Below, piece by piece: positions 1-64,000 of a stretch of 64,000 nt of DNA (its first letter is position 1; each line of letters starts with the position of its first letter). The notes below the pieces were generated by a model. It was not told the origin of the DNA. It did not search any database and saw only the letters and a list, made by a program, of their open reading frames with translations. The position numbers were made by a program, and so were the translations under genes. Origin of the DNA: Tunturiibacter gelidiferens (GTDB taxonomy: Bacteria; Acidobacteriota; Terriglobia; Terriglobales; Acidobacteriaceae); contig NZ_JACHEB010000002.1 of the NCBI RefSeq assembly GCF_014201335.1, forward strand, positions 1 to 64,000, given 5' to 3'.

Positions 1-166
1 CATCGCCGGTCTCCTTGTCTCCCGCGCTTCCAGCGCGTCGATAACTGGGAGCTTAACGCATCCCGCTGGAGACCGGCCTTCTCATCCCATCTGTTGTCGC
101 TAGTAATGTGACTCGCAAACGATCACTGAGATTCTCACTCGGCCGAAATCCTTAACCGGCGTGAGA
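1..166. other. Intergenic edge of window with a 10-bp inverted repeat
   Basis: No gene was found before the stop codon of the chitinase. GCCGGTCTCC at 5-14 is matched by its inverse GGAGACCGGC at 68-77, enclosing a smaller GC-rich stretch (GCGCTTCCAGCGC at 25-37). This could be a stem in a structured RNA or a transcript end; the window edge cuts off the context, so I do not assign it. Confidence 0.35.
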
Positions 167-1444
167 TCACCTGAGGCCGGCGGCAGTAGTTTTCGTGATG
201 GTGCCGTTGGCATCGTCGTCCTTGAGAGCCCAGATGAATGCGCCGCCGAGGCCCCCGGGAACGCGCGTGCGGACGTACACCGTTTTGAGCCATACCGTGA
301 CTGGATCATCGTAGGACCAGAAGGTTTGCGTGCTGGGGTCATAGAGCGACACGGCGAGTCGGCGCTCATCGAAGTGAGTCGTGTAGCCGGTCAGGCCGGT
401 CACCGTAAGATAGGTGATCAGGCCGGGCGTCTGCAGATAATCGCTCGAAGGAAACGGAGCTGGACCAGTTGAGGGTTGATACAGGCCATCGTTAATTTTC
501 GTAACGCCAGTCCAGCCGCGCGCATACGTGGGAATGCCAAGCACGAGCTTTTCTCCAGGGACGCCGGCCTCAAGATACGATCGAACCGTATATTCGATAT
601 AGAAATTATCGGAGGCAGCAGGGTCCTGCTTGTCGTCGAAGAGAGGAGACGCATGATTGGTAGAAGTCTCCCAGGTGCCGTGGTAGTCGTAACCCTGCAG
701 GTTGAAGAAATCTAGCTGGCGCCCGACTTCGGCTAGCTGCAGGTTGGAGAAGTTCTGCTGGCCAGCGGGTCCGAACATCGTTAGCAGATAATGCTTATTG
801 TTTGCCTTGCCCAGGGCATCCAGCTGCTTGCGAAATTCTTTGAGCAGCAGTGTTGCGTTTACCGTGTCAGTGGCGGTGGGAAATTCCCAATCAACATCGA
901 TGCCATCGAAGACTCCCGCTGCAGAAACTCCGGGCGCGAGATTGCCCTTGACGAACAGATCGATACAGCTGGAGACAAAGGCCTCACGGCCTTGAGCGCT
1001 ACTCGCAGCAGCCGAAAAGCCGGCAGCCCCAGAGAGCGAGATCTCCACTTTCAGATTTGGATGCAGTCGCTTGAGCTGTTGCAGCGCGGCAAAATTCCCA
1101 TACAGCGGGCCTGCGTATGGCGTGCCGCTAACGCTTGGAAGATACGGATCCTGATAGTCGGCCCAGCTATCCGCTATCGCACAGCCGGTCGGCGTGGCGT
1201 TGCCGAAGGCGTACGTCAAATGCGTCAGCTTATCTGCAACACCATTGGCCTGTAGATTGGCAATGTTGTAGCCGGCAAAATAAATGCTCCACTCTTCGAA
1301 GTAGCCGCCGACCACTTTAGATTTTTTGTCGTGGCCCGGCTCATTCGCGAGACTAGGACGCGCAAGAAAAATGGGAATGAGCAGGCTGGCGACGAAGAAC
1401 GTCAGGACGCGGCCGGGAAGACCGACATAGACACGAGTGGACAT
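167..1444 (-). CDS. Exported glycoside hydrolase family 18 (chitinase-like)
   Basis: This is a 425-residue GH18 enzyme, a family that cleaves beta-1,4-N-acetylglucosamine polymers with retention through substrate-assisted catalysis. The start is followed by a signal peptide of about 33 residues ending near SLA-NE. The catalytic signature DGIDVDWEFP is at about residues 180-188, with the acid Glu near residue 187. The beta-1 strand VVGGYFEEW and the beta-6 segment FFNLQGYDYHGTW also fit the family. Weak GAGG precedes the ATG. No chitin-binding module is visible. The exported protein probably works in the periplasm or outside the cell. It stands alone, with dnaB downstream on the same strand 247 bp away from its start. 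It could also act on other GlcNAc polymers; activity is inferred from family only. Confidence 0.9.
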   Translation of the reverse strand: MSTRVYVGLPGRVLTFFVASLLIPIFLARPSLANEPGHDKKSKVVGGYFEEWSIYFAGYNIANLQANGVADKLTHLTYAFGNATPTGCAIADSWADYQDPYLPSVSGTPYAGPLYGNFAALQQLKRLHPNLKVEISLSGAAGFSAAASSAQGREAFVSSCIDLFVKGNLAPGVSAAGVFDGIDVDWEFPTATDTVNATLLLKEFRKQLDALGKANNKHYLLTMFGPAGQQNFSNLQLAEVGRQLDFFNLQGYDYHGTWETSTNHASPLFDDKQDPAASDNFYIEYTVRSYLEAGVPGEKLVLGIPTYARGWTGVTKINDGLYQPSTGPAPFPSSDYLQTPGLITYLTVTGLTGYTTHFDERRLAVSLYDPSTQTFWSYDDPVTVWLKTVYVRTRVPGGLGGAFIWALKDDDANGTITKTTAAGLR

Positions 1445-1691
1445 AGATTACCTCGAGGAGGGGATGCAAGCTGGCGAGAGGAATATACAACTATACAGCC
1501 GTATAGGCAACAGACAGCCACAGGGGCCGCCGTACGACGGTTCTCGACGAGGGATAAATCGCCAATGCGCTCATCAAGGAAAGATAAGTAACGAGAAGTG
1601 GGCTTGTAGGAAGCGACACAACAAGTCGCTCTCCGTCAGAATTCGACTTTCACAGCTCGCACCGGGTCAAACATTCTTCTTCGACTCCGGA

Positions 1692-3071
1692 TCAATAGCC
1701 GCCCGAATCCCCGCTATGCGACAGATTCTCAAACCGCGTATAGTCCGCCAGATACGCCAGCTGAATACTCCCAGTAGGCCCATTTCTCTGCTTCGCAATA
1801 ATGATCTCAGCCTTACCCTTCAGGTCTTCATTCTCGCGATCGTAGTACTCCTCGCGATGAATGAAGCACACCACGTCCGCATCCTGTTCAATTGAACCCG
1901 ACTCACGCAGGTCGCTCAGCAGCGGCTTCTTATCGCCGCCTCTCTGCTCACTCGCACGCGATAGCTGCGACAGCGCCACCACCGGCACCTTCATCTCCTT
2001 GGCCAGCGCCTTCAGCCCACGCGAGATCGCCGAGACCTCCTGCGTGCGATTCTCAAACCCCTTCTGCGACCCAGTCGAACCCGTCATCAGCTGCAGATAA
2101 TCAATCACAATCAGATCGAGCGACCCATGCTGCTGCTTCAACCGTCTCGCCTTCGCCCGCATCTCCGCCAGCGTAATTCCCGGCGTATCGTCGATAAACA
2201 TCTTCGATTCCATCAGCCGTTCCAGCGCACCAATCAGCTTTGACCTGTCATCACGCATCAGCATCCCGGTCTGAATCGCCTTCGAGTTCACCAGCGCCTG
2301 CGAGGCCAGCATTCTGCGCAGCAGACTCGCCTTGCTCATTTCAAGCGAGAACACCGCAACAACCTTCCCCCCGCGCACAGCTGCATTCTCCGCGATATTG
2401 ATCGCCCACGCCGTCTTCCCCATCGAAGGCCGAGCTGCAATAATCGTCAACTCCGACTCCTGCAACCCACTCGTCATCCGGTCAAACTCGAGATAGTGCG
2501 TCGCCAGCCCCGTAACCTCGCGCCCCTGCTCATACAGCGCATCAATCGACCCAAACGACTCCTTCACAATCGCCGTAATGTCCGAGAATCCCCCGGTCAC
2601 CGCATGTTCGGAAATCTCGGTCAGCCGGCTCGACACCTGGTTCAGCACATCGAGCGCCTCGCGGCCCTGGTCCGAGGCCTCGATCATCCCCATATCGCAA
2701 ACCGTCAGCAACTGCCGCATCAGGCTCTTGTCGCGAACGATGCGAACATAGCTCTCGATACTCAACTTGCGGGGAAGCCCCTCGCTCAGCGAAGCCAGGT
2801 ACGGCAGCCCACCCACCGCATCCAACTCCTTTTTCTTTCTCAGGTAGTCGGCAACCGTAACAATATCGACCGCATGTCCAGCCTCAACCAGATGCAGCAT
2901 CGAGTCGTAGATCTTCCGATGCGAATCCAGCGCAAAATCATCTGTCTTCAGCAGCATCGTCGCGTCGATGATCGCAACCGGCTCCACCATCATCCCGCCG
3001 AGAATGGTCATCTCGGCATGCACCGCCGCCGGCCGCTCCTGCTCTCCGACAATGTGGGGATATGTAGCCAT
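1692..3071 (-). CDS. dnaB: Replicative DNA helicase DnaB
   Basis: The 459-residue product has the two-domain layout of DnaB: an N-terminal helical domain (to about residue 150, containing the DAVGGLPYLASL segment) and a RecA-like motor. The Walker A motif ARPSMGKTAW lies near residues 213-222, Walker B is LIVIDYLQLM, and the C-terminal motif SIEQDADVVCFIHREEYYD carries the usual arginine-finger region. DnaB is the hexameric helicase that unwinds DNA at the replication fork and recruits primase. Length is normal (450-470 residues) and no intein is present. The upstream gap holds TGTGGATTA-like sequence, but I do not call an origin there. Confidence 0.97.
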   Translation of the reverse strand: MATYPHIVGEQERPAAVHAEMTILGGMMVEPVAIIDATMLLKTDDFALDSHRKIYDSMLHLVEAGHAVDIVTVADYLRKKKELDAVGGLPYLASLSEGLPRKLSIESYVRIVRDKSLMRQLLTVCDMGMIEASDQGREALDVLNQVSSRLTEISEHAVTGGFSDITAIVKESFGSIDALYEQGREVTGLATHYLEFDRMTSGLQESELTIIAARPSMGKTAWAINIAENAAVRGGKVVAVFSLEMSKASLLRRMLASQALVNSKAIQTGMLMRDDRSKLIGALERLMESKMFIDDTPGITLAEMRAKARRLKQQHGSLDLIVIDYLQLMTGSTGSQKGFENRTQEVSAISRGLKALAKEMKVPVVALSQLSRASEQRGGDKKPLLSDLRESGSIEQDADVVCFIHREEYYDRENEDLKGKAEIIIAKQRNGPTGSIQLAYLADYTRFENLSHSGDSGGY

Positions 3072-3277
3072 GAAACTTTAACCATACCTGCGCTTCCTCA
3101 ATTCCATATGTGGGAAAAGCAGGTACCCCTGTGCAAGCTGTGGATTAAGCCTGTGCCCTCCAGTCTACTTCGATCTGGAAGCCATCCAAACAGCCGCTAA
3201 GTACCCTCCTTGGTTCACCGAAACGCAATCGTTATACGCTGGTAGGACGACCTGAATAACGCTGCACAGGAGCAAAG

Positions 3278-3577
3278 ATGGGTGTCGAAAAAGTTCTTAC
3301 TATCCCCGAAGAAGCGCAACGAGACAAGGCCTCCTTCGAAGTCCTACGCGTCTGGATCGCCAACCAGGCCCAGCACGTCAGCATTCGCAGCGGAGCCTGG
3401 GAAGACCCCTTCGCCTGGGGCATCGTCCTGGCCGACCTCGCCCGCCACGTCGCCCTCGCCCACCAGCTCCAGAACGAAGGCACCGACCCCGAAGCCTTCC
3501 TAAACCGCCTCCTGGAAGGCTTCGAAGCCGAAATAGAAAACCCCACCGATGAACCCGAGGGCGAAGTCACCCAATAG
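3278..3577 (+). CDS. DUF5076-family small protein
   Basis: A 99-residue acidic protein of the type annotated as DUF5076. The sequence contains RVWIANQAQHVSIR and an alpha-helical segment WGIVLADLARHVALAHQL, with a Glu/Asp-rich tail. Function is unknown; homologues I recall are short, soluble and found alone. A purine-rich CAGGAGCAAAG precedes the ATG at good spacing. It converges with msrA; a symmetrical hairpin at 3886-3917 lies between them. Confidence 0.7.
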   Translation: MGVEKVLTIPEEAQRDKASFEVLRVWIANQAQHVSIRSGAWEDPFAWGIVLADLARHVALAHQLQNEGTDPEAFLNRLLEGFEAEIENPTDEPEGEVTQ

Positions 3578-3625
3578 CCCGCACTTCTGTGCCCCACTCG
3601 GTCTTTTATACCGTCCAAAAATGAT

Positions 3626-3690
3626 CGTCATCTCGACCGAAGCGACGGACAGTCTCACCGTCTGTCGCGCAGTGGAGAGACCCCCGTATT
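3626..3690 (-). repeat. Hairpin repeat family A, copy 1 (inverted orientation)
   Basis: Read on the minus strand this starts GGGTCTCTCCACTGCGC and ends CTTCGGTCGAGATGACG, the same borders as the copies at 44511, 45380 and 52211. Between them is the stem GCGACaGAC/GTCcGTCGC, whose bases differ completely from the stems of the other copies while the pairing is kept. Confidence 0.75.
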
Positions 3691-3885
3691 TCGTCTTCGT
3701 TTGATTTTTTGCCGTTCGTGCCGTCTAAACACATCACACATCTTCCGACTGGCTTCAATCTTCAGAAGTCGTGAAGAAATGTGGGTGCCGAAAATAAATC
3801 TCAAAAACCTGGCGTGTTTTTAGCCGCCAAAATCTATGGTGCTAAAACACCACATCCACCACACATTCCACCACGTCCAGCCACG

Positions 3886-3917
3886 CAAAAAACCACGTCC
3901 AGACGACGTGGTTTTCT
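3886..3917. terminator. Bidirectional intrinsic terminator
   Basis: A perfect 9-bp stem AACCACGTC / GACGTGGTT (3891-3899 and 3905-3913) with a CAGAC loop is flanked by an A-run on the left and TTTT on the right. It therefore has a U-tract in either direction, as expected between the converging DUF5076 and msrA genes. Confidence 0.75.
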
Positions 3918-3967
3918 GAAATCCCCTTGAAAACAGGCCCTCCACCATAAACAGAGGGGCCGGAAAA

Positions 3968-4666
3968 TTATTTGTGTTTGTAATCCTGAAACAGATCAGG
4001 AAACTGCACCTTCAGCGCCGCCATCTTCGGCACATCGCACACCTGGATATAAGGATTATTCGGATTCTTCTCCGCATAGTCCTGGTGATAGTCCTCCCCA
4101 TCATAAAACGCCTTCAACGGCGTCACATCCGTCACAATAGGCTTCGGAAACACATGCGCCGCATCCAGCTGCGCAATATAGGCCTTCGCAATCTTCTCCT
4201 GCTCCGGACTCGTATAAAAAATCACCGACCGGTACGAAGTCCCCACATCCGGCCCCTGTCGATTCAACTGCGTAGGATCGTGCACCACCGAAAAGAAGAT
4301 CCTCAGCAACGTCCCATAGCTCACCTTCGCCGGATCAAACACAATCTTCACCGACTCCGCATGCCCTGTACCTTCCGACGAAACCTGATCATACGTAGCC
4401 GTCGAAGCCGACCCGCCCGAATAGCCCGCAGTAGTAGCCGTAACGCCCTTCACGCGCTGAAATACCGTCTGTACGCCCCAGAAACAACCACCCGCAAACA
4501 CCGCAGTCTCATGCGTTGCCCCCGCGTGCGGCTCATCAATCGCCGGAGCCGGAATCGGCTCTTTTCTCTCAGCCCCCATAACCATTCGCTTTCCCCTTCC
4601 CAGCAGCATAAAAACCGCAACAACAACCACCAGCACGATCAACCCTGTCTTCACTGCAGACGTCAT
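3968..4666 (-). CDS. msrA: Peptide-methionine (S)-S-oxide reductase MsrA, membrane-anchored or exported
   Basis: MsrA reduces the S-epimer of methionine sulfoxide in proteins. The catalytic GCFWGVQTVF with its nucleophilic Cys is present, as are GYSGG, the GHAESVKIVFDP segment and the YHQDY motif. I choose the ATG at 4666 because GGGAG stands 8 bases before it; an upstream in-frame start at 4708 adds a basic extension without a ribosome site. With this start residues 5-22 form a hydrophobic segment, so the enzyme is either anchored in the inner membrane or exported; there is no lipobox. About 232 residues, longer than cytosolic MsrA owing to this leader. It probably repairs envelope proteins. 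Confidence 0.93.
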   Translation of the reverse strand: MTSAVKTGLIVLVVVVAVFMLLGRGKRMVMGAERKEPIPAPAIDEPHAGATHETAVFAGGCFWGVQTVFQRVKGVTATTAGYSGGSASTATYDQVSSEGTGHAESVKIVFDPAKVSYGTLLRIFFSVVHDPTQLNRQGPDVGTSYRSVIFYTSPEQEKIAKAYIAQLDAAHVFPKPIVTDVTPLKAFYDGEDYHQDYAEKNPNNPYIQVCDVPKMAALKVQFPDLFQDYKHK

Positions 4667-4753
4667 TGTTCTTCTCCCGACAAGGGTTGGACGCCAAAAC
4701 CGCCTCATCGGTTACATTTTCAATCGGTCCACTCGCAAGTCGTTCGAACCAGC

Positions 4754-4815
4754 AAAAGGTACACGTCACGAAGTGACCGCCTCCCGCGCAGGGAGCCCGT
4801 CCGGCAGGACAAAAA
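4754..4815 (+). repeat. Triple-hairpin repeat family C, copy 1
   Basis: Three consecutive hairpins: GTCAC-GAA-GTGAC (4765-4777), CTCCC-GCGCA-GGGAG (4781-4795) and GTCC-GGCA-GGAC (4799-4810). The element lies just downstream of the mnmG stop codon. Read in the mnmG direction it ends ACCTTTT, so it may help terminate that transcript. Related copies are at 10088 and 56335. Confidence 0.7.
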
Positions 4816-4820
4816 CGTGC

Positions 4821-6815
4821 CTAAGCCACCCGCGCCCTGCCCTGAATCTCGATATACACGTGAATCAAGCTCACCGCCGCAGGTGTTACTCCTGCAATCC
4901 GGCTAGCCTGGCCCAGTGTCACTGGCCGCACTCGAGCAAGGATCTCCTTCATCTCACTCGAAAGCCCGCTCACCGACGAGTAATCGAACCACCCAGGAAT
5001 CGCCCGCTTCTCCGCCCTGCGCATCTTCTCCATTGAGCGCCGCTGCTGGTCCAGATACCCCGAGTACTTGATCTCAGTCTCCACCGTCTTCATCTCGCTC
5101 CGAACCCACGCAGGCAGCTTCATCCCATCGAAAGCATCCATCGCCGCCACCCAGCCACCCAACGCTTCGTCGCCCGCGCGCAGCCTCTCGCGTAGCAAAG
5201 GCGCAATCTCCTCAATCGGCACCTCAGGCCTCTTCAACAGTTGCGCAAACGTCTGCCCGCTCACTCCTGCCGCATCGCCATCCAGCTTCTCTGTCAGCGA
5301 ACCTGGCAACTCACCCGTCTTCACCCGCTCCGTGTTCAGCAACTTCTCAAACGCAACCGCACGGCCCTGCTTCGCCTCATACTCAGCCCACGCCACATCG
5401 TCGATCAGCCCCAGTCGCCGGCCATGCGGAGTCAGCCTGCTATCCGCATTGTCAATCCGCAGGTGCAGTCGAAACTCCGCCCGCGAAGTAAACATCCGGT
5501 AGGGCTCATTGGTCCCCTTGCTGATCAAATCATCAATCAAAATGCCTGTATAAGCCTCAGTCCGGTCGAGCGTAAATCCATCCTCACCCCGCACTGCCAG
5601 CGCCGCATTGATCCCCGCCATCAAACCCTGGCACGCCGCCTCTTCATACCCACTCGTCCCGTTGATCTGCCCCGCGAGATATAGCCCCGCAAACGACTTC
5701 ACTCGCAGCATACGATCCAGCTCCGTCGGATCGATCGCGTCATACTCAATCGCATACCCCGGCCGCAGCATCTCCGCATTCTCAAGCCCTGGAATCGACC
5801 GCACCATCGCCGCCTGAATCTCCATCGGCAGACTCGTGCTCATGCCGTTGATGTAGACCTCGTGCGTATTTAGCCCCTCCGGCTCCAGAAAAAACTGGTG
5901 CCGCGTCTTTTCCGGAAACCGCACGATCTTGTCTTCAATCGACGGGCAATACCGAGGCCCAATCGCCTCAATCTGCCCTGTATACATCGGCGAACGATGC
6001 ACATTCTCCCGAATCAGCCGCAGCGTCTCCGGAGTCGTATGCGCAATATGGCAATTGATCTGCCGCAGTGGAATCTGCTTCGTACGAAAGCTGAACGGCG
6101 TCGGATCTTCATCTCCCGGCTGCTCCTGAAACTGGCTCCAATCAATCGTGCGTCCATCGAGCCGCGGCGGCGTCCCCGTCTTCAACCGGCACTCCCGCAG
6201 TCCAAGTCTCTTCAAACTCTCACCCAGCAACACACTAGCCGGCTCCCCGCTCCGACCCGCCGTATATTGCTGCTCCCCACAATGAATCAGCCCATTCAAA
6301 AACGTCCCGGTCGTCACAATCGTCGCCGCAGCATGAATCACCCGCCCATCCCGCAGCTTCAATCCACGCACAACCCGCTTCGACGAAAACTCGCCACCCC
6401 GCTGACTCGCTAACTCGCTGTCCTCCACAATCAGGTCCACCACCTCAGCCTGTTTGATGAAGAGATTCTTCTGCCCCTCCAGCACCTCGCGCATTTTCAC
6501 GCGATACAGCGCCTTATCGCACTGTGCCCTTGGCGACCACACCGCCGGCCCACGCGAAGTATTCAGCAGCCGAAACTGGATCCCCGTAGCATCCGCAACC
6601 TCACCCATCACCCCACCCAGCGCATCCACTTCCCGCACCAGGTGCCCCTTCGCAATCCCACCAATCGCCGGGTTACAACTCATCTGCGCAATCAAATCCA
6701 GATTCAGCGTAAAGATCGCAGTACGCAAACCCATCCGTGCTGATGCCATCGCCGCCTCACACCCAGCGTGCCCGGCCCCAACCACCACCACATCGAACTG
6801 TTCCGAAAAGCTCAC
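4821..6815 (-). CDS. mnmG: tRNA uridine-5-carboxymethylaminomethyl modification enzyme MnmG (GidA)
   Basis: MnmG is the FAD/NADH-dependent partner of the GTPase MnmE; together they install cmnm5 groups on U34 of several tRNAs. The FAD-binding [12 protein letters not shown] is at residues 11-22. The MnmG signatures [23 protein letters not shown] (shown here by its first part, [14 protein letters not shown]) and the double-Cys region around [10 protein letters not shown] and [12 protein letters not shown] are intact. The C-terminal [13 protein letters not shown] and [18 protein letters not shown] elements that contact MnmE are present. At 664 residues it is full length. mnmE is in this window too (42896-44287) but 36 kb away. 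mnmG is not beside rsmG/parAB here. Confidence 0.97.
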
Positions 6816-6959
6816 CTCTCTATTCTAGAAGCCTTTACGTCTATTTCGAAGATTCTCGCCCCATTCACAGACCCCAACGCTCTTCCCTGACTCAAAAACA
6901 ACCAGGCGACCTTTTCCACCCACAAGAATCCAATTCGCTGAAACGGGAGAGACAGACGC

Positions 6960-7862
6960 ATGAAAATCTTCGTTGCAGGAGCAAGCGGAGCAATTGGCCA
7001 ACCCTTGATCACCGAATTAATCCGCCTCGGCCACTCCGTTACCGGCATGACCCAATCCGACGCAGGCGCGAAAAAACTCATCGCATTGGGCGCATCCGCC
7101 GCCATCGCCGACGCCTTCGATCCCGCCACCGTAGAAAAGGCACTAAGACAATCGCAAGCCGAAATCGTAATCGACGAACTAACCTCGCTCCCCAAAAATC
7201 CCGCCGACCTCCCCGCCTACTTCGCACGCGACCGCAAGCTCCGACTCGAAGGAGGCGGAAATCTCCACCAGGCCGCACTCGCCTGCGAAGTCCGCCGCTA
7301 CATCCAACAGGGAAGCGGCTTCTTCCTCAAGCCAGGTCCCGGTCTCGCGGACGAATCCGTGGGACTCGTCGTCGACGCAACCCCCGGCGTAGCCGTCAGC
7401 GCCCAGATGTACACCGCACTCGAAGAGCGAACCCTCAAACCGCAGCCAATAGAAGGCGTCGTCCTACGCTACGGCTTCTTCTACGGCCCAAACACCTGGT
7501 ACCACCCCGACGGAGGCGCAGCTGACCAGGCTCGGGCCCAACAACTTCCCATCGTCGGAGAAGGCCTCGCCGTCTGGTCCTTCGTCCACATCGAAGACGC
7601 AGCCGTCGCAACCGCAGCCGCCCTTACCGCCGAACCAGGTATCTACAACATCGTCGACAACGATCCCACACCTGTTCACCTCTGCGTGCCAAAGTTTGCC
7701 GCATGGGTAGGCGCACCCCCTCCCCCACACCTCACAGAAGAGGCAGCACGCGCGGTCGCAGGCGAAGACGCCGTCTACTACAACACCAAGCTCCGCGGCG
7801 CCTCGAACGAAAAGGCACGCAAACTCCTCAACTTCAAACCCCGCCGCCTCCAATGGCTCTAA
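6960..7862 (+). CDS. NAD(P)-dependent epimerase/dehydratase (extended SDR-like)
   Basis: The 300-residue protein begins with a dinucleotide-binding fold, MKIFVAGASGAIGQPLI, with the GxxGxxG pattern at residues 7-13. It contains RYGFFYGP and the C-terminal YNIVDNDP segment common in atypical/extended SDRs that act on nucleotide sugars or small carbonyls. The usual YxxxK motif is not obvious (the region reads RRYIQQGSGFF), so catalysis may differ from classic epimerases. A GGGAGAGAC ribosome site precedes the ATG. It is followed after 55 bp by an exported hydrolase on the same strand; co-transcription is possible. The substrate cannot be told. Confidence 0.8.
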   Translation: MKIFVAGASGAIGQPLITELIRLGHSVTGMTQSDAGAKKLIALGASAAIADAFDPATVEKALRQSQAEIVIDELTSLPKNPADLPAYFARDRKLRLEGGGNLHQAALACEVRRYIQQGSGFFLKPGPGLADESVGLVVDATPGVAVSAQMYTALEERTLKPQPIEGVVLRYGFFYGPNTWYHPDGGAADQARAQQLPIVGEGLAVWSFVHIEDAAVATAAALTAEPGIYNIVDNDPTPVHLCVPKFAAWVGAPPPPHLTEEAARAVAGEDAVYYNTKLRGASNEKARKLLNFKPRRLQWL

Positions 7863-7917
7863 CGAAACCACTAAGATCCAATACGAACGATCTACCGCCG
7901 CCGCATACAATCACCGC

Positions 7918-8829
7918 ATGATCTCGCGACTCATCCTCTCAGCATCCCTTCTCAGCGCATCGCTCTCCGCAAGCCTGCCGGCCGCAGCCCAAGCCCCCGC
8001 AGCTATCACCACTGACCCCGCGCATACCGCGACCAATCCCGCCGCCTTCGCAACCTTCCAGATCCCCAGCCACGGCGCCCAACTCAACGCCATCGCCTAC
8101 ATCGCACCCGGTCCCGGACCGCACCCCGTCGTTCTCCTCCTCCACGGCTTCCCCGGCAACGAAAAAAATCTCGACCTCGCCCAAACCATTCGCCGCGCCG
8201 GTTGGACCGTCGTCTACTTCGACTACCGCGGCTCCTGGGGCTCACCCGGCGCCTTCTCCTTCACCCACTCCATAGAAGACACCGAATCCGCCATCGCCTA
8301 TCTCCGTGACCCCGCGAACGCAAAGAAACTCCGCGCCGATCCTTCCTACACTGTTCTTATCGGTCACAGCATGGGCGGCTTCCTAGCCCGCTACGTCGCC
8401 GCGCAGGACCCCTCCATCAAAGCCGTCGGCCTTATCTCCGCAGCCGATATGGGCGTCGACATGATGCAATCCGTCCAACCACCGCAGCAAAAAACTGCAA
8501 TCGCCACCCTTGCCGCCGGATTAGCAGACGAAGGCATGGCCCCGCTCGCCGGCTGCACCCCCGAAAGCCTCGCCAAAGAAGTCGCCACCAACGCAGCCGC
8601 CTGGAACATCCCCGCACTCGCCCCCAAGCTCGCCACCCGCCCCATCCTCGTTATCACCTCCGACGACGGCCTCGCCCCCTCCAACGACGCGTTCGTCGAA
8701 GCCCTTCACAAAGCAGGCAATCAAGAGGTCAAGACCATCCACATGGCCACAGACCACTCCTACTCCGACCAGCGCATCGCACTCGAAGAGGCAATCCTCG
8801 AAGGCCTCGACCATCTCCAACAGAAATAG
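7918..8829 (+). CDS. Exported alpha/beta hydrolase
   Basis: A 303-residue protein with a signal peptide ending at about AAA-QAP. The oxyanion strand VVLLLHGFPGNEKN and the nucleophile elbow GHSMGG give a complete alpha/beta hydrolase core. The acid is probably in ITSDDGLAP and the His in MATDHSYSD. The closest style of family is the dienelactone/BAAT-like esterase or peptidase group. It is exported, so it probably acts on a periplasmic ester or peptide. Downstream mscS follows on the same strand. Confidence 0.85.
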   Translation: MISRLILSASLLSASLSASLPAAAQAPAAITTDPAHTATNPAAFATFQIPSHGAQLNAIAYIAPGPGPHPVVLLLHGFPGNEKNLDLAQTIRRAGWTVVYFDYRGSWGSPGAFSFTHSIEDTESAIAYLRDPANAKKLRADPSYTVLIGHSMGGFLARYVAAQDPSIKAVGLISAADMGVDMMQSVQPPQQKTAIATLAAGLADEGMAPLAGCTPESLAKEVATNAAAWNIPALAPKLATRPILVITSDDGLAPSNDAFVEALHKAGNQEVKTIHMATDHSYSDQRIALEEAILEGLDHLQQK

Positions 8830-8900
8830 CGCTGTAACCCACAGCGTTTAAAATGCTCTCAGCTTCGTTGCATTCAGCCGACGAAGGAGACGGAGCAACC

Positions 8901-10052
8901 TTGATTCGACTCACCCCCAGCCCGGCCCACATTGCTGCATCACCCGCCCACCTGCTGTGGCTCGTCCCTCACTTCCGCCACACCTGGTTCCTGGCCATCT
9001 TCCTCTTCTGCTCGGCCATCGTTCTCGCGAACGTGGTGCACTACGTGCTGTTCCGCATTCTGCGCCGCAAAGAAGAAGAGAGCAAAACCTTCGGCTGGGG
9101 CCTGCATCGTTATCTCGGCAAACCCGCCCGCGCCATCTTCTTCCTCACCTGTCTCCTCATCCTCCTTCCAGCAGTCCCCGGGCTGCCCGACAAGATGGAA
9201 GACAACATCCGCCAAGGCCTCGTCATGGCGATGGTCGCCTCCCTCGGCTGGTTCGCGGTCGGTTGTATCTACGTCCTCCAGTCCATCATGCTGCGGCGCT
9301 ACGACCTCAACGCCGAAAACAACATCCAGGCCCGCCGCGTCCACACCCAATTCCAGCTCTTCCGCCGCATGCTCATCAGCTTCGTCATCATCATCGACAT
9401 CGGCGCCCTCCTTTGGACCTTCAACGACCCCCGCATCTGGCACTACGGTTCCGGCCTCCTCGCCTCCGCCGGCATCGCCTCGCTCATCATCGCCACCGCC
9501 GCCAAATCCACCGCCGCGAACTTCTTCGCCGGCCTCCAGATCGCCCTCACCGAACCCATTCGCATCGACGACGTCGTAGTAGTCCAGGGCGAGTGGGGCC
9601 GCATCGAAGAGATCAACTCAGCCTACGTCGTCATCCGCATCTGGGACCTCCGCCGCCTCATCGTTCCCTTGAGCTACTTCATCGAAAACTCATTCCAGAA
9701 CTGGACCCGCGAGTCCTCCGACATCATGGGCACCGCCTTCCTCTACGTCGACTACTCGATCCCCGTCGAGGCCCTCCGTCAGCAGCTCGAATCCATCGTC
9801 CACCCTTCGCCGCTCTGGAATAACAAAACCTGTGGCCTCCAGGTCACCAACCTCACCGACCGCTCCATGGAGCTCCGCTGCCTCATGAGCTCCCGCAACT
9901 CCAGTGAAAACTTCGACCTCCGCTGCCTCGTCCGCGAAAAGATGACCGAATGGATCCAGCAGAACTACCCCGACGCCTTCCCCACCACCCGCTTCGCCTC
10001 GCGCCCAGACGAATCGTCCGACGGGAACCATCTCCCCGTCTCACAACACTAG
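8901..10052 (+). CDS. MscS-family mechanosensitive channel
   Basis: Several membrane segments in the first ~190 residues (for example the LAIFLFCSAIVLANVVHYVL helix) are followed by the pore/beta domain signature KSTAANFFAGLQIALTEP, then DDVVVVQGEWGRIEEI and RLIVPLSYF, all diagnostic of the MscS middle domain. Such channels open under membrane tension and release solutes. I prefer a TTG start at 8901 because GAAGGAG lies 11 bases upstream; an ATG at 8853 in the same frame would add 16 polar residues and has no ribosome site. Product about 383 residues. Confidence 0.9.
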   Translation: MIRLTPSPAHIAASPAHLLWLVPHFRHTWFLAIFLFCSAIVLANVVHYVLFRILRRKEEESKTFGWGLHRYLGKPARAIFFLTCLLILLPAVPGLPDKMEDNIRQGLVMAMVASLGWFAVGCIYVLQSIMLRRYDLNAENNIQARRVHTQFQLFRRMLISFVIIIDIGALLWTFNDPRIWHYGSGLLASAGIASLIIATAAKSTAANFFAGLQIALTEPIRIDDVVVVQGEWGRIEEINSAYVVIRIWDLRRLIVPLSYFIENSFQNWTRESSDIMGTAFLYVDYSIPVEALRQQLESIVHPSPLWNNKTCGLQVTNLTDRSMELRCLMSSRNSSENFDLRCLVREKMTEWIQQNYPDAFPTTRFASRPDESSDGNHLPVSQH

Positions 10053-10087
10053 ACCTATCTCCAACTCCAACCAACGGGAGATCCGAG

Positions 10088-10150
10088 AAAAGGTATACAA
10101 GTCACGAAGTGACCGCGCCCCGCGAAGTGGGCCCGTCCGGCAGGACAAAT
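10088..10150 (+). repeat. Triple-hairpin repeat family C, copy 2
   Basis: Hairpins GTCAC-GAA-GTGAC (10101-10113), a middle CCC/GGG stem around CGCGAAGT, and GTCC-GGCA-GGAC (10135-10146). It sits between the convergent ends of the mscS gene and TonB receptor 1. The outer parts are almost identical to copy 1 at 4754 while the middle stem has changed. Confidence 0.7.
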
Positions 10151-10160
10151 AGCATTCCCT

Positions 10161-13100
10161 TCAGAACTCCACCCTCACACCCAACTGCACCTGCCGCTCA
10201 GGCGACTGCCCAGTCGCCGCCGCAGTAAACGTCCCAAAAGGCTGCACATTCAAACCCTCAGCCGCAACCGCAGCCGCATTCTGAAATATCAAAGGTGTTA
10301 CACCGTTCACCTCCGTCCCCACCAGATAAGCCCGCTGCATAATCGCCGAATAGTTCACCCGATTCGTCAGATTGAACGCCTCCACCACCCCGCGCACCTT
10401 CACACCCTCGCTCACCATCACCGCCTTACTCAAACGCAGATCGACGCGCCCCGTATCCGGCAGCCGCAGCGTATTCCTCCCAACCGTTGGCAGATACACC
10501 GCCCCACCCGCCCCGTTGATACTTTCGTGTCCACCGGCCAATCTCGTCCCACCGAAGATATCCAGGCTGTAAGGCTTCCCACTCGTCTCAGTAAAGATCG
10601 GTGCCACCGCCCAACCATTCATCGTGCTGCTCAACCAGTGCTGTTCTATCGAAAATCTCGGCTCCCACACCATGCTGGTCACAATCTTGTGCGGATAGTT
10701 CAACGCCGAAAGCCCCTTGTCATACCGTATGTCGAACGGATCAAACTGCCCGTTGGTCCGCGGCGTCGCACCGCCGCTCTGCCCATAGTCAATCGCCTTG
10801 GCCCACGTCCAGCTCCCGCGAAACTCCAGCCCCCCGCGACTGCGTCGCCGCGCCCCCAGCACCAGTGCGTTATACGTCGCATCCGCGTTCGAAACGATGT
10901 CGGTCACTGGCCCAAAACTCGTGTTCACCCTCTGCGAATAAAACGGGACCAAAAAAGTCTCGCCATCCTGAACCCCCACACCACCCGTACCACCCTGCAA
11001 CTGAAACTCTTTTGTAACTGTAGAAGGAGCAATATTAATATCCACCGAGTTCGGCAACTGTCGATCGAGATTCAGCAAGTACGTCGCACTCGCCACCGTT
11101 CCTCCACCCACCTCCCTCTCAATCGAAAAACTGCCCTGCTGCACCATCGGCAGCCTAAATCTGCGATCAAACACAGTCGCCGATGTCGTCTTCGCCACCG
11201 CAGCCGGCGGCGTCGTCACATAGGAGCACGCATACCCAAACCCCTGATTCGCCACCTGCGGACAATCTGTAACCGTAGTAGGTAAGATCAGCACACTCGT
11301 CGTTGAAGACGGCAGCGCCGTGTTCACCAGCGCGCTCCTCACAGTAGCCCCCGGCAGTCTCCCGTAAAACAGCCCATATCCCACCCGAACCGTCCCTCGC
11401 CCCGACCCAAACGGCTCCCATGACACACCCGCGCGCGGCCCAAAATTATTTCGATCCTCCGGAAACACACTCGTCGCGCCCGTCTGCCCAAACGCTGCAT
11501 CCAGTGTTGGATTGGGCGTCTGCGGCAACGGAGAAAGTTCATATTCGTAACGCAAACCGGCACTTATTGTCAGCCCCGGCCTCACCCGCCACTCGTCCTG
11601 CAGAAACCCTGCCCACTCCTGCGTGTCGAACGTCACCGCCTGCTGCCCAAAGCTCTGCGTAAACGACCGAAAGCAAAAATCATGCACCGTCGCAGTAATC
11701 GATGGGCACCCACCATTCGGATACGCATTCACATTGAACGTATAGTCCGTAATCCAATCCACCAACCCGCCCGCATGGCCCGACGTAATGCCGCTGTCGT
11801 AATGAAACGCCCCTTGCAGATTGCTCAGACTCGAAATGTAGTCATGAACAAAGCTCACATCCGCTCCCACCTGCAGTTGATGCCGCCCTCGCACCACCGT
11901 CATCAAATCCGCCAGCTGCACCTTATTCTCATCCGGATAAGCCGTTCGCCCCACCGAGCTCGAAGTCCCAAACGTGAATCCATCCGGCCCAATCGCAATC
12001 TCAGGAGCAAACCCATCCGGTCCCACCGCCGGCTCCTGCGGCAGCGGCTTCCCCGCCGTCTCATACTGAAAATCCCGCCCATACTGCACACGCAACTCAT
12101 GGCTCACCCTCGGCGAAACCGTCCACGTCCATCGCCCCAGCAGCGAATCCACCTTCGCATAGCTGCTTCCCAGGCTCCCCGTCCCCAAATCTACCACCGG
12201 CGCCGTGCGCACCCCCGATGGCGCACTCGACCGCGCCCGGTCATACTGCACACTCAGCCGCTGCCGCTCCTTGGCCTGCCAATCTATCTTGCCAAAGTTG
12301 ATCGTCTGGTCCTGCCGCCTCGCAACCGTTCCCGTCAAACTATCCAGATAAGTCAACGCCGCCCGCACCTTCGACGCCGTCACACCCCTGTTCCCCAGCA
12401 GCGCACTCTGCGTCGGCGTCAGCGAATAAAAGTTCGGATCCTGCGGAGTCGAGATCGCCGGAAACGATCTCCGCTGCTGATCGTACGCATAAAAATAAAA
12501 CAGGTTGTCCCTCACCACCGGCCCACCAACGCTGCCCCCAAACTGCTGCCGTAGATCACTCGGCTTCACCGCCGCACTCTCACTCACCCCATCCACATAC
12601 GTCGTCTGAATCGAAAACGGATTTGTCGCTCCAAATGCACTCGACCGCACCAGGTAAAAGCCCGTCCCATGCATCGCGTTCGTGCCGCTCTTCGACACCG
12701 TCGTAATAATCCCCCCCGCCGCATGCCCATACAGCGCCGAATAGTTCTGCCCACTCACCCGAAACTCCCGTACCGCCTCCTGCGAAAACGTATAAGCCGC
12801 GCCAGCATGCCGCCCATACCCGCCGCCCCCATCCACGCTCCCCGCACTCACCCGCCGCGACGAACCCGTCTCCGCCGCATCTTCAATCTCCGCCGCACTC
12901 TCCCCACCCGTCCCTCGCGGCACCGCGCCAAAGCTCTGATCGTCATCCCCGCCATCGATCCTGCTGCTGTTCTGCGTCGAAGCCACCCCACGAAAACTCA
13001 GCAACCCATCTCCATCCGGATCGGCGTTCACCGTCGGCGTCAAGAGTGCAAACGTCTGCCATCGTCGCCCATTCACAGGCGTTCGTTCTATCTCCTCAGG

Positions 13101-13580
13101 CGTAATCACGCTTGTCGTGGCCACCAATGAAGCCTCATCCACACTCACCGTAACCGGAGCCTCCGGCGTCGCCGTAACATCCACCGAACTCACCACCCCA
13201 CCCACCTTCAGTCGCGCCTCCACCGACGTCACGCCCCCCACCTCCACCACCACAGGCTCCAGCGTCAGCTTTGCGAACCGCTCATAGTCCACCACCACCC
13301 GGTACTCGCCCGCCGGCAGATGTCCCACGACAAACTCGCCCTTGCCCACGGTCTTCGCAACGGCGATAAATCCATTCGCGACGTTCTGCACCTGCACCAC
13401 CGCACCCACCAGCGCAGCACCTGTCGCGTCCACCACAAAGCCGCTGACCGCCCCATCCACCGAACTCTGGCCCCACGCGCACGCGCCCACCACCGCAGCG
13501 GCGCAACACCACAGCAACCAGGCCCGAACAACATTCCTCATACGCGCCCGCATCTTCGCGCGTCCCACACACAACGACAT
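10161..13580 (-). CDS. TonB-dependent receptor, Oar type (receptor 1)
   Basis: Large outer-membrane receptor of about 1139 residues. After a signal peptide (WLLWCCAAAVVGACAWG, cleaved before QSS) comes a carboxypeptidase-regulatory-like beta-sandwich with SGFVVDATGAALVGAVVQV. A plug follows (EEIERTPVNGRRWQTFALL; GGIITTVSKSGTNAMHGT), then a long beta-barrel ending in VQLGVRVEF with the C-terminal aromatic residue used for BAM insertion. I place the start at 13580, where GGAGAG precedes ATG; 36 further codons upstream look non-secretory. Acidobacterial Oar-like receptors import or bind oligosaccharides and other large ligands; the ligand is unknown here. It differs from receptors 2 and 3 in lacking their FNLFNN/FNVFNH tail (it has FNLTNRVNY) and stands alone, facing obg. 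Confidence 0.92.
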   Translation of the reverse strand: MSLCVGRAKMRARMRNVVRAWLLWCCAAAVVGACAWGQSSVDGAVSGFVVDATGAALVGAVVQVQNVANGFIAVAKTVGKGEFVVGHLPAGEYRVVVDYERFAKLTLEPVVVEVGGVTSVEARLKVGGVVSSVDVTATPEAPVTVSVDEASLVATTSVITPEEIERTPVNGRRWQTFALLTPTVNADPDGDGLLSFRGVASTQNSSRIDGGDDDQSFGAVPRGTGGESAAEIEDAAETGSSRRVSAGSVDGGGGYGRHAGAAYTFSQEAVREFRVSGQNYSALYGHAAGGIITTVSKSGTNAMHGTGFYLVRSSAFGATNPFSIQTTYVDGVSESAAVKPSDLRQQFGGSVGGPVVRDNLFYFYAYDQQRRSFPAISTPQDPNFYSLTPTQSALLGNRGVTASKVRAALTYLDSLTGTVARRQDQTINFGKIDWQAKERQRLSVQYDRARSSAPSGVRTAPVVDLGTGSLGSSYAKVDSLLGRWTWTVSPRVSHELRVQYGRDFQYETAGKPLPQEPAVGPDGFAPEIAIGPDGFTFGTSSSVGRTAYPDENKVQLADLMTVVRGRHQLQVGADVSFVHDYISSLSNLQGAFHYDSGITSGHAGGLVDWITDYTFNVNAYPNGGCPSITATVHDFCFRSFTQSFGQQAVTFDTQEWAGFLQDEWRVRPGLTISAGLRYEYELSPLPQTPNPTLDAAFGQTGATSVFPEDRNNFGPRAGVSWEPFGSGRGTVRVGYGLFYGRLPGATVRSALVNTALPSSTTSVLILPTTVTDCPQVANQGFGYACSYVTTPPAAVAKTTSATVFDRRFRLPMVQQGSFSIEREVGGGTVASATYLLNLDRQLPNSVDINIAPSTVTKEFQLQGGTGGVGVQDGETFLVPFYSQRVNTSFGPVTDIVSNADATYNALVLGARRRSRGGLEFRGSWTWAKAIDYGQSGGATPRTNGQFDPFDIRYDKGLSALNYPHKIVTSMVWEPRFSIEQHWLSSTMNGWAVAPIFTETSGKPYSLDIFGGTRLAGGHESINGAGGAVYLPTVGRNTLRLPDTGRVDLRLSKAVMVSEGVKVRGVVEAFNLTNRVNYSAIMQRAYLVGTEVNGVTPLIFQNAAAVAAEGLNVQPFGTFTAAATGQSPERQVQLGVRVEF

Positions 13581-13891
13581 GCTCTCTCCGCGGATTCTGT
13601 ACCGCTCTACGCCACAACCACGGGAAGATGAAGAAGTAAGCTCACCGTGCCCTTTCGCTATCTGGGCAAAGCATCGCAGCAGCACCACGCCAAAAAAGGC
13701 GGAACACTAATGAGCTTAGCCGCACAACCAGCAATTATGAAAGACCACTTCCGTGTTAAACCGAAAGGGTTGCAGTCTCAGTTACACATCTCTGCCATTA
13801 CGTCACAAAAACAGATCACTCTCCTCCACCGCCACCCTTCCCCTCAAAACCAGCACCGGAGCGCACATCCTAGTACACTAGAAGTTGAAGA
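13581..13891. promoter_or_regulatory. Divergent promoter region of TonB receptor 1 and obg
   Basis: A 311-bp gap between divergent genes. TACACT at 13874-13879 is a reasonable -10 element for obg and lies inside an interrupted dyad, CTAGT-AC-ACTAG (13870-13881), only ten bases before the ATG. No clear -35 was seen. Ribosome site for obg is weak (GAAG). Confidence 0.35.
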
Positions 13892-15004
13892 ATGTTTATT
13901 GACGAAGCAAAAATTCGCATCAAGGCCGGCGACGGGGGCAATGGCTGCATGGCCTTCCGCCGCGAAAAGTTCGTCCCCAAGGGCGGTCCCTCGGGCGGCG
14001 ACGGCGGCCACGGAGGCGACGTCCTTATGTCCTCCTCCCTCAGCCACAACACGCTGGTCCACTTCCGCTTCAATCCCGAGCACAAAGCTCAGCGCGGCGG
14101 CCACGGCCTCGGCTCCAACTGTTCCGGCTCCGCTGGCGAAAGCACCACCCTCAAAGTCCCCGTAGGCACGCTCCTCTACGACGACTCCACCGGCGAGCTC
14201 ATCCACGACTTCGCCCGTCCCAACGAAACCATCGTCATCGCCAAAGGCGGACGCGGCGGTCGCGGCAATCAGCACTTCGCCACCAGCACCCACCAGGCCC
14301 CGCGCGAGCACGAGCTCGGCCGCGCCGGAGAAGAGCGCGCCTACCGCCTCGAGCTCCGTCTCCTCGCTGACGCCGGCCTCGTCGGCTACCCCAACGTCGG
14401 CAAATCCACCCTCATCTCGCGCCTCTCCGCCGCCAAACCCAAGATCGCCAACTACGCCTTCACCACGCTCGAGCCCAACCTCGGCGTCGTCGAAGTCGGC
14501 GACTTCCCCCACACCGAATCCTTCACGATCGCAGACCTTCCCGGCCTCATCGAAGGAGCGCACCTCGGCCATGGTCTCGGCATCCAGTTCCTCAAACACA
14601 TCGAGCGCACCAGCGTCATCGTCCACCTCGTCGACGTCTCCGACTCCGGTGCCGCCGAAGGCACCGCCCGTCCCGACCCCGTCGCCGACTACAAGGTCAT
14701 CACCGACGAGCTGAAGAGCTTCGACCCCGCACTGGCCGCCAAACCCACCATCCTCGTCGCAGCAAAAATCGACGTTGCCAATCCCGACAAGCTCAAAAAG
14801 CTCACCGCCATGGCCAAGCGCCGCAAGCTGCCCTTCTTCGCCATCTCTGCTGTCACCGGCGAAGGCATCGAGCCGCTCAAGTTCGCCATCGCCGAGATGG
14901 TCGCAACTCACCGCCCTGTCGATCTCGAGCCCCTCCCTGCCGAACCCGTCAAGCTAAAACCTCACTACCCCCCGCCACCAGGCTCCGCCCGCGGCCGCGC
15001 CTAG
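13892..15004 (+). CDS. obg: GTPase Obg/CgtA
   Basis: Obg is an essential GTPase involved in 50S ribosome assembly and stress control. The glycine-rich Obg fold occupies residues 1-158 ([28 protein letters not shown]). The G domain follows with [10 protein letters not shown] (G1), [11 protein letters not shown] (G2), [10 protein letters not shown] (G3) and an [12 protein letters not shown] (G5) segment. At 370 residues it lacks the longer OCT domain of Firmicute Obg and ends in a proline/glycine-rich tail. The G4 position reads VAAKIDVA, a variant of NKxD. It is transcribed away from TonB receptor 1. Confidence 0.97.
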
Positions 15005-15097
15005 CTCATCGTCATCGAAAATTAATAGCCAGGTTTGAGAACATTAGAAGCTAATAGAGTGCCAGGCAAAGTTTCGTGTTCTTGAACGGAGGCACAC

Positions 15098-15205
15098 ATG
15101 GCGACTCAATTCGCGGAGACCACGGAACGACTGTGGGAGCGTTGGCCAACTTTGTCGCACGCCGAGCGCTCGAACACCATGAGATTGTCTGCCTCGATCA
15201 CGTGA
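15098..15205 (+). pseudogene. Short ORF of 35 codons, perhaps a frameshifted small gene
   Basis: An ATG at 15098 is preceded by CGGAGG at good spacing and begins MATQFAETTERLWERWPTL, then stops at 15205. A second frame runs on over the same DNA to 15300 and ends with an ATGA overlap onto the acetyltransferase start. The strong ribosome site in one frame and the coupled stop in another suggest one original small gene with a frameshift at about 15160-15200, or two unrelated short frames. I recognise no family. Confidence 0.3.
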
Positions 15206-15296
15206 TCGACGTGATTGAGGCTCGCCCCCCGACGATGACGCTTCTTGATCGATTGGAGATGAAAACAGGCTCCCTTGTGAACGAATCGAACCAGCC

Positions 15297-16013
15297 ATGA
15301 ATACCTCGAACAAGAACGACGAGCGTCAACTCGATCAGACTGTAGACGGGCCTCCCGCCGAAGTCCCTCAACCCACCGTCCTGATAGGACGATTCGTCTC
15401 CCTCACGCCCGTCGATCCCAACCTTCACGCGGCGTCCCTCTTCGAGCGATCACAAGTCGCGGAGTCCGAGCAGCTTTGGCGCTACCTGCCGGGCACGCCC
15501 CCACTCAACCTCGAATCGTTCAAATCCTACCTCGCCTCCAGAGCAGCGAAAGACCGGCTCGACTTCGCAATCGTTGACAACCACTCCAACGAAGCGATTG
15601 GTCTCGCATCCTACTTAGCCATCGAACCCACCCACCGGAGAATAGAGGTAGGCAACATCCTCTTCACTCCCCGTCTGCAGCGAACCCCCGGTGGCACAGA
15701 AGCCATGTACCTCCTGGCCAAACACGCCTTCGAACTCCGATACCGACGGTACGAGTGGAAGTGCAACGCCCTCAACGATCCCTCGCGAAGAGCCGCTCTC
15801 CGCTACGGCTTCCAGTCCGAAGGCATCTTCCGGCAACACATGATCGTGAAGGGAAAAAATCGCGACACAGCGTGGTTCTCCATCCTCGACAGCGAATGGC
15901 CCACCCGCAAAGCAATCTTCGAATGCTGGCTCGATCCCTCCAACTTCCTGCCTGACGGCTCGCAACGAATCTCCCTCTCACAGATCAGCAACTCCCCTGC
16001 GCCTCTCTCCTGA
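15297..16013 (+). CDS. GNAT-family N-acetyltransferase (RimJ/RimL type)
   Basis: 238 residues with the GNAT fold of the RimJ/RimL (acetyltransf_3) group: GRFVSLTPVDP at the N-terminus, RRIEVGNILFTPRLQRTPGG for strands 3-4 and the acetyl-CoA site, the AMYLLAKHAFE helix, KCNALNDPSRRAALRYGF and a final GIFRQHMIVKGKNRDTAWFSIL. The LNDPSRRAALRYGF stretch is highly characteristic. Such enzymes acetylate protein N-termini, amino sugars or small amines; the substrate is not predictable. There is no good ribosome site, but the start overlaps the stop of an upstream short frame (ATGA at 15297-15300), so translation may be coupled. Confidence 0.88.
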   Translation: MNTSNKNDERQLDQTVDGPPAEVPQPTVLIGRFVSLTPVDPNLHAASLFERSQVAESEQLWRYLPGTPPLNLESFKSYLASRAAKDRLDFAIVDNHSNEAIGLASYLAIEPTHRRIEVGNILFTPRLQRTPGGTEAMYLLAKHAFELRYRRYEWKCNALNDPSRRAALRYGFQSEGIFRQHMIVKGKNRDTAWFSILDSEWPTRKAIFECWLDPSNFLPDGSQRISLSQISNSPAPLS

Positions 16014-16532
16014 ACCGCGCCTTGTCGCATTCAACGTCTGCCCAATAAAAAGTGGAAGCAAGAGGCTGGCCTCCGATCTTCGTCCCACACCCATCCGCAA
16101 AAATGCCGTCAAGCCCACTTCCCCATCAAATCACTTACTTTCAGTGACTTACTCCTTGCGCATGAGTTATGTGCAACTCACTATACTTAGTTAAAGAGCT
16201 TGCAACAAGGTTTTCAGCTGAAGATAAAAACCAACGAAGAATCTCCCTACCTCTCTAACTCTTTTGTTTTGAATAATTTGGCCGTAACTCATTTGGAATG
16301 ACGAATTTGCGGCACTCTGATCTCCGTAAACAATTGATACTGAGGGATTTATGCCAAGGTAACCCCCCGGGGGGGCTGGCCCATACAGGAACAGGTGTAG
16401 GTCCAGCCCTTGCCACCGAAGCCAAAAGGCGCGTAGGGTTTAACGCGGACCCAGGTACCTGCTGGGACAGGTGGTATCCAGCCAAAGTCGGCCCCCAAGG
16501 CGACACGCGGCGGAGCTGCACTGGAGATTGCA
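16014..16532 (+). promoter_or_regulatory. Long panB upstream region with GC-rich structured leader
   Basis: 519 bp without a convincing gene. The first part (about 16120-16355) is unusually AT-rich for this DNA. From 16360 it turns GC-rich and foldable: CCCCCC-GGGGGG (16363-16374), GGGCTGG/CCAGCCC (16373-16379 with 16403-16409), GGGT/ACCC and ACCTG/CAGGT pairs, ending just before the GGAG ribosome site of panB. This may be an RNA leader controlling pantothenate genes; a pan-type RNA motif is known upstream of panB in other phyla, but I could not match its consensus. Confidence 0.4.
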
Positions 16533-17447
16533 ATGAGTTTGACCACGTTCTCACCCGAACGAGCCGGGGCCCAGCATGGGCGACAGGCCGATTCCCCCAC
16601 TAAAGTCACCGTTCCCTCCCTTCTCGAAAAGAAACTGCTGCGACAGCCCATCGTGGCGGTCACCGCCTACGACTACGCCACCGCGAGATTGGTCGACGAA
16701 GCTGACCTCGATGTCCTCCTCGTAGGAGATTCGCTCGCCATGGTCATGCAGGGCCAGGAGAACACGCTCGCCATCACCATGGACGAGATGCTCCTCTACA
16801 CCCGCGGCGTCAGGCGAGCTGTAAAACGCGCCCTCCTGATAGCCGACATGCCCTTCGGCAGCTATCACACCGGTGACCGCGAAGGCCTCGCCAACGCCAT
16901 CCGCTTCGTCAAAGAATCTGGAGCCGAAGCAGTCAAGCTCGAAGGCGGACGCGAACGCAAGGACCTCATCCAGCGAATCGTAGCCGCCGAGATCCCAGTC
17001 ATGGGACATATCGGACTCACACCCCAAAGCGTCCACCGCATGGGAGGCTACAAAGTCCAGGGTAAGACAATGGAAGCGATCGACGAGCTGCGCACCGACG
17101 CGCTCGCCCTCGAAGAGGCAGGTTGCTTCGCCATTGTCCTCGAAGGTGTCCCTCGCGAACTCGCCAGGATCATCACCGACGAGCTCCGCATCCCCACCAT
17201 CGGAATCGGGGCCGGCCCTGACTGCGACGGACAGATCCTGGTTATGCATGACATGATGACCATGACCTTCTCGCCTCCCGCCAAGTTCGTAAGACGATAC
17301 GCCGACGTAGCAGGAGTCATGCGCGCCGCCCTCGAAGAGTACCGCCGCGACGTCGAAGCCCGCACCTTCCCCTCCGACGCCGAGAGCTATCACTTCTCGC
17401 GCGAGATCCGGGATCTGATGGCAGAACCAGTTGAAGTGGTGGGGTAG
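16533..17447 (+). CDS. panB: 3-methyl-2-oxobutanoate hydroxymethyltransferase PanB
   Basis: PanB makes ketopantoate from alpha-ketoisovalerate and methylene-tetrahydrofolate, the first step to pantothenate and CoA. Conserved blocks are VTAYDYATARLVDEA, VLLVGDSLAMVMQG (Mg-binding Asp), ADMPFGSY, AVKLEGG, GHIGLTPQS and GCFAIVLEGVPRELA with the catalytic Glu, then TIGIGAGPDCDGQILV. About 25 N-terminal residues precede the core and could be a small extension; GGAG seven bases before ATG supports this start. panC follows after 134 bp; the two probably form one transcript. Confidence 0.96.
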   Translation: MSLTTFSPERAGAQHGRQADSPTKVTVPSLLEKKLLRQPIVAVTAYDYATARLVDEADLDVLLVGDSLAMVMQGQENTLAITMDEMLLYTRGVRRAVKRALLIADMPFGSYHTGDREGLANAIRFVKESGAEAVKLEGGRERKDLIQRIVAAEIPVMGHIGLTPQSVHRMGGYKVQGKTMEAIDELRTDALALEEAGCFAIVLEGVPRELARIITDELRIPTIGIGAGPDCDGQILVMHDMMTMTFSPPAKFVRRYADVAGVMRAALEEYRRDVEARTFPSDAESYHFSREIRDLMAEPVEVVG

Positions 17448-17581
17448 CTAACCAGTCCGAATCGAATCAGAATGAACCTCCCAGCGGCCAGCATCGAGAA
17501 TGCTGATACAGGTGCACGTCAGCCTGAATCGACTAAAGATCAGAAATCAACCCGCAACCATGCGGAGAGAAGGAGCTGTCA

Positions 17582-18424
17582 TTGCAGATCGCAAAGAGTG
17601 TTGCGCAGATGCAAACCATCTGCCGCGAACTCCGGACTCAAGGTGTGGTGCTCGGCTTCGTGCCGACGATGGGCGCACTCCACAAAGGTCATCTCTCAAT
17701 AGTCCAGAGAGCAACCGCAGAGTGCCAAACTGTAGTGGCATCGATCTTCGTCAATCCCCTCCAGTTCGCTCCAGGAGAAGACTTCGCCAAGTATCCACGC
17801 ACCTTCGAACAAGACTCCCGTCAGCTCGAAGCCGAAGGCGTAACCGTTCTCTTCGCTCCCGACGCAAAGGAGATGTATCCCGAAGGTGCCGTAACGACCA
17901 TCACAGTACCCGGCATCGGCGACCGACTAGACGGAGCCTCCCGCCCAGGCCACTTCACCGGAGTCGCCACCGTCGTAGCTAAGCTACTTCAAATCGTCGC
18001 ACCCCACCGCGCCTATTTCGGTCAGAAAGACGCTGCGCAACTAGCCGTCCTACGACAAATGGTCCAGGACTTAAACTTCGACCTCGAGCTGGTGAGCTGC
18101 GCGATTGTGAGAGATGCCGATGGGCTCGCTCTGAGCAGCAGGAACCAGTACCTTAGCGGACCGGAACGCCAACAGGCATTGGTACTACATCGAGCGCTTG
18201 CCCAAATCGAACAGAGCATCATCAATGGAGAACGCCAAAGCCCGACACTCCTGCAGATTGGAAAGAACACCCTGGACGCCGCCGAAGGCGTACAAGTGGA
18301 TTACTTGGCCATAGTCGATCCAAGGTCACTCCTCCCCGTCGCATCTGCGGAGAAAGGCGCGCTGGTCGCGGTAGCAGCGTATGTCGGGCGGACTCGTTTG
18401 ATCGACAACTTTCTAGTCACCTAG
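17582..18424 (+). CDS. panC: Pantothenate synthetase PanC
   Basis: PanC joins pantoate and beta-alanine using ATP. GFVPTMGALHKGHLSIV carries the HIGH-type nucleotide site; FVNPLQFAPGEDFAKYPRT, RPGHFTGVATVVAKL, YFGQKDAAQLAVLRQM and GLALSSRNQYL complete the family set. The start codon is TTG at 17582, supported by AAGGAG six bases upstream; no in-frame ATG precedes the active-site block at a sensible place. 280 residues, usual length. panD and panE are not in the window. Confidence 0.96.
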   Translation: MQIAKSVAQMQTICRELRTQGVVLGFVPTMGALHKGHLSIVQRATAECQTVVASIFVNPLQFAPGEDFAKYPRTFEQDSRQLEAEGVTVLFAPDAKEMYPEGAVTTITVPGIGDRLDGASRPGHFTGVATVVAKLLQIVAPHRAYFGQKDAAQLAVLRQMVQDLNFDLELVSCAIVRDADGLALSSRNQYLSGPERQQALVLHRALAQIEQSIINGERQSPTLLQIGKNTLDAAEGVQVDYLAIVDPRSLLPVASAEKGALVAVAAYVGRTRLIDNFLVT

Positions 18425-18431
18425 GAAACGG

Positions 18432-18456
18432 CCCTCTGGTCCATTGCACCAGAGGG
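18432..18456 (+). terminator. Strong hairpin directly after panC
   Basis: CCCTCTGGT (18432-18440) and ACCAGAGGG (18448-18456) form a perfect 9-bp stem over a 7-base loop, starting eight bases after the panC stop. It lacks a T-run, so it may act as a pause/processing or transcript-end structure rather than a classic intrinsic terminator. Confidence 0.5.
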
Positions 18457-18636
18457 GGCGGCGCGCATGACACGGAAGTACCATGCAACCCCGCGAATAG
18501 AGCGTGTATTGCGGTCCTGCTTTAGTAATATCAGGCTGAGTCATTTTGGTGACGATTTGTTCCTGAATCACTGATGGTGAGAAGATCCCGCGCCGACAGA
18601 AGATGCAGGCAGACCGCAAGGAAGAGGTGACTTCAG

Positions 18637-19941
18637 ATGCCGAGCACCTCCATTCATGAACTCGCGATTCAACAGATCGAAAGGCTCTCGAAGAGAGGAT
18701 TTCAGCGACTGGCGTTGCCGAAGTCCCTTGAGAACGCATTCGAACAGTCCACGCTTGCTCGACGATCCGAACGTCTCTGGCTCGAAGGACTGGTAGCGAT
18801 CGGTCTCTTCAACATCTATGTCCTCATCGACCACTATCTTCAAGGAGGTAACTCATGGCTTCCAATACAAATTCGCCTGTGCATCGTAACCCCGCTAGCG
18901 CTACTGATTAACCTCAGCATGCGTTGGAGCCCCAATAAGATCTATCGCGAAACCAGCATTGCCGGGGCAAGCTGCCTTGTCGGAGTGACGCACCTCTACC
19001 TTGAGAGCAATAAAAATGCAGCCTCGTCCGCATACGCTCAGGTAGGCCTCATCGTAGCGGTTATCTTTGTCAACGTCGTAATGCGACTCCAGTTCGTCTA
19101 CGCTCTCAGCGCATCGGTTATTTTGTTGGCAAGCGATCTTGTATTTATAAAACACGATCACCTCCTGAACCCTTCCGAGAAGCTACTTGGAATTACTTTA
19201 GCTGTTTGTGCCATTTCGATGACAGTAATCGCCAACTACAGCATCGGGCGAGAAGAGCGGCTTGGTTTTCTGATGCGCCTGCGTAGCGAGATACAGAGTA
19301 AAGAGCTGTCTTTCCTGAATGTAGAGCTACAGAGAATATCCTGCATCGATAGCCTGACCGGCCTTGCCAATCGGCATGCATATGAGCTGCAGTTTGCCAA
19401 ATTGTGGCGCGAGGCTGTTGGTTCCGGCTCATGTCTATCCGCAATCGTGATCGACATCGACCACTTCAAGCAGACAAATGACACTCGCGGACATTTGTAT
19501 GGTGACCGTGTACTGGTTCGAGTCGCGTCTCTGCTCTTGCAGAGTTTGCGGTGCAAGGACGATTTCGCGGCCAGATTCGGCGGCGAAGAGTTCGTTGTTC
19601 TGCTTCCCGACACAACTCAGGAAGGAGCAATGATAGTTGCCGAACGCATTCGCAAGCTCGTCGAAGTAGCCGGCTCTCCGGCGCTTCCCGAACCCGGCAG
19701 CCATCCACGCCTGTCGACAGTGAGCTGCGGCGGAGCATCCTGCTACCCGAACGACGCCACATGCAAGGAAGACCTGTTGGATGCAGCGGATAAAGCGCTC
19801 TATCAAGCAAAAGAGCTGGGTCGCAATTTAGTGTGTTGGGGCGAATCGACAAGCAGACGGAAAGAACCTTCATCTTCGGACACGAGGCCCTTAAAAATTT
19901 CCGTGATCAGTGACGCGATTCCGTTGACAAGAGCTGACTGA
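18637..19941 (+). CDS. Membrane-bound diguanylate cyclase (GGDEF)
   Basis: A 434-residue protein. The N-terminal ~210 residues contain about six hydrophobic segments (for example LEGLVAIGLFNIYVLI and VGLIVAVIFVNVVM), forming an unclassified membrane sensor. The GGDEF domain starts at about residue 236 with IDSLTGLANRHAYE; the active site is FGGEEF near residues 314-319, so cyclic-di-GMP synthesis is expected. The inhibitory site usually reads RxxD nine residues before GGEEF, but here that Arg position is Cys (CKDD), with an Arg one residue earlier; product inhibition may be lost. No EAL domain. The gene stands alone after panC. Confidence 0.92.
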   Translation: MPSTSIHELAIQQIERLSKRGFQRLALPKSLENAFEQSTLARRSERLWLEGLVAIGLFNIYVLIDHYLQGGNSWLPIQIRLCIVTPLALLINLSMRWSPNKIYRETSIAGASCLVGVTHLYLESNKNAASSAYAQVGLIVAVIFVNVVMRLQFVYALSASVILLASDLVFIKHDHLLNPSEKLLGITLAVCAISMTVIANYSIGREERLGFLMRLRSEIQSKELSFLNVELQRISCIDSLTGLANRHAYELQFAKLWREAVGSGSCLSAIVIDIDHFKQTNDTRGHLYGDRVLVRVASLLLQSLRCKDDFAARFGGEEFVVLLPDTTQEGAMIVAERIRKLVEVAGSPALPEPGSHPRLSTVSCGGASCYPNDATCKEDLLDAADKALYQAKELGRNLVCWGESTSRRKEPSSSDTRPLKISVISDAIPLTRAD

Positions 19942-20254
19942 CCTCAAGCGTTCGATCAGTGCGGTCTATTGAGCTAGAAGGCAGCCAATCAACTGCCCAA
20001 ATCTCCACGTCGAAGTTCTGAATGGCAGAATCACCAGCCGACTGGCGGCCTACTTGCCGATGCAGAAGGTAGAAAGGACGATAATTTTGCGGTAAATACC
20101 GGGTCTTCAGAAGGATCACTTTACCAGGCGGACAAACCCGTGGTCAATTAATGACACATGCACTGCTCTAAACCATCGAACGAGATTTGTGCTTTGAACA
20201 GATAGCGAAGGGTGATGCGGTTGGATTGGCGTGTTGCTAATTCACTGGACACAA
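19942..20254. other. Intergenic region, nothing recognised
   Basis: Just over 300 bp between the diguanylate cyclase and the HTH-nucleotidyltransferase gene. Composition is nearly balanced in G and C. No RNA gene or conserved open frame was seen. TGGACA at 20246-20251 with an AT-rich block about 17 bases on (around 20268-20274) could be the promoter of the downstream module. Confidence 0.4.
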
Positions 20255-20290
20255 TACGCTAATTGCGTAATTATATACGCATAATGCGTA
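20255..20290. promoter_or_regulatory. Twin operator sites before the HTH-MNT gene
   Basis: TACGC-TAATT-GCGTA (20255-20269) and TACGC-ATAAT-GCGTA (20276-20290) are two dyads with identical 5-bp arms and 5-bp AT-only spacers. They are 21 bp apart, so they face the same side of the helix. The second covers the ATG at 20284. This is the layout expected for autoregulation by the HTH domain of the encoded protein. Confidence 0.7.
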
Positions 20291-20883
20291 ATTCCCCTAT
20301 TCTCGAAGCGCTGTTCTCGGAGACTCGGTCAAAGATCCTTGCGACGCTTTTGCTCCAGTCCGAAAAGCGTTGGTTTCTGACAGAACTGGCGCAATATTTA
20401 GGAACCTCGCCGTCAAGTCTACAGAGGGAAGTCGAAGCTCTGAGCAAAGCGGGTCTGTTGGAACAGACTAAAGACGGTCGTCGTGTCTACTTCAAAGCGG
20501 ATACCAACTCCCCTGTCTTCTCCGACTTGAAGGGTCTACTCGAAAAAACAGCTGGGATAATCCCGATTCTCCGAGAAGAGGTTGATGCCTTTGGAGATCG
20601 GATAAAGCTTGCGTTTGTTTACGGCTCGACAGCACGGTCCGAAGAATCTTCGCAGAGCGATGTGGACCTCATGATCGTGGGCGATGTGGGCTTGTCTGAC
20701 CTGGTGCCATCGCTGAGACGAGCGGAACTGCGATTTGGAAGGCCGGTGAACCCTACCGTTTATTCTCCTAAAGAGTTCAAGACGAAGGCACTGAACCAAA
20801 ACCATTTCTTAACAACCGTCCTACGAGGCAGCAAAGAATTTGTGAAGGGGGATGATGGCGAGTTGGCAGCAGTGGTTGGCTAA
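20284..20883 (+). CDS. HTH-minimal nucleotidyltransferase fusion (MNT antitoxin-like)
   Basis: 199 residues in two parts. Residues ~8-70 form a winged helix of the ArsR/MarR style (RSKILATLLLQ, FLTELAQYLGTSPSSLQREV, DGRRVYFKA). Residues ~105-199 form a minimal nucleotidyltransferase: VYGSTARSEESSQSDVDLMI, with the GS pair at 114-115 and metal-binding Asp126 and Asp128. MNT proteins paired with HEPN toxins act as antitoxins, in known cases by adding AMP to the toxin. The ATG at 20284 has no ribosome site and lies inside an operator, suggesting a leaderless or nearly leaderless mRNA; a TTG at 20263 would add seven residues. It overlaps the HEPN gene by 29 bases. Confidence 0.85.
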   Translation: MRNSPILEALFSETRSKILATLLLQSEKRWFLTELAQYLGTSPSSLQREVEALSKAGLLEQTKDGRRVYFKADTNSPVFSDLKGLLEKTAGIIPILREEVDAFGDRIKLAFVYGSTARSEESSQSDVDLMIVGDVGLSDLVPSLRRAELRFGRPVNPTVYSPKEFKTKALNQNHFLTTVLRGSKEFVKGDDGELAAVVG

Positions 20884-21304
20884 GGGTGACGTCAAGGCAC
20901 ACCAGACCAGCAAACAGGAGATCGACAACCTTCGGGCTTTGATCACACGTGATCTGGCCGATGCCTCTGTGATCGCACTGTCCGCGGATCGGCGATTTGC
21001 GACGGCCTATAACGCAGCTCTGCAAGCAGGGACGATTGCCATCGCCTGTTCTGGGTATAGGGTTAGTGCTCGATCTGGACACCACAAAGTCACTTTTGAA
21101 GCTGCAGGCGTTGCTCTTGGCAGCGAGGCAGCTGCGCTCGCTGATTACTTCGAAACATGCCGGCGAAAGCGCAATGTGATCGACTACATGACTTCGTCAG
21201 TCGCAACGGACACGGAAGCGGAGGAGATTGTGAAACGGGCCAACGAGTTTCGCGAAGTAGTCGAAAGGTGGGTACAACGTGAGCACCCTTCAGTAACGAT
21301 CTGA
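20855..21304 (+). CDS. HEPN-domain protein, likely toxin partner
   Basis: 149 residues, mostly helical. ETCRRKRNVIDYM (about residues 100-112) resembles the RxKRNxxxY form of the HEPN active-site motif at the end of a predicted helix. HEPN proteins are commonly RNases and are the toxin halves of MNT/HEPN pairs. The start is the second ATG of ATGATG (20855) behind GAAGGGGG; its coding region overlaps the nucleotidyltransferase gene, so the two are translationally coupled. The canonical RX4-6H His is replaced by Asp in this motif, as in some HEPN subfamilies. Role as toxin is inferred from the pairing. Confidence 0.75.
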   Translation: MASWQQWLAKGDVKAHQTSKQEIDNLRALITRDLADASVIALSADRRFATAYNAALQAGTIAIACSGYRVSARSGHHKVTFEAAGVALGSEAAALADYFETCRRKRNVIDYMTSSVATDTEAEEIVKRANEFREVVERWVQREHPSVTI

Positions 21305-21572
21305 TGGTTCATGTGGCTTACGATCTATTTCGGCGACGCCCCAACCAAAGCGCTCGCGAAGGTAGCTTACGCCACATTGCCGGGCATCCGTGGAATTCGA
21401 TCAAAGTGTCGATTTCTTCCCGGTAGAGAAGGGAATCACAATTCGGTGGTCAAGATGCGCGGCAATGATGATGATGCTATTCCATATGACTGCGAAGCCA
21501 AAACTCTCGGCATAAAATGGGAGATTCTGAAAGGATTCTGCGCGAGGTGCGCGGTTGTGATGGCTGGTGTCT

Positions 21573-22556
21573 CTAAGGCAAAACTTCGTAGGTGACGTAG
21601 GCGAATCGCATGGAGTCTGGAGCCCAGGAGTTGACGTTCATGGTGCCTTGGCCGCCGATGGCCTCGATAAGGGTCTTCTTCGGAGCGGAGACATTACCGT
21701 GGCTCACTTCGGCGAGTTTGAGCTCGATGTGGACGGTGCGTGGGTTGTGTGTGGGTGTGCCGGCAGGATAGCCGATGTACACCATCTTTTTGCCGTCGGG
21801 CGAGATGTGCGGAAACCAATCTTCGAGAGCATCGCTGACGACCATCTGTGCCTTTTCGTCGTTGTGACCCGCACCTGTGGCGGGAAAACGCCAGATGGCT
21901 TCTTTGCCCGAGCGATCGGAGTTGATGTAGATCCATTTGCCATCGGGGGAGTAGTCGGGTCCGTCATCCTGATGAATGTTCGAGGTTATCTGGGTTTCGC
22001 CGCCGCCTGCCGCGGGCGTTGCGTAGATATCGTATTGGCCGCTGCCGTTGCGCTGAGCGACAAATGCGAGCGTCTTGCTGTCTGGAGACCAGCCGTGGAA
22101 GTAGCTGGGTGTCTCGGAGACCATGAGCTTGACGTTGTTGCCGTCGGCGTCCGCGAGAAAGACTTGGGAGCCTTTGCTGATGGCGGTGGAGGCAGAGAAT
22201 GCGAGCTTCGTACCGTCGGGCGAGAGGGCCTTGTCGTTGTTACAGCGATAGTCGTCGGCGAGGGCGAGCTTTTGCGGTTCGGCGGTTCCGTCCGGCTTGA
22301 GGACAAACTTGTAGATACCGCCGGCAGAGTTGGCGATGAGATATTTTCCGTCGGGCGACCAATTGGGCGCCTCCCAGATAGTGTCTGCGGTGTAGACGAG
22401 ATGCGACGAGCCGTCGTGCATGTTGTAGATGAAGACGCGGCTGCGAAGGTGTGGCTCGGAGCCTTGGGCGCGGGCAGAAAGGGTGGAAGCGAGAAGAAGG
22501 CAGGCGATCGCGGTGAGTTTGCGGGAGGATCGCAGATGGTTCGAGAGAACGTTCAT
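21573..22556 (-). CDS. Exported PD40/WD40-like propeller protein (TolB-like)
   Basis: 327 residues with a signal peptide ending LSARA-QGS. Repeats of the form WSPDGKYLIA, LSPDGTKLAF, WSPDSKTLAF, YSPDGKWIYI, ISPDGKKMVYI and WAPDSMRFAY are six PD40 blades, as in the TolB beta-propeller. No enzyme motif is visible. It ends the putative operon receptor 2 - concanavalin-like protein - propeller. In this setting it more likely binds a ligand or protein in the periplasm than serves the Tol-Pal machine, since no tol or pal gene is near. Confidence 0.85.
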   Translation of the reverse strand: MNVLSNHLRSSRKLTAIACLLLASTLSARAQGSEPHLRSRVFIYNMHDGSSHLVYTADTIWEAPNWSPDGKYLIANSAGGIYKFVLKPDGTAEPQKLALADDYRCNNDKALSPDGTKLAFSASTAISKGSQVFLADADGNNVKLMVSETPSYFHGWSPDSKTLAFVAQRNGSGQYDIYATPAAGGGETQITSNIHQDDGPDYSPDGKWIYINSDRSGKEAIWRFPATGAGHNDEKAQMVVSDALEDWFPHISPDGKKMVYIGYPAGTPTHNPRTVHIELKLAEVSHGNVSAPKKTLIEAIGGQGTMNVNSWAPDSMRFAYVTYEVLP

Positions 22557-22661
22557 GTTAGATGCACTCCTCTTCCGGGTGGAAAGCGTGTAGCGATGAG
22601 GCGTTGATTGCGATCAGTTGACTCATGATGCAAGTTTGGATGCGGGCGGTGAGTCGCGGGA

Positions 22662-23468
22662 TTAGTGCACTTTGCCGGCTGAGTTTTCGAAGAGCACGTT
22701 GGAGAGTACGGCTGTGTCGGATTTGGCTGGAAGGTGGGAGCAAAAACCGACGCCGACGTAAAACGGTCCGTCGAAGTGGAGCGTGAGGGGGGGACCGAAT
22801 TGGTGAAGGGGCTCGCCCTTGAGGCTGATGAAAATGGCGATGGAGTCTCCGTGCTTTTCAATGCCGACACGCTTGGCTTTGACGCCGGCGAGGCTTCCGC
22901 CGAAGCGATACTGCATATCGGTCATGGAGGCGCCTTTGTCGGAGCGGTCGGCGAGGTGAATCATGCCGACGCCGTGTTCGCCGAGCATCGCCTCTTTGGA
23001 GTCGTCGTCAAGGCTCTGTCGGATGATAAGGACAGCTTTGCGGTCGTCATAACCCTTCGCGTCGGGAAAGGTGACGTCGGCTGCGAGGGAGACGTCGCCG
23101 GAGATCTTTTTCCAGAGATAACGGAACTCGTCGCGGGTGTACCAGATATTATATCCGGCGGAGTTGATGGTGTACTGTCCGGTGGCAGCGTCGTAGGTGG
23201 AGCTGCCGGGAACAACTGCGGCACCGATGTCGGATTGTCCTTGAAAGATGCCGATGGGGGTGTTGGAGGTTCTGTCCGGTCGGTGAAAGTCAGTTGGCGG
23301 GGGCACCTGCGTGTGAGTGGGGGAACCTGGCTGCGCCCACTCGGGCACGGCGGGGAGCGGCTCCTGTGCACGCGCGGGGAAGGCAGAGATAGCGATGACA
23401 GCGAGCAGAAACGCCGAACCTAAGAGACTGTGACGATTCAATGTGTCCTCCGGATGCGATGTGGGCAT
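22662..23468 (-). CDS. Exported concanavalin-like (DUF1349-type) protein
   Basis: 268 residues with a hydrophobic leader ending FPARA-QEP. The body has the pattern of a jelly-roll lectin/glucanase fold: YNIWYTRDEFRYLWKKISGDVSLAADVTF (only its start, YNIWYTRDEFRYLWK, need be noted), then RKAVLIIRQSLDDDSKEAML and PFYVGVGFCSH, which resemble DUF1349/regulation-of-enolase-type domains. No catalytic residues can be assigned. It lies 123 bp after TonB receptor 2 and before the propeller gene; the three may bind or present one polysaccharide-derived ligand. Confidence 0.65.
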   Translation of the reverse strand: MPTSHPEDTLNRHSLLGSAFLLAVIAISAFPARAQEPLPAVPEWAQPGSPTHTQVPPPTDFHRPDRTSNTPIGIFQGQSDIGAAVVPGSSTYDAATGQYTINSAGYNIWYTRDEFRYLWKKISGDVSLAADVTFPDAKGYDDRKAVLIIRQSLDDDSKEAMLGEHGVGMIHLADRSDKGASMTDMQYRFGGSLAGVKAKRVGIEKHGDSIAIFISLKGEPLHQFGPPLTLHFDGPFYVGVGFCSHLPAKSDTAVLSNVLFENSAGKVH

Positions 23469-23591
23469 GAAACCGTTTTGCTGCCGGGTAGAGTACCCAC
23501 TTCACACTCCCGGCGCGATCTCACGGTTCCAGGTTAGATCGACATACTCTGGCCTTGTGACCGTAGCGAGCAGGCGAAGTATGCAGGAACG

Positions 23592-26500
23592 CTAGAAATT
23601 GTATTTGAGTGCGAATTGAATGATGCGCGCGTTGGCCGATCCGCTGATCTGTCCGAAGAGCGGGCTAGTAAGCGTGCCGTTAGGATTGGTGAGATTGACA
23701 TTGTTGAAGAGGTTGAAGAACTCGGCGCGGAACTGGAGAAAGGATTCTTTGAAGACCGGTATGTTTTTGAAGGCGGAGAAGTCGGTGTTGATGGTTCCGG
23801 GGCCGACCAGCGAGTTTCTGCGGGTATTGCCGTAGGGGACGTTGGCAGGAACCTGAGCGAAGGCGGTGGTGTTGAAGAACTGATGGATTTTGGCGGTCCG
23901 GCTTCTTCCTCCATCGAGCAAGGGATTGCCGACGGTGTTTGGACGATCGGTAAGGACGCTGTCCAGGTTGGAGTCGACTCCAGAGGTAATGGTGAAGGGG
24001 GAACCGGTACTGAGTGTGGTGATTCCATTCAACTGCCAGTTGCTGAGGATATCTTTGCCGATGATGCCGTACCGATGGACGGTGGGTGTGCTCCAAAGAT
24101 AAGACGCAACGAAGCGCTGCGGCACATCGTAGTCAGACCGGGCCCGGTCGGCCGAGATGTCGTTCTGATTGGAGAGCGTGAGCGTGATGTTGGAAGGATC
24201 GACGGAGGTGATGTCAATGGACTTCGACCAGACGTAGCTTGCAAGGAGGGAGAACCCGTGGGTGAACCTTCGCGTGAGGGTAGCCTGGAGAGCGTTGTAC
24301 GTTGCATTGCCCGCGGGATCGTTCTCTACGATAGCGCCGAAGACGTACGAGGATGGCGTGGGCTGGTAGGGACGTCGTGCATTGAGGCCATCAGTGGAAA
24401 CGCTTGCGCCTGGGACATAGGCTGGCTCGTTCTCATCACGCGAGACGTAAAACTTGCGTGAGAGGCTGCCAACGTAAGCGACCCTGAGACCCCATGCCTG
24501 ACCGAACTGCTGCTCCAGTGTGAGGTTGTACTCCTGTACATATGGAGAACTAGCGTTGGGCGGTATGCCGCTAAGCGTGCCCCCGGAGTGGAAGGTTGGA
24601 TTCTGAAGATTGACGACGTAGGGGAACGGGTCGCCGTTTGGTCCGTAAGGCGTGACGAGATTCGGCGTATCGCCGATGGTGTTATCGAGGATGAACGGCT
24701 GCTGTTCGGGATTGGTAGTAAGGCTCACCGCGCGCGAGGCGTAGAAGATTCCGTAGCCGCCGCGGAGTGAGGTGAGGCCCGAGCCGAAGACGTCGTAGGC
24801 AAATCCAACACGAGGCGAGAATGCCTTCCATTGGGTCTTCACGATGCCGTCCGGTACACCGGGGTCACCAACGGTGAGGAGGCCGAGCGGTGCGGATGGG
24901 AAGCGTGTGGACTGCTCGAAAGGAACGAAGGTGCCAAAGTTTTTCTGACCGACGAAGGGAGCAAAGACCTCCCAGCGCACGCCGAGATCGAGGGTGAGGC
25001 GATGGGTGATTCTCCAGTCGTCCTGCGCGAAGAGGGCAGGTGCGGGGTTGTGCAGGCTGTGGCTGGCTCCGTTATTCTGGCGGAAGGTATTTGCACGTCC
25101 GAGGAGGAAGTCGCTAAGGGCATTGCCGGTAGCGAAACCGGTGAAGGTGGCTTCGCCGGTTCCGAGGTACTCGCCCTGCTCGGCATAGCGGTTCCAGAAA
25201 TAGGAGCCGCCAAATTTGACGGAGTGATTTCCGAGGCTCCAGTCGAAGGTATCTTCTGCGCCGAAGGACTGCTGATGGAGATCGTCGGGGCCGCCCGAGC
25301 CCATTCCCATCGTCCAATAGCCGTTGATCGCGATCTGAGGCTGGGTTGCGGGGAGTGCACCAAGGCCTACCTGACTGCCGAGATCTGACCAGGTATTTCC
25401 GGAGTAGAGATTGGTGAGATTAAGGTGATTTAGGGTGTAGAAGGGCCTGAAGGTGTTGAGCTTGTTGGCCGAGATGGTCCAGACATCGCTGATGGCGATG
25501 TTGGTCTGGTTGTCTGTGCTCATGCCGCCGCTGTAGCTGAGGATCTGATTGCCGCCCTGATTGGGGTTGGTGTTGTTGCTGCGAGACTGGAAGAAGGTGC
25601 CGGAGAGTTGATGCTTGCTGCCGAGTTGGTAGTCGATACGCGCCAGATACTGATTGGCCGTGGTGTTTCCTGAGGCGGACTGTTGCGGGGTGAGGCCGGT
25701 GTTGGGGTCTGCCAATGGAACCGACTTGAGGATGTTCTGAGAGACGGGGTCGAGCAGATTGGGACAAATAACGCCTTGTACACCGTTGCAACTGTAAGGG
25801 ACGCCGGGGCTGATCATTGGCTGCTGGCTGGGACTGAGTGCTGAGAAGTCGCCTCTGGCTTCAGCCGGTGTCGGCGTAATGAGGCTGTTGGAGGCAATGA
25901 TGGTCGGCGTCACGATGCGCAGGCCTTCATAGGAGCCAAAGAAGAAGGCCTTGTCGTGGAGGATGGGCCCACCGATGGTCGCTCCGAACTGGTTCTGCTT
26001 GAGAGGCGTAATGGTGGTGTTGAAGTAATTTTTCAGATTGAGAGCGCTGTTTCGGAAGTAGTCGTAAACGGAGCCGTGGAATGCGTTTCCACCGGAACGC
26101 GTAATGACATTGACGACACCACCGGGAAAGCGGCCGTATTCGGCATCGAAGTTGTTGGTGAGAAGACGGAACTCCTGCAGGGCGTCAGGATTTGGGATGA
26201 GATTGCCGCCGGTAATAAAAAGTGAGGTATCGAAGGCACCGTCCAGGTAGAACGAGTCCTGATTGGTGCGGGTGCCGTTTACGCTGAAGGTTGTGCCGTA
26301 TTGATTTCCGCCGGCCGACTGTGCTGAATAGCTGGTGACGCCGGGAATCAACTGCACGAGGCTGTAGACATCGCGGCCATTGAGTGGAAGATCCTCAATG
26401 CGCTTTTGATCGACGGTCTCACCGAGCTGCGATTCGCGGGTGTCGACCAGCGTGGAGCCCGAGGTGACGGTGACGCTTTCGGTGGTGGAGCCGATCGATA

Positions 26501-26858
26501 GCCTGAAGGTTGCGTTTGCACTTTGATTGACGTCAACGTGGAGACCTTTCTGGGTCTCGGTGCCGAATCCTTGGGCCTGTGCTGAGACGGTGTAGTCGCC
26601 GGCAGGGACCGAGGGGAACGAGTAGTTACCGGAGTCATTGCTCTGGGTTGTGCGGGAGATGCCAGTCTTCATGTCGGTAGCTGTGATCGTCGAACGGCCG
26701 ATGACGCCGTCGCTCTGATCGGTGACGGTCCCAAAGATAGATCCGGTGGTGGTTTGGGCGAAGACGGTTCCTGTGAACATGACTGCAAGTGCGATGAGGG
26801 CTAGCAGGGAACGGAGGGACCATTGTTTGCGTGGAGAGGTGGTATTGCCGGAAAGCAT
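23592..26858 (-). CDS. TonB-dependent receptor, Oar type (receptor 2)
   Basis: About 1088 residues. The ATG at 26858 has GGAG five bases upstream and opens onto a clear signal peptide (SLLALIALAVMFTGTVFA-QTT). The frame continues upstream to 27041, but that adds 61 residues of low-complexity sequence before the signal. Domains: carboxypeptidase-regulatory sandwich (GSIFGTVTDQSDGVIG), plug (KRIEDLPLNGRDVYSLVQL; GGVVNVITRSGGNAFHGSV) and barrel ending IIQFALKYNF. The EDLPLNGR motif is typical of acidobacterial Oar-type receptors. It leads a putative operon with two exported proteins of unknown ligand. Confidence 0.93.
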   Translation of the reverse strand: MLSGNTTSPRKQWSLRSLLALIALAVMFTGTVFAQTTTGSIFGTVTDQSDGVIGRSTITATDMKTGISRTTQSNDSGNYSFPSVPAGDYTVSAQAQGFGTETQKGLHVDVNQSANATFRLSIGSTTESVTVTSGSTLVDTRESQLGETVDQKRIEDLPLNGRDVYSLVQLIPGVTSYSAQSAGGNQYGTTFSVNGTRTNQDSFYLDGAFDTSLFITGGNLIPNPDALQEFRLLTNNFDAEYGRFPGGVVNVITRSGGNAFHGSVYDYFRNSALNLKNYFNTTITPLKQNQFGATIGGPILHDKAFFFGSYEGLRIVTPTIIASNSLITPTPAEARGDFSALSPSQQPMISPGVPYSCNGVQGVICPNLLDPVSQNILKSVPLADPNTGLTPQQSASGNTTANQYLARIDYQLGSKHQLSGTFFQSRSNNTNPNQGGNQILSYSGGMSTDNQTNIAISDVWTISANKLNTFRPFYTLNHLNLTNLYSGNTWSDLGSQVGLGALPATQPQIAINGYWTMGMGSGGPDDLHQQSFGAEDTFDWSLGNHSVKFGGSYFWNRYAEQGEYLGTGEATFTGFATGNALSDFLLGRANTFRQNNGASHSLHNPAPALFAQDDWRITHRLTLDLGVRWEVFAPFVGQKNFGTFVPFEQSTRFPSAPLGLLTVGDPGVPDGIVKTQWKAFSPRVGFAYDVFGSGLTSLRGGYGIFYASRAVSLTTNPEQQPFILDNTIGDTPNLVTPYGPNGDPFPYVVNLQNPTFHSGGTLSGIPPNASSPYVQEYNLTLEQQFGQAWGLRVAYVGSLSRKFYVSRDENEPAYVPGASVSTDGLNARRPYQPTPSSYVFGAIVENDPAGNATYNALQATLTRRFTHGFSLLASYVWSKSIDITSVDPSNITLTLSNQNDISADRARSDYDVPQRFVASYLWSTPTVHRYGIIGKDILSNWQLNGITTLSTGSPFTITSGVDSNLDSVLTDRPNTVGNPLLDGGRSRTAKIHQFFNTTAFAQVPANVPYGNTRRNSLVGPGTINTDFSAFKNIPVFKESFLQFRAEFFNLFNNVNLTNPNGTLTSPLFGQISGSANARIIQFALKYNF

Positions 26859-27295
26859 GGTATCTCCAGAGGGTGATGCAGCGGGCGTCCCCATTCGGTT
26901 CAAATATGAAGTAAGCGAGCTGGCTAGGTCGGAGAAAGGGCGGCTGGTTGGCGAGGCCGCGGGGAACTGCGCGTATGAACTTGAGCCAGTAACGTTTGAA
27001 GGGAGGTTGACGAACGCTTTCTCATTCTTGTCAATCGACATGCTCTGCGGTCTCCGGAGTGCTGCAGACAGGACACTAGCGAATCCAAAGTAAGATTGTC
27101 AAGATTATTTATTAATAAATGAATGTTTAACTTTGGTAAGTCCACGTTAATAACCATGATAAGTTCATATTTGAATAAAATTGGTGCAAAGGAGCGGGGA
27201 CGCTGTGGAGTTTTACCGCTTCACGTGATTGTTTGGGTCTCTGCATGTACAGAGTTTCTATTGCGTCTTGGCCACGGTTCTTGGCAAGGAGAGGT
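26859..27295. promoter_or_regulatory. Divergent regulatory region with a 14-bp palindrome
   Basis: 437 bp between receptor 2 and the Gfo/Idh/MocA gene. It contains a perfect palindrome, ATTTATTAATAAAT (27107-27120), within an AT-rich tract that runs to about 27190, well below the local GC level. This is a good place for a shared operator and promoters. The end next to receptor 2 is an open frame (to 27041) that I regard as untranslated. Confidence 0.5.
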
Positions 27296-28453
27296 ATGAA
27301 GAAGATTGGAATGGGGTTGGTCGGCCCAGGCTTTATCGCCGCACATCACATAGATGCGGTTCGCCGGCTTGGCGATGTGGAGGTCATCGCGATCGCGGGA
27401 CCGAATATGACGTCTGCAGGAAAGAAGACGAAGGAGCTGAAAGTCGATGTGGCCTATGACAACTTCGAAGATCTGATAGCAGATCCACGGATTGATGTAA
27501 TTCACAACACGACGCCGAACTACATGCATACGAAGGTGAGCATGGCGGCCATCGATGCGGGCAAGCACATTATCTCCGACAAGCCACTGGCGCTGACGAG
27601 CCAGGAGACGGCGGCGCTATGCAATGCTGCAGTTCTCAAAGGTGTAGCAAATGTTGTTACGTTCAACTATCGGGGCAATCCTCTGGTGCAGCAGATGAGG
27701 CACATGATTGCCTCTGGCGAACTGGATGAGTTGGTTTTTCTTCATGGTCAATACCTGCAGGATTGGATGACAGATCCCTTCGTCTACTCGTGGCGGATGG
27801 ATCCGGAGAAGGGTGGGAAGAGCTCGGCGCTGGCGGATATTGGTTCGCACTGGTGCGATCTGGTGGAGCATGTGAGCGGCCTGCGGATTGAGGCGGTTCT
27901 GGCTGACCTGTCGACCACTGTGAAGGTGAGGTACTCGAGCGGAGTGTCCTCGGAGGCTTTTACGAGAAAGCATCATGAAGAGGCAGTGCCAAAAGAGGTT
28001 ACGGGCGAGGATCTTGGGTGCGTGCTTTTGCGATTCGATAACGGAGCACGCGGCGTTCTGAAGGTAGGACAGGTTTTGCCAGGCCATAAGAACGATCTGC
28101 AACTGGAGATCAATGGGCGCGCACGTTCCGTACGCTGGGAGCAGGAGAGGCAGAATCAGTTATGGATCGGCTCGCATGACGGTATAAACAGCGTGATGAC
28201 CAAGGATCCGTCGTTGATGAGCGCAGACGCTCGAAGTTATGCTCATCTGCCGGCGGGCCATCATGAAGGCTGGTCGGACGCATTCCGGAACGTGGTTGCC
28301 GATGCGTACTCTTGGATTCGCCGTGATGCCGTACCAGCCGAGAAGCCCTCCACGGTATGTGACTTTGCTGGTGGACACAGGGTGTGCTGCGTTATTGAAG
28401 CGATGTTGAACAGCTACGAGCAGGGCGGCGTTTGGGCACGCGTGAGGGCGTAG
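27296..28453 (+). CDS. Gfo/Idh/MocA-family oxidoreductase
   Basis: 385 residues. The Rossmann start MKKIGMGLVGPGFIAAHH carries the GxGxxA-type dinucleotide site; DVIHNTTPNYMHTKV and ISDKPLALTSQE with the family EKP-like (here DKP) motif follow. The C-terminal domain contains SSALADIGSHWCDLVEHVSG, with the usual D..GxHxxD region. The start is ATG 27296 behind AAGGAG; the frame extends upstream without support. Such enzymes oxidise or reduce sugars, inositols or their derivatives with NAD(P). The next gene is a sugar isomerase, so the pair likely handles one keto-sugar. Confidence 0.9.
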   Translation: MKKIGMGLVGPGFIAAHHIDAVRRLGDVEVIAIAGPNMTSAGKKTKELKVDVAYDNFEDLIADPRIDVIHNTTPNYMHTKVSMAAIDAGKHIISDKPLALTSQETAALCNAAVLKGVANVVTFNYRGNPLVQQMRHMIASGELDELVFLHGQYLQDWMTDPFVYSWRMDPEKGGKSSALADIGSHWCDLVEHVSGLRIEAVLADLSTTVKVRYSSGVSSEAFTRKHHEEAVPKEVTGEDLGCVLLRFDNGARGVLKVGQVLPGHKNDLQLEINGRARSVRWEQERQNQLWIGSHDGINSVMTKDPSLMSADARSYAHLPAGHHEGWSDAFRNVVADAYSWIRRDAVPAEKPSTVCDFAGGHRVCCVIEAMLNSYEQGGVWARVRA

Positions 28454-28583
28454 GGTTCGTAGCGATTGACCGTTGTAGATTGATGTTCGACCGTTGGACA
28501 TTCGACAGCTGTTCGGAGAAGAAGGTCGATGTGTCGATTTCCAAATAGTTGCAAATACGCAGGACCAAAGCGAGGAGTTTCTG

Positions 28584-29513
28584 ATGAGTTCGATTTCAAG
28601 AAGAAGTTTTCTGTTGAACACGGGTATGGGCGGAGTAGCCTCATTCGCTCTGGGAGCGTTGCCGGCATGGGCTAAGCCAATGGGTCTGCCGATCGGTATT
28701 CAGCTCTACGTTGTCGGTAAGCCGCTCGGCGAGGATGCTCCGGGAACGTTGAAGAAGCTTCATGAGATTGGATATCGCGAGGTGGAGACGGCGGGATTCG
28801 GTAAATACAGCGCTAAGGAGTTCCGTATCTTGCTGGACGATGCCGGACTGGTTTGCCCGAGCGCGCATTTGCCGTTGATACAGCCTGACGTGGAGGCACT
28901 CTTCGACAATGCGCGAATACTGGGTGCAACCTACGCAACGAGCTCCGTGCTTCGCGACTTCAAGGCGCCGTCCAGTTCTGGAGCCGCAAGTACAACCGGG
29001 GCTCCGACGAAACTTGATTTAGTGGGCCTGGATGGCTTTAAGAGAACTGCGGAAAAGATGAATGAGATTGGTGCGAAGGCGAAGGCAGCAGGTCTGAGAT
29101 ACGCCTACCACAACCATAACTACGAGTTTGAGAAGTTGAGTGACGGTCGTTATGGCTATGACATTCTCGTGCAGGAGACCGATCCCAAGCTCGTCTATTT
29201 TGAGATCGACTGTGGGTGGATGATTGTTGCGGGGGCTGATCCGGTGGTTTATATGAAGAAGTATCCGGGGCGGTTCCGCATGCTGCATATTAAAGACTTT
29301 ATGGCCGTTCCGCATCCTACGACCGATCTCCGTGGGCCGGATCGTCCAAAGGGGACGGAACTGGGCAAGGGATTCATCAAGTACGAACGGGTCTTTGCAG
29401 AGGGCCGTCGCGCGGGTATAGAACATTGTTTCGCTGAGGAAGAAGGTCCGTATACGATACCTCAATTGGAAGCGGCAAAGGTAGACTTCGACTTTCTCAA
29501 TTCTTTTTCTTAG
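28584..29513 (+). CDS. Tat-exported sugar phosphate isomerase/epimerase (xylose isomerase-like TIM barrel)
   Basis: 309 residues. SRRSFLLNTGMGG is a Tat signal; GAGGAG seven bases before ATG 28584 supports this start over one 90 bases upstream. The TIM-barrel AP_endonuc_2 fold shows GYREVETAGF, the metal-site segments YHNHNYEF and FEIDCGWM, and MLHIKDFM. Enzymes of this fold isomerise or epimerise keto-sugars with a divalent metal. It has a paralogue in this window (47386-48294) with matching blocks and also a Tat signal. It follows the Gfo/Idh/MocA dehydrogenase on the same strand. Confidence 0.88.
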   Translation: MSSISRRSFLLNTGMGGVASFALGALPAWAKPMGLPIGIQLYVVGKPLGEDAPGTLKKLHEIGYREVETAGFGKYSAKEFRILLDDAGLVCPSAHLPLIQPDVEALFDNARILGATYATSSVLRDFKAPSSSGAASTTGAPTKLDLVGLDGFKRTAEKMNEIGAKAKAAGLRYAYHNHNYEFEKLSDGRYGYDILVQETDPKLVYFEIDCGWMIVAGADPVVYMKKYPGRFRMLHIKDFMAVPHPTTDLRGPDRPKGTELGKGFIKYERVFAEGRRAGIEHCFAEEEGPYTIPQLEAAKVDFDFLNSFS

Positions 29514-29578
29514 CTAGGAATTGAACTCTCGCGCCTTTGCGTGCGGAGATTTTAGGATGGTGTGAAGCGTGACGTGAG

Positions 29579-30901
29579 TTACCGGGATAGGCCGACGTTC
29601 AACTCCGGGGAGGATACGGTTTCGAGAACTTCGCGAAAGGCAGCTAGAAGATCTTCCTCATCCTGGTTGCATAAACTGGATGGGATTACGAGAAGTTGAG
29701 TTCTTGAGAAGAGATCGTCGGATTGTGGGCAGGCACCGCGCGCGTAGTTATGGATGGAGTCCCGGTTTTCCGTCAGCGTCCATGGCGTTCCGCGGAGGTC
29801 GGTGCCTATCTTTTTTTGCAACGCGGGGATGTTGAAGTAAATGTGTAGGCCGTAGTCTTCAAGAATTACGTTGCTTGTCTCTGCTGTGGACGTCACTATT
29901 CCATGCGCGCGGAGCCGTTCGTTGATGGCGCGAGCGGTGACTGGGTCGGGCAGGATGGTGAGCAGAAAACATGAAGTGTCGCCTGCAATATCGAAGACGC
30001 GACGCAGCTGAACCTGCTTGTAGCGTTCGAGCATGGTACGCAGACGGTACTTACTGTGCTGCATGCTTTGAATGACCTGCGGAAGTCGGCGCAGTTGCAC
30101 TCTAAGGATCGCTGCGCGCAGTTCGTCCATGCGAGAGCCTCTGCCCCACCCAAACGATCTTTCATCCTCTAATTGAAGCAGGCCCTCTTTTCCACGTGAA
30201 TACCCACAATCATGCGCGGAAAGTGCCTTGCGGTAGAGCGATTCGTTGTTCGTAACCACGCATCCCGCTTCTCCGCTGGTCATGTTTTTGTTCATTTGAA
30301 AGCTGAAGATGGCGATGTCCCCGAAAGTTCCGACCATCTGGCCATGGATGGAGCCGCCAACGCACTGAGCGCAGTCTTCGAGTAGAAATAGTCCATGTTT
30401 GCGAGCGAGCGTTGCCAGTTGCGGTGCGTCGCCTGGAGCGCCACTCATGTGGACCAGGACAATGCCGGCGGTGCGCGGAGTAATGAGGCTGCGAACAGAC
30501 TGCGGATCGAGGCAGAAAGTGTCATCGATTTCTGCAAGAACAGGAATAGCGCCGAGGTTCACAACGGCTGCGATGACGGATACCCACATATACGCAGGAA
30601 CAATGATCTCTTGTCCCGGCCCAACTCTTAAGGCGGCGAGAGCGGCGTGGAGGGCAGCGGTGCCGCTGGTGACTGCCAAAGCGTGCCGGATGCCTAGAAA
30701 TGCGCTGAACTCGCGCTCGAATGCGTCCACCTCGCCCTGCGGATCTACTCCATAATAGCGATAGAGAGATCGACTGCGGCACACCCTCAAGACTGCGTCC
30801 TCTTCTTCCGAGTCCATACGGTGTACGCCTGGAAATTCTTCCGGCAGGCGACTTTTTCGTATCGGTTGAAACGGGGCCCTGTGAATCACTTGCTGCACCA
30901 T
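29579..30901 (-). CDS. DegT/DnrJ/EryC1/StrS-family aminotransferase
   Basis: A PLP-dependent sugar aminotransferase of about 440 residues. ALAVTSGTAALHAALAAL (cofactor phosphate site), VPAYMWVSVIAAV, EDCAQCVGG (the PLP-pyridine Asp) and SFQMNKNMTSGEAG with the Schiff-base Lys are in the right order. The frame runs upstream to 30991, but the ATG at 30901, with AAGG next to it, starts the conserved part. DegT enzymes usually make amino sugars or aminocyclitols, in partnership with dehydrogenases. No glycosyl- or nucleotidyltransferase is near; the Gfo/Idh/MocA and isomerase genes converge on it. Its product cannot be named. Confidence 0.88.
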   Translation of the reverse strand: MVQQVIHRAPFQPIRKSRLPEEFPGVHRMDSEEEDAVLRVCRSRSLYRYYGVDPQGEVDAFEREFSAFLGIRHALAVTSGTAALHAALAALRVGPGQEIIVPAYMWVSVIAAVVNLGAIPVLAEIDDTFCLDPQSVRSLITPRTAGIVLVHMSGAPGDAPQLATLARKHGLFLLEDCAQCVGGSIHGQMVGTFGDIAIFSFQMNKNMTSGEAGCVVTNNESLYRKALSAHDCGYSRGKEGLLQLEDERSFGWGRGSRMDELRAAILRVQLRRLPQVIQSMQHSKYRLRTMLERYKQVQLRRVFDIAGDTSCFLLTILPDPVTARAINERLRAHGIVTSTAETSNVILEDYGLHIYFNIPALQKKIGTDLRGTPWTLTENRDSIHNYARGACPQSDDLFSRTQLLVIPSSLCNQDEEDLLAAFREVLETVSSPELNVGLSR

Positions 30902-31066
30902 CCTTAAGCTACGGCGGGAATCTGACTGCAACCGATGCCATCTCGATGAAGAGGTGGTGTAGATCGTTTTTATGCCCTCGCGATAAAGCAAGTCAAGCCA
31001 GGGCAGGATGGGCAGCGTATCAGGCTATGTATGATGAAACAGTCTTGATGGCAAGACGTCGTTGGT

Positions 31067-32383
31067 ATGAGGAATCTAACCGCAGCAATCGCAACCATGA
31101 ATGAAGACTTCACGACCGCGAAGAAATCGATGCAGACGGAGCTTGCCGTGCTTCGTCATATACATGCGACGCCAAAGATTTCACGCGTGGAACTTGCAGA
31201 TCTGTCCGGTCTTTCTACCGCAGCTATAACCGGTATCGTCAATTCACTGATCTCGCTGCAGTTGCTGGAGGAAGATCGCGGTCCTGTGAAAGGAGCAGGA
31301 CGTAAGCGAGTCGGGCTGACGATGAAGTCCGATCTTGCTTATGTCGCGGGCATCGATCTTGGCACGATCAATTTACGGATCTGCATTACGGACATCAACG
31401 GTGAGGTCCTGGCGTCTAAAGAAGTGCCCAGTGAGATGTCAAAGGGCCGCGAAGATGTTCTTTCGCGACTGTTCGCTTTGGTTCGTGAGGTTTTAAGCTC
31501 AGCGAACCTTGACGTGGGTTTGTTGCGAGGAATCGGAATAGGTTTTTCGGGAGTGATCGACGTAGAACGTGGAATGGTTTTGTCTTACCCTCGGCCGGGG
31601 CAGATAGAGCAGTGGAAGAATATGCCTCTTCGAGCGAGGATGGAGCAGGAGTTCGGCTTACCTGTACTTCTTGAGGACAGCGTTCGTGCGGTGGCTGTGA
31701 TGGAGAGGTTTTTGGGAGCCGGACGCGACTTTTCTAATTTTGTATACGTGGATGTCGGTGCAGGGATTGGCGCAGCGATCTTTATCGGTGGCTGTCTCTA
31801 TCGAGGCCATGGCGGCAGCGCCGGCGAGTTCGGCCACATAACAGTGGATGAAGATGGGCCACTCTGTTGCTGTGGTAGTAGGGGATGTTTAGAGGCAGTT
31901 GCCTCTGGAACGACTATGATCGAATCGATAAAAGTTGCGATTCGGCGAGGTGTATCTTCAAAGATCACCGAGACGACGGGTTACAACTTCGATGAGATTA
32001 CGATTGAGTTGATTGCGGCGGCGGCCCGAGAGAACGATAGCCTGTCATATCGGATTTTGAGCGAAGCGGCCTCTCATATCGGCGCTGCTGCAGCCGATCT
32101 TGTGAATCTGCTGAACCCTGCCGCGCTGGTGTTTGGCGGCGCAGCTTTTCGCGCAGCGCCCGGCCTTCTTGTCGATCGTATTCAGTCGACGATTCGTCAG
32201 CGTGCGATGGAGAAATCCGTAAATGATGTCCAGATTAAAGTGTCGACACTCGATGGAAATGCTGGTGCGCTGGGCGCGGCTCGTCTGATAGCGATGCGGC
32301 TTGTCGAAGGGATCTACTTTAACGTGGCCGGCCTGAATAGGCCGCGGCGCAGTCCTATGCGGATTTATCGTAACGTTGGCTAG
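31067..32383 (+). CDS. ROK-family transcriptional regulator
   Basis: 438 residues. An N-terminal winged helix (AVLRHIHATPKISRVELADLSG... to about residue 85) precedes a ROK sugar-kinase-like domain: YVAGIDLGTINLRICI for the nucleotide site, GIGFSGVIDVERG, VDVGAGIGAAIFIGG and the zinc-binding CCCGSRGC motif. NagC/XylR-like ROK repressors bind a sugar effector and regulate its genes. It is divergent from the DegT aminotransferase (165 bp between), which is a likely target. Start could be ATG 31067 or 31097; neither has a strong ribosome site. Confidence 0.9.
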   Translation: MRNLTAAIATMNEDFTTAKKSMQTELAVLRHIHATPKISRVELADLSGLSTAAITGIVNSLISLQLLEEDRGPVKGAGRKRVGLTMKSDLAYVAGIDLGTINLRICITDINGEVLASKEVPSEMSKGREDVLSRLFALVREVLSSANLDVGLLRGIGIGFSGVIDVERGMVLSYPRPGQIEQWKNMPLRARMEQEFGLPVLLEDSVRAVAVMERFLGAGRDFSNFVYVDVGAGIGAAIFIGGCLYRGHGGSAGEFGHITVDEDGPLCCCGSRGCLEAVASGTTMIESIKVAIRRGVSSKITETTGYNFDEITIELIAAAARENDSLSYRILSEAASHIGAAAADLVNLLNPAALVFGGAAFRAAPGLLVDRIQSTIRQRAMEKSVNDVQIKVSTLDGNAGALGAARLIAMRLVEGIYFNVAGLNRPRRSPMRIYRNVG

Positions 32384-32583
32384 CTACAAGTTCTTGTCGC
32401 TCGTCGAAATTTTGCGGCAAAATGTCGATAGGGAACAGAAGGCAAACTACAGCGGTTAATCGGCGTGACTGCTCACATGCTATACAAGTGGAGGACGGTC
32501 CAGGTGCAGCGGTATGCTTCAGAGCTAACGAAACGGTTTATGAACGGAATAATTGGGCGGATCTGCTGATGTCTCTGCAGAGT

Positions 32584-33657
32584 TTATTTTTTCTTACGGA
32601 ATGCAGTCTTGGCGCGCCCTGGGATGGCCGCGCGTCCCGATCCGGTAGTGGATTCACCAATAATTAGCTCAGCCTGTAACGTAATTGTTACTGGAGTGGG
32701 ACTCATTTTGCCGGACAGCCGACTTATCAATAGTTCGCCGGCTTTGACTCCCAGATCATAGGCCGGTTGAACAACAGAGGTAATGCTTGGCCGCAGCATG
32801 CGGCCGCCGGGGATCTCGTCGAAGATGGCGAGAGCGACCTGATCAGGGCAGGAGATCGCGAGCTCATTGAGTCCCTGAAGAGCTCCGAGTCCCATCGTTC
32901 CATTGGCGACAAAGAGAGCCGTAGGTCGCGGATGACTCAGAAGAAGGTCTTTGGTCATCTTGTAGCCGCTGTCAAAACGGAAATCGCCTTCGCGCACGAG
33001 GGTCCGTTCTATCTTGATATTCGCTTCCTCCAGGGCCATTTCGTACCCTTTGTAGCGGTCGCGGGCGGTTTGAAGCCACGACGATCCATTGATGATGGCG
33101 ATCTTTCGATGTCCGAGGTCGACCAAATGGCGAACGCACATCGCCGATCCCCTGATGTTATCTACGACGACGGAGTCAACGTTGAGCCCATGCGGGGTGC
33201 GATCGAGGCATACTACTGGAATTCCCATATCAATCGCCTGCACGATATGAGAGACGTCATTTGCTGGATTCGGTGCAACGACGGCTAGCATGCCATCGAC
33301 TCTATGAGTGCGCAGCATGGAAAAGACCTGGCGTTCGCGTTCAACGTTATCGTCGGTATTGAAGATAGTGAGTATGTACCCATGCTGAACAATCGCGCTT
33401 TCAACCCCGCGTAGTACAAGAGGAAAGAAAGGGTTCGTAATATCTGAGATGACGATACCGATGACACTGGACCGACGGGATTTCAGGCTTCGAGCATGAT
33501 TGTTTGGGTGATAGTTGAGGTCGCGCATCGCTTGTCCCACACGCCCCTGCAACAGCCTACTGACTGCGTTGCTGTTGTTGAGAACGTTGGAGACGGTGCC
33601 GACCGAGACATTGGCTCGGCGGGCAACCTCCTGAATAGTGGCGTTACGCTTGTGAAT
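32584..33657 (-). CDS. LacI-family regulator with apparent ATT start codon
   Basis: A 357-residue LacI/GalR repressor. The N-terminal HTH reads ATIQEVARRANVSVGTVSNV followed by LNNSNAVSRLL; then NYHPNNHARSLKSRRS (hinge) and a periplasmic-binding-protein fold starting VIGIVISDITNPFFPLVLRG. The first standard start codon in frame (TTG 33552) lies after the HTH. Upstream there is an in-frame TAG (33667-33669), then AGGAG overlapping it, then ATT at 33655-33657 six bases on. No ATG, GTG or TTG lies between TAG and the HTH, so an intact repressor needs the ATT. AUU starts are known for E. coli infC and pcnB. It sits next to two TTGAATCRGTTCAA operators and is the likely regulator of the nucleoside genes. 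Confidence 0.85.
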   Translation of the reverse strand: MHKRNATIQEVARRANVSVGTVSNVLNNSNAVSRLLQGRVGQAMRDLNYHPNNHARSLKSRRSSVIGIVISDITNPFFPLVLRGVESAIVQHGYILTIFNTDDNVERERQVFSMLRTHRVDGMLAVVAPNPANDVSHIVQAIDMGIPVVCLDRTPHGLNVDSVVVDNIRGSAMCVRHLVDLGHRKIAIINGSSWLQTARDRYKGYEMALEEANIKIERTLVREGDFRFDSGYKMTKDLLLSHPRPTALFVANGTMGLGALQGLNELAISCPDQVALAIFDEIPGGRMLRPSITSVVQPAYDLGVKAGELLISRLSGKMSPTPVTITLQAELIIGESTTGSGRAAIPGRAKTAFRKKK

Positions 33658-33865
33658 GTTAGTCTCCTACGCGGACGATGAAGATCTGTACATCAGCCAA
33701 GAGTGAAAACTGCTGCTCATACGAGGAGAAGTCAGCGTGAATTGACTGAAGTTATAGCACGTGTATACGACGATCAGAAATATACCTTCAAGACTGCAGT
33801 GACTCCAGCAGCATCGCTGGAGTGTGGCAGGCTTCAGCCTCATTGGCGTTTCTTCAAAAGAATCC

Positions 33866-33919
33866 TTGACAGCGATCTGTTGAAAAAGCATAGAATGGCG
33901 CGGGATTGAATCAGTTCAA
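33866..33919 (+). promoter_or_regulatory. Promoter and LacI-type operator of the UPS permease
   Basis: A perfect -35 TTGACA (33866-33871) is followed by CATAGAAT (33889-33896) as -10, giving a start near 33903. The dyad TTGAA-TCAG-TTCAA (33906-33919) begins just past it, centred about +10, the position of lac O1. The operator differs by one base from that at 41799-41812. Confidence 0.75.
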
Positions 33920-34023
33920 AATATTTACGTAACTGAATCCTCTCGTTGGAAGACTGGGTTGTGGAGACCTCATTTGTTTACGCGACTGCGACAGGAGTTT
34001 CTGATCTCGGCAAGGATGGTGGA

Positions 34024-35019
34024 ATGTTCATCGTAAATAATTCGGCGATAGCATTTTTATTTTGCGCCATAACCATGATGGGCTGGGGCTCCTGGGCTAA
34101 TACGCAGAAGCTGGCTGGAAAAGAACGCTGGCCCTTCGCTCTGTACTACTGGGACTATGCTCTCGGAGTCGCTCTGCTGGGCGTGGTGTTCTGTTTCACT
34201 CTGGGCAATTTCGGTTCGGCGGGAACTAGCGCTGTCGCGAATCTCCATCATGCCTCCGCGGGCTCGCTGCTGCGTGCGCTTGCCAGCGGCGCGCTGTTCA
34301 ACCTTTCCAACATATTGCTGGTGATCGCGATCGACGCCGCGGGTATGTCACTTGCCTTCCCGGTGGGTGTCGGGCTTGCTCTCGTAATCGGCACGGTGGC
34401 GAGTTACTTCCATGCGCCGAAGGGCAACCCTGTACTGCTGGGATCGGGCGTTGTGCTGATCGTATTTGCGATGATCATGTCTGCTATGGCCACACGGCAG
34501 GTTCAGAAGCAGCGTTCGGTTAGTGCGAGCCGTGGACTGTTGTTTGCGATCGCAGCGGGATGTTTGATGGGATTCTTTTACCCGCAGCTGATCTCGTCGA
34601 TGTCGCCAAACTTCAACAGCGAACCAATTCAACTAGGATATTTAACACCCTACACGGCACTTCTGCTGTTCGGCATCGGCTTACTGCTGAGTAACGTGCT
34701 AATCAACACAGTGTTCATGCGCGTACAGGGTTCGACGTACCGAGAGTATCGAGAGGCAAAGCCGAAGCTGCATTGGTTGGGTCTGTTGGGTGGTGCCATC
34801 TGGATGATCGCGCTTAGCCTTAACGTCATCGCATCAGGCGTGGCGGGGCCTGCGGTGTCGTATGCGCTGGGACAAGGGGCGACGCTGGTGGCTGCTCTCT
34901 GGGGTGTATTTGTGTGGAAGGAGTTTCGCGGAGCGGCAACCGCCACACGAACGCTTGTCGCGCTTATGCTGATTGGTTACACCGCAGGACTGGTGCTGAT
35001 AGGCTCCGCGATCATGTGA
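34024..35019 (+). CDS. UPS/GRP-type permease (DMT superfamily), probable base or ribose importer
   Basis: 331 residues with ten hydrophobic helices. The segment LAFPVGVGLALVIGTVASYF followed by PKGNPVLLGSGVVLIV matches the plant and bacterial ureide permease (UPS) pattern, and the end ALGQGATLVAALWGVFVWKEF is typical of the wider glucose/ribose-uptake (GRP) DMT group. UPS proteins carry allantoin, uracil and related bases. With nucleoside hydrolases and ribokinase beside it, import of nucleobases, nucleosides or ribose is the best guess. The first hydrophobic residues follow ATG 34024; the open frame upstream (to 33946) lacks support. Converges with rbsK. Confidence 0.8.
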   Translation: MFIVNNSAIAFLFCAITMMGWGSWANTQKLAGKERWPFALYYWDYALGVALLGVVFCFTLGNFGSAGTSAVANLHHASAGSLLRALASGALFNLSNILLVIAIDAAGMSLAFPVGVGLALVIGTVASYFHAPKGNPVLLGSGVVLIVFAMIMSAMATRQVQKQRSVSASRGLLFAIAAGCLMGFFYPQLISSMSPNFNSEPIQLGYLTPYTALLLFGIGLLLSNVLINTVFMRVQGSTYREYREAKPKLHWLGLLGGAIWMIALSLNVIASGVAGPAVSYALGQGATLVAALWGVFVWKEFRGAATATRTLVALMLIGYTAGLVLIGSAIM

Positions 35020-35101
35020 GCAGCTGAATGGCGCTTTAAGCGTTACGTTGCGGAATAATTATGTGTTTCGAAGCGCAACAGGGCGTTGAACGTAATTGGT
35101 T

Positions 35102-36040
35102 TTATTTTTTGTAAGAAGCTTGTTTGTACTGTTCCAACTCAGCTCTTCGTGGCATCGAGGGAGCTGTTCCGTGTCGCGTGACCGAGATGCCGGCAACGAC
35201 GCACCCGAAGCGTGCGGCATCTTCGAGGCTCATTCCCTCTGAGAGCGCCACCGCAAGGCCTGCGTTGAATGCGTCTCCTGCGCCCGTGGTGTCGATTACG
35301 GGTCCGGCGTTGAAGGCTTCGATGTGCACGGTCATCGACGAGGTCTTGACTAGAGCGCCGCGAGCGCCCAGGGTGAGTATGACGTTCCGCACACCGCGTG
35401 CAAGCAACTGACCGGCTGCGCTCTCTGCGTCTTCGAGGGACGCGACCCGACGGCCGGTGAGAGCCTCGGCTTCGCTCTCGTTGGGCGTCAGATAGTCGCA
35501 TAGTGCGAGGGTCGTGTCGTCCAACGCACAGGCGGGCGCGGGGTTGAGGATAGTAGGAACGCCGAGCCCGTGCGCAGTGTTCAAACCATGCACCACGATG
35601 GGCAGAGGAAGCTCCAACTGGGTCATGAAGACGGCCGAGCCGGCTATTTGGGTCCGGGCAAGATCGATTTCATCTGTTGTGAGAGCGTTTGCTGCGCCCG
35701 GAGTGATGACTATCGCGTTCTCGCCTTTGATTTCGTCGATGATGATGGCTGCAGCGCCGGTCGTATCGCTATCCGAGGAGAAGAGAAACTGCGTGTCGAC
35801 GCCTTCCTCTTTGTAGGTCCGCCGAGCGATGTCGCCGAAGTTGTCGCTTCCCACCTTGCTGATGAAGTGGACTTGCGCACCGAGACGAGCGGCGGCGACC
35901 GATTGGTTTGATCCTTTACCGCCGGGCCCAAGACGAAATTCGGAACCGAGAACTGTCTCTCCCCAAACGGGCAGACGATTTACTCGGAAGGCCAGATCGA
36001 TGGCAAAGACTCCCATGATGGCAATGGGTTTACTGTTCAT
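35102..36040 (-). CDS. rbsK: Ribokinase RbsK
   Basis: 312-residue PfkB kinase that phosphorylates ribose at O5. GEFRLGPGGKGSNQSVAAARLGA-type N-terminal signature is present (here LGPGGKGSNQSVAAARLG), then the C-terminal PfkB motif DTTGAGDAFNAGLAVAL with the catalytic Asp, and NPAPA. GGAG stands seven bases before ATG 36040. It is the last gene of the probable operon behind two nucleoside hydrolases, so it would consume the ribose they release. Other PfkB substrates are possible, but the GGKGxNQA signature and the context favour ribose. No deoC or rbsD is near. Confidence 0.9.
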   Translation of the reverse strand: MNSKPIAIMGVFAIDLAFRVNRLPVWGETVLGSEFRLGPGGKGSNQSVAAARLGAQVHFISKVGSDNFGDIARRTYKEEGVDTQFLFSSDSDTTGAAAIIIDEIKGENAIVITPGAANALTTDEIDLARTQIAGSAVFMTQLELPLPIVVHGLNTAHGLGVPTILNPAPACALDDTTLALCDYLTPNESEAEALTGRRVASLEDAESAAGQLLARGVRNVILTLGARGALVKTSSMTVHIEAFNAGPVIDTTGAGDAFNAGLAVALSEGMSLEDAARFGCVVAGISVTRHGTAPSMPRRAELEQYKQASYKK

Positions 36041-36108
36041 GTCAGGGCTCCACAGCAGTCATAGATTGGTCTATTAACGTTGTTGGATGAACTCTATTAT
36101 CGGTCACT

Positions 36109-37236
36109 CTAGTGGCTTTGACTTAGTTCGAGCTGAGGGTTCTTCGCTCCCGGGGTTGGCGAGGACATCAGCTGCAGGAACATCTTCTGAAATTTGGGCC
36201 AGTCGACATCCATTTGGACATGGGCCTTTTGAAGATCGAGGCCGGGTTTATCGTCATCGGTCCAGACGATGGTGTCTCCGTAGCTGATGCCTTTATCGAC
36301 GCTGACATCGAAATAGACGTAGCGCTCCCGCGTGATGAGGCTTGGGTCAAGCCACGCGGCCGCAGCGAGCTCGTCCCATAGATAATCTCCGGGGCGGCGC
36401 GTGTAGCGGGCGATGTACTGGCCGGATGGAGAGCTGCTCTTCTTCAACTCGTCGAGCATTTCCTTCGTGAGGTGGGTCTCGATCGAGACGTCCACCGGGG
36501 TGACTGTGATCTTCGGCCAGTGCGCATGGAAGACGATGGTTGAAGCTTCGGGGTCGAACCAGAGATTGAATTCATGACGAGGACTGTCAATGTATTCCTT
36601 ATCGTCGGTGTGCGGATTGAGGCTGCCTCCCATGATGACGAGCTCCGCTGCGAGCTCGGCGAAGTGCGGTTCGAGGCTGATCGCTTGGGCCACATTAGTC
36701 ATAGGCCCGGCAGCGTAAATCGTGACCTGATGCGGGTACTTGTGCACCATGCGAATCAAAAAGTGCGCCGCGTCTTCGTCCGACACTTTTGTTGTGGGAT
36801 TTCCTTCTTGCAGCTTGGGGACATCAAAGGGACCATGCTTTGGACGGAAGCTACTCCAGGCGCCTTGATAGACGACCTTCCCATAGATCTGCTCCCAAGC
36901 ATTGGTCCACTGCTGCGTTCTTACCAGAGGAGTAATCGCTCCTGCCATGACGGGAATGTCAGTGCGGCCAATGAGCTCCAGCAGACGTAGGGTGTGGGCT
37001 ACCTCTTCATCGCGCCATCCGTCTCCGGTGAGCACCGTGATGCCAAGCACATTGACGTGTGGAGACTGCAGAAAAACAAGCATCGAGTTCATGTCTGTTC
37101 CTGCTGGTCCGACTGCGTCCTGATCGATGATGACGTAGCGGGCATCCTGCGCGAGCACTGGTGGTGATGAGATTACAGCGAAAAGAATGGAGAAGAGAAC
37201 CAGAGACCAAAGCGAGCTCTTTCGTAGTTGTTTCAA
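36109..37236 (-). CDS. Exported nucleoside hydrolase-like protein, divergent active site
   Basis: 375 residues with a Sec signal ending VLA-QDA. It has the nucleoside hydrolase fold (VLGITVLTGDGW, PVMAGAITPL, YAAGPMTNVAQAIS, IMGGSL, EFNLWFDPEAS). The usual DTDPGxDD metal motif is replaced by DQDAVGPAGTD, and the His of the HDPLA motif is Trp in LWDELAAAAW. Similar changes occur in exported relatives; metal binding may be reorganised or the substrate different. The TTG start at 37236 has AGGAGG eight bases upstream. It follows the canonical hydrolase by 17 bp and precedes rbsK by 68 bp. The signal places it in the periplasm. Confidence 0.85.
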   Translation of the reverse strand: MKQLRKSSLWSLVLFSILFAVISSPPVLAQDARYVIIDQDAVGPAGTDMNSMLVFLQSPHVNVLGITVLTGDGWRDEEVAHTLRLLELIGRTDIPVMAGAITPLVRTQQWTNAWEQIYGKVVYQGAWSSFRPKHGPFDVPKLQEGNPTTKVSDEDAAHFLIRMVHKYPHQVTIYAAGPMTNVAQAISLEPHFAELAAELVIMGGSLNPHTDDKEYIDSPRHEFNLWFDPEASTIVFHAHWPKITVTPVDVSIETHLTKEMLDELKKSSSPSGQYIARYTRRPGDYLWDELAAAAWLDPSLITRERYVYFDVSVDKGISYGDTIVWTDDDKPGLDLQKAHVQMDVDWPKFQKMFLQLMSSPTPGAKNPQLELSQSH

Positions 37237-37253
37237 AGGAATTCCTCCTGAGA

Positions 37254-38408
37254 CTATCCGTTGTCCTGCTTATTTCCTGTAATGCGATCGACCAGCAGAC
37301 GGAAGAAGCTGTCCGGTCTAACGTCGACGGCAACCTTGGTGTTGGCTGTGAAGGCTTCTTCCGATGGTGTGACACGTGGACTGTTCTCGAAGGCAGCCGC
37401 GTATCGGATGGGGGCACGCTTCCATCCAACGCTCTCGCCCGCTGTGATGAGGCCGTTGGTCTCAATCTGCACCCGATAACTCTCGAAGGTAAGTATATCG
37501 GGACGGATCAGAGCGCTGACTGCAAGAGGATCGTGCAGGGTTGGGCCGCCCTTCTCTCCGTGCCCACGATAGGTTGCCATGATGGCGCGTGCGATACCGG
37601 CTGCAGCTCGGCTCGGCTTATTCGTACCGGCTTCGAGCTGACGGATATAGGGTTCGGTCAACTCGACCTTGCGAGTGACATCGAGGCCGACCATGGTGAT
37701 GGGGACTCCAGAGTTGAAGACGATGCTTGCTGCTTCCGGGTCGACATAAAAGTTGAATTCAGCCGCAGGCGTGACATTGCCGCCCGAGAGCGAGCCACCC
37801 ATCAACACGATGCTCTTGATAGCCTTTGCAAGACCTGGCTCCGAGCGAAGCGCAAGGGCAAGGTTGGTCAGTGGGCCGAGGCCGATCAGTGTCACCTCGC
37901 CCGGATGTTCCAGAACGATGCGGCAGATCAGCTCTGCGGCGTGTTCTTTTACAGCAGTGATTTTGGGCGGAGGAAGTGTGACGCCGCCGAGGCCGTTCTC
38001 TCCATGTGCATAGGATGCAGTCACCTGCTGCCGGATGAGCGGAGCTGAAGCACCGGCTGCCACTGGAATATCCGTTCGGTCGCAAATCTCGACCATACGC
38101 AGAGCGTTGGGCAGGGTGATCTCCAGAGGCAGATTACCGGCGACCGCGGTGACGGCCATAACGTTGAGCTCGGGCGAACGCATGGCCAGCATCAGCGCGA
38201 AGGCATCATCGACTCCCGGATCAGTGTCGATAATAACCTTAGCTGCCGTTGTCACTTCCGCGCGATGCGACGCCGTGGCCTGGGGCAGCCCATACGGTGC
38301 TCCGAATGCACGCGACGGCCCGTGAACCATCGCTGCGATCGCAGAGCCCGTTGTCACTTTCAAAAACATTCTGCGGTCTGGATTCCGCTGAAACCAATCA
38401 GGCTTCAT
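37254..38408 (-). CDS. Tat-exported inosine/uridine-type nucleoside hydrolase
   Basis: 384 residues. DRRMFLKVTTGSAIAAM is a Tat signal, so a folded, metal-loaded enzyme would reach the periplasm. VIIDTDPGVDDAFALML is the calcium-binding DxDxxxDD motif, followed by VTAVAGN, IPVAAGASAPL, IGLGPLTNLALAL, VLMGGSL, EFNFYVDPEAA and LHDPLAV with the leaving-group His. It should cleave ribonucleosides into base and ribose. It begins 35 bp after TonB receptor 3, which fits an outer-membrane importer feeding a periplasmic hydrolase. Base specificity cannot be read from sequence. Confidence 0.93.
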   Translation of the reverse strand: MKPDWFQRNPDRRMFLKVTTGSAIAAMVHGPSRAFGAPYGLPQATASHRAEVTTAAKVIIDTDPGVDDAFALMLAMRSPELNVMAVTAVAGNLPLEITLPNALRMVEICDRTDIPVAAGASAPLIRQQVTASYAHGENGLGGVTLPPPKITAVKEHAAELICRIVLEHPGEVTLIGLGPLTNLALALRSEPGLAKAIKSIVLMGGSLSGGNVTPAAEFNFYVDPEAASIVFNSGVPITMVGLDVTRKVELTEPYIRQLEAGTNKPSRAAAGIARAIMATYRGHGEKGGPTLHDPLAVSALIRPDILTFESYRVQIETNGLITAGESVGWKRAPIRYAAAFENSPRVTPSEEAFTANTKVAVDVRPDSFFRLLVDRITGNKQDNG

Positions 38409-38443
38409 GCCTTTTCTATCCTTCCATGATGAGCTGACGGTGA

Positions 38444-41400
38444 TCAGAACACGAACTTCAACGCGAACTGAATCAGGCGTGGATTATTTACGATCTGAGT
38501 GATCTGTCCGAATCCGGGAGAGTCCGTAGTAGTCCCCGGATTCGCAAACTGTGGATGATTGAAGACGTTGAAGACCTCGGTGCGGAAGACGAGCTGTGTC
38601 TCTTTAGGGAGGACGAAGGTCTTAAAGAGCGAACCGTCGAAGTTGACGAAGTCGGGGCCGTATAGCGGGGTGCGAGATGCATCTCCAAGGACGCCGGGAG
38701 CGGGGTCGACGAAACACGCTGTGTTGATGAACTCTGCCAATGACTGGTGAGCCGGAGGCGTATTGCAGATCTGATCGGGACGACTGCCGGTCGTTGTGCC
38801 TGCATTGTTGACGCCCGCCGAGAGCCCGAGAGGAAAGCCTGAAGCGATGTGCGTTATCAAATTCAACTGCCAGTTTCCGACCAACTCCTGCATCGGCGTG
38901 CTTACGCTGGAAGCAAACTTTTTGCCGCGCCCGAAAGGTAGTTGATAAAGAACGCTGGCGGATAGATTGTGCGTCTGATCCGTCACATTGAGTCCCTTGT
39001 CGGTATAGCCCCGGGGATTGAGAGGATACGCGTTCGGCGCCGGATTGAGCGGATAGTAAGGAACACCGATCAGCGAACCCAGGTCGTCGTAGAGACCGTT
39101 GTCGAATCCCTTGCTATAGGTGTAGGCAAGTAGGATGTAGACGCCGTTGTTGTAGGCGCGCTCTGCCTTTACCTGAAGCGAGTCGTAGCGCGACAGGCCG
39201 CGGTCGAGGAAACCGGTGATCGCGTTAAGATTCGGATACGGGCGCAGATTGGCGGGATCAACCTGAAGGCTGGGCGTGGCAGTGTTCAGCGGAAAGCCTG
39301 AGGTCTGCAGATGCGTCCCGCGAGATCCCGCATAACCGACCGTCAGAATGGTACCGGTGGGCAGCTCTCGCTGAATGTTCAGGTTGAACTGCTGAATTAT
39401 CCCAGGGTGAAAATTGGTGTTCTGACTGTACACGTTGCCCGTCAAGTTATTCACGTCTGGTGGGGTCGGCACCGGAAATCCACCGGACAGAGTTGTCACC
39501 GGGTATATGTCGTCGGCTTGGAACGCAAACGTGCCGTAGAAAGGAGGATTCAGGTCCAGCCCTTGTGCGCCGAGGTTCCATCCAGCGTCGTGAAGAATCG
39601 CGTAGCCTGCGCGAATGGCGTTCTTTGTGGAAAAGGGAGTGAAGCTGAATCCGATTCTTGGTTCGAAACCGCGGTAGTACGACTGAATCCCTGCCGAATC
39701 AGATGAGTTGACACCCGCGATCAGCATCTGGCCGGTTGGGAAGTCGAAGTTAGCCAGTCTCTTCTGCGATTCGACAACTGGTGTTGTGTAGTTCCACGCC
39801 AGGCCGAGCTGCACCGTCAAGTTTTTTTGGACCTTCCAGTTGTCCTGGAAGTAAGGGCGGAACTCCTTCCATCTGCGGCCAGAGACATCGCCCGAGAAAG
39901 AAACATCGTGTTCGCCGCTGCCGGGAGTGCCAAGCAGAAAGCTGGCGATGGGATTGCCGCTAGCCGAATTGAACGCGCCGTTAGTGAATCCTGCCGTGAA
40001 CAGGTTGTCGAACCCCATCTCGCCCATTGGAAAGGCGTTGCCAAGCTCGTTGAGCTGCATGAGGCGTATGCCGATGCCCATGGAAAACGAGTGTGCCCCA
40101 TGCACCAGCTCGAAATCGTCGCTGTACTGGAAGACGTTCGTTCCATCCTGAATGGGAGAAAATCCGCGATCGCCGAGACCCCAGTACCCCTCGTTGAACT
40201 GCGTGTTGAGCAACCCGCTGCTCAGGTAGGTTCCGAGATTGGCGTTGGGGATGCCAAGCTGCGTGCTCCAATCGGTGCCGTCTCCAAAGGACGTGATGTG
40301 ATCGAAGATGCGGTTATATCCGACGGTGAGCTGGTTGATCGCGTTGGTCGAGAAGATGTGCGTCTCGGAAATCGCCAGATTTCTTCCGCGATTCGCAAGT
40401 GTCTGATTGCTGGCATAACCTCCAGGCTGTGCACCGAAATCAGGAAGCCCAGAGGGTAGAAAGACAGTTGCCTGATCTCTGCTGAAGCGAGCGAAGGCCC
40501 GATCTTTATCCGAGAATACGTTATCGATTCGTATGTCGAAGTCGTTGTCGTTGAAGATCTGGTTTGGTACATCCACATAGTTCGCGGAAAGAACGCCGGA
40601 GACGTTCGGAGCCGGGAAGAAGTTGAGCATCTTGACCGCGATCGGGTCCAGCCGGTAGCCAGGAATGGTATTGCCCTGGAACTGAGTGCGGCTGGCGTTT
40701 CCAGTGACGGGATCGATGACTGTTGTGTTCGGATCGTAGATAGGAACCTCAGGAGATCCCGGGAAGGACTCCGTGAAGATGCCTTGGCGCTCGAGCATGG
40801 TTGGGACCTGGGTGAGCGAAGGAATTCCCTGAATGCTCTTTGTACCTTGGTAGTCAAAGAAGAAGAAAGTTTTATCCTTACGAATCGGGCCGCCGACTGA
40901 ACCTCCGAACTGGTTGCGGATGTACTTCGGATTAACCGGAGAGAAGTAACTGGTCGCGTTCAGATCAGTGTTGCGCAGGAAGTCGAAGAGCGTTCCGTGA
41001 AACTGGTTGGTGCCGGACTTGGAGGTGAGGAGGACGGTCGGACCCGCGCGTGTTCCGTACTCAACGGAGTAGTTGTAGGTGAGTACATTGAACTCTTGGA
41101 GCGCGTCGATGGAGGGCACAATGGAGATGCCGCCGGAGGTCAGCTCATTGTTGTCGACACCGTCATAGAGCCAGTCGGTGCGATTCTCACGCGATCCGCC
41201 GACCGAGAGGGAGAATGAGCCGCGGATAGAGGTCTCGCTGCTGCCGCCGCCTGCAAAGAAGTCATTGGGCTGATTGCCCGCAGAGGTTCCGGGAGCTAGC
41301 GTTGCCAACTCCACGAAGTTGCGCCCATTCAAGGGGAGGTCGGAGACCTGCTGAGAGTGAACGACCTGGCTCAGTGAAGAGTCGGTGGCTTCGACCGCAA

Positions 41401-41773
41401 CTGCATTGGCCTCTACTGAGATGGCTGACGTGACTGAACCGGGCTGCAGTGTGAAGTTAATCTCTGGCGAGGCCTGATTTTCGAGAAGAATGCCATTCTT
41501 GATAGCACTCTGGAAGCTGGGCGCAGCGACCTGGATCTTGTAGTTGCCGATGGGCAGCAGATTGGCGACGAAACGACCGTTATTGTCGGTAGTCACGACA
41601 CGAGCTCCGTTTGTGTCGACGTTGGTGACAGTGACGACTGCCTCGGCGATCACGGACCCCGCTGGATCCGAGATTGTTCCTGTGATGGTCGCTGTAGCTT
41701 GCGCCTTCGCGATGGCCGGAAGGAGCATAAAGCAAACGAGGAAGAAAGAGGTTGCCAGATATTTGAGTCTCAA
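38444..41773 (-). CDS. TonB-dependent receptor, Oar type (receptor 3), head of nucleoside operon
   Basis: About 1109 residues. The start is TTG at 41773: GGGAG lies six bases upstream and the product begins at once with a signal peptide (YLATSFFLVCFMLLPAIAKA-QAT). An earlier TTG at 41812 lies inside the operator and has no ribosome site. Carboxypeptidase-regulatory domain: GTISDPAGSVIAEAVVTV; plug: QQVSDLPLNGRNFVELATL and GPTVLLTSKSGTNQFHG; barrel end LIQFALKFVF. It is followed at 35, 17 and 68 bp by two nucleoside hydrolases and ribokinase, all on the same strand. By position it is the candidate outer-membrane importer for nucleosides or oligonucleotides, a ligand not usually assigned to Oar-type receptors. 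Confidence 0.93.
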   Translation of the reverse strand: MRLKYLATSFFLVCFMLLPAIAKAQATATITGTISDPAGSVIAEAVVTVTNVDTNGARVVTTDNNGRFVANLLPIGNYKIQVAAPSFQSAIKNGILLENQASPEINFTLQPGSVTSAISVEANAVAVEATDSSLSQVVHSQQVSDLPLNGRNFVELATLAPGTSAGNQPNDFFAGGGSSETSIRGSFSLSVGGSRENRTDWLYDGVDNNELTSGGISIVPSIDALQEFNVLTYNYSVEYGTRAGPTVLLTSKSGTNQFHGTLFDFLRNTDLNATSYFSPVNPKYIRNQFGGSVGGPIRKDKTFFFFDYQGTKSIQGIPSLTQVPTMLERQGIFTESFPGSPEVPIYDPNTTVIDPVTGNASRTQFQGNTIPGYRLDPIAVKMLNFFPAPNVSGVLSANYVDVPNQIFNDNDFDIRIDNVFSDKDRAFARFSRDQATVFLPSGLPDFGAQPGGYASNQTLANRGRNLAISETHIFSTNAINQLTVGYNRIFDHITSFGDGTDWSTQLGIPNANLGTYLSSGLLNTQFNEGYWGLGDRGFSPIQDGTNVFQYSDDFELVHGAHSFSMGIGIRLMQLNELGNAFPMGEMGFDNLFTAGFTNGAFNSASGNPIASFLLGTPGSGEHDVSFSGDVSGRRWKEFRPYFQDNWKVQKNLTVQLGLAWNYTTPVVESQKRLANFDFPTGQMLIAGVNSSDSAGIQSYYRGFEPRIGFSFTPFSTKNAIRAGYAILHDAGWNLGAQGLDLNPPFYGTFAFQADDIYPVTTLSGGFPVPTPPDVNNLTGNVYSQNTNFHPGIIQQFNLNIQRELPTGTILTVGYAGSRGTHLQTSGFPLNTATPSLQVDPANLRPYPNLNAITGFLDRGLSRYDSLQVKAERAYNNGVYILLAYTYSKGFDNGLYDDLGSLIGVPYYPLNPAPNAYPLNPRGYTDKGLNVTDQTHNLSASVLYQLPFGRGKKFASSVSTPMQELVGNWQLNLITHIASGFPLGLSAGVNNAGTTTGSRPDQICNTPPAHQSLAEFINTACFVDPAPGVLGDASRTPLYGPDFVNFDGSLFKTFVLPKETQLVFRTEVFNVFNHPQFANPGTTTDSPGFGQITQIVNNPRLIQFALKFVF

Positions 41774-41797
41774 GTTGAGCTCCCTACGTTCAAATTC

Positions 41798-41856
41798 TTT
41801 GAATCGGTTCAAAACTCGTTGACAGGCCTATACTCTCGGTAAAAGATCACTGTCAA
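41798..41856 (-). promoter_or_regulatory. Promoter and LacI-type operator of the receptor 3 operon
   Basis: On the minus strand TTGACA (41856-41851) and TATAGG (41832-41827) form a sigma-70-type promoter with 18-bp spacing, start near 41820. The dyad TTTGAA-TCGG-TTCAAA (41798-41813) is centred about +14. Its core TTGAATCGGTTCAA matches the permease operator in 13 of 14 positions. Confidence 0.75.
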
Positions 41857-41864
41857 CAAGAAAT

Positions 41865-42711
41865 TCAACGAACGCGCGATTTGAAACGAACGCGCGATGC
41901 TTCATCTCGCAATACGCGATCGTTACCAGTCTTCGACTGTGCCTCGGGTATCAGCCATTCTCCATCGTCAAGATTTACGTTGATCCACCGTGCTTGTAGC
42001 AGTTCAGATTTGCGGACCAAGGTCAGGAGAATGATGTGCAGAGTCAGTTTGAACTGTCGGCGGATGTTGCTTCGATCGAGAACTTGAAGGTAGATCTTCA
42101 GTTCGTCTGGAGACAGCGGGCGAGCTCGCGTTATAAAGCGCATGGGAGTTGCGTGTGTTGGATTCGATGTGACGATCCCACAGACAATTGCATAATCAAA
42201 AATGCGCTTGAGTAGGTTACGAAGCTGGGCCGCGGCTGACTCGAAGCCGTTATCGCGTTTCTTGAATACGAGTCGCTGTACGTCCTGAGCTGTGATGTCT
42301 CTCAATGGCCAAGTGCCAACGCGGGGTAAATCTCTTTTTCGAGATAGCGGCGAAGCTGCTTAGTGTCTTTTCGATCTTTCTCGATCACCTCTTTGAAATA
42401 ACGCTCACTGAAATCGGCGACGGAGGTGGAGTTGGCGAGTGCGAACTTCTCTAGCTGCTTTTGCTTTGCCGGAGACACGCCTTCATGAACTGCTTTCGCA
42501 AGCTCGTCGCGTTTCGATCGCGCAACCTTCAGACTCACAAGGGGGTATTGGCCCAGCGAAACCTTCTCCGTCTTCCCCTTGAACTGATATCTATATCGCC
42601 AGGGAGCTGCGCCAGTCGGCATCACCTCAAGAGCGAGGCCCCTACCATCGCTTACGGCATAGCGAATTGCTTGGGGCTTGAGGCTTTAATTTGGAGTTCG
42701 GTCAGCGCCAT
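41865..42711 (-). pseudogene. Decayed tyrosine recombinase (phage-type integrase)
   Basis: Three pieces of one integrase in different frames. The N-terminus MALTELQIKASSPKQF (ATG at 42711) shifts frame near 42660 into RYAVSDGRGLALEV, continuing through WRYRYQFKGKTEKVSLGQYP and the core-binding SAM-like helices. A second shift near 42302 leads into RDITAQDVQRLV and the catalytic-domain segment LTLVRKSELLQARW, with the first active-site Arg. The HxLR and Tyr boxes are missing; the frame ends at 41865 in unrelated sequence. It is thus truncated as well as frameshifted, a remnant of an integrated element. The remnant now abuts the receptor 3 promoter. No tRNA or att core was identified. Confidence 0.85.
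41867..41898. repeat. 14-bp tandem direct repeat
   Basis: AACGAACGCGCGAT occurs at 41867-41880 and again at 41885-41898, four bases apart, where the broken integrase frame ends. It may mark the join produced by the deletion of the integrase 3' end. Confidence 0.6.
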
Positions 42712-42723
42712 CTGCGCCTCAAA

Positions 42724-42782
42724 TTGTCCACAGACGTCATTTTTCGCGGCGACATGACGTTAGTGTACAGTGCTGTGGACAA
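42724..42782. repeat. Inverted repeat upstream of the integrase remnant
   Basis: TTGTCCACAG (42724-42733) and CTGTGGACAA (42773-42782) are perfect 10-bp inverted arms 39 bp apart, with a nested ACGTCA/TGACGT pair. They lie between the integrase ATG and mnmE. They could be recombinase arm sites, the terminal dyad of a lost element, or an operator; the sequence alone does not decide. Confidence 0.55.
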
Positions 42783-42895
42783 GTTTGAGAACGGCTCACT
42801 AGGGATTTGCTTGGACGCGGTTGGTCACTAAAGTACTGTATTTATTGCGATAATCGCGATGGAACGGATTTCATTGGAACGCTAAGGAACCGCTC

Positions 42896-44287
42896 TTATT
42901 TGCCGATGCAGAACTTGCTGAAGATGAGATTGAGGAGGTCATCGCTCGTTGTGGAGCCGCTGAAAGCGTCGAGAGCGCGGAGCCCTTCGTAGAGATCAAG
43001 AAGAATCATTTCGTGGGGGATGTTGGCGGATGCAGCCTGATGCGCCCGATGGAGGGCTCCTGTCGCGTCCGATACTGATTGCTGTTGCCGGTGATTTGTG
43101 AGAACCGCGGACTCAATGGCTGGAATTTTTTTCGCGATCAATGACAGAATTGCGCGGCGCAACTCGAGAATGCCCGATCCGGTGAGAGCGGACGTTTCGA
43201 CTGTTTGAACGGTCTGTTCCCAGGCTCCCGGCGCCGAATGAGCGAGATCTTGCTTGTTGAGAACAATCACGAAGGGGCGGCCTGATAAAGCAGCTACCGT
43301 GGCTCTATCATCTTCGTGGGGTGGCGCAGTGGCATCCAAGACGAGCAGTACGACATCCGCTTCAGACATGACTTCGCGCGATTTAGTAATGCCTATTGAC
43401 TCCGCTTCGTCGGTGGCTTGGCGAAGACCCGCGGTGTCGATGAGTTCGAAGGGTATGCCTTCTAGTGACAACCGTTCGGTGACCAAGTCGCGGGTTGTGC
43501 CGGGTGTCGCAGTGACGATGGCGCGATCGCGTTGGATCAGACGATTGAAAAGAGAGGATTTACCAACGTTAGGACGGCCTACTATGGCCATCGTGAAGCC
43601 GTCGCGGACGATGTGGCCGTAGGAAAAAGACTTCTCGAGTGCTATGAGGGGAGCTTGGATCGCTTCGATTTGAGCGCCGATTTGGGAGTTCGGGAGGAAG
43701 TCGATGTCGTCTTCGGCGAAGTCGATACCGGCTTCGAGCGCGGCGATGAGAGTTATAAGTTGTTGTTTTATTGGGGCTATGTGACGCGAGAGGGAGCCGC
43801 CGAGCTGTTGAGCGGCGATGCGTGCCTGATGCAGCGTGGTGGATTCGATGAGGTCTCGGACTGCTTCGGCCTGGGTGAGGTCGAGGCGGCCGGAGAGGAA
43901 GGCTCGTTGGGTAAATTCTCCGGGTTCTGCGAGGCGGGCGCCATTGGCGACGCATTGGCGGAGGAGGTGGTCCAGCAGAACGGGAGAGCCGTGGGCGGCG
44001 ATCTCTACGATGTCTTCTGAGGTGTAGGAGTGGGGGGATTGGTAGTAGGTGACTACCGCTTCGTCGAGGACTTGGGTGGGATTTTCGCCTGTGGAATCAA
44101 GGATTTCGGCGAAACGGGCCTGGGCGGGGGCGAGGGGATGGCGGAGTTTGAGGAGGGGTTCGGCGATGGCGCGGGCGGTGGGTCCTGAGAGACGGACGAT
44201 GCCGATTCCGCCGCGGCCGGGTGGGGTGGAGATGGCAACGATGGTGTCTTCGAAGGTTAGGCCGGATTTGGAGTTGGAGTCGCTCAC
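42896..44287 (-). CDS. mnmE: tRNA modification GTPase MnmE (TrmE)
   Basis: 463 residues. Partner of MnmG in cmnm5U34 tRNA modification. The N-terminal folate-binding domain contains DTIVAISTPPGRGGIGIVRLSG (beginning DTIVAISTPPGRGG), the G domain carries VGRPNVGKSSLFN (G1), DTAGLR (G3) and LNKQDL (G4), and the protein ends in the diagnostic FSKFCIGK, whose Cys is essential for modification. The helical domain includes AHGSPVLLDHLLRQC. Full length and intact. mnmG is in the same window but unlinked, and the integrase remnant ends about 185 bp from its stop codon. Confidence 0.97.
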   Translation of the reverse strand: MSDSNSKSGLTFEDTIVAISTPPGRGGIGIVRLSGPTARAIAEPLLKLRHPLAPAQARFAEILDSTGENPTQVLDEAVVTYYQSPHSYTSEDIVEIAAHGSPVLLDHLLRQCVANGARLAEPGEFTQRAFLSGRLDLTQAEAVRDLIESTTLHQARIAAQQLGGSLSRHIAPIKQQLITLIAALEAGIDFAEDDIDFLPNSQIGAQIEAIQAPLIALEKSFSYGHIVRDGFTMAIVGRPNVGKSSLFNRLIQRDRAIVTATPGTTRDLVTERLSLEGIPFELIDTAGLRQATDEAESIGITKSREVMSEADVVLLVLDATAPPHEDDRATVAALSGRPFVIVLNKQDLAHSAPGAWEQTVQTVETSALTGSGILELRRAILSLIAKKIPAIESAVLTNHRQQQSVSDATGALHRAHQAASANIPHEMILLDLYEGLRALDAFSGSTTSDDLLNLIFSKFCIGK

Positions 44288-44638
44288 CTGGATTTTTCCA
44301 TGTTAGCGGGAGAAAAAAATTGGCGTGGTGAGTTGTGGTGTTTTTCGAGGGTTTTTGCGAAAAACTGTGTGCGGAACGTGGTGTTTTGATGGTGTGATCG
44401 TGGTGAATTGCGTGGTAAACGTGGTGTTTAAACATCGTCTTTTTCGTGCGCTAGAAATGCGCCAGCTTTTTCAACTTTATTTTGTGGTGCTGTTAACCCG
44501 CTGAAGCAGCGGGTCTCTCCACTGCGCCGCTCACGATGAAACTGTGAGCAGCTTCGGTCGAAATGACGGGCTTCCCTACCGACGAGCGAACCGTGATGCT
44601 TCACGGCCAAACGCGAGCTTGGAAGGTACGATTGAAGG
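44288..44638. other. Gene-free region: GTGGTG/CGTGGT cluster and repeat copy
   Basis: Between mnmE and the DUF2461 gene. From about 44315 to 44432 the + strand repeats GTGGTG, CGTGGT and GTGGTGTTT words at irregular spacing, the inverse of the CACCAC/CCACG words at 3838-3917. His-rich open frames here are by-products of that repeat. A family A hairpin repeat follows at 44511-44570. Confidence 0.55.
44511..44570 (+). repeat. Hairpin repeat family A, copy 2
   Basis: GGGTCTCTCCACTGCGC border, stem GCcGCTCAC/GTGAGCaGC around the loop GATGAAACT, then CTTCGGTCGAAATGACG. Compare copy 4 at 52211, where the stem is GCTGTTCAC/GTGAACAGC: base changes on one arm are matched on the other. Confidence 0.75.
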
Positions 44639-45331
44639 ATGGCGACGCAGTTTTCGAATGAGGCTTTGAAGTTTTTGCGAGGGCTGAAGAAGAACAACGA
44701 CCGCGAGTGGTTTGGAGAGCGGAAGGACGTTTACGAGAGGCAGTTGAAGGAGCCGATGCTGGCGCTGATTGGCGAGGTGAATGAGGCGTTGGCGGAGTTT
44801 TCGCCCGAGCATCTTCGGCCTGCGAACAAGATCCTGATGAGAATCTATCGAGACATTCGATTCAGCAAGGACAAGCGGCCTTACAAGCATCATGTCTCGG
44901 CGTGGTGGGCGAGGGATGGGCTGCAGAAGACCTCGGGGGGCGGGTTTTATCTGCAGGTGAGTTCGACGGATGTGTTGATTGCGGCCGGGGTATATATGCC
45001 GGAGAGGGAGCAGTTGCTGGCGATTCGCCGATACCTGGTGGATCATCATCTGGAGTTTCGCAAGATCATGGCGGGGAAGAAGTTGCGGTCGCTGATGCAG
45101 GAGACTGATACGCTTTCGTTGACGCGGCCACCTAAGGGGTTTGCTGCGGATGATCCGGCGATTGATTTGATTATGTGCAAGCAGTGGGGGTTGTCGGCTA
45201 CTTTGCCTGTTGAGCGAGCTACTTCGCCTGGGTTGCTGAAGGATGTGGTGGAGCGGTTCAAGGTTGCGGCTCCGTTGATCAGGCTTTTGAATACTCCTTT
45301 GATTGCGAAGCCTAGAAAGCCTATGTTTTAG
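44639..45331 (+). CDS. DUF2461 family protein (TIGR02453)
   Basis: 230 residues. The N-terminal FLRGLKKNNDREWFGERKDVYE and the central IYRDIRFSKDKRPYKHHVSAWW are the hallmark of DUF2461, a widespread cytosolic family of unknown function. The end (LPVERATSPGLLKDVVERFKVAAPLI) also fits. The ATG follows GAAGGATGGC weakly. No clear link to its neighbours. Confidence 0.88.
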   Translation: MATQFSNEALKFLRGLKKNNDREWFGERKDVYERQLKEPMLALIGEVNEALAEFSPEHLRPANKILMRIYRDIRFSKDKRPYKHHVSAWWARDGLQKTSGGGFYLQVSSTDVLIAAGVYMPEREQLLAIRRYLVDHHLEFRKIMAGKKLRSLMQETDTLSLTRPPKGFAADDPAIDLIMCKQWGLSATLPVERATSPGLLKDVVERFKVAAPLIRLLNTPLIAKPRKPMF

Positions 45332-45379
45332 GGTGCGTGGCCGTGTAGGCGTGGCCGCGTGAAAGACGAAATAAGGGAG

Positions 45380-45431
45380 TTTCTCCACTGCGTCGCGCGA
45401 TGAAGCCGCACGACTTCGGTCGAGATGACGA
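45380..45431 (+). repeat. Hairpin repeat family A, copy 3
   Basis: TTTCTCCACTGC border, imperfect stem GTCGcGCG/CGCaCGAC (45392-45399, 45407-45414) around ATGAAGC, then TTCGGTCGAGATGACG. Loop and borders are conserved relative to the other copies; stem bases are not. Confidence 0.7.
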
Positions 45432-45461
45432 ATGTTTTGGAGGTGTGGGATAGGTAAAACA

Positions 45462-45505
45462 GGCAACTGCAACAGCAGATCCCCTTCGGGGATGACAACA
45501 AAGAA
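45462..45505 (+). repeat. Repeat family B, copy 1
   Basis: GCAACAGCAG followed by the hairpin ATCCCC-TTC-GGGGAT (45479-45493) and GACAACAA. Same core at 50901, 50961 and 52316. Confidence 0.75.
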
Positions 45506-45645
45506 CGACAACAGCAACAACCGCTGCAGCAGCAACGACAAATATGGTGCGCTCTACTGCGTTGGATTGTTCGATTTTGTTGAATCTGAGTGAGTGAGTA
45601 AATACTCATATAATGGCAGGATATTTTGAGAGCGAGGGTGACTGT

Positions 45646-46584
45646 ATGGCGAAGTGGAGTGTGAAAGATATTCCGTCTCAGGTGGGGACGGTGGCTGTGG
45701 TTACGGGCGCGAATAGTGGTATCGGCTGGAACACGGCGCTGGAGCTGGCGCAGGCAGGCGGCGAAGTGGTGATGACGGCGCGAACCGCGGCGAAGGGACA
45801 GGACGCGGTGGAGCGGGTGCGGCGTGAGGTTCCGCAGGCGAAGGTGCGGTATGAACAGTTGGATCTTGCGAGTTTGCGGTCGGTGCGGGAGTTTGCGAAG
45901 CGGGTGTCGAGTGGTGGAAGGCTGGACCTGCTGGTGAACAACGCAGGCGTGATGCGGATTCCGGTGCGGCAGGAGACAGAAGATGGGTTTGAGATGCAGA
46001 TGGGAACGAACTTCATGGGGCCGTTTGCGCTGACGTTGCTCCTGATGCCGGCGTTGCTGAAATCGGATGCGCCGCGAGTGACGACGGTGTCGAGTGGTGC
46101 GGCAGATATGGGGTTGAAGCGGATTCGTTTTGAGGATATGCAGTGGAAGCAGGGGTACAAGCCATGGAACGCTTACTGCCAGTCGAAGCTGGCAGACTTA
46201 ATGCTGATGACCGAACTTGGGCGGCGGAGTGAGGCGGCGGGAAAGAGGGTACTGAGCAACGCGGCTCATCCCGGGTTTGCGCGGACGAATTTGCAGACAA
46301 GCGGGGTGGGAAGAGAGTTGACCCCTGTTGAGAGTTTTTTGATGCCGTTTATGTCGCATGATGCGGCACATGGAGCGCTGCCTACGCTGCAGGCGGCTAC
46401 GGATAAGAATGCCGCGCAAGGGAGTTACTATGCGCCGGAGGACTTCTTTCATCTGAAGGGTGATCCGGTGTTGATCGGGTTGCCGAAGCCGGCGCGGGAT
46501 GGAGGAGCGGCGCGGCGGTTGTGGGATGCGGCGGAGGAGATGACTGGTGTGCGCTTGGTGGACACCATGCTGGTGACCGCGTGA
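45646..46584 (+). CDS. Short-chain dehydrogenase/reductase
   Basis: 312 residues with every classic SDR landmark: VVTGANSGIGWNTALEL (TGxxxGxG), LLVNNAGVMRIP (NNAG), TTVSSGAADMG for the catalytic Ser and AYCQSKLADLM for YxxxK. It resembles the retinol-dehydrogenase/WWOX-like group often annotated as protochlorophyllide reductase-like. NAD(P)-dependent carbonyl/alcohol chemistry is expected; substrate unknown. I use ATG 45646; a start 33 bases upstream is possible. The rhodanese gene follows after 34 bp. Confidence 0.9.
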   Translation: MAKWSVKDIPSQVGTVAVVTGANSGIGWNTALELAQAGGEVVMTARTAAKGQDAVERVRREVPQAKVRYEQLDLASLRSVREFAKRVSSGGRLDLLVNNAGVMRIPVRQETEDGFEMQMGTNFMGPFALTLLLMPALLKSDAPRVTTVSSGAADMGLKRIRFEDMQWKQGYKPWNAYCQSKLADLMLMTELGRRSEAAGKRVLSNAAHPGFARTNLQTSGVGRELTPVESFLMPFMSHDAAHGALPTLQAATDKNAAQGSYYAPEDFFHLKGDPVLIGLPKPARDGGAARRLWDAAEEMTGVRLVDTMLVTA

Positions 46585-46618
46585 CAACTGGCTTTTGTTG
46601 GCGTACATCTAATTGCAT

Positions 46619-47062
46619 ATGAGCGCGATTGTGATCGTTGGCACGGTAGTTTTGGTTTTGGCGATGGGTTTAATTGTGCGACGACTACTCGCAAAGCGCG
46701 AAGTGAGGGCGAAGACGATTGAGCCTGAAGCGTTGTATACGCAGCTGAAGGCAAAACAAGTTCTACTCTATGACGTTCGTCAGCCGCTGGATTTTCTGGC
46801 GCACCCGGAGATAATTCCAGGAGCGACGAGGATTGCGCCGAAGGATATCGCTGATCAGACGGCTCATTTTTCTCGCGATCAGAACTCGGTGATCTATTGC
46901 ACGGGCGGCGACGATGCGACGTTCGAGATGGTGCTGGGGAAGGCGCGGGCGCTGCAGTTTACGCGTGTGAGGCTGCTGAAAGGTGGCCTGCCGGCGTGGA
47001 AGGCGAAGGGATATCCGGTGGAGACGTACACGGAATCCTTTCATCTGGATACGGCAAAGTAG
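46619..47062 (+). CDS. Membrane-anchored rhodanese-like protein
   Basis: 147 residues. An N-terminal helix (IVIVGTVVLVLAMGLIV) anchors a single rhodanese domain: VLLYDVRQPLDFLAHPEIIPGA and the active loop SVIYCTGGDDATF with the Cys that carries persulfide. The loop has seven residues (CTGGDDA), somewhat unlike the common CxxGxR loop of sulfurtransferases, so the specificity may differ. Probable roles are sulfur transfer or arsenate/phosphatase-like chemistry. It may be co-transcribed with the SDR. Confidence 0.85.
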   Translation: MSAIVIVGTVVLVLAMGLIVRRLLAKREVRAKTIEPEALYTQLKAKQVLLYDVRQPLDFLAHPEIIPGATRIAPKDIADQTAHFSRDQNSVIYCTGGDDATFEMVLGKARALQFTRVRLLKGGLPAWKAKGYPVETYTESFHLDTAK

Positions 47063-47067
47063 AACAC

Positions 47068-47259
47068 TCACACCTTGTTTTTTACTTCGGTCACCAAAGA
47101 TCCGATGGGGTTGGTGATTGCGTTTTTCGCGATTGTTCCGATGGATTCGCCACGTTTGTACATGAGATAAGCGGCGATGATTCCGGAGGCGATCGTTGCA
47201 AACAAGACCAACCTGTTCATGGATGAGCCGCGTGTTTCTGCCAGTTCCTCGGTTGCCAT
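47068..47259 (-). CDS. Small single-helix membrane protein
   Basis: 63 residues with one transmembrane helix (LVLFATIASGIIAAYLM) and a polar tail ending in Lys/Val. GGGAGAA seven bases before ATG is a good ribosome site. I recognise no family; the N-terminal acidic stretch MATEELAETRG suggests a membrane-tethered accessory peptide. It converges with the rhodanese gene with six bases between stops. Confidence 0.6.
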   Translation of the reverse strand: MATEELAETRGSSMNRLVLFATIASGIIAAYLMYKRGESIGTIAKNAITNPIGSLVTEVKNKV

Positions 47260-47385
47260 GTGTTTCTCCCTCTGCTGACTTTCTACGATGTTTTCTACTT
47301 TGTAGGATGCAAGGTTTGGTTGCGGGATGAGGGAGCGGGACTGATCTTTTTCTCCCTCATCCGAGTAGTCGTGCGTTGCCTTTGG

Positions 47386-48294
47386 TTATACGAGGGGGCG
47401 CAGGGTCTGGTAGCTGATGCGAACGGCTTCGAGAGAGGTCATGCCGGCGATGGGCGGATCCTGCTCGACGAAGATGTGCTGGAGGCCTGACTTCTCCGCT
47501 GCCGCGATGATGGGCTTGAAGTCGATATGGCCGCGTCCGACTTCGGTGGGTGGGTGTTTGGGATCGACGCCGAGGTTCGTCGTGACTGGAGTGTCGGCGG
47601 GGAAGTCCTTCGCATGCATGAGGGGATAGCGGCCGGGATATTTGGTGAAGTAGTCGATCGGGTTGTGGCCTGAGGTGACCATCCAGCCGCAGTCGAGCTC
47701 GAACTTTACGAGTGCGGGATCGGTTTCGCTGAGCAGAATCTCGTAGCCGGTGTGGCCGCCGTAGTCGCGGAACTCGAAGTTGTGATTGTGGTAGGCGTAC
47801 TGGAGTCCGGCTTCTTTTGCCTGGGCTCCGATCTCGTTGGCTTTCGCGGCGACCTTTTTGAAGTCGTCGAGTGTGAAGGCTTTGATCATGTCCATCATCT
47901 TTGGGATGTCGGCGCCCTGGATGGTGGTGGGAAGAAGGACGGAGCTGACGGCGTAGTGGGCGCCGAGAGTGTTGGCTTGCTCGAAGAGCGAAGCGTTGTC
48001 GGAGAGGCCGAAGAAGAGATGCGCGCTGGGGCATTTGAGGCCGGCGTCGTCGAGCATCTTGCGAAGCTGCGCGGGAGGGATTTCCTGAATGGGGAAGGAT
48101 TCGACTTCGCGGTAGCCGATTTTAGCGAGTGCGGCTAAGGTCGCGGGGGCATCTTTTCTTAACTCGTCCTGCACGGTGTAGAGCTGCACGCCGATGGGGA
48201 GCTTGGTTTCTGCAAATGCTGACCGAAAGGGAAATGTTGCGGCGAGGCCGACGGCGGCGGACTGTTGCAGGAACAAACGTCGTGACGAATTCAT
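47386..48294 (-). CDS. Tat-exported sugar phosphate isomerase/epimerase, paralogue
   Basis: 302 residues. SSRRLFLQQSAAVGL is a Tat signal and AGGAGA precedes ATG 48294; the longer frame to 48366 is unsupported. The TIM barrel shows GYREVESFP, YHNHNFEF, FELDCGWM and MHAKDFP, the same metal-site blocks as the protein at 28584-29513. The two clearly share ancestry but the loops differ. It stands alone between a small membrane protein and a patatin-like protein. Substrate unknown; keto-sugar isomerisation is likely. Confidence 0.88.
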   Translation of the reverse strand: MNSSRRLFLQQSAAVGLAATFPFRSAFAETKLPIGVQLYTVQDELRKDAPATLAALAKIGYREVESFPIQEIPPAQLRKMLDDAGLKCPSAHLFFGLSDNASLFEQANTLGAHYAVSSVLLPTTIQGADIPKMMDMIKAFTLDDFKKVAAKANEIGAQAKEAGLQYAYHNHNFEFRDYGGHTGYEILLSETDPALVKFELDCGWMVTSGHNPIDYFTKYPGRYPLMHAKDFPADTPVTTNLGVDPKHPPTEVGRGHIDFKPIIAAAEKSGLQHIFVEQDPPIAGMTSLEAVRISYQTLRPLV

Positions 48295-48387
48295 AGTTCT
48301 CCTGATCTCGTTTGTGGCGGATTGAGATTGCAGCCAGTCTACGTGGCAGCTGCGAAGTGGTGTCAAGGGAATACCCAGGGAATAACG

Positions 48388-50685
48388 TTAGAAGACTCGG
48401 CCAAGGCCGAACCACCATTTGCGATGGTCGTTGTCGCCGGCGGCTCCGCCGATGTACATGGGACCGATTGCGGTGCGGGCGACGATGGCGACGCTGCCAT
48501 CCCAGGCCTGGGAGATGAGGGAGTCGGCGGCGTTGAGGTTCTCGTAGACTTTGCCGCCTTCCATGAAGCCGACTATGTAGAGGCCTTCTCCGAAGAGTGG
48601 GTTGAACTTGAAGAGCTTGCGCTCATAGCCGGCCTGAAAGAGATAGAACTGATTGCCAAGGAGCTCGTTTTTGCCGTAGGAGCCGAGACGGAAGGGGCCG
48701 CCGAGAGGGAAGCCCTGCAGGTCGGTGACGTCGGGTGGTGCGCCGAAGCTGGTGCCACCGGAGGCGATGACGAAGACCGAGTTCTTGGCGCTGATGGGGA
48801 AGTAGGCGGCAACTCTGCCTTCGGCTAGGGTGAAGGGGTCGTTACCTTTTGAGGGCTGGTGGCGTTCGACACGGAAGAATGTGTTGAGGCCGTTGAAGGG
48901 GAGGACGGCGTTGTCAGCACCTAGAGAGTTGAAGCGGAGGGAGGAGACGCTTTGCTGTTGAGCTGGGATTGAGAGGTTATCGAAGTCGATGCGCTTGTTG
49001 ACCGAATACCAATACTCGTCCTGGCCGATGCGCAGCTCGGCGCCGCGGGGCCAGGTGTAGCCGCCGTCGAAGCCGAAGCCGTTTTGATTGATTTGATATT
49101 GAGAGGTGCGGGAGCCTTCGTTGTAGAAGTCGAAGCGGGTGCTGGTGACGTAGGCGCGGGGAGCGTAGAAGAAGCGGCTCTTGGCGGAGAAAGGTTTGTA
49201 GTATTCGCTCTTGAGGCCGTAGCTGTAGCCGAAGAAGGCGTCGTTACGCCACTCGGCACGGTAGCCACCGAGGTTGGTGAAGGTGACGCGGCCGGACATG
49301 CCGAAGAGAACGTCCTGAGTGTCGGAGCCGTCGATGGTGATGCCGAGGTCGAGGAAGGGTGGGCCGTAGGACTTGGGATATGCGGTGACGGCGAGGCCGG
49401 GGACTCCGTCACGCTGGACCATGGAGTAGCCGGCGGCGTTGAGGGTGCCGTTGCCGACGAAGCGAGTCATCTCGAGGTCGAGGAATTTGGGGTCGATGGG
49501 CTTGTCGACGACCTCGGGCTTGAGCCGGCGGTCGATCTCGGCGTTGGTGTTGGGGTCGGCTCCGGTGACGGCGAGGAACTGAGGATTGGGGACTGTGGTT
49601 TTGCGGCGGGAGTCACGTTGTTTGACGTATTCGGCCCACTCGGCGTCGGGGATGCTGAAGCGCTCGAGGAGAGCAGCTTTTTGGCGGGCGGCTTCCATGC
49701 CTTTAGGAGCGATGATGGCTGAGTCGGAGAACATGGAGCTGGTGAAACCCTTGAGGTCGGAGCGGATGAGTACGTCGGCGTTTTCGAGGCTGTGGAGTTC
49801 GTTGGCGGCGATCATGATGCTGATGGTGTTGCTGGTGACGGAGAGGAACGACCCTGCGCGTTGGGTGGTGGTCTGGCCGGTGTCGAGGTAGCTGGCGATG
49901 ACGATGTCGGCGCCGTTGGCGCGTGCGACGTCGACGGGGAGGTTGTCGACTGAGCCGCCGTCGGTGAAGGTCTGTCCATCAATGACGACGGGGACGAAGA
50001 CGCCGGGGATGGACATGGTGGCACGCATGGCCTGGCCGAGGGAGCCGTGATCGAAGACGAAGGCTCGGCCGGTGTTCATGTTGGTGGCGACGCAGCGGAA
50101 GGAAATGGGCAGGTCGTTGAAGCTAGTGAGGGCGTAGTCGGGGAGGGTGGCGCGGTCGAGGATGAGACCGACTTCCTGGCCAGAGTTGAGGCCTTCGGGG
50201 AATGAGAGACCGTGCTTGAGGCCGAAGTCGAGGCGGTTAGGGAAGTCTTCGCGGTCCTGCTTGCGTCGGTAGCTGAGATCGCGGAAGGGTGTGCGGCCTC
50301 CGATGGCTACGTCCCAGTCGATGTCGTGGAGCAGGGTGCGGATCTCGTCGGGCGAACGGCCTGAAGCGTAGAGGCCACCGACGAGGCCTCCCATGCTGGT
50401 GCCGACAACTAGGTCTACGGGAATGTGGTGCTGCTCGAGATAGTCGATGACTCCGATGTGTGCGAAGCCGAGGGCTCCGCCGCCTTCGAGCACGAGGGCA
50501 ATGCGGGGGCGTTTGGTGGTGTTGGTGTCGCGACTCTGGAGGGTGGGCGCGGGCGGTGCAGGGGTCGCGGTTGTTGGAGTGGAACTTGATTCATGCTGCG
50601 GCGTTTGGCTACGCGCGACGCTGGACATAAGCAGGAATGTTAGACAGAGGAGCAGAGTGCAACTGGCTCTTCGCTGCAGCGACAT
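48388..50685 (-). CDS. Patatin-like phospholipase with BamA/TamA-like barrel (PlpD type)
   Basis: About 765 residues. After a signal peptide (LLLCLTFLLMSSVARS-QTP) comes a patatin domain: LEGGGALGFAHIGVI (oxyanion), VGTSMGG (GxSxG, catalytic Ser) and DGGSVDNLPV with the catalytic Asp. A POTRA-like linker (residues ~330-400) and a bacterial surface antigen barrel ending WWFGLGRVF follow. This is the PlpD/type Vd layout, in which the phospholipase is linked to its own outer-membrane barrel. Start at ATG 50685 behind GGAGG; a further start at 50712 is possible. Substrate is probably phospholipid. Confidence 0.92.
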   Translation of the reverse strand: MSLQRRASCTLLLCLTFLLMSSVARSQTPQHESSSTPTTATPAPPAPTLQSRDTNTTKRPRIALVLEGGGALGFAHIGVIDYLEQHHIPVDLVVGTSMGGLVGGLYASGRSPDEIRTLLHDIDWDVAIGGRTPFRDLSYRRKQDREDFPNRLDFGLKHGLSFPEGLNSGQEVGLILDRATLPDYALTSFNDLPISFRCVATNMNTGRAFVFDHGSLGQAMRATMSIPGVFVPVVIDGQTFTDGGSVDNLPVDVARANGADIVIASYLDTGQTTTQRAGSFLSVTSNTISIMIAANELHSLENADVLIRSDLKGFTSSMFSDSAIIAPKGMEAARQKAALLERFSIPDAEWAEYVKQRDSRRKTTVPNPQFLAVTGADPNTNAEIDRRLKPEVVDKPIDPKFLDLEMTRFVGNGTLNAAGYSMVQRDGVPGLAVTAYPKSYGPPFLDLGITIDGSDTQDVLFGMSGRVTFTNLGGYRAEWRNDAFFGYSYGLKSEYYKPFSAKSRFFYAPRAYVTSTRFDFYNEGSRTSQYQINQNGFGFDGGYTWPRGAELRIGQDEYWYSVNKRIDFDNLSIPAQQQSVSSLRFNSLGADNAVLPFNGLNTFFRVERHQPSKGNDPFTLAEGRVAAYFPISAKNSVFVIASGGTSFGAPPDVTDLQGFPLGGPFRLGSYGKNELLGNQFYLFQAGYERKLFKFNPLFGEGLYIVGFMEGGKVYENLNAADSLISQAWDGSVAIVARTAIGPMYIGGAAGDNDHRKWWFGLGRVF

Positions 50686-50900
50686 ACCAATTTCCTCCAA
50701 CATCGACAGCACCTGGCGGTTCTTTGATGGAAAGAGTTTTTGCAGTGGCCCTTTGAACGATTTGATTGCGACTGATAGCGTTGCGACGGGCTGAAGAGGC
50801 CGTGCACGTCATCAGCGTTTTCATCTTTTCATTTATTCGAACGTTTGTCTGCCATTCCGCGACGAGGAGAAGATGCGTGGGTACTGAGGTAGAGGCAAAT

Positions 50901-50937
50901 GCAACAGCAGATCCCCTACGGGGATGACAACAAGAGA
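50901..50937 (+). repeat. Repeat family B, copy 2
   Basis: GCAACAGCAG then hairpin ATCCCC-TAC-GGGGAT and GACAACAAGAG. Only the loop base differs from copy 1. Confidence 0.75.
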
Positions 50938-50960
50938 GGCAAAGGCAACTGCAACAGCAA

Positions 50961-50998
50961 GTGCAACAGCAGATCCCCTGCGGGGATGACAACTAGAA
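50961..50998 (+). repeat. Repeat family B, copy 3
   Basis: A tandem neighbour of copy 2: GCAACAGCAG, hairpin ATCCCC-TGC-GGGGAT, then GACAACTAGAA. Confidence 0.75.
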
Positions 50999-51034
50999 AA
51001 GCAACGGCAACGGCTGGAGCGGAAAGTGCGTCGA

Positions 51035-52081
51035 TTATTTTGCTGAGGCGGATAGAGCGTTGCGAATGATCGGGGCTACCTTCGTGCCAAGCAGTTCGAT
51101 GGCATGGAGAAGTTTGCCGTGGTTCAGGGCGGCTACGCTCATCTGGAAACTGATGCGGGAGATGCCGCCGAGAGCTTCGTTCATCTTCAGGAGTTTTGAC
51201 GCTACGGTTTCGGGATCGCTGACCATGAGCGCGCCGGTGGGGCGGCGAAGGGCTTCGAACTGATTGCGAGTGACCGGGGGCCAGCCTCGCTCCTTGCCGA
51301 TTTTGGTGAAGGCTTCGGCGTAGCCGGGGAAGAAGTCGTCTGAGGCCTGCTGGTCGGTGTCTGCGACGTAGCCGAGAGCGTGAATGCCGACTTTGAGGGT
51401 CTCGGGAGAGTGGCCGGAGCGTTTGCCTGCTTCGCGATAGAGGTCGATGAGAGGACGGAAGCGATGTGGTTCGCCGCCGATGATGGCGACCATGAGCGGA
51501 AGGCCAAGGACTCCAGCGCGGACGAAGGACTCCGGCGTGCCACCTACGCCAAGCCAGACAGGGAGCGGGTTTTGCAGCGGGCGTGGGAAGATTCCCTGGC
51601 CTGTGAGTGCTGCGCGATGTTTGCCCGACCAGTGAACGTTGTTTTTCTCGCGAAGGATTAGGAGGAGGTCGAGTTTTTCTGCGAAGAGGTCGTCGTAGTC
51701 TTCGAGCTTAAGGCCGAAGAGAGGGAAGGATTCGATGAAAGAGCCGCGGCCTGCGATGATTTCAGCGCGGCCATTGGAGATGAGGTCGAGCGTTGCGAAC
51801 TCCTGAAAGACGCGGACGGGGTCGGCTGCGCTGAGGACAGTGACGGCACTGGTGAGGCGGATGTTTTTCGTAATAGATGCTGCGGCGGCGAGGATGACGG
51901 CGGGAGCGGAGTCGAGATATTCGCTGCGGTGATGTTCGCCGAGGCCGAACTGATCGAGGCCTACTTCGTCGGCGAGCTTGATCTCTTCGAGGAGATGCGC
52001 GATGCGCTGCTGCGCGGTGACGATGTGGCCGGTGATGGGGTCTGGAACCAACGCGGCGAAGCTGTCTATTCCGATCTGCAT
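51035..52081 (-). CDS. LLM-class flavin-dependent oxidoreductase
   Basis: 348 residues of the bacterial luciferase-like monooxygenase fold: [55 protein letters not shown] (beginning [12 protein letters not shown]) and [13 protein letters not shown], then a [17 protein letters not shown] flavin-phosphate segment. The set matches the group annotated as MsnO8-like or alkanal monooxygenase alpha-chain-like proteins. They use reduced FMN or F420 to hydroxylate small molecules. No flavin reductase is close. ATG at 52081 is the natural start for the N-terminal MQIGIDSFA. Confidence 0.9.
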
Positions 52082-52210
52082 CTTTTTATTCCTCTTGATT
52101 GATTGTCTCTTAGAGGTTGATGCGAAGGGAGGAGATTCGATTTGGACGGCGGATCTTCACGAAAACGAAACGACAAGAATACAAACACAGGTACAACGGC
52201 AAAGAATGTG

Positions 52211-52270
52211 GGGTCTCTCCACTGCGCTGTTCACGATGAAACTGTGAACAGCCTCGGTCGAGATGACGAG
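52211..52270 (+). repeat. Hairpin repeat family A, copy 4
   Basis: GGGTCTCTCCACTGC border, perfect 9-bp stem GCTGTTCAC (52226-52234) / GTGAACAGC (52244-52252) around GATGAAACT, then CTCGGTCGAGATGACG. Confidence 0.8.
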
Positions 52271-52315
52271 GTTTTTGCTGTATGGAAAATGGCGATGACG
52301 ACAGAAGGGATAAAG

Positions 52316-52350
52316 GCAACAGCAGATCCCCTGCGGGAATGACAACAAGA
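52316..52350 (+). repeat. Repeat family B, copy 4 (slightly decayed)
   Basis: GCAACAGCAG, then ATCCCC-TGC-GGGAAT, with one arm base changed, then GACAACAAGAA. Confidence 0.7.
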
Positions 52351-52703
52351 AAGACAAAGACAAAGACAAATGCAACTGCAATTGCAAGGGCAAAAATGCG
52401 GTGGCTTCGGGGATTGATCGCGGAGTTTTTGGCGGCTAAAACCTGAATTTTCTCGGAACTTATGAGAAAAATGTACCTGTTTTCGAACAAAACCGAGAAA
52501 AACCGGAAAAAACCTGTGGAAACCGAAGAAAGGGAGTTGACAAAGCGCGCGGAAAGGCTGAAGGTGAATTGCGGTACGGTTCTCCGCACCCGCATGAACA
52601 TTGGTGATTTCGCATCGCAAAACTGGATGCGCTTTACGAAAACTTTATGCGGGCAAGGCGAGCAGACCTTAGACTCTATATCGAAAGTAAGAAGGAGCAA
52701 TAC

Positions 52704-53000
52704 ATGGCAAAGGGAATGACAAAGACAGCGCTGGTTCGCCACCTGGCGGAGAAGCTCGAACTGACCAACAAGCAGACCGCAGGTTTCCTGGAACTGCTGG
52801 CAGAGACCGCAGTAAAAGAGACCAAGAAGAATGGCGAGTTCACCATTCCTGGTATCGGCAAGCTGGTAAAGGCAGAGCGTAAGGCGCGTCTTGGCCGTAA
52901 CCCGCAGACGGGTGAGACCATCAAGATCAAGGCCAAGACCGTGGTGAAGTTCCGCGTGGCCAAGGTTGCAAAGGACACGATCGCACCGGTGAAGAAGTAG
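52704..53000 (+). CDS. HU-family DNA-binding protein
   Basis: 98 residues, MAKGMTKTALVRHLAEKLEL start, with GEFTIPGIGKLVKAERKARLGRNP (showing the HU core GIGKLVKAERKARLGRNPQT) and the conserved GRNPQTGETIKI DNA-wrapping arm. AAGGAG lies seven bases before ATG 52704. It bends and compacts DNA as a dimer. The upstream frame adds 19 codons that are not supported. A terminator follows at 53106-53151. Confidence 0.96.
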   Translation: MAKGMTKTALVRHLAEKLELTNKQTAGFLELLAETAVKETKKNGEFTIPGIGKLVKAERKARLGRNPQTGETIKIKAKTVVKFRVAKVAKDTIAPVKK

Positions 53001-53105
53001 TTCAACTGCGACGCTGATGTCGCCGATCGGCGCGAACCTGTCGCATGCGAAAGGCCCTCCCCGATTGATGCGCCTCAGAATCTGCTGATGTGTGTAACGA
53101 GAACC

Positions 53106-53151
53106 AACCCGCTGTGTCCACGATTTGCATCGTTGGCGCGGCGGGTTTTTT
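53106..53151 (+). terminator. Intrinsic terminator after HU
   Basis: AACCCGC (53106-53112) pairs with GCGGGTT (53141-53147), with an inner CGAT/ATCG stem, and a run of six T follows directly. It ends the HU transcript about 105 bases past the stop codon. Confidence 0.75.
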
Positions 53152-53211
53152 AATTTACAGCAAAGACAACTGCGTGCTGCGCGCACGGCGCGATCTGCCA
53201 TCGAGGCTGAC

Positions 53212-53234
53212 GCGCCTTCGGCGCATTTTCTTTT
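53212..53234 (+). terminator. Small GC hairpin with T-rich tail
   Basis: GCGCC-TTC-GGCGC followed by ATTTTCTTTT. It lies at the stop codon of the minus-strand methyltransferase and reads as a second terminator for + strand transcription. Confidence 0.5.
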
Positions 53235-53949
53235 AGCGTTTCGGGAGGAAGGCTCGGATGATGAGCGAGATGCCCAGTGAGATGAGGACGCCCTTGATGA
53301 TGAGGACTGAGTTGTAGCGCCAGCCTAGAGTTGCGAAAGAGACGAAGACACCCCACATGTAGATCTCGGATAGAAGAGCTTTGAACCACGTGGTTTGTGT
53401 CGCGGAGGCGGGGACTCGCGCGGTGAGTGAGGGGAAGAGGCGAGGGACTTTGGCGCAGTAGGCGAGGTAGGGTTCGCCGAGTTTTGCGGCGAGGAAGGAC
53501 TCTTCTGCATTGATGAGGCGCAACTGGATAAAGGCGATTGCGAGGATGCAGAAGATGGCTCCGCTGGGTGGCATGAGGAGCGCGAGCGCAAAGGTGTGGA
53601 AGAAGGTGCCGAGGTAGAGTGGGTTGCGGAGATGACGATAGGGGCCGTCCGCCATCACGTTGTCGCCGTGCATTGTGCCAGCCTTGACGATGGATGGGTC
53701 GAGGTAGGCTGAGGCCCAGGTGCGCAGGAATGCTCCTGTGAGGGCGCAGAGAATGCCGAGGATGAGGACCGCGATGGTTGCAGCGCTGAAGCCGAGCCAA
53801 CCACTGCGTGCGGGCGACGCCGCGAGGAACTGCCAGGTGCGAATGGAATCCAGGTGCAGGAAGATGTTCCACGGGGCAATGAAGCCGAGCACGTAGATAA
53901 TGACACCCAGAAGGAAGCGGAGACGAAACTCCAGCGCTGTTGCTTTCAT
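53233..53949 (-). CDS. Integral-membrane methyltransferase of the ICMT/phospholipid type
   Basis: 238 residues with about five membrane helices. GPYRHLRNPLYLGTF is the S-adenosylmethionine site of the isoprenylcysteine carboxyl methyltransferase/PEMT family, followed by EESFLAAKLGEPYLAYCAKVPRLFP, the second conserved element. Bacterial members methylate small amines or lipids, or have unknown substrates. The family call is solid; substrate unknown. It precedes an amidohydrolase on the same strand (21 bp), but shared function is not obvious. Confidence 0.85.
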   Translation of the reverse strand: MKATALEFRLRFLLGVIIYVLGFIAPWNIFLHLDSIRTWQFLAASPARSGWLGFSAATIAVLILGILCALTGAFLRTWASAYLDPSIVKAGTMHGDNVMADGPYRHLRNPLYLGTFFHTFALALLMPPSGAIFCILAIAFIQLRLINAEESFLAAKLGEPYLAYCAKVPRLFPSLTARVPASATQTTWFKALLSEIYMWGVFVSFATLGWRYNSVLIIKGVLISLGISLIIRAFLPKR

Positions 53950-53970
53950 GTTGGTTCTAGAATTTCTTTC

Positions 53971-55275
53971 CTACTGCTTGTGAGTTTCGTCTTTGTAGAC
54001 GGTGCCTGACTTCATGACGAAGTTGACGTGCTGGAGGATTTTGACGTCTTTGAGTGGATCGCCATCGATGGCGATGATGTCGGCCCATTTGCCGGGTTCG
54101 AGCGTGCCGACGCGGTCGGTCCACCCCATGAGATCCGCCGCGTTGATGGTGCCGGTCTGGATGCCTTGCAAGGGTGACATACCAAACTGATTGACGTAGA
54201 CATCCACCTCATGTGCGTTGAGTCCGTGCGGATAAACAGCGGCGTCAGTGCCGAGTGCGATCTTTACGCCAGATTCGATGGCGTGACGAATGTTCGCCTT
54301 CTCGACTACGCTGACGTCCTTCATCTTTTGTGCGTACAGAGGAGGAAGGTTGGCATACTGCCGGGCCCAGTCGATGAGATAGGCCGTGGGAACGAGGTAG
54401 GTTCCCTTTTTCTTCATCAGAGCGATGTCTTCGTCGTTGATGTAGCTACCGTGTTCGATGGAATCGACACCGGCTTCGGTGGCGAAGAGGATGCCCTGGG
54501 CGCCATGGGCGTGGGCTGCAACCTTGCGGCCGAGACGATGCGCGTCAGCTACGATGGCCTGCATCTCTTCGAGGGTGTATTGCGATGCTTGCGGATCGTC
54601 TCCTTTGGAGAGGACGCCGCCGGTGGCGCCGATCTTGATGAGGTCGGCTCCGTACTTGATATTTTCGCGGACCTGGTGCTGAACGGCGGGGATGCCGTCG
54701 GCTACGCCCTGGCCGTGGACATGGTACTCAAACGGGAGAAGATTCTCGTCCATGTGTCCGCCGGTGATGCCGAGTGCGGGACCGGAGACCTGCATGTGCG
54801 GCCCGGGAATGTGGCCTGCGTTGATCTCGTCGCGGAGGGCGACGTCGGTGTAGTCGTTCGCACCAACGTTGCGGACAGTGGTGAAGCCGGCTTCGAGCGT
54901 GACCTTTGCGTTTTCGACGCCGATGATCGCCTCCTTGGCTGGCGTCATGGACAGTTCAAAGTAGGGATCAAAGTTCGCGGAGGCGCCGGTGAGGTGGGTG
55001 TGGACATCGATCAGGCCAGGCATCACGGTGTAATGCGTGAGGTCGATCTCGGTGTCACCTTGCTGCTTTGGCGTGGATGCTGTGGGTGCAACCGCGGTGA
55101 TGCGATCGCCGGTCACGATGATCGTCTGATCTGCGGGTTCGGCCCCGGTCTTTACGTCGAGCAGATGGCCGGTGCGCAGGAGAGTGCGTGGGGCTGTTTG
55201 GGCGCCAGCAGAGAAAACTGCAATTTGTAACAAAACAAGGAACATATAATGTTTCACGTGGTTCGCTTTACGCAT
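53971..55275 (-). CDS. Exported amidohydrolase (imidazolonepropionase/Xaa-Pro dipeptidase-like)
   Basis: 434 residues. A signal peptide ends SAG-AQTAP; AAGGAG eight bases before ATG 55275 supports the start. VMPGLIDVHTHLTG gives the first metal site, IKIGATGGVLSKGDDP the carboxylated Lys region, KVAAHAHGAQGI and DSIEHGSYINDED the later His ligands, and LGTDAAVYPHG the final Asp. The layout is that of secreted peptidase-like amidohydrolases (amidohydro_1). It likely cleaves dipeptides or a cyclic amide outside the cytosol. The methyltransferase gene starts 21 bp after its stop codon. Confidence 0.9.
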   Translation of the reverse strand: MRKANHVKHYMFLVLLQIAVFSAGAQTAPRTLLRTGHLLDVKTGAEPADQTIIVTGDRITAVAPTASTPKQQGDTEIDLTHYTVMPGLIDVHTHLTGASANFDPYFELSMTPAKEAIIGVENAKVTLEAGFTTVRNVGANDYTDVALRDEINAGHIPGPHMQVSGPALGITGGHMDENLLPFEYHVHGQGVADGIPAVQHQVRENIKYGADLIKIGATGGVLSKGDDPQASQYTLEEMQAIVADAHRLGRKVAAHAHGAQGILFATEAGVDSIEHGSYINDEDIALMKKKGTYLVPTAYLIDWARQYANLPPLYAQKMKDVSVVEKANIRHAIESGVKIALGTDAAVYPHGLNAHEVDVYVNQFGMSPLQGIQTGTINAADLMGWTDRVGTLEPGKWADIIAIDGDPLKDVKILQHVNFVMKSGTVYKDETHKQ

Positions 55276-55378
55276 ACGCAGTCTCCTTGACGTGTCTTCG
55301 AGAATCTCCGGCGTGTTGAAATGGTCTGGCCTGAATTTATGGGTGCGAGTGATCGTAACGTACGGCGTATTCGAGCGG

Positions 55379-56290
55379 CTAGTCGCCGCCTAGCGCGGTG
55401 AGGATGGAGTCAAAGTCTTCGAGGCCGGAGTATTCAATAATGACGCGGCCCTTGCCGTTCTTGTCCTCGATGCGAACCTTGAGACCCAGAGTGCGGCGAA
55501 GGCGATCCTGAGCCTCGCGGACATTGGGATCCTCGGGTTGGGTGTCGGCCTTCGACTCCTTCTTCTCTTTCGCCTCGGGGTTGATGAGACCCTGCACGTA
55601 GGTTTCGGTTTGACGGACGGACATGGACAGCGCCATGACCTTTTGCGCGGCTGCGGTGATTGCTTCGGGCGAATCGAGCGCAAGGAGGGTGCGGGCGTGG
55701 CCGAAGGTGAGGTCGCCGGATTCTACTTTCTGTTGGATTGAATCCGGTAAACGTAACAAACGAAGGAAGTTAGCTACGCTGGCGCGCTCTTTGCCGGTGC
55801 GGATAGCCATCTGCTCCTGGGTCATCTTGAAGTCGTTGCTGAGGCGTTGATAGGCACGCGCCTGCTCGATGGGGTTGAGGTCGGCGCGCTGAAGATTTTC
55901 AACGATGGTCATTTCGAGCGTCTGCTCGTCGGAGACCTGGCGGACGATGGCCGGAATGGTGGTTTTGTTTGCTTTTTTGCTGGCCAGCCAGCGACGTTCG
56001 CCAGTGATGAGCTGGTATCGACCTCCGCTGAGTGGGCGGACGACGATGGGTTGCACCACGCCTGAGGCTGCGATGGACTGCGCCAACTCGGACAGTTTGG
56101 CCTCGTCGAAGTGACTGCGGGTTTGGTAGGGGTTGCGGTCGATCTGGTCGAGGGGGATCTCGAGGGGTTTGCCGGTTGGCTCGGTTACTGGTAGAGGCGG
56201 GGGCGGTGGTGCAGCTGGACGCTGGGGTAGGAGGGATTCAAGGCCCTTGCCCAGGGCTCGGCGTTTGGGATCTGCTGTGGCGGTTGGCAT
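55379..56290 (-). CDS. parB: Chromosome partitioning protein ParB
   Basis: 303 residues. ParB binds parS, spreads along DNA and, as a CTP-dependent clamp, loads SMC. The N-terminal ParB/Srx domain has LDQIDRNPYQTR and LITGERRWLASK (CTP site); the central HTH reads KTGKERASVANFLRLL, with LTFGHARTLLAL next to it; and the C-terminal dimerisation region ends SILTALGGD. A proline-rich stretch near the start (PAAPPPPPLP) follows the ParA-interacting N-terminus ALGKGLESLLP. Downstream of parA by 93 bp with a family C repeat between them. Three parS sites lie 1.2-2.7 kb upstream. Confidence 0.96.
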   Translation of the reverse strand: MPTATADPKRRALGKGLESLLPQRPAAPPPPPLPVTEPTGKPLEIPLDQIDRNPYQTRSHFDEAKLSELAQSIAASGVVQPIVVRPLSGGRYQLITGERRWLASKKANKTTIPAIVRQVSDEQTLEMTIVENLQRADLNPIEQARAYQRLSNDFKMTQEQMAIRTGKERASVANFLRLLRLPDSIQQKVESGDLTFGHARTLLALDSPEAITAAAQKVMALSMSVRQTETYVQGLINPEAKEKKESKADTQPEDPNVREAQDRLRRTLGLKVRIEDKNGKGRVIIEYSGLEDFDSILTALGGD

Positions 56291-56334
56291 GGTTGCGGCT
56301 TTCCTGGTGGATTTCTAATTTAACTGAAGAAATG

Positions 56335-56385
56335 TCTCCTGCCGGACGGGCCCACTGCGCGTGGAGCGGCCACTATGTGGCTTTT
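56335..56385 (-). repeat. Triple-hairpin repeat family C, copy 3
   Basis: Read on the minus strand: CCAC-ATA-GTGG, then CCAC-GCGCA-GTGG, then GTCC-GGCA-GGA. Hairpin 3 matches copies 1 and 2, whereas hairpins 1 and 2 have different, still complementary arms. It lies just after the parA stop codon and before parB. Confidence 0.65.
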
Positions 56386-57346
56386 AACTTTGCTTGGATT
56401 GCCAGAAGCGAGGCTTTTTTTCTGGTTTGTTGAATGATTTGAGAGCACTGGCTGCGGCTGCGGCGGCTGCCTTGCGACGCTTTTCTTCGGGACTGGCCAT
56501 GTTGTTGCGAGATAGTAGCTCGAGCGCCAACTCACGATAAGCCTCGGAGCCGCGTGACTTGGGATCGTAGAGCGAAACGGGTTTTCCGTGGCTAGGGGCT
56601 TCGGCCAGACGGATATTGCGGGGGATTGTCGTTTTGAGGAGCTTGTCGGTGAAGAAGGACTGAAGATTCTCCGATACCTGCTGGGAGAGGTTGGTGCGGT
56701 CGTCGTACATGGTGAGGAGAACGCCCTCGAGCGCAAGGCCGGGATTGAAGGCCTGGCCGACACGGTCAAGGGTGCTCATCAGCTCGGAGATGCCCTCGAG
56801 AGCAAAGTACTCGGCTTGCATGGGGACCAGGAGGCTGTCTGCGGCGACGAGTGAGTTCAGGGTGAGGAGATCGAGCGCCGGGGGGCAATCGAGGAGGATG
56901 AAGGGGTAGTCGGCGCGGATAGGCTCGATGGCGTCGCGGAGCTTGAATTCGCGGCGCTCAAGGGCGATGAGCTCAATCGTGGCTCCGATGAGGTTTTTGC
57001 TGCTAGGGATGAGCTTCAGGGAGTCGATGTCGGTGGAGAGGAGGGCTTCGGCGATCGTGGTCTGGCCGACCAGAATGTCGTAGATGCTGAGGCGAGAGTC
57101 TTCGCCGTCCTTTGCCCGCGCGAAACCGAGGCCACCGGTGGAGTTGGCCTGGGGGTCGCAGTCGATAAGAAGCGTGTTCAGGCCTTCGAGGGCGAGCGCC
57201 GCAGCTAGATTGATCGCGGTGGTGGTCTTGCCGACTCCGCCCTTTTGATTGACGACGGCAATGACCTTGGAGGTCTTCGGGGGGGATTTCTGGTCAGCGG
57301 AGCTGGATGCTGCGTCAGACTTGGGTGTGAGTTGTTCAGTCGTCAT
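56384..57346 (-). CDS. parA: Chromosome partitioning ATPase ParA (Soj)
   Basis: About 320 residues. The deviant Walker A motif [12 protein letters not shown] begins near residue 35, followed by [14 protein letters not shown] and the [17 protein letters not shown] block. ParA forms an ATP-dependent DNA-bound gradient that moves ParB-parS complexes. ATG 57346 is used; an in-frame TTG at 57388 is less likely. A 30-residue Ser/Pro-rich leader precedes the core. Together with rsmG upstream and parB downstream this is the standard chromosomal par operon. Confidence 0.96.
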
Positions 57347-57492
57347 TTGCGGTAGTTGAAGGGTATCGGGCTGAGGCCGAGGTGGCAATGGGAGTGGTCT
57401 GTGCAGAACGAGCGGCGGCTGTGGAGAACTTGTGGGATACCGGATTTAGGGCCTAGATTGAGCGGTTTCTGGAGGCCCGGTGTGGAAATCTT

Positions 57493-57508
57493 TGTTCCAC
57501 GTGGAACG
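57493..57508. promoter_or_regulatory. parS site 1
   Basis: TGTTCCACGTGGAACG: 15 of 16 bases of the ParB target palindrome TGTTCCACGTGGAACA. It lies between rsmG and parA. Confidence 0.85.
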
Positions 57509-57509
57509 G

Positions 57510-58112
57510 TTAATCGCGGGTTCCGCGGAGGAGGATGCTGGATTGAGTGGTAGGGATCGGGATGGGTTTTTGAAAGGTGAACCCGGTGGGTGGGATTGGT
57601 GGAAGTCCTGTCAAGAGAAGGAGATCGTTGCTGGCGCGGGGGGCGGCAGCGGACAGGGCGGCGACCATGTTGTCTACCGCGCGAAGGGTAACCGTATGAA
57701 ACTGAATGGTTTGTGGCATAGTTTCGACGCGGGCTGCCCAGATTTCGGCTTTGAGGCCGAGGGTTCTGACTGCTTCTTGAATGAAGGTTGATTTCTTATT
57801 TTGGGATTCTGCAAGGGTTACGGCAATCTCGGGGCGCAGGATGGCGATCGGGAGGCCGGGGAAACCTGCTCCGGAGCCGAAGTCGAGTAATGTATTGGCT
57901 TCGGAAGCCAGATGGAGGCCGGCGAAGAGGCTCTCCCCGAAGTGGCGGCGGACGATCTCTTCTGGATCACGGATGGCAGTGAGGTTGGTGCGGGCGTTCC
58001 ACTTGAGGAGGAGTTCGAGGTATGCCGAGAGCTTTGGGAGAATATCCGGAGGGGGAGACGGAAGAAATGGGGCCAGGATGGTAGCGATCCTGGCCTCTGA
58101 GAGCGTTGGCAT
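57510..58112 (-). CDS. rsmG: 16S rRNA (guanine-527 N7) methyltransferase RsmG
   Basis: 200 residues. The family core is present: LLKWNARTNLTAIRDPEEI with the NLT block, RHFGESLFAGLHL, then LLDFGSGAGFPGLPIAI for the S-adenosylmethionine site, and the VTLRAVDNM active region. RsmG methylates G527 of 16S rRNA. Start ATG 58112 gives normal length. It is the first gene of rsmG-parA-parB; parS sites flank it on both sides. Confidence 0.95.
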   Translation of the reverse strand: MPTLSEARIATILAPFLPSPPPDILPKLSAYLELLLKWNARTNLTAIRDPEEIVRRHFGESLFAGLHLASEANTLLDFGSGAGFPGLPIAILRPEIAVTLAESQNKKSTFIQEAVRTLGLKAEIWAARVETMPQTIQFHTVTLRAVDNMVAALSAAAPRASNDLLLLTGLPPIPPTGFTFQKPIPIPTTQSSILLRGTRD

Positions 58113-58145
58113 AGGAATATCAGTATCTCAAAGAGGGTGGAGGCA

Positions 58146-58161
58146 TGTTCCACGTGGAACG
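58146..58161. promoter_or_regulatory. parS site 2
   Basis: TGTTCCACGTGGAACG, identical to site 1, located between the amidotransferase stop and the rsmG start. Confidence 0.85.
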
Positions 58162-58182
58162 TCGCGGATTTGGTCCGGAGGC

Positions 58183-58962
58183 TCAGGCGACGGAGGTGTG
58201 GATGGCGCGTGGGGTCCAGGCGGCGGCTTGCGCAACGAATCGGTCGAAGAGAGTCCGGGAACTTTGGCTGATGTCGTAGCTGCGCTCGGGGTGCCACTGG
58301 ACGCCGAGTACGAAATGCGACGTGGAACCTTCGCTGGCCTGGCCGCCCTCGATCGCTTCGATGACACCGTCCTGCGGACATCGTGCGGCGACGCGAAAGC
58401 CATCCCCGGGAATGCCGACAGCCTGGTGGTGGCTGGAGTTGATGGGGAGGCGAAGAAAGTCATCTTGTTCGGGGGCTTCGCTGAGGTCCAGAAATGAGCC
58501 AAGGAGGGAGTCGGGGGCAATTGCGGCTGAGTGGGCTATCGCTACGCTTTTGCCGGCAGCGTGGTTGACGGGGAGGATGGAGAGGTCCTGCACCAGAGTG
58601 CCGCCTCGCCAGACATTCAGGAACTGGAGGCCAAAACAGATCGCGAAGATGGGTTTATAGAGGTTGTGGGCGTCCTGTATGAGGAGTTCGTCTACATTCT
58701 CCCGAGCAGCGTCGGCAGGAGAGCACTCCGGGATCGGTTCCTGGCCATATTTTTGTGGGTTGACGTCGGCGGGGCTTCCTGGGAGGAGGACGGCCTGACA
58801 AGTGTTGATGAGATTGGCGATGGTGGTAGGCGTGGCGTCGACCGGAATTTCCACTGGGAAGCCGCCACTGCGCTCAACGGCTGCGGCGTACTGGGGCCAG
58901 GAGCGTTGGTTGTAGGCGAGGTCGGTACTTGTCGGGACGGGAATGGCGATGCGGGGCTTCAT
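58183..58962 (-). CDS. Class-I glutamine amidotransferase-like (peptidase C26, PuuD type)
   Basis: 259 residues. LLPGSPADVNPQKYG, PIFAICFGLQFLNVWRGGTLVQD with the nucleophilic Cys (AICFGLQ, where the family usually has GICRG), the NSSHHQAV block and VQWHPE with the His-Glu pair form the C26 gamma-glutamyl hydrolase/PuuD set. The Phe in place of Arg after Cys is unusual for PuuD. It probably hydrolyses a gamma-glutamyl amide. It lies between two parS sites and next to rsmG on the same strand; this position is likely historic rather than functional. Confidence 0.88.
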   Translation of the reverse strand: MKPRIAIPVPTSTDLAYNQRSWPQYAAAVERSGGFPVEIPVDATPTTIANLINTCQAVLLPGSPADVNPQKYGQEPIPECSPADAARENVDELLIQDAHNLYKPIFAICFGLQFLNVWRGGTLVQDLSILPVNHAAGKSVAIAHSAAIAPDSLLGSFLDLSEAPEQDDFLRLPINSSHHQAVGIPGDGFRVAARCPQDGVIEAIEGGQASEGSTSHFVLGVQWHPERSYDISQSSRTLFDRFVAQAAAWTPRAIHTSVA

Positions 58963-58990
58963 GGCAGGTTAATCATACGACTTGTCGCCG

Positions 58991-59006
58991 TGTTCCACGT
59001 GGAACA
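58991..59006. promoter_or_regulatory. parS site 3 (perfect)
   Basis: TGTTCCACGTGGAACA is a perfect 16-bp palindrome, the best of the three sites. It is between plsC and the amidotransferase gene. Confidence 0.92.
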
Positions 59007-59021
59007 TCTTTGACGGGACGG

Positions 59022-59867
59022 TTAGTCGTTTTTGGGGTACTGGGAGTAGGTGGTTGAGATGGATTCGTAGAGCCGCTGGGTGAGGGCATCTGCGTCTCGG
59101 GCATTGAGGCCCGCTGTGGGGATCGGGTCGCCTACTACGACGAAGATGGGGCGTGGTTGAAGCGCGTAGACGTGTATTGGAAGGAGCTCGTACGTTCCGA
59201 TGAGCGTCAGGGGGACCAAGGGGACCTGGGCCTTGATCGCCATATAGGCGCATCCGGACATCATCGTCTGGAGCTGGCCGGTGGCAGTGCGGCCACCTTC
59301 AGGAAATAGGACCAAGGGGAGGCCTTGTTTGAGAGTGGCGACGCCGCGGTTCAGGCTGGCGACCAGGGATCGCGGGCTTTGGGAATCAACGGGAACCTGG
59401 CCGGAGCGGTTGAGGTACCAGCCGATGAACGGGACCTTCCAGAGCGACTGCTTGGCGAGGATGCGGAACTGAAAGGGAAGTTTGGCAAAGAGGACAGGGG
59501 TGTCCATGTAGCTGAGGTGGTTGGAGGCGTAGACCGCGTTTTCGTGTTCGTGTAGCTTTTCACGACCAACGATTTTCACCGGCGAAAGGCTGATCAAGAG
59601 CAGAGTGCGCGCCCAGAGGTGGGCAATGGCGTGCTGCTGGCGGCCGGACTTATCCCACAGACCCGCCAGGAGAGATATGCAGCCGAAACCTGCAGTGGCG
59701 AGAGCTACAAGAGGGATGGCAACGAGGTAAGACAGCCAGCGGAGTAGGAACGGTGGCTGCTTTGAAAGGAAGGGCAATGGACCAGCCGACTCCTCGGCGG
59801 CCAGAGTAGGCGACGGCTTCGGTTCGGCTGATACTGTTGCGTCGTCCGCCAAGGGAGAATCGTTCAT
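59022..59867 (-). CDS. plsC: 1-acyl-sn-glycerol-3-phosphate acyltransferase PlsC
   Basis: 281 residues. The acyltransferase motifs NHLSYMDTP (HX4D), a GQVPVDSQSPRS segment, LFPEGGRT and VPLTLIGTYEL occur in order. PlsC adds the second acyl chain to make phosphatidic acid. Hydrophobic N-terminal helices (LVAIPLVALATAGFGCISLLAG) anchor it in the inner membrane. Its start overlaps the folC stop by four bases (ATGA), so the two are coupled. Confidence 0.93.
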   Translation of the reverse strand: MNDSPLADDATVSAEPKPSPTLAAEESAGPLPFLSKQPPFLLRWLSYLVAIPLVALATAGFGCISLLAGLWDKSGRQQHAIAHLWARTLLLISLSPVKIVGREKLHEHENAVYASNHLSYMDTPVLFAKLPFQFRILAKQSLWKVPFIGWYLNRSGQVPVDSQSPRSLVASLNRGVATLKQGLPLVLFPEGGRTATGQLQTMMSGCAYMAIKAQVPLVPLTLIGTYELLPIHVYALQPRPIFVVVGDPIPTAGLNARDADALTQRLYESISTTYSQYPKND

Positions 59868-61327
59868 AGCTCTCCGGCGAGGCGGCGGATCTCGCCTACT
59901 AAATAGACGGAGCCGGTGGCGATGATGAGGCCATTGGCAGGGGTTACGGCGCGGGCCTGGGCAAGAGCGGCGGCGAGGTGAGGGGCAGCGTGAGCCGGGA
60001 TGTCGAGGGTATGTGCGGCGGCGAGGAGATCCTCGATACGGGCCGCGCGGGGATTGTCGATGGGGGCGAAGACGATGTGGTCTTTGCGGCGCTCGGGATC
60101 GCCTGAGGACGGGTCGAAAAGGGGAAAGAGGATCTGGGCCATCTCGTTGAGATCCTTATCGCGGAGACAGCTGAAAAGGAGGGTACGAGGCTGGGCTTCG
60201 GGAAGCTGCGCGATGGCGGCACGGAGGGTCCAGGCACCGGCTGGATTGTGTGCAACGTCGAGCAGCAGGCTTGGACCGCTGGAGAAGGTCAGGAGCTCGA
60301 GCCGCCCGGGCCACTGCGTGTTTCGAATTCCCGCTTCGATATGAGCATTGGAGATATTGTAACTGGATTGGTTGCTTTCTAGGAATAATTTGTAACCGCC
60401 TTGGTTACGTAGCTCGACGGCAGCGGCGATTGCCAGGGCGATATTGCGTTGTTGGTGGTGCCCGGAGAGCGGCGAGTTGACTTCGAGGGGTTCTCCGTCG
60501 ATCGTGACCCGGTAATGATTGGCCGGGAGGGGTGTTGCTGTTTCGTGGCTGTGCAGTTCCAGGTCGTGACGTGGAACGCCTGGGGTCTGGCGGGGGATGT
60601 AGTTGGCAGCGTTGATAGCGCGGAGATTGAGGGTGACGGCTGCCTCGCCGATGGCTTGATTGGCCTCGGGATGCTGGGGGAGCGTGATGAGAGTGCCGCC
60701 TGGACGAAGGATGCCGGCTTTTTCACGGGTTATCTCGGCGATGGTGTTGCCGAGGTAGTCCTGGTGGTCAAGGGCGATGTCGGTGAGGACTGAGAGGATG
60801 GGGTCGACTATGTTGGTGGCGTCCAGACGCCCTCCGAGACCCACCTCGAGGATGGCAATGTCTACCGGGGTTTTTTCCGCCTGCGCGGCTCGCTCTCCTG
60901 CGAAGTAGAGGAACCCTACGGCGGTGAGGACCTCGAAGAAGCTGGGCGGGTAGGGTAGGTCGCCGGAATCGACGAGGAAACGGGCAGACTCGTCGACATG
61001 GAAGTAGAGGCGGGCGAAGTCTTCGTCGGAGATATCGTGCCCGTCGATCTGGATGCGCTCGTTGACCCGGACGAGATGGGGCGAGGTGTAGAGGCCGGTA
61101 CGGTAGCCGGCAGCGGTGAGGATGCTGCTCAGCGTGGCGGCTGTAGAGCCTTTGCCATTGGTTCCGGCGATCAGAACCGAGGGAAACGAAATTTGCGGGT
61201 TGCCGAGAGCCCCGGCGAGGACTCGCATGTGGGCGAGATCGAACTTTCGGCGCGGAGTGTTGGGCGTTGCAGGGGCAAGCTCGTGGCCCAGAGCGTAGAG
61301 ATGGTCGACCGCTGCGGCGTAAGACAT
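59864..61327 (-). CDS. folC: Bifunctional folylpolyglutamate/dihydrofolate synthase FolC
   Basis: 487 residues. VLIAGTNGKGSTAATLSSIL is the ATP site, YTSPHLVRVNERIQIDG the Mur-ligase-like loop, and LEVGLGGRLDATNIVDP the central signature, followed by LLLDVAHNPAGAWTL for the C-terminal domain. FolC adds glutamate to dihydropteroate and tetrahydrofolates. It is somewhat longer than usual, with inserts at about residues 250-290 and 400-430. Overlaps plsC by 4 bp. Confidence 0.95.
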   Translation of the reverse strand: MSYAAAVDHLYALGHELAPATPNTPRRKFDLAHMRVLAGALGNPQISFPSVLIAGTNGKGSTAATLSSILTAAGYRTGLYTSPHLVRVNERIQIDGHDISDEDFARLYFHVDESARFLVDSGDLPYPPSFFEVLTAVGFLYFAGERAAQAEKTPVDIAILEVGLGGRLDATNIVDPILSVLTDIALDHQDYLGNTIAEITREKAGILRPGGTLITLPQHPEANQAIGEAAVTLNLRAINAANYIPRQTPGVPRHDLELHSHETATPLPANHYRVTIDGEPLEVNSPLSGHHQQRNIALAIAAAVELRNQGGYKLFLESNQSSYNISNAHIEAGIRNTQWPGRLELLTFSSGPSLLLDVAHNPAGAWTLRAAIAQLPEAQPRTLLFSCLRDKDLNEMAQILFPLFDPSSGDPERRKDHIVFAPIDNPRAARIEDLLAAAHTLDIPAHAAPHLAAALAQARAVTPANGLIIATGSVYLVGEIRRLAGEL

Positions 61328-61475
61328 GGGGTTATTTTAGGCGATTGCCTGGATTTGAGTAGTTTGGCCGGGGAGTCGGGAGGCGAGAGCACTGGCGTTA
61401 CACGGTCGTGCCGCCGATAACACCAAGGTGGGATATCGAGGGAGGTTCGACGGGCGGATAGTGGGGTATCAACAG

Positions 61476-61504
61476 TTGCAACATGCAATGTTTTGCACTT
61501 TAGA
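61476..61504 (+). promoter_or_regulatory. Putative promoter with dyad for the 44-residue gene
   Basis: TTGCAA (61476-61481) and TTTAGA (61499-61504) are 17 bp apart. The -35 lies in the dyad TTGCA-ACA-TGCAA (61476-61488), a possible operator. Confidence 0.45.
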
Positions 61505-61560
61505 CTGCCGGTTCAAAACCTCGAAGGGCTACGAAAGGCCCAGAGGAAAAAGGAGATGTT

Positions 61561-61695
61561 ATGCGTGTAGCACTCGGTATCGCGTTTGCAATGGTCGCCG
61601 TCGCCCCGTTTTTTGGTCGGTGGAGGGCGAATGTCTGGCTTAAGAAGCATGTCCCCGCGGAACGTACCATGAAGAGTGTCCCGGAGATCGCCTAA
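61561..61695 (+). CDS. Very small membrane-type protein (44 residues)
   Basis: ATG at 61561 is preceded by AAAGGAG at six bases, one of the best ribosome sites in the window. The product has a hydrophobic start (VALGIAFAMVAVAPFF) and then a basic/polar half ending in SVPEIA. It is flanked by a possible promoter at 61476-61504 and a strong terminator at 61724-61764, which together define a complete small transcription unit. I recognise no family. Confidence 0.6.
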   Translation: MRVALGIAFAMVAVAPFFGRWRANVWLKKHVPAERTMKSVPEIA

Positions 61696-61723
61696 CTAAA
61701 ACAGCCCCACCTACCGATAAACA

Positions 61724-61764
61724 AAACAGGACCGTTGCCCATGGGGGTACGGTCCTTCTGTTTT
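61724..61764 (+). terminator. Intrinsic terminator after the 44-residue gene
   Basis: AGGACCGT (61728-61735) pairs with ACGGTCCT (61749-61756), extended by ACA/TGT across a small bulge, followed by TTTT. It is about 30 bases past the stop codon. Confidence 0.8.
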
Positions 61765-61903
61765 AAGCAATCGGGCTATCTCAGGTGATTAGCTCTCTCG
61801 TTCGATAGTTGGGAACTGCCCTTATTTTAAGGATAAAAAAATGCGGACAGCTATCGCTGCCCGCCAAATAGTCTTGGGTTGTTGCGGCAAGAGGGCTAAC
61901 GAG

Positions 61904-62233
61904 CTATCTCTCTTGCCTCTTTCTGGAGATCATGACGACTTTGGAGATCTCGCTGGGGATTCTTCTTGCGGGCCCTGCCAGCATAGCGGTCCTGGTGAAT
62001 TTGGGAGAGCCCGTCCAGCCGGGCAGCCGAAAGAGGTCGAAGGGATGGGCGGCGGCTGTTTTTTCTCCGCCTTGCTCAGGGGTGTGATGGTCGCCAAGCT
62101 CTCCGAGGACGATGGAGCGCATGGTGGCACGTTCGGGGGAGGAAGCTAGCTCCCAGTAGAGGCGGAAGCCCTGACCGCAGACGGGACAGTGGATGTCCTG
62201 TCGGAATTCGGATCTTCGGAGTAAAACCTGCAT
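61904..62233 (-). CDS. Small protein with a CPVCG zinc-ribbon-like motif
   Basis: 109 residues. DIHCPVCGQGFRLYWELASSP gives a single CxxC pair next to aromatic residues (CPVCGQGFRLYWEL); later AHPFDLFRLPGWTGSPKF is hydrophobic and ordered. Only one CxxC is present, so it would bind metal as a dimer or not at all. The opposing frame in this region looks like a shadow. Upstream support is weak (GGAC before ATG). No family is assigned; it may be a conserved acidobacterial hypothetical. Confidence 0.5.
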   Translation of the reverse strand: MQVLLRRSEFRQDIHCPVCGQGFRLYWELASSPERATMRSIVLGELGDHHTPEQGGEKTAAAHPFDLFRLPGWTGSPKFTRTAMLAGPARRIPSEISKVVMISRKRQER

Positions 62234-62288
62234 GTTGCCGTCCTGTGGACTAATTGCCCGTATATCTGGACACCAAACATCATTACCG

Positions 62289-62313
62289 TAGCCCGAGTTG
62301 TTGGAACGGGCTA
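62289..62313 (+). other. Hairpin in the thrS leader
   Basis: TAGCCCG (62289-62295) pairs with CGGGCTA (62307-62313) over an 11-base loop, about 130 bases before the thrS start. No T-run follows. It does not show T-box consensus elements that I can recognise. Confidence 0.4.
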
Positions 62314-62442
62314 TAGCACGGTTGTCCGACGGTATGGTTCGGTAGTAACTCTCTCGTCAATGACCGGCAGAGGGTCTGTCAGTCGCCTGACTACAAGGAC
62401 CTGTCTCGACGCAATTTACGACAACCATCTATTCTTGAAGGT

Positions 62443-64000
62443 GTGAGCGAACAGACGATCAAGATTCAGCTTCCGGATGGTTCAGTGCGCGAGGTTTCGC
62501 GCGGTACGACAGCCTATGACGTGGCGACAAGCATTTCGCCGCGACTGGCTGCAGCAGTTGTGGTGGCGCGGATTCGCCCACTCACGCCGGTGGCAGCAGG
62601 GGTGACCGAGACTGAAGAGACTTCGGAGGCCGCAATGTACGGCGGCGCGGAAGGCGGCGAGCGGCTGGTGGATTTGGCTGCGCCTCTGACGGAAGATGTC
62701 GCGTTGGAGTTGCTGAAGGAGAGCGATGAGGTTGCGCTGAAGGTGGTGCGGCACTCCGCGGCTCACGTCATGGCGACGGCGATTCTCGAACTGTTTCCTG
62801 AGACCAAGCTTGGACATGGGCCGGCGACGGATTCGGGATTCTTCTATGACGTGTACCGCGAGACGCCGTTCAGTGACGGGGATCTCGCTGCGATTGAGAC
62901 GCGCATGGCAGAAGTTGTTGGGCGCGATGAGAAGTTTATGCGCGAGGAGGAGTCGCGTGAGATGGGGCTGAAGGACTACGCAGAACAGGGCGAGTTCATG
63001 AAGGTTCACTTCATCGAAAAGTTCACGCAGCCGGGCGACGAGATCTCGCTCTATCGCAATGGAAAGTTTGTGGACTTCTGCCGAGGGCCGCATGTGCCTT
63101 CGACGGGTCGGGTGAAGGCGTTCAAGGTGACCTCGGTCGCGGGCGCCTATTGGCTGGGTGATGAGAAGAATCAGCAGCTGCAACGCATCTATGGCACTGC
63201 ATTCTTCAACACGAAGGATCTCGACGCTCACTTCAAGCGGTTGGAGGAGATCAAGGCTCGCGACCACCGTGTGCTGGGCAAGCAGCTCGATCTTTTTTCC
63301 ATACAGGAAGTCGCGGGATCGGGGCTGATCTTCTGGCATCCGAAGGGCGGCCTGATTCGCAAAGAGATGGAAGATTGGATGCGCGAAGAATGTATCCGTC
63401 GCGGTTACGATATGGTCTACACTCCGCATATCATGCGGCGGGATCTTTGGAAGATCTCCGGGCATGAAGGCTTCTATTCGCAGAATATGTATCCGCCTAT
63501 GGAGCTCGACGACGCGGAGTATCGGCTGAAGCCGATGAACTGCCCCGGGCACATTCTGATCTACAAAAATTCTCCGCGCAGTTATCGCGACTTGCCAGTC
63601 CGTTATGCGGAACTCGGAAATGTGTATCGCTACGAGCGGAGCGGAACCATGCACGGGCTTCTGCGGGTGCGCGGCTTTACGCAAGATGATGCGCACATCT
63701 TCTGCACGCCGGAGCAGGTGGTCAGCGAGATTGAAGGATGCCTCGATTTCGCCGAGGTTGTATTGAAGACCTTCGGGTTCGACGAATACCGTGTCGAGCT
63801 CTCGCTGCGCGACCCGAATAAAGCAGGCGAGTTTGTGGGTAATGCCGCCGATTGGGAGAAAGCTGAGTCAGCGCTGAAGAACGTCCTGACAAATCGTGGC
63901 GTGGCCTTCAAGAGCATCCCCGGTGAGGGTGCGTTCTACGGTCCGAAGATCGATATCAAGCTTGTAGACGTGCTGGGACGGCTATGGCAGTTGTCTACTG
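62443..64000 (+). CDS. thrS: Threonyl-tRNA synthetase ThrS (3' end outside window)
   Basis: An open frame from GTG 62443 runs off the window end after 519 complete codons, of the usual ~640-670. The N-terminal TGS domain begins TIKIQLPDGSVREVSRGTT; the editing domain has RHSAAHVMA and GHGPATDSGFFYD; the class II core has the zinc ligand Cys in KPMNCPGHILIY and motif 2 in VYRYERSGTMHGLLRVRGFT. The anticodon-binding domain is missing because of truncation. GAAGG precedes GTG closely. An insertion rich in Thr/Glu/Ala lies at about residues 50-75 between TGS and editing parts. No internal stop was seen. Confidence 0.97.
   Translation, partial: MSEQTIKIQLPDGSVREVSRGTTAYDVATSISPRLAAAVVVARIRPLTPVAAGVTETEETSEAAMYGGAEGGERLVDLAAPLTEDVALELLKESDEVALKVVRHSAAHVMATAILELFPETKLGHGPATDSGFFYDVYRETPFSDGDLAAIETRMAEVVGRDEKFMREEESREMGLKDYAEQGEFMKVHFIEKFTQPGDEISLYRNGKFVDFCRGPHVPSTGRVKAFKVTSVAGAYWLGDEKNQQLQRIYGTAFFNTKDLDAHFKRLEEIKARDHRVLGKQLDLFSIQEVAGSGLIFWHPKGGLIRKEMEDWMREECIRRGYDMVYTPHIMRRDLWKISGHEGFYSQNMYPPMELDDAEYRLKPMNCPGHILIYKNSPRSYRDLPVRYAELGNVYRYERSGTMHGLLRVRGFTQDDAHIFCTPEQVVSEIEGCLDFAEVVLKTFGFDEYRVELSLRDPNKAGEFVGNAADWEKAESALKNVLTNRGVAFKSIPGEGAFYGPKIDIKLVDVLGRLWQLST

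Follow-up and report, generated by a model that had tools for sequence, protein, structure and literature searches.

A putative LacI-family regulon for the scavenging of ribose from nucleosides in an acidobacterium, with lac-O1-like operators at both ends of its gene cluster

Gene cluster and predicted promoters

The window, i.e. the whole stretch of 64,000 nt that was analyzed, carries a cluster in which, from left to right, a LacI-family regulator gene on the minus strand is followed by a permease gene on the plus strand and by a minus-strand run of genes that converges on the permease. Read from the right, this run encodes a TonB-dependent receptor-like protein, two nucleoside hydrolase family proteins called NH2 and NH1, and a ribokinase. 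The regulator (32584-33657, minus strand) combines PF00356 and Peripla_BP_3 domains (64.2 bits for PF00356 and 121.4 bits for PF13377, both over cut-off), displays the recognition helix VSVGTVSNV and probably starts at an ATT codon (33657-33655) behind an AGGAG. The neighbor of its gene is that of a NagC-like ROK regulator (31067-32383).

The permease, a probable ribose importer (34024-35019, plus strand, the ATG at 34024 being our choice of start), matches PF07168 (Ureide_permease) with 52.4 bits for a gathering cut-off of 27; the TMEM144 and PF06800 (Sugar_transport) matches are weaker, still over their cut-offs. No solved structure matched it at a meaningful E-value. The ribokinase RbsK (35102-36040, minus strand) passes TIGR02152 (326.7 versus 299.65 bits) and misses the narrower NF008353 (280.6 versus 341 bits). 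Both hydrolases contain the IU_nuc_hydro domain. NH1 (36109-37236, minus strand) has a divergent N-terminal Asp motif and an N-terminus, MKQLRKSSLWSLVLFSILFAVISSPPVLAQ, that appears Sec-like by eye, while NH2 (37254-38408, minus strand) displays the motif DTDPGVDD and an N-terminus, MKPDWFQRNPDRRMFLKVTTGSAIAAM, that appears twin-arginine-like by eye (DRRMFLKV). The receptor-like protein (38444-41773, minus strand), with CarboxypepD_reg and OMP_b-brl_4 domains (PF13620 and the PF25183 beta barrel), probably starts at the TTG at 41773 behind a GGGAG; its Plug domain is marginal, just over cut-off. By eye, no rbsD-like gene was noticed among the cluster genes.

The preliminary description of this DNA had pointed to two sites that differ by a single letter and face opposite ends of the cluster. 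These are TTGAATCAGTTCAA at 33906-33919 and TTGAATCGGTTCAA at 41799-41812, with A or G at position 8 as sole difference, and they do lie at the outer ends, with promoters 7.9 kb apart. We call them O1 (plus strand, centre CA) and O2 (minus strand, centre CG), the latter reading TTGAACCGATTCAA in the sense of the receptor gene. As had also been noticed, a perfect TTGACA stands upstream of each, at 40 bp for O1 and 44 bp for O2. The candidate promoter P1 (33866-33896, plus strand) consists of TTGACA at 33866-33871, a 19-bp spacer and the candidate -10 TAGAAT at 33891-33896, and P2 (41827-41856, minus strand) of TTGACA at 41856-41851, an 18-bp spacer and the candidate -10 TATAGG at 41832-41827. 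TTGACAG is common to both. A sigma-70 scan of the window listed neither of them, P1 because the scan allows spacers of 16-18 bp and P2 because TATAGG does not end with the required T.

With transcription starts set by convention 7 nt after the -10, O1 would span about +4 to +17 of P1 and O2 about +9 to +22 of P2. Their centres would be at +10.5 and +15 or so, which nearly agrees with the +10 and +14 first put forward, and both operators would cover the initially transcribed region, these starts being predicted rather than mapped. The operators lie at the two outer promoters, from which every gene of the pathway would be driven. In the lac system, the O1 dyad of a LacI-family repressor has its centre at about +11 relative to a strong promoter, and the textbook mode of repression is occlusion or blocked initiation. 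The predicted centres near +10 to +15 resemble this arrangement; occlusion or blocked initiation would be enough, and the roadblock repression suggested earlier is not indicated. On the other hand, the present case differs from lac by its half-site and by having one site at each of two promoters, which are 7.9 kb apart. In addition, the C-terminus of the window LacI is by eye devoid of the leucine-heptad tail, so that looping by a tetramer over 7.9 kb would be unlikely.

Of the two LacI-style dyads, O2 has 6/7 pairs, and O1, with 5/7 pairs, is imperfect. According to a review of LacI-family regulons, an even palindrome with a CG centre is the usual operator, other centres being rare but reported (PMC4052901). 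The centre of O2 follows this usage and the CA centre of O1 departs from it. O1 had moreover been thought to join the LacI gene to the regulon. By itself, O1 does not establish this link: it follows the permease promoter and is 249 bp away from the LacI start, and no second site was found near that start in the Granulicella genomes. According to the same review, autoregulation is found in 72% of the studied LacI-family regulators (PMC4052901).

Rarity and conservation of the two sites

The exact pattern TTGAAnCRnTTCAA has three matches at two places in the 64,000-nt window, whereas dinucleotide-preserving shuffles of the window yielded 0.06 matches on average and none of 100 reached three. In the genome-wide scan that had been proposed (6,178,831 bases, 23 contigs), it occurs exactly only at O1 and O2. 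A chance origin of the site pair was rejected on the basis of these two results. When up to two mismatches are allowed, the window is unremarkable, with 13 matches versus 7.6 expected and 10 of 100 shuffles reaching 13.

Matches with one mismatch occur at 49 other places of the same genome, all of which were inspected, and nine are outside ORFs of at least 100 aa. None of these nine (0/9) stands beside nucleoside or ribose genes recognised by eye, and a wider regulon was rejected on this basis. One of the one-mismatch places, L104, precedes another LacI gene. In the congeneric genome G168, 29 further loci, a subset of its one-mismatch places, were inspected and only two are non-coding. One of these two, L144, which does not have the C/G centre, is on the 5' side of a further receptor gene that adjoins the cluster.

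The whole cluster is retained in three other congeneric genomes, whose LacI proteins are 86-90% identical to that of the window, and both sites are present in all three of them (3/3). In G168, the LacI protein, the permease and the receptor are 89%, 95% and 93% identical to their window counterparts, the permease site reads TTGAATCAGTTCAA, and the receptor site TTGAAACGATTCAA. Granulicella sp. L60 and the genome G630 agree with G168; four genomes, the window's included, thus carry both sites. G168 and G630 each contain the exact pattern once more elsewhere, inside ORFs. The cluster is uncommon in the genus: among 21 other same-genus genomes, for which only LacI matches at E ≤ 1e-100 were counted, two (G168 and G630) encode a LacI of more than 80% identity, the cluster of strain L60 coming from another collection. 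Another LacI genome comparison, where G168 was listed under the genus of the window, covered only matches at E ≤ 1e-70.

In a four-way alignment of the interval between LacI and permease, 106 of 408 columns are invariant. O1 is inside a 36-bp block (33885-33920) that is identical in the four genomes and covers the -10 of P1, the spacer and the operator; outside this run, 70 of 372 columns are invariant and the next longest invariant run is 8. As for O2, its arms TTGAA/TTCAA and its central CG are invariant in the four genomes and only the free positions 6 and 9 vary. All five O1 copies of the four genomes have the CA centre, which also occurs, in the other orientation, in a Candidatus Solibacter metagenome-assembled genome (MAG). 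A second, broken copy of the permease and ribokinase genes in G630 still carries the same operator, and no LacI gene was found beside it in a 20-kb stretch. The fixed CA centre suggests that O1 could be a deliberately weaker operator.

One could assume that the sites are kept for promoter or transcript reasons and that their likeness reflects the common descent of promoter DNA, rather than protein operators. It is true that the invariant block extends without a break over the -10, the spacer GGCGCGGGA and the O1 dyad, and that the two promoters share TTGACAG. However, the arms of O2 are kept while its free positions change, the same arms and symmetry are found again in remote lineages whose flanking sequences differ, and the type of dyad follows the recognition helix, as described below. 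This alternative appears very unlikely on these grounds. The small local regulon of the preliminary description is supported, with both exact sites within the cluster, their conservation in 3/3 congeneric clusters and an adjacent LacI gene. Its extension to the permease gene and to the predicted receptor-NH2-NH1-ribokinase operon is well supported by the comparison of sequences.

Recognition helix and distant relatives

Dyads were searched for in the non-coding DNA of 41 loci as CG-centred 14-mers with at least 6/7 pairs, blind to arm sequence, one LacI gene being counted twice in these loci (L067, L096). Helices were read by a regular expression, which read none in L067-L069, L072, L073, L075, L076, L079, L080, L089, L091, L095 and L096; those of L089, L091, L095 and L096 were read by eye. 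Out of 15 loci with G/N helices (G and N at the two key positions) by regular expression, 12 carry TGAAnCGnTTCA, i.e. about nine independent cases, four of the 12 being Granulicella orthologues. No TGAA dyad was found by the scan in the G/N loci L071, L172 and L174, and L096, which is G/N by eye, has TGAGACGTCTCA instead. Nine loci have A/N helices (six by regular expression, three by eye): three of them carry TTTAAnCGnTTAAA-type dyads and none (0/9) a symmetric TGAA dyad in its non-coding DNA. Two A/N loci display further features, namely mixed dyads in L095 and, in a part of L165 beyond the scanned DNA, a match of TGAA type at the first codon of a receptor. TGAA dyads are also absent from the scanned DNA of the six loci with G/H helices (L070, L074, L077, L094, L169 and L170).

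The window LacI is the sole protein with an xGTVSN helix among the 15 PF00356 matches of its own genome. This, and the fact that the helix class tracks TGAAnCGnTTCA, argue for the LacI protein at 32584-33657 as the likely binder, as had been predicted. The dyads could also be the operators of another regulator, either a LacI paralogue, given the 15 LacI-type helices of the genome, or the NagC-like ROK protein encoded next to the cluster (31067-32383). Yet the xGTVSN helix is not shared by any of the paralogues, TGAAnCGnTTCA follows this helix class across lineages, and a ROK match was not found around the cluster in the three congeneric genomes, each of which has the LacI gene there. We thus hold another regulator to be quite unlikely and keep the adjacent LacI as the probable reader of both sites. 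In the code described for the LacI family (PMC2978694), residues 17 and 18 (LacI numbering) correspond to bases -5 and -4, and residue 22 to base -6; these are the helix positions and operator bases compared above. It was worked out there for the TVSR group (PMC2978694), and the window regulator, with its TVSN helix, is outside this group.

In a scan of named genomes, the only other locus with a LacI of more than 33% identity (57%) belongs to the Candidatus Solibacter MAG. The dyad scan found GTGAACCGATTCAC before its lacI-rbsK genes, 137 bp before lacI, and by eye GTGAATCAGTTCAT precedes a permease 63% identical to that of the window and TTGGAACGATTCAT, one arm of which does not contain TGAA, precedes a receptor. 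All three sites are two letters off the Granulicella pattern. In G015 and G135, two distant family members (LacI 34-36% identical), the permease is preceded by ATGAATCGTTTCAT or ATGAAACGTTTCAT, and a receptor by the same core. The sites of these three genomes are at similar distances from a TTGACA.

More generally, of 22 sites beside G/N-helix regulators, 21 (19/20 plus both L084 sites) follow a perfect TTGACA at a distance of 34-45 bp. The set was chosen from earlier matches rather than at random and includes four genomes that are close relatives; the second tandem site of L167, with its TTGACA at 59 bp, was left out of the 22. The background amounts to 36 of 20,000 random positions (36-48 bp) and to 288 of 38,898 non-coding positions in 12 G/N loci (34-45 bp), true sites included. 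This spacing is not general to related operators, since it was found for only one of seven A/N-class sites (L091:7035). Similarly, the idea of one operator common to all permease-ribokinase loci was rejected: of the 29 family loci sampled (L022-L050), only L032 and L037 have the core before the permease and 27 do not, which indicates that the arrangement belongs to particular regulator lineages.

Ribose or nucleosides: substrate, known systems and meaning

The neighborhood of the permease was analyzed in 29 loci, the best-scoring of 94 genomes with a match out of 150, the window excluded. The permease gene adjoins a ribokinase gene in 24 of the 29 and is near a nucleoside hydrolase gene, within about 1.5 kb, in two; hydrolases were found in one of nine longer stretches (L167-L175). 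A nucleoside-type permease, as first described, is not favored by these counts, nor by the export-type N-termini of both hydrolases seen by eye. If the hydrolases are indeed exported, it is ribose that must cross the inner membrane. Taken together, the ribokinase neighborhood and these N-termini make ribose uptake the better reading, with a permease that more probably imports ribose and with ribose as the more probable inducer.

The same regulon could nevertheless serve for the uptake of whole nucleosides, with a permease carrying nucleosides or bases, cytoplasmic hydrolases and a nucleoside as inducer. Ureide_permease is the best Pfam match of the permease, two nucleoside hydrolases belong to the gene run, and some LacI-family regulators control nucleoside pathways (PMC4052901). 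Against this stand the N-termini of NH1 and NH2, both of export type by eye, the association with ribokinase (24/29) rather than hydrolase (2/29, and 1/9 longer stretches), and the PF06800 sugar-transport cut-off, which the permease exceeds. Uptake of whole nucleosides is in our opinion rather unlikely, and uptake of ribose remains the preferred interpretation.

The regulator itself is compatible with ribose. In an alignment, its effector domain shares 27% identity with E. coli RbsB, and the residues that we take to be ribose contacts and that were checked are all kept (NPFF, DR, R141, F164, N190, D215 and Q235). However, every LacI of the panel has these same residues, even where the neighboring cluster does not resemble a ribose cluster by eye. 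They therefore do not discriminate the inducer and were not retained as proof of it. By eye, the L091 locus of this panel is arabinose-like. The window LacI is also far below the RbsR equivalogs (224 versus 382 bits for NF047341 and 220 versus 531 bits for NF007743).

Several known systems can be compared with this cluster. In the rus system of Bacteroides, an outer-membrane receptor, a nucleoside hydrolase, a ribokinase and a permease obtain ribose from nucleosides. This is the functional set predicted here as well. On the other hand, rus relies on a SusC/SusD pair and on a regulator unrelated to the present LacI, and no SusD-like gene was found among the cluster genes scanned. In Pseudomonas aeruginosa, the periplasmic hydrolase Nuh converts adenosine into ribose and adenine under the control of quorum sensing (PMC5522865). 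It provides a precedent for periplasmic nucleoside hydrolysis, for which the export of NH1 and NH2 is predicted here, with a local LacI-type repressor and a TonB-dependent receptor instead of quorum sensing. The transporter RbsU and the ribokinase of the Lactobacillus sakei rbsUDK-rbsR locus are under a local LacI-type RbsR and induced by ribose (PMC3146418), a functional parallel to the permease-ribokinase pair. The present cluster differs by its outer-membrane receptor, its two nucleoside hydrolases and its two separate operators. The same paper mentions a Corynebacterium uridine operon with a ribokinase, a uridine transporter and a nucleoside hydrolase, under a local repressor UriR and RbsR (PMC3146418). 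There the transporter is one for uridine, and the window LacI, with 132.6 bits, does not come near the UriR cut-off of 550 bits. A plant ribose carrier described elsewhere (PMC12589546) was not used as evidence.

Altogether, we consider it very probable that O1 and O2 are operators of one local LacI repressor controlling a ribose-from-nucleoside pathway. Ligand-free LacI (32584-33657) would occupy the first transcribed nucleotides at two strong promoters, like the lac repressor on lac O1, and silence both the permease gene and the convergent receptor-NH2-NH1-ribokinase operon. Ribose, or a nucleoside, would make the repressor leave the DNA, and the pathway would be made as a set. The receptor could then bring nucleosides into the periplasm, where the exported hydrolases NH1 and NH2 would split off ribose, and the permease would import this ribose for conversion by the ribokinase into ribose-5-phosphate.

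A local LacI-family regulon with lac-O1-like operators is of a well-known kind, and the present putative one, well supported by the comparison of genomes, is a new example of it. Acidobacteria are abundant in soil and have many TonB receptors. They are not mentioned in the main text of the review of LacI regulons (PMC4052901). We found little in print on the control of acidobacterial TonB receptors, which is no proof of absence, and a literature search returned no paper on nucleosides and ribose in Granulicella.

The broader picture, in which acidobacteria practice TonB-fed periplasmic scavenging of ribose with ureide-permease-type importers, unequal operators, ordered derepression and TTGACA gating, is put forward tentatively, as a possibility that we find somewhat less probable than its contrary. 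In this picture, one LacI would read two operators of unequal strength, with a CG centre at the receptor and, at the permease, a CA centre fixed by evolution, and derepression would be ordered, with the permease first. If true, acidobacterial repressors of the xGTVSN helix class would control promoters with a perfect TTGACA from a distance that hardly varies. The case offers a testable operator and allows the helix code to be tested on a regulator that is not of the TVSR group, as well as a specific substrate prediction, ribose, for the bacterial branch of the ureide-permease family.

Sequences around the two promoters

At the permease promoter, a 36-bp block (33885-33920) is invariant in four genomes and takes in the spacer GGCGCGGGA between the -10 element and the predicted LacI operator. 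One letter of this spacer is changed in the second copy carried by the congener G630. Two distant members of the family carry abutting TGAA-type dyads 5' of receptor genes (L167:2363-2390 and L168:2924-2951), the second dyad of the L168 pair being imperfect.

The receptor promoter is flanked on both sides by the inverted repeat GTTGACAG ... CTGTCAAC (41818-41857), whose inner arm is partial in the congeners G630 and S190 and gone in L60. Directly 5' of this promoter, the region 41865-42625 holds an integrase-like ORF (41865-42305), so named on the basis of a weak Pfam match. Similarity between S190 and the window stops near this ORF; that of G630, by contrast, persists over the aligned piece until its end. 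Possibly, the region of the integrase-like ORF is an old insertion edge.

Additional permease and ribokinase copies

In G630, the second permease and ribokinase copy (L180:7173-9081) has retained the operator. Its permease is 86% identical, with a frame change near residue 300, and the first 61 residues of the ribokinase are without a match; no LacI match was observed in the 20-kb stretch around this copy. In the window's own genome, too, permease and ribokinase occur a second time as a pair, with an identity of about 40% (L166:9990-11912, on contig C3 at ~85.2-87.1 kb); the matches to this pair are spread over several frames.

LacI start codon and NH1 motif

The apparent start codon of the window LacI gene is ATT (33657-33655, minus strand). 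Because an in-frame TAG lies closely 5' of this codon and the HTH closely 3', no ATG, GTG or TTG start option is left. The identical codon is found in L164, L081 and L097, and thus in all four Granulicella, with AGGAG or GGGAG 5-6 nt ahead of it; an in-frame ATG eight codons 5' was seen in L60 alone. Translation of LacI seems to begin at ATT in the four Granulicella.

Finally, the nucleoside hydrolase family protein NH1 (36109-37236, minus strand) displays DQDAVGPAGTDMNS at the place of the DTDPGVDDAF motif of NH2. Despite this difference, NH1 is 82-97% identical to its counterparts in the three congeners, further relatives being found at about 53% identity. The activity of NH1 may be different.
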